Source: Candidatus Poribacteria bacterium (lineage in GTDB: Bacteria; Poribacteria; DTPJ01; WJIO01). From it: a stretch of DNA of 6,640 nt. This document shows, in pieces, positions 1-6,640 of this stretch (positions are counted from its first letter, which is position 1; each line of letters starts with the position of its first letter). The notes beneath the pieces were generated by a model. That model worked only from the letters and a program-made list of their open reading frames with translations. It was not told the DNA's origin and made no database searches. The position numbers and the translations under genes were made by a program. Location: NCBI GenBank assembly GCA_014730235.1, contig WJIO01000242.1, positions 1-6,640 on the forward strand, read 5' to 3'.

Positions 1-2
1 AG

Positions 3-728
3 TTTATGGTTGTAAACATCTGGGCAGCAACATGCGGCGACATGCCCAATGAACCACCAAAATCGGCGGAAAAAGTAGCTGAAGATGATCCTGCTGTGCA
101 AAATGACTACATCAGCGAAGTAAAAGAAAACACCCAGGCAGGTATTACATACCTGGCTTTGGTAAATGGTGATCAACCCTCACCCAACGCCTGTGGTCTT
201 AATCCCTCCAATGATCCTGCTGAATGGACTGGTTGGGGCGGCCCTCTGGAAGCTGAAAATGTAACTATTGGTGAGGGGGCCGGTACACGCAACGAAATAG
301 TCATCGGCGGTGTATATTTCGAAAGAGGTATCGGTGCTCATGCTGACGGTACTTTTGTCTATCCATTGACCGGCGGTAATTACGGTAGTTTTCATGGATA
401 TGTAGGTATGTCCGATGAAAAAGACCCTGACGAATGTGGACATGGTGGTTCAGGAGTCTTTGTATTTACCATTGATGGTGTAGAGGTTTTCAGATCAGAG
501 CTTCTTACCGGAACTCTCGATGGTGAAAATGTTGCTCCTGTAGAGGTAGAATTTGACATTCCATCCGGTGCCCAGGAATTAGTTGTCCAGATGCTGGCCG
601 GAGATGATGGAAATAGCTGTGACCATAGCTGTGTGGCCGATCCCAAGCTGATTGCCTCTGGAACTACACCTGTAAGCCCAGTCGATCACTTAAGCACAAC
701 ATGGGGTAATATAAAGGTTGTTTACTAA
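3..728 (+). CDS. NPCBM-domain secreted protein, 5'-partial
   Basis: The frame is open to the window edge, and the first ATG (6-8) has neither a ribosome-binding site nor a full signal peptide behind it, so the true start probably lies upstream. Numbering from that ATG, residues about 47-217 match an NPCBM (novel putative carbohydrate-binding module) beta-sandwich: ITYL at 47-50, GGVYFERGIGAHADG at 101-115, a YPLTGGNYGSFHGYVGMSDE stretch at 119-138, VFVFTIDGVEVFRSE at 151-165, and the typical late GDDGNSCDHSCVADPKL at 199-215. This module usually binds glycans on extracellular proteins; binding here is inferred. The last residues, WGNIKVVY (233-240), match the end of the LamG protein at 2253-3065, which suggests a shared terminal signal. 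Cysteines at 63, 144, 205 and 209 could form disulfides outside the cytoplasm. The gene ends in TAA and is followed by a strong terminator. The domain is quite certain; the ligand and the full architecture are unknown. Confidence 0.85.
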   Translation, partial: FMVVNIWAATCGDMPNEPPKSAEKVAEDDPAVQNDYISEVKENTQAGITYLALVNGDQPSPNACGLNPSNDPAEWTGWGGPLEAENVTIGEGAGTRNEIVIGGVYFERGIGAHADGTFVYPLTGGNYGSFHGYVGMSDEKDPDECGHGGSGVFVFTIDGVEVFRSELLTGTLDGENVAPVEVEFDIPSGAQELVVQMLAGDDGNSCDHSCVADPKLIASGTTPVSPVDHLSTTWGNIKVVY

Positions 729-732
729 TCCA

Positions 733-761
733 TTGACTTTATCATAGTATTATGCTATAAA
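733..761 (+). promoter_or_regulatory. Candidate sigma70-type promoter for the cytochrome operon
   Basis: TTGACT (733-738), a 17-nt spacer and TATAAA (756-761) form a near-consensus pair, with TGC just before the -10 giving an extended -10 element. The predicted start near 768 falls inside the left arm of the terminator hairpin. RNA made from here would lack part of that arm and so escape termination. The leader to the cytochrome ATG would be about 80 nt. Sigma70 use in this organism is assumed, and AT-rich DNA gives chance matches. Confidence 0.45.
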
Positions 762-791
762 AAAGGGTGGGTATAATACCCACCCTTTTTT
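759..791 (+). terminator. Rho-independent terminator after the NPCBM gene
   Basis: A perfect 9-bp stem GGGTGGGTA (765-773) / TACCCACCC (777-785) has a 3-nt loop. It is flanked by an A-run (759-764) and a T-run (786-791) that extend the pairing. The stem is GC-rich and followed by six T's, so it is a textbook intrinsic terminator for the upstream gene. The opposite strand also has the required U-tract. Confidence 0.93.
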
Positions 792-801
792 ATTTGACAT
801 T

Positions 802-830
802 TTAACCGTTAAAGATGAGAATCATATACT
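802..830 (+). promoter_or_regulatory. Alternative weaker promoter upstream of the cytochrome gene
   Basis: TTAACC (802-807), 17 nt and TATACT (825-830) form an alternative -35/-10 pair beyond the terminator. A start near 837 would leave a leader of only about 10 nt, which would fit the absence of a visible Shine-Dalgarno sequence before the ATG at 848. The -35 match is imperfect. This and the 733-761 candidate may both be used, or only one may be real. Confidence 0.25.
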
Positions 831-847
831 AAAAATACACATAAAAT

Positions 848-1240
848 ATGAAAAAAACACTTATCACAATCACACTAATTCTTACTTTAACATCATCAGT
901 GTTATGCAAAGAACCACCGGAAAAATGCGGTGAATGTCATTCAGATTCCCTCGCTTACAAGGAATGGGAAAAGTCAGACCATGCAATAAGTCTTAAAACC
1001 CTTTTGAAGGATCAAAAATCAAGCAAAAAAACCAGTTGTCTCAAATGTCATTCTGTTGATTATGTATCATTTTCAGATAGCCCCTGGGCATCCCGAAAGA
1101 ATATAACCACACCGGAAACAGCTACTAATCCTGTTTCATGTTCTGCATGCCATAAGCACGACAGCGGCTTTGAACACAACCTGAACGTGCCTGCGGAAAA
1201 GCTTTGTATATCCTGCCATATCAGATTTTGCGGCGGGTGA
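848..1240 (+). CDS. Multiheme cytochrome c, N-terminal part up to an in-frame TGA
   Basis: This part encodes 130 residues starting with a signal peptide (MKK, hydrophobic 5-19), so the protein acts outside the cytoplasm. Four CxxCH heme-attachment motifs follow: CGECH 27-31, CLKCH 64-68, CSACH 98-102 and CISCH 120-124. A YKEWEKSDHA segment at 37-46 resembles the region before a distal haem-ligand His in c554/NrfA-related multiheme proteins. After CISCH comes IRFCGG and then TGA (1238-1240). The same frame continues with good cytochrome sequence to 1720, so this is best read as the first part of one six-heme, 290-codon gene. No Shine-Dalgarno sequence is visible before the ATG. Possible readings are selenocysteine insertion, a nonsense mutation, a base error, or a functional truncated four-heme protein. 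Electron transfer is inferred from the haem motifs; the substrate is unknown. A NIL-ferredoxin gene follows in the same direction. Confidence 0.85.
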   Translation: MKKTLITITLILTLTSSVLCKEPPEKCGECHSDSLAYKEWEKSDHAISLKTLLKDQKSSKKTSCLKCHSVDYVSFSDSPWASRKNITTPETATNPVSCSACHKHDSGFEHNLNVPAEKLCISCHIRFCGG

Positions 1241-1285
1241 CCAGGGGATAATCGGCATGAACATTCCCAGACGGATATGTTCACC
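1236..1285 (+). other. In-frame TGA with a weak SECIS-like fold
   Basis: TGA 1238-1240 interrupts the cytochrome frame after Phe-Cys-Gly-Gly, so decoding as selenocysteine would create a CGGU redox-type motif. The RNA can fold with GGUGA (1236-1240) pairing UCACC (1281-1285), CC (1241-1242) pairing GG (1273-1274), and GGGGAU (1244-1249) pairing AUUCCC (1263-1268). A small inner UC/GA pair closes a GGCAU loop (1254-1258). Bacterial SECIS elements sit just after UGA and carry a G early in the apical loop, which fits. The loop begins only 13 nt after the UGA, shorter than usual, and the lower stem is broken. No selA, selB or selD gene is in the window. Confidence 0.25.
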
Positions 1286-1720
1286 GGCACCGGCGGGTCC
1301 GGTGTTAATGAAATGCCTTCCCGGCATAGTGAAATCATGGAAAACCAATGCGTTTACTGCCATATGTATTCTGTTAAAGGCGAGGAAAAAAAGCGTATTG
1401 AGTTGTTAAACAAAGATCCAAAGCAGCTCAAAGGTGGGCACACCTTTGAGGTTGATAAAAGGATTTGTCTGCAATGTCATGATGAGCCTGATAAGCTTGT
1501 ATCTGAATGGAAAAAAAAGATAGAAAAATTGATTAAACAGTTAAAAGAACTAATGGAAGAAAAACCTGATAAACTTTCAAATTCCTATAAAACAGCCAAA
1601 TCAAATTATAACATGGTGATATACGATGGAGGCACTGGTATTCACAATCCCAGATATGCTGAAGTTTTGTTAAGACATGGTATATATTCCCTTACAACAG
1701 GAAAGGCTTGGGAGAAATAA
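1241..1720 (+). CDS. Multiheme cytochrome c, C-terminal part, in frame after the TGA
   Basis: Reading directly on from the TGA in the same frame gives PGDNRHEHSQTDMFTGTGG and then PSRHSEIMENQCVYCHMY. This is the usual continuation in multiheme cytochromes (H-x-Q-x-x-M-F-x-G, then a CxxCHM heme site). Two more heme motifs are CVYCH (168-172, counting the TGA as codon 131) and CLQCH (207-211). A charged, lysine-rich, probably helical stretch runs from about 217 to 250. The closing segment NYNMVIYDGGTGIHNPRYAE resembles the C-terminal helix of NrfA/HAO-like cytochromes, where a His before Asn-Pro can be a distal haem ligand. The first ATG in this part (1277) has no ribosome-binding site, and starting there would cut into the conserved block and leave no export signal. 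Independent expression is therefore unlikely. The gene ends in TAA, 14 nt before the ferredoxin start. Confidence 0.8.
   Translation, partial: PGDNRHEHSQTDMFTGTGGSGVNEMPSRHSEIMENQCVYCHMYSVKGEEKKRIELLNKDPKQLKGGHTFEVDKRICLQCHDEPDKLVSEWKKKIEKLIKQLKELMEEKPDKLSNSYKTAKSNYNMVIYDGGTGIHNPRYAEVLLRHGIYSLTTGKAWEK
1427..1450 (+). repeat. Perfect 10-bp inverted repeat inside the cytochrome gene
   Basis: CTCAAAGGTG (1427-1436) and CACCTTTGAG (1441-1450) are perfect reverse complements around a GGCA tetraloop. It lies between the fifth and sixth heme motifs and encodes LKGGHTFE. There is no U-tract after it, so it is not a standard terminator. Its function, if any, is unknown. Confidence 0.6.
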
Positions 1721-1721
1721 T

Positions 1722-1727
1722 AAGGAG
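1722..1727 (+). promoter_or_regulatory. Ribosome-binding site of the NIL-ferredoxin gene
   Basis: AAGGAG lies 7 nt before the GTG at 1735 and directly after the cytochrome stop codon. It supports GTG as the start codon and links the two genes in one transcript. Confidence 0.8.
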
Positions 1728-1734
1728 ATAAGAA

Positions 1735-2178
1735 GTGGTATCAGAGAGGGTTGTTTTACGTTTCCCTCGTAAGTTAATCGAACAGCCGATAATTTACATG
1801 CTGAGTAAAAAATATGATCTGGTTTTCAACATCCTCTTTGCCCGGGTTATGCCCAATCAGGAAGGTGTTCTGGTGGCAGAATTAAGTGGCGAGGATGATA
1901 ATTACCAGCAGGGGATAGATTACCTGAAAGAGAATGAAGTTGACGTTCAACTCCTGAGTCGGGATGTAGTCCGGGATGAAAAAAGGTGCACCATGTGCGG
2001 TGCATGTACGGCAGTATGTCCCACCGGGGCTTTATCTATTCCCGACAGAAAAACTATGATAGTTACGTTTGAGGTTGATAAATGCGTTGCCTGCGGTCAA
2101 TGCGTCGAAGCATGCCCATCCAATGCAATGAAAGTTTCCCTGAGTGGGCTTGAAGAATTGGGGCTGGAAAATATATAA
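1735..2178 (+). CDS. NIL-domain ferredoxin with two 4Fe-4S clusters
   Basis: This is a 147-residue cytosolic protein with a GTG start backed by AAGGAG. Residues about 1-77 form a NIL domain, the ferredoxin-like ligand-binding fold also found at the end of methionine ABC-transporter ATPases (VVLRFPRKLIEQPII at the start, GVLVAEL at 44-50). Residues 83-135 form a bacterial two-cluster ferredoxin: CTMCGACTAVCP with Cys 85, 88, 91 and 95, and CVACGQCVEACP with Cys 117, 120, 123 and 127. All eight cluster ligands are present. In methanogens and several anaerobic bacteria, NIL-ferredoxins are linked genetically to homocysteine formation from aspartate semialdehyde with a DUF39 partner. No such partner is visible here, so that role is possible but not shown. 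The gene lies 14 nt behind the multiheme cytochrome gene and probably shares its transcript. The two proteins would sit on opposite sides of the inner membrane. Confidence 0.92.
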   Translation: MVSERVVLRFPRKLIEQPIIYMLSKKYDLVFNILFARVMPNQEGVLVAELSGEDDNYQQGIDYLKENEVDVQLLSRDVVRDEKRCTMCGACTAVCPTGALSIPDRKTMIVTFEVDKCVACGQCVEACPSNAMKVSLSGLEELGLENI

Positions 2179-2186
2179 TACCAGAA

Positions 2187-2219
2187 TAACAGGGATAATT
2201 TATTAAATTATCCCTGTTA
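2187..2219. terminator. Long stem-loop between convergent genes
   Basis: TAACAGGGATAATTTA (2187-2202) is a perfect reverse complement of TAAATTATCCCTGTTA (2204-2219), so the whole element is a 16-bp palindrome around one base. In RNA it gives a stem of roughly 13-14 bp with a small loop. It lies just after the ferredoxin stop (2178) and 33 nt beyond the LamG stop (2253), between convergent genes, so a bidirectional transcription stop is the likely role. The lack of a T-run on either side makes it atypical for Rho-independent termination; it may instead protect 3' ends. Confidence 0.65.
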
Positions 2220-2252
2220 CTATTGTATGATCGGTTACGAAAAAATATTATC

Positions 2253-3065
2253 CTAATACTGGCTTTTGATACTTCCCCAGGCGGATATTATCTTGCCTGA
2301 AGCATCAACAGCGGTCATTGGATCACCTGTCATTAAAGCGGCGACTTCATCCGCACTCAATGCCCGGTTATATACAGCCAGGTCGTCTATGATAAATTGA
2401 GCAGCCGGGCCTCCATAGGCCGGAGAGTTACCCACATGCAGTCCACCAGTATCATCTGAACCAGCTCCCTGGGCGATCTCAGCCGGTGCAGCTTCTCTGG
2501 CTACTTCCACACCATTGACATAACATACAACTTCTCCATCTGCTGTAACACCGGCAATATGATACCACGTGTTTTCATCAAAGAAATCACCGTTCTGGTT
2601 GCCGGTTTTTGTAATTCCCCAGGGGCCCAGGTTGTCTGGATTATAGCGATAATGGATGCTCAAACCTTCCGGTGTAACCCAGAGTCCGGGTGATCTATCG
2701 CTTCCAGGAGCTGGTTTTGCCATTATCTGATCCCAGCCGCCGCTGGCCGGAGCAGTAAAGTTAATCCAGAAGAGATATGTATTTGCCTGATATTCTTCCA
2801 GTTCAGCAAATGTTTCTACTTCCATAGTTTCGTCTCCGCCTTCAATCTGTAGAGCACCTGAACCATTTTTGGCATTAGCAGTTATATCTGCATCCGCTTT
2901 CAGCGTGCCGTCATGTCCACCTCCGCTTAAATCAGCCACAACATCACCATTTGCCGAATCAAAGTTGAAGTATAAAAGCAAACCATCATCAATAGCCGCA
3001 GTAAGGGGTAATGTTAAAATACCCAAAAGCATGATTGTAATACTCAATTTTGCAAGTAAATTCAT
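2253..3065 (-). CDS. Secreted LamG (concanavalin-like) domain protein
   Basis: This 270-residue protein has an ATG preceded by GAAGGAGC (3073-3080, complement), a strong ribosome-binding site. A signal peptide (hydrophobic 6-23, likely cleaved around LTAA 21-24) sends it out of the cytoplasm. Residues about 29-245 form one LamG/laminin-G-like jelly roll: the opening LLLYFNFDSANGDVVADLSG (29-48), the central TWYHIAGVTADGEVVCYVNG (166-185) and the closing IDDLAVYNRALSADEVAALM (226-245). Such domains commonly bind glycans or proteins at the cell surface; the ligand here is unknown. After a short linker the protein ends in WGSIKSQY, the same WGxIKxxY end as the NPCBM protein at 3-728, with Trp eight residues from the C-terminus in both. 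The gene stands alone, convergent with the ferredoxin gene and well apart from the minus-strand operon upstream. Its stop codon is TAG. By eye its base composition is more GC-rich than that operon. Confidence 0.9.
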   Translation of the reverse strand: MNLLAKLSITIMLLGILTLPLTAAIDDGLLLYFNFDSANGDVVADLSGGGHDGTLKADADITANAKNGSGALQIEGGDETMEVETFAELEEYQANTYLFWINFTAPASGGWDQIMAKPAPGSDRSPGLWVTPEGLSIHYRYNPDNLGPWGITKTGNQNGDFFDENTWYHIAGVTADGEVVCYVNGVEVAREAAPAEIAQGAGSDDTGGLHVGNSPAYGGPAAQFIIDDLAVYNRALSADEVAALMTGDPMTAVDASGKIISAWGSIKSQY

Positions 3066-3244
3066 TTAAAAAGCTCCTTCATTTAGTCAAGCATATTTCA
3101 AAAACAAATATGACATTACAGATTAATATCCGATTTCCAGAACCGATCATACTCAGTGCTTTTTATCAGATTTTCCCCATCAATAAGAGAATGAGAGGGA
3201 TTTTTAGCGCGGCTGAAAACTGAAAAACCATTATTGAAAATTAC

Positions 3245-3661
3245 TTAATATTCCTCTTCATCTTCATCTTCGTATTCTTCTTCGTCCAGAAAATCCTCCT
3301 CCTCATAATCTTCATATTCCTCAAGAGTCATTAGTCCTTTGATTTCTTTGGCTGATATAATATGCATTTTCACGAGCCAACCATCCCCTTCTGGAGACTT
3401 ATTAATAAGCTCAGGGGAATTTTCAAGTATACCATTAATTTCCATAACTTCACCGGATACTGGAGAATAGACGCTTATCATTTCTCCATCTATAGATTCA
3501 ATAGATGCAAGATGATCGTCCTGTTCAAATTCTTCCCCTTCTTCCGGGAGTTCAACAAAAATTATACGACCCATATCCTGAATAACACGATTACTTACTC
3601 CAATAGTGACTGTATCCTCATCTTCCATCTCAACCCATTCATGTGTTTTAGTGTACCTCAC
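3245..3661 (-). CDS. gcvH: GcvH-like protein lacking the lipoyl lysine, with acidic tail
   Basis: This is a 138-residue protein with the full glycine-cleavage H-protein fold: RYTKTHEWV at 2-10, VYSPVSGEVMEIN at 64-76, NSPELINKSPEGDGWLVKM at 81-99 and LMTLEEYEDY at 110-119. In true H proteins the lipoyl arm sits on the Lys of an E-S-V-K-A turn. Here that turn reads ESIDGEM (55-61), with Asp in place of Lys and one extra residue, and there is no lysine anywhere between K5 and K88. Lipoylation and the normal role in glycine cleavage are therefore unlikely. Residues 114-138 form a tail with 19 Asp/Glu, 4 Tyr, 1 Phe and 1 Leu, absent from typical H proteins of about 125-130 residues. The start is GTG (complement of 3659-3661). 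Its ribosome-binding site GAGG overlaps the yigZ stop codon, 10 nt upstream, so the genes are probably translationally coupled. No gcvT, gcvP or lipoate genes are nearby. Function unknown; a binding or scaffold role is conceivable. Confidence 0.88.
   Translation of the reverse strand: MRYTKTHEWVEMEDEDTVTIGVSNRVIQDMGRIIFVELPEEGEEFEQDDHLASIESIDGEMISVYSPVSGEVMEINGILENSPELINKSPEGDGWLVKMHIISAKEIKGLMTLEEYEDYEEEDFLDEEEYEDEDEEEY
3248..3322 (-). repeat. Low-complexity GAA/GAT-rich tract coding the acidic tail
   Basis: The last 25 codons of the gcvH-like gene are almost only GAA, GAG, GAT, GAC and TAT/TAC, so the strand shown is a CTT/CTC/ATC-like trinucleotide tract. Such tracts can change length by slippage, so tail length may vary between strains. 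Confidence 0.7.
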
Positions 3662-3671
3662 TTTTATTTCC

Positions 3672-4292
3672 TCACTTAATTTGCTTTATTACAATATCTC
3701 CGTTTAAAGCTTTAATACCATCCTCAAGCTGTGGAATTACACTCGATCTAACAAGTACCTCTGCCCTTGCAATAGAATCCTGTTCCATACCCAATATTTT
3801 CCCTTGCATACGTTTAACAAGGTTAATAACTTTACCTATCTGATCGTATGACATTTCAATCTGTAAACGATCAGTTGGAATATATATAACGGTATCCGCA
3901 TTCTCCAAACAGTCTCTTGCTGTCTGACCGTAAGCTCTTATAAGACCACCAATACCAAGCTTTATCCCACCAAAGTAACGGACTACTACACATATAACAT
4001 TATCCAGTTCCAATGATTCTATCGCTGTTAGTATAGGTTTTCCCGCGGAATTAAGCGGCTCCCCATCATCGCTGCTGCGAATCAATTTATGAGGCCCTGA
4101 ACCTATTATACTTAAAGCATAACAATAATGAGTGGCATTTGGATACTTTTCTCTGATTTTATTAATAAAATTTATGCCTTCATTTTCCGTAGTAACGCAG
4201 GTAGCTAAACCTATAAATCTGGATTTTTTTATCCTGTGTTCTGCTACAGATATATCCCGTATTGTCCTGTATTTTTTATCTTTTTCAGTCAT
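3672..4292 (-). CDS. yigZ: YigZ/IMPACT family protein (UPF0029 plus DUF1949)
   Basis: A 206-residue cytosolic protein of the usual length for bacterial YigZ/YvyE. The N-terminal UPF0029 (IMPACT) domain covers about 11-125: KKSRFIG (22-28), SSDDGEPLNSAGKPIL (73-88) and the hallmark VVVRYFGGIKLGIGGLIRAY (102-121). A ferredoxin-like DUF1949 domain follows at about 140-200. Eukaryotic IMPACT proteins restrain the eIF2-alpha kinase GCN2. The bacterial proteins are related to them, but their molecular role is not settled; a link to nucleic-acid or ribosome binding has been suggested from the structure. The ATG start gives the typical N-terminus, and no clear Shine-Dalgarno sequence precedes it. The gene starts 13 nt after the porin-like gene stops, so coupling is plausible. 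Its stop is TGA at a normal family end point, which shows TGA works as a stop codon in this genome. Confidence 0.93.
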   Translation of the reverse strand: MTEKDKKYRTIRDISVAEHRIKKSRFIGLATCVTTENEGINFINKIREKYPNATHYCYALSIIGSGPHKLIRSSDDGEPLNSAGKPILTAIESLELDNVICVVVRYFGGIKLGIGGLIRAYGQTARDCLENADTVIYIPTDRLQIEMSYDQIGKVINLVKRMQGKILGMEQDSIARAEVLVRSSVIPQLEDGIKALNGDIVIKQIK

Positions 4293-4305
4293 TTGTTCTT
4301 GGTTC

Positions 4306-5409
4306 TTAGAATCTCGCGTTGCATGAAAAGGAAATTATTGGATCTGATTCACTTATCCTCATTTTTTCCCCGTCCAGCAAAAGAGGTTCTCGCCTGGGTG
4401 TTCGGGCAAAATTAAATTCCATGCTGCCAAACCTTAAACCCAGACCAAAGGTAAATCCTTTGTTAATCCAAACTCTTTCTTCGTCTAATAAAGAACCATC
4501 GTTCAGATTAACCAGAGGTTCATAATATTTATCTGTTGTTCGGAAATAACCAGCTCTTAGAATAAATATATCAGCGTAAACCAGTTCTAAACCTAAATTA
4601 TATCTGGGGCCGTCTCTGAAAGGTGGATTTATATCGGTGTTTAATAAAAGTAAGGTGTTGGCTGAATCTTTTATAATACAGGTAGCTCCTATTAAAACCT
4701 GACTTCTTAGTTCATCTGGAATATCATCTCTGTTGAAAGAAAGCTCATCTCCCAGGTTCTGGAAAACAGCGCCGACCCTGACGCGATTGCCAATTTGGTG
4801 GAGAAAGCCTATATTTGCTGCTGTTGTACGACCTATAGTATCTTTAGTGTCTTCTTCATCCAGAGGTATTTTTGATCTTACGGTTTTTACATCAAACCCC
4901 AGTGAAATTCCCCTGTATACTTTTATCCCATATCCCAGAGTAAAGGCAAAGTCGTCCCGGGAAAAGGAATTTACAGCTTTACCGTTTTCATCAACTCTGA
5001 TAAACCTTCCATTGTAGTTAATCGCAAATCCTATACCAAGACTGCCAAATTTACCAAAGGGCAGATTGAAATTAATAAGCCCTATGTCGTTAGAGAAGAC
5101 ATCATACCTTCCATAATCCTCCCACGTACCATCAAGATTTTGTTTCATCATAATTACAGATATATCCGGCAGTTTATGAGTATTTATAAGTAATTCGTTA
5201 GATTCTCCAAAGGGTAGGCCAGCCGGGTTATTATTCAGTGCGCTGGCACCAATGGAATAAGAAGCCGAACTATATCCCGCACCGTTATTCCGGGCAACAG
5301 TGAGCCTTTGAAGAAAATCAACCCCGTACCTGTCTTCTGAAGCTGTGGAAATATGGATAATTATAAAAATCAATGCTGTAGAAACAATTAAGATCTTTTT
5401 ATATATCAA
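4306..5409 (-). CDS. PorV/UPF0164-like outer-membrane beta-barrel protein
   Basis: This 367-residue protein starts at TTG (complement of 5407-5409), supported by GGAG (complement of 5417-5420) 7 nt before it. A signal peptide spans about 1-23 (hydrophobic 6-20, cleavage near STA). The mature N-terminus has the S-x-G-A-S-A-L-N-N-N-P-A-G-L pattern (52-65) typical of PorV/PorQ/UPF0164 proteins, distant relatives of the FadL channel. The rest alternates amphipathic strands (FGSLGIGFAINYNGRF, FTLGYGIKVYRGISLGFDV, RVRVGAVFQNLGDE, FTFGLGLRFGSMEFNFA) and ends in Phe, as outer-membrane barrels assembled by BamA do. About 14 strands would fit the family, but that is inferred. Known members work in type IX secretion (PorV) or are of unknown function. 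No other type IX gene is visible here. It lies between acpS (26 nt) and yigZ (13 nt) in one operon. Confidence 0.82.
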   Translation of the reverse strand: MIYKKILIVSTALIFIIIHISTASEDRYGVDFLQRLTVARNNGAGYSSASYSIGASALNNNPAGLPFGESNELLINTHKLPDISVIMMKQNLDGTWEDYGRYDVFSNDIGLINFNLPFGKFGSLGIGFAINYNGRFIRVDENGKAVNSFSRDDFAFTLGYGIKVYRGISLGFDVKTVRSKIPLDEEDTKDTIGRTTAANIGFLHQIGNRVRVGAVFQNLGDELSFNRDDIPDELRSQVLIGATCIIKDSANTLLLLNTDINPPFRDGPRYNLGLELVYADIFILRAGYFRTTDKYYEPLVNLNDGSLLDEERVWINKGFTFGLGLRFGSMEFNFARTPRREPLLLDGEKMRISESDPIISFSCNARF

Positions 5410-5435
5410 TTTAACACTCCATTATTATTAACGTA

Positions 5436-5828
5436 TCAGGAAGTAAGAATAACCTGGGCTGCCCCATATTCCTTTGTATGAGTCATTGAAACAAGTATAA
5501 GTTTTACGCCAAGACTTTTTGATATACGCTCAGTTTCACCATTAAGTGTAACTTTAGGTTTGCCCATATGGTTATTTGTAACTTCTATTTCCCTCCAGCC
5601 TACCCCGGCCTGCCAGCCTGTGCCTAAAGCTTTAAAGACTGCCTCTTTAACAGCAAATCTGGATGCAAGCTTCTGGTAGTAGTTACCTTTTGATCTGCAA
5701 TAATCCAATTCTTTTGGGGTAAATACCCGTTGCTCAAACTTACTACCCCATCGATTTAATACAGACTCGATCCGGGAAACTTCAATTATATCCAGGCCTA
5801 TACCTACTATATTTCTACCATCCAGCAT
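5436..5828 (-). CDS. acpS: Holo-[acyl-carrier-protein] synthase
   Basis: This 130-residue protein matches the normal length of AcpS, which transfers 4'-phosphopantetheine from coenzyme A to a serine of acyl carrier protein, activating it for fatty-acid synthesis. Motifs are in order: VGIGLDIIEVSRIE (8-21) with the Mg-binding Asp13, FTPKELDYC (36-44), LASRFAVKEAVFKALGTG (54-71) with the metal ligand Glu62 and catalytic-site Lys61, then GKPKVTL (89-95) and a closing SMTHTKEYGAAQVIL strand. All key residues are present. The ATG start follows the ybbR stop by 14 nt without a clear Shine-Dalgarno sequence. The stop is TGA at the expected end, again showing normal TGA termination. The family acts in the cytosol, usually as a trimer. 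Confidence 0.96.
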   Translation of the reverse strand: MLDGRNIVGIGLDIIEVSRIESVLNRWGSKFEQRVFTPKELDYCRSKGNYYQKLASRFAVKEAVFKALGTGWQAGVGWREIEVTNNHMGKPKVTLNGETERISKSLGVKLILVSMTHTKEYGAAQVILTS

Positions 5829-5842
5829 AATTTAAAACCAAT

Positions 5843-6247
5843 TTATTCAGTTAGTTGTATCTCACCGGGTTGTGCTTTTATAAATGATAACCCATCCGGA
5901 AGTTTAACGTTATTTGTCGATAGTTTAATTTTACCCTTTTCCATGTCTTTCTGGCTTAAATTAACTATTATCTGAAAATCATCTAGGTCTAACTCAGCGG
6001 CAGAAGTCTTGACCTGTAGATCTTCAATTATTTTAGGTTCTATATTTATTTTTTCCTCCAGACCAGAAATTTGTATTGGAACTTTATGTAAAATTATAAG
6101 ACCTTCATTATCCCTGGAGATAATTGACATAAAATTGTCAATAGCTTCAGTACCTCTCGGATTACTTGCATAAAGCCACATAACAATAGACAAAAGCAGG
6201 CATATAAGCTTAATTTCAATGTCATTGAATATGTCACGAATCTTCAT
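5843..6247 (-). CDS. cdaR: YbbR/CdaR-like protein with a single YbbR domain
   Basis: A 134-residue protein with one N-terminal membrane helix (about 11-28, IEIKLICLLLSIVMWLYAS) in the N-in orientation, followed by VPIQISGL (56-63) and strands typical of one YbbR repeat reaching the C-terminus (LPDGLSFIKAQPGEIQLTE at 116-134). In Firmicutes CdaR modulates the membrane diadenylate cyclase CdaA and carries several YbbR repeats. This protein has room for only one, so it is a short form, as in some other phyla. The gene overlaps cdaA by 14 nt, strong evidence for coupled translation and a shared task. No frameshift or broken continuation is visible before acpS begins 14 nt downstream. Regulation of the cyclase is inferred from gene order and family. 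Confidence 0.87.
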   Translation of the reverse strand: MKIRDIFNDIEIKLICLLLSIVMWLYASNPRGTEAIDNFMSIISRDNEGLIILHKVPIQISGLEEKINIEPKIIEDLQVKTSAAELDLDDFQIIVNLSQKDMEKGKIKLSTNNVKLPDGLSFIKAQPGEIQLTE

Positions 6248-6640
6248 CAGTAACTACCTTTGAGGTTGTTTCAGTCTCTTCTTGTGTGGCAACAAGAGAA
6301 TCGAGTAAAATATTATAAAGAGTTTCCGGGTTTAGATAACGTGTTATTTCTCCATCCATCGCGACAGAAATTGTTCCGGTTTCTTCTGATACTACTATAG
6401 CCACTGCATCGGTTTCTTCTGTAAGACCGATAGCTGCCCTGTGTCTGGTTCCCATAGATTGCTCCCATCTGCGACTCTGGGAGAGGGGGAGAGTACAGCT
6501 TGCAGCAATAATTTTTCTATCTCTTATTATAATCGCTCCATCATGAAGTTCAGTATCAGGATAGAATATAGTCATCAGCAATTCACGGGACACTTCTGAA
6601 TTAATAAAAACTCCGGATTCAGAAAATTCATCCAAAGAAG
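6234..6640 (-). CDS. cdaA: Diadenylate cyclase CdaA, DAC domain, 5'-partial
   Basis: This is the C-terminal part of a membrane diadenylate cyclase that makes cyclic di-AMP from two ATP. The frame stays open to the window end (codons TCT TTG GAT at 6638-6630 on the complement), so the N-terminal membrane helices lie outside. Numbering from the TTG at 6635, visible catalytic-domain motifs are INSEVSRELLMTIF (11-24), the D-G-A motif in LHDGAIII (30-37), the R-H-R motif in GTRHRAAIGL (62-71) and SEETGTISVA (83-92). DGA and RHR bind ATP and metal in DAC enzymes, so activity is expected. The final 22 or so residues are acidic and Thr-rich, probably a flexible tail. It ends in TGA inside the start of the ybbR gene. 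This is probably the first or an early gene of the operon. Confidence 0.94.
   Translation of the reverse strand, partial: SLDEFSESGVFINSEVSRELLMTIFYPDTELHDGAIIIRDRKIIAASCTLPLSQSRRWEQSMGTRHRAAIGLTEETDAVAIVVSEETGTISVAMDGEITRYLNPETLYNILLDSLVATQEETETTSKVVTDEDS

Follow-up and report, generated by a model that had tools for sequence, protein, structure and literature searches.

Does the in-frame TGA at positions 1238–1240 of this window (the whole stretch of 6,640 nucleotides analysed here, from a Candidatus Poribacteria genome) end a multiheme cytochrome gene, or is it read as selenocysteine (Sec)? A preliminary description of the sequence had proposed either Sec or a recent break in the gene. In this study, we compare the interrupted frame with its relatives across the phylum, and conclude that UGA 1238–1240 is very probably decoded as Sec in this cytochrome family.

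Results

Reading frame of the cytochrome gene

The frame that opens at ATG 848 closes at TGA 1238–1240 after ...CHIRFCGG (ORF 848–1240), and past this codon the same frame stays open until TAA 1718–1720, running through HEHSQTDMFTGTGG, two further CxxCH motifs and a GIHNP tail (Table 1). The readthrough product of 290 aa carries an apparent signal peptide and six CxxCH motifs, and Pfam places c7/c554-type cytochrome domains on either side of the TGA. Because this product matches single uninterrupted ORFs of other genomes, at about 40–47% identity over most of its length, the two halves are, as judged by homology, one protein. The earlier observations that the frame resumes at once behind the TGA and that TGA is not generally recoded both hold; the neighboring acpS-, yigZ- and cdaA-like genes end normally at TGA, as read from their coordinates, and the code is thus standard.

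Table 1. Positions of the features of the cytochrome gene and its surroundings in the window
Feature	Position	Strand	Details
Hexaheme cytochrome c gene, TGA read through, 290 aa	848..1720	+	Signal peptide, six CxxCH, C-terminal helical region; homology to OcwA (6i5b), E=1.5e-40
Heme 1 motif CGECH	926..940	+	
Heme 2 motif CLKCH	1037..1051	+	Aligned with OcwA heme 5 / NrfA heme 1 (active-site heme)
Heme 3 motif CSACH	1139..1153	+	
Heme 4 motif CISCH	1205..1219	+	Immediately precedes the putative Sec motif; pairs with NrfA heme 3 in the alignment
Partner Cys128 of the C-x(1-2)-U/C motif	1229..1231	+	Invariant in close homologs; absent from paralogs and distant homologs
In-frame TGA, putative Sec codon, residue 131 (C128-G-G-U131)	1238..1240	+	Aligned with Cys of DCGC; TGA also in G001/L016 and G079/L017
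Candidate SECIS hairpin	1251..1288	+	Loop AGAC 1269–1272, 28 nt after TGA, -13.0 kcal/mol; fits all bSECIS rules, as Cys homologs often do
Second hairpin GGCACCGG-CGGGT-CCGGTGTT	1286..1306	+	Loop CGGGT, spacing about 50 nt from TGA
Heme 5 motif CVYCH	1349..1363	+	
Heme 6 motif CLQCH	1466..1480	+	
NIL-domain + 2x4Fe-4S ferredoxin gene	1735..2178	+	14 nt downstream of the cytochrome stop, good ribosome-binding site

The TGA column among relatives

A six-frame search of 97 genomes returned a match to the cytochrome family in 76 of them, and 84 whole genomes of the phylum Poribacteria, in most of which the family is present, were searched again with a profile. The close family matches are uninterrupted ORFs except in three genomes, namely that of the host, that of a sister lineage in the same order (G001, loci L016/L045) and that of a distant lineage belonging to another family (G079, loci L017/L046; DTYX01000750.1, isolate UWMA-0232). 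Each of the three has exactly one internal stop, in every case TGA, and all fall at one alignment column, where TGT or TGC (Cys) is found in 27/27 other aligned close relatives; homologs at codon 131, which the preliminary description had singled out for checking, therefore have Cys or TGA and neither Arg nor Gly. The shared position is far from what chance would give, and the occurrence of TGA in three lineages where 27 close relatives have Cys argues for Sec, as does the conservation of sequence on both sides of the codon with the frame kept.

The cytochrome could instead be broken, its Cys (or Arg/Gly) codon having recently mutated to a stop or been misassembled; a single base change turns TGT/TGC, CGA or GGA into TGA, and the contig does come from a fragmented assembly. 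However, we consider a break of this kind extremely unlikely because the same codon recurs as TGA in two other assemblies, one of them from a different order. Moreover, apart from the TGA the frame is undamaged and keeps its six heme motifs and conserved His residues, and none of the close family matches has a stop elsewhere. Of the two explanations first offered for this codon, Sec is thus upheld by the Cys and TGA homologs and by the host machinery described below, and the break is contradicted by the two other lineages.

In the Cys relatives, the heme-4 CxxCH is followed by C-G-C within the motif CHKMD-C-G-C-AGxG (C-A-C in genome G016), and the corresponding putative Sec motif reads C-G-U in G001 and G079 and C-G-G-U in the window. 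The C-G-G-U motif recognized beforehand next to a heme site is accordingly a form of the family motif, one residue longer than in the relatives and placed after heme 4. Both Cys positions of the motif were invariant in the first alignment (14 sequences, U counted as Cys), and the pair is absent from more distant relatives in Pseudomonadota and Ignavibacteria as well as from poribacterial paralogs; by these alignments, the Cys pair is a feature of this cytochrome family. In a quick tree, the three putative Sec members form deep branches, and no fewer than two steps are required for the Sec/Cys change; the branches are long and their order unsure, so that loss of an ancestral Sec to Cys and separate gains of Sec are both possible. 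A search of viral contigs for relatives of the cytochrome found none. We also observed that many close Cys members (L021–L030 and others) have CX4CH (CSSAGCH) rather than CX2CH at heme 6.

Selenocysteine machinery of the host genome

The host genome (5.53 Mb, 451 contigs, 91.6% complete) encodes SelA (530 bits), SelB (366.6 bits), SelD (394 bits) and a tRNA-Sec (selC) with anticodon UCA (79 bits), which argues for the Sec reading; a search for selA, selB, selC and selD had been suggested beforehand, and all four were found. SelD carries one in-frame TGA of its own, in THGAGUACKIG, the usual Sec site of this protein, and the TGA of the window is thus not the sole Sec codon of the host. SelB scored over the cut-off in 75/84 Poribacteria genomes, among them all three TGA genomes, in which it is full-length. 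In G016 (L018, L131; 95% complete), which has the C-A-C form of the motif, SelB over the cut-off was not found.

SelA of the host gave two matches over the cut-off (530 and 424 bits; L124, L125; G000:C246, C64), one of which may be a paralog or contamination. A second SelB-like match on contig C344, together with the adjacent tRNA, was considered as a second Sec system and rejected; this frame of about 400 aa adjoins a tRNA-Trp, its kind recurs across the phylum at about the same score, and we read it as EF-Tu. Formate dehydrogenase was considered as a second selenoprotein and gave no match over the cut-off.

Candidate SECIS elements

Bacterial SECIS (bSECIS) rules call for a loop of 3–9 nt with a G within its first two bases, a spacing of 16–37 nt and an energy of <= -7.5 kcal/mol (PMC13188914). 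The SECIS-like fold in the preliminary description was spaced too closely to the TGA. The hairpin at 1251–1288 is a better candidate, but about half of the Cys relatives' downstream sequences satisfy the same rules. This candidate therefore does not separate Sec from Cys homologs and is no evidence by itself. Hairpin energy alone, tried as a SECIS test, likewise did not discriminate Sec from Cys homologs, and an Rfam scan of the window found no SECIS-type match. In G079 (L017), the hairpin AUCUCA-GUC-UGAGAU lies at a spacing of 29 and, at -6.3 kcal/mol, misses the energy threshold; G001 (L016) has a strong hairpin at spacing 25 that lacks the loop G, and no rule-conforming hairpin of useful stability. 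Within the second hairpin of the window, at 1286–1306, synonymous codons are identical between the window and G001 in 6/6 cases, against 65/112 overall (Fisher p=0.04, uncorrected for region choice), and it is possible that this hairpin forms part of a recoding signal. Tandem hairpins are also found downstream of the TGA in host SelD; the second of them lies at spacing 33 and has a GUU loop.

The indecisive SECIS evidence and an ATG at 1277 downstream of the stop might be taken to mean that UGA is read as Cys, Trp or another residue, through leaky termination or another tRNA, or that the halves are separate proteins. We regard this as very unlikely. A dedicated tRNA-Sec(UCA) together with SelA, SelB and SelD is present, SelD having its own TGA, and the replacement of an otherwise conserved Cys by TGA is the classical signature of Sec. 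As for separate halves, a single frame is kept in other lineages, and the half beginning at the downstream ATG indeed has no signal peptide, as had been stated before, which would bar it from heme attachment through the exported-cytochrome pathway.

Fold and heme arrangement

Profile searches against solved structures matched OcwA of Thermincola potens (6i5b, E=1.5e-40), the undecaheme S-layer cytochrome (6qvm, E=3.2e-32), NrfA (E=7.6e-11), octaheme nitrite reductases and MccA (4rkm, E=3.4e-5). The AlphaFold model is poor (pLDDT 59.5) and was used for superfamily-level comparison only, the active-site placement resting on sequence alignment; its better C-terminal half matches MccA, OcwA and NrfA (against MccA 4rkm, Z 9.1, rmsd 3.2 over 104 residues). 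As indicated by these matches, the cytochrome belongs to the OcwA/NrfA/MccA superfamily, with homology over the five-heme core.

In the alignments, hemes 2–6 of the window protein correspond, in our numbering, to OcwA hemes 5–9 and NrfA hemes 1–5, and the counterpart of heme 2 in both OcwA and NrfA is the five-coordinate active-site heme. The loop carrying the putative Sec motif comes after the CxxCH that corresponds to heme 3 of NrfA. At this place NrfA has VEYY, which includes the catalytic active-site residue and calcium ligand Tyr218; opposite Tyr218 in the alignment, the family has D (KMDC) and the window protein F (IRFC). A His-containing segment after the Sec motif aligns with OcwA HH 380/381, located over the five-coordinate heme 5; the match of these residue numbers to the aligned VHHPH is our reading. 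From these alignments we infer that the pair of thiol and selenol points toward the open face of heme 2, and Sec would probably act beside this open heme.

Gene neighborhood

The ferredoxin gene that follows the cytochrome (Table 1) is its probable operon partner. NIL-ferredoxins are known from sulfide-to-homocysteine assimilation. At the other loci compared, a NIL-ferredoxin next to the cytochrome was not found, and the two adjoin in the window only. Upstream, between an NPCBM gene and the cytochrome, a strong inverted repeat followed by a T-run (AAAAAGGGTGGGTATAATACCCACCCTTTTTTA) at 758–795 is likely a terminator. A W-G-x-[IL]-K tail ends a number of secreted poribacterial proteins that are not related to one another (NPCBM, Laminin-G and others), for example TTWGNIKVVY, SAWGSIKSQY, CWGDLKR, CWGFIKN and SWGSLKAD, with sites at 699–728 and 2253–2280 of the window, at the ends of L045:2237-2980 and 3145-3888, and at the end of the L052:8150-8734 ORF; perhaps this tail is a sorting or anchoring signal.

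Discussion

If UGA 1238–1240 is decoded as Sec by SelA, SelB, tRNA-Sec and SelD of the host, the product would be a periplasmic or secreted hexaheme c-type cytochrome, a poribacterial selenoprotein, with C128-G-G-U131 right after the heme-4 motif. The Sec loop would replace the active-site tyrosine loop of the NrfA/OcwA fold, and the selenol/thiol pair at the open side of heme 2 would form a two-electron redox relay, alternating between the selenenylsulfide and selenol/thiol forms while electrons are exchanged with the hemes and with a small or thiol substrate. We put forward this redox-relay mechanism of the Cys/Sec pair tentatively, as the likeliest of the mechanisms considered, though somewhat less probable than not. 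The putative Sec cytochrome of G079 (L046/L133, L046:2125-3495) carries a C-terminal fusion to a thioredoxin domain that is ResA/TlpA/AhpC-TSA-like and contains CPEC (StoA 3e-12; AhpC-TSA 7.7e-17), and the adjoining gene has DUF1573 and glutaredoxin-like stretches and the apparent start of a membrane part, which together suggest thiol-disulfide chemistry. However, the fusion occurs in one genome only (G079), the ResA-like domain could serve heme attachment instead, and the geometry of CxxU in the window differs from that of CxU in G001 and G079.

It is also conceivable that Sec is inserted and that C-x-x-U is a soft-metal site, for example for copper, next to a heme, as in the heme-copper sulfite reductase MccA. 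The copper of MccA is held by two Cys, C-x-C motifs are common Cu(I) binders, and the fold is homologous to that of MccA by both the structural and the profile comparison given above. A copper atom has been reported in the MccA active site (PMC6703420). Nevertheless, we think a metal site unlikely, given that the motif aligns weakly with MccA, with no equivalent cysteines in the alignment, that the window has the spacing CxxU rather than CxC, and that the fusion partner in G079 is a thioredoxin-like domain rather than a copper protein. Distinctly unlikely is a role in which an inserted Sec ligates a heme axially on its distal side and so tunes the heme potential, the protein being purely an electron carrier. 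Outside the CxxCH motifs there are five conserved His for six hemes, leaving one heme without a strictly conserved His ligand, but such a role has no need of the second conserved Cys of the motif, and the homologous heme of OcwA and NrfA is an open substrate site.

Beyond the redox relay, an open heme of NrfA type with a selenolate in its distal pocket might constitute a novel heme-Se catalytic centre, possibly including a soft metal, an idea we regard as doubtful. If true, Poribacteria would have a selenium-dependent reductase derived from the nitrite/sulfite-reductase cytochrome fold, with Cys replacing Sec in most other lineages of the phylum.

With regard to known systems, a 2026 catalogue lists 119 prokaryotic selenoprotein families, whose heme-related entries include ExtKL, the GSU2204 family and an octaheme tetrathionate-reductase-family cytochrome, and it also includes a UshA-like protein with CxU (PMC13188914). 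The present cytochrome resembles the catalogued Cys/Sec-pair families in having TGA at a Cys site, a second Cys nearby, Sec machinery in the genome and TGA homologs elsewhere; unlike in those families, the SECIS here is not clear-cut, and none of them corresponds to this cytochrome (PMC13188914). Members of the present family stay below the cut-offs of the models for the catalogued Sec cytochromes. Among the papers searched, none joins Poribacteria and selenoproteins.

ExtKL (Geobacter GSU2937-2936, NF040886) is likewise a c-type multiheme cytochrome with a predicted Sec, but its five hemes are N-terminal and its C-terminal part resembles nothing known (PMC1914089, PMC5877670), and a scan of 37 members of the present family with NF040886 gave no match at E <= 0.1. 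The octaheme tetrathionate-reductase-family cytochrome with an annotated Sec (TIGR04315) is also a multiheme protein with a Sec form, and differs in having eight hemes instead of six; 1/37 members matched TIGR04315 (E=0.004), and the window protein did not. The UshA-like PCGU (seleno)protein (NF041198), which is common in Poribacteria, shares a related multiheme c-type domain and a C-G-C/U motif. In that protein, however, CGC/U lies in the N-terminal phosphatase-like domain, whereas the motif of the window protein lies inside the cytochrome, with no phosphatase domain; a relation between the two motifs was rejected on this ground, and the resemblance is taken as a parallel at another site. Against NF041198 (cut-off 275 bits), the best singly scanned member reached 38 bits in the cytochrome part only, and the window protein did not match. 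UshA-like proteins with an N-terminal PCGC and a C-terminal multiheme domain (L134–L145 and other poribacterial genomes) are themselves widespread in Poribacteria, with several copies per genome, and some contain a DsbA-like stretch (L139).

The closest structural comparisons are with the nonaheme OcwA (6i5b) and with NrfA, which share the homologous C-terminal five-heme core and helical region. OcwA has neither Cys nor Sec in the loop after its heme-4 equivalent, and NrfA has a CxxCK active heme and Tyr218, where the window protein has CLKCH at heme 2 and a residue other than Tyr. A Sec in the loop that forms the active site of the homologous nitrite reductase would open heme-selenol chemistry to testing in a protein that is small and soluble and has natural Cys counterparts for comparison. 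Annotation of Poribacteria genomes with standard stops splits this gene in two. Read as one, it would add a selenoprotein family beyond the 119 of the 2026 catalogue (PMC13188914), and one of the few with Sec in a multiheme cytochrome.
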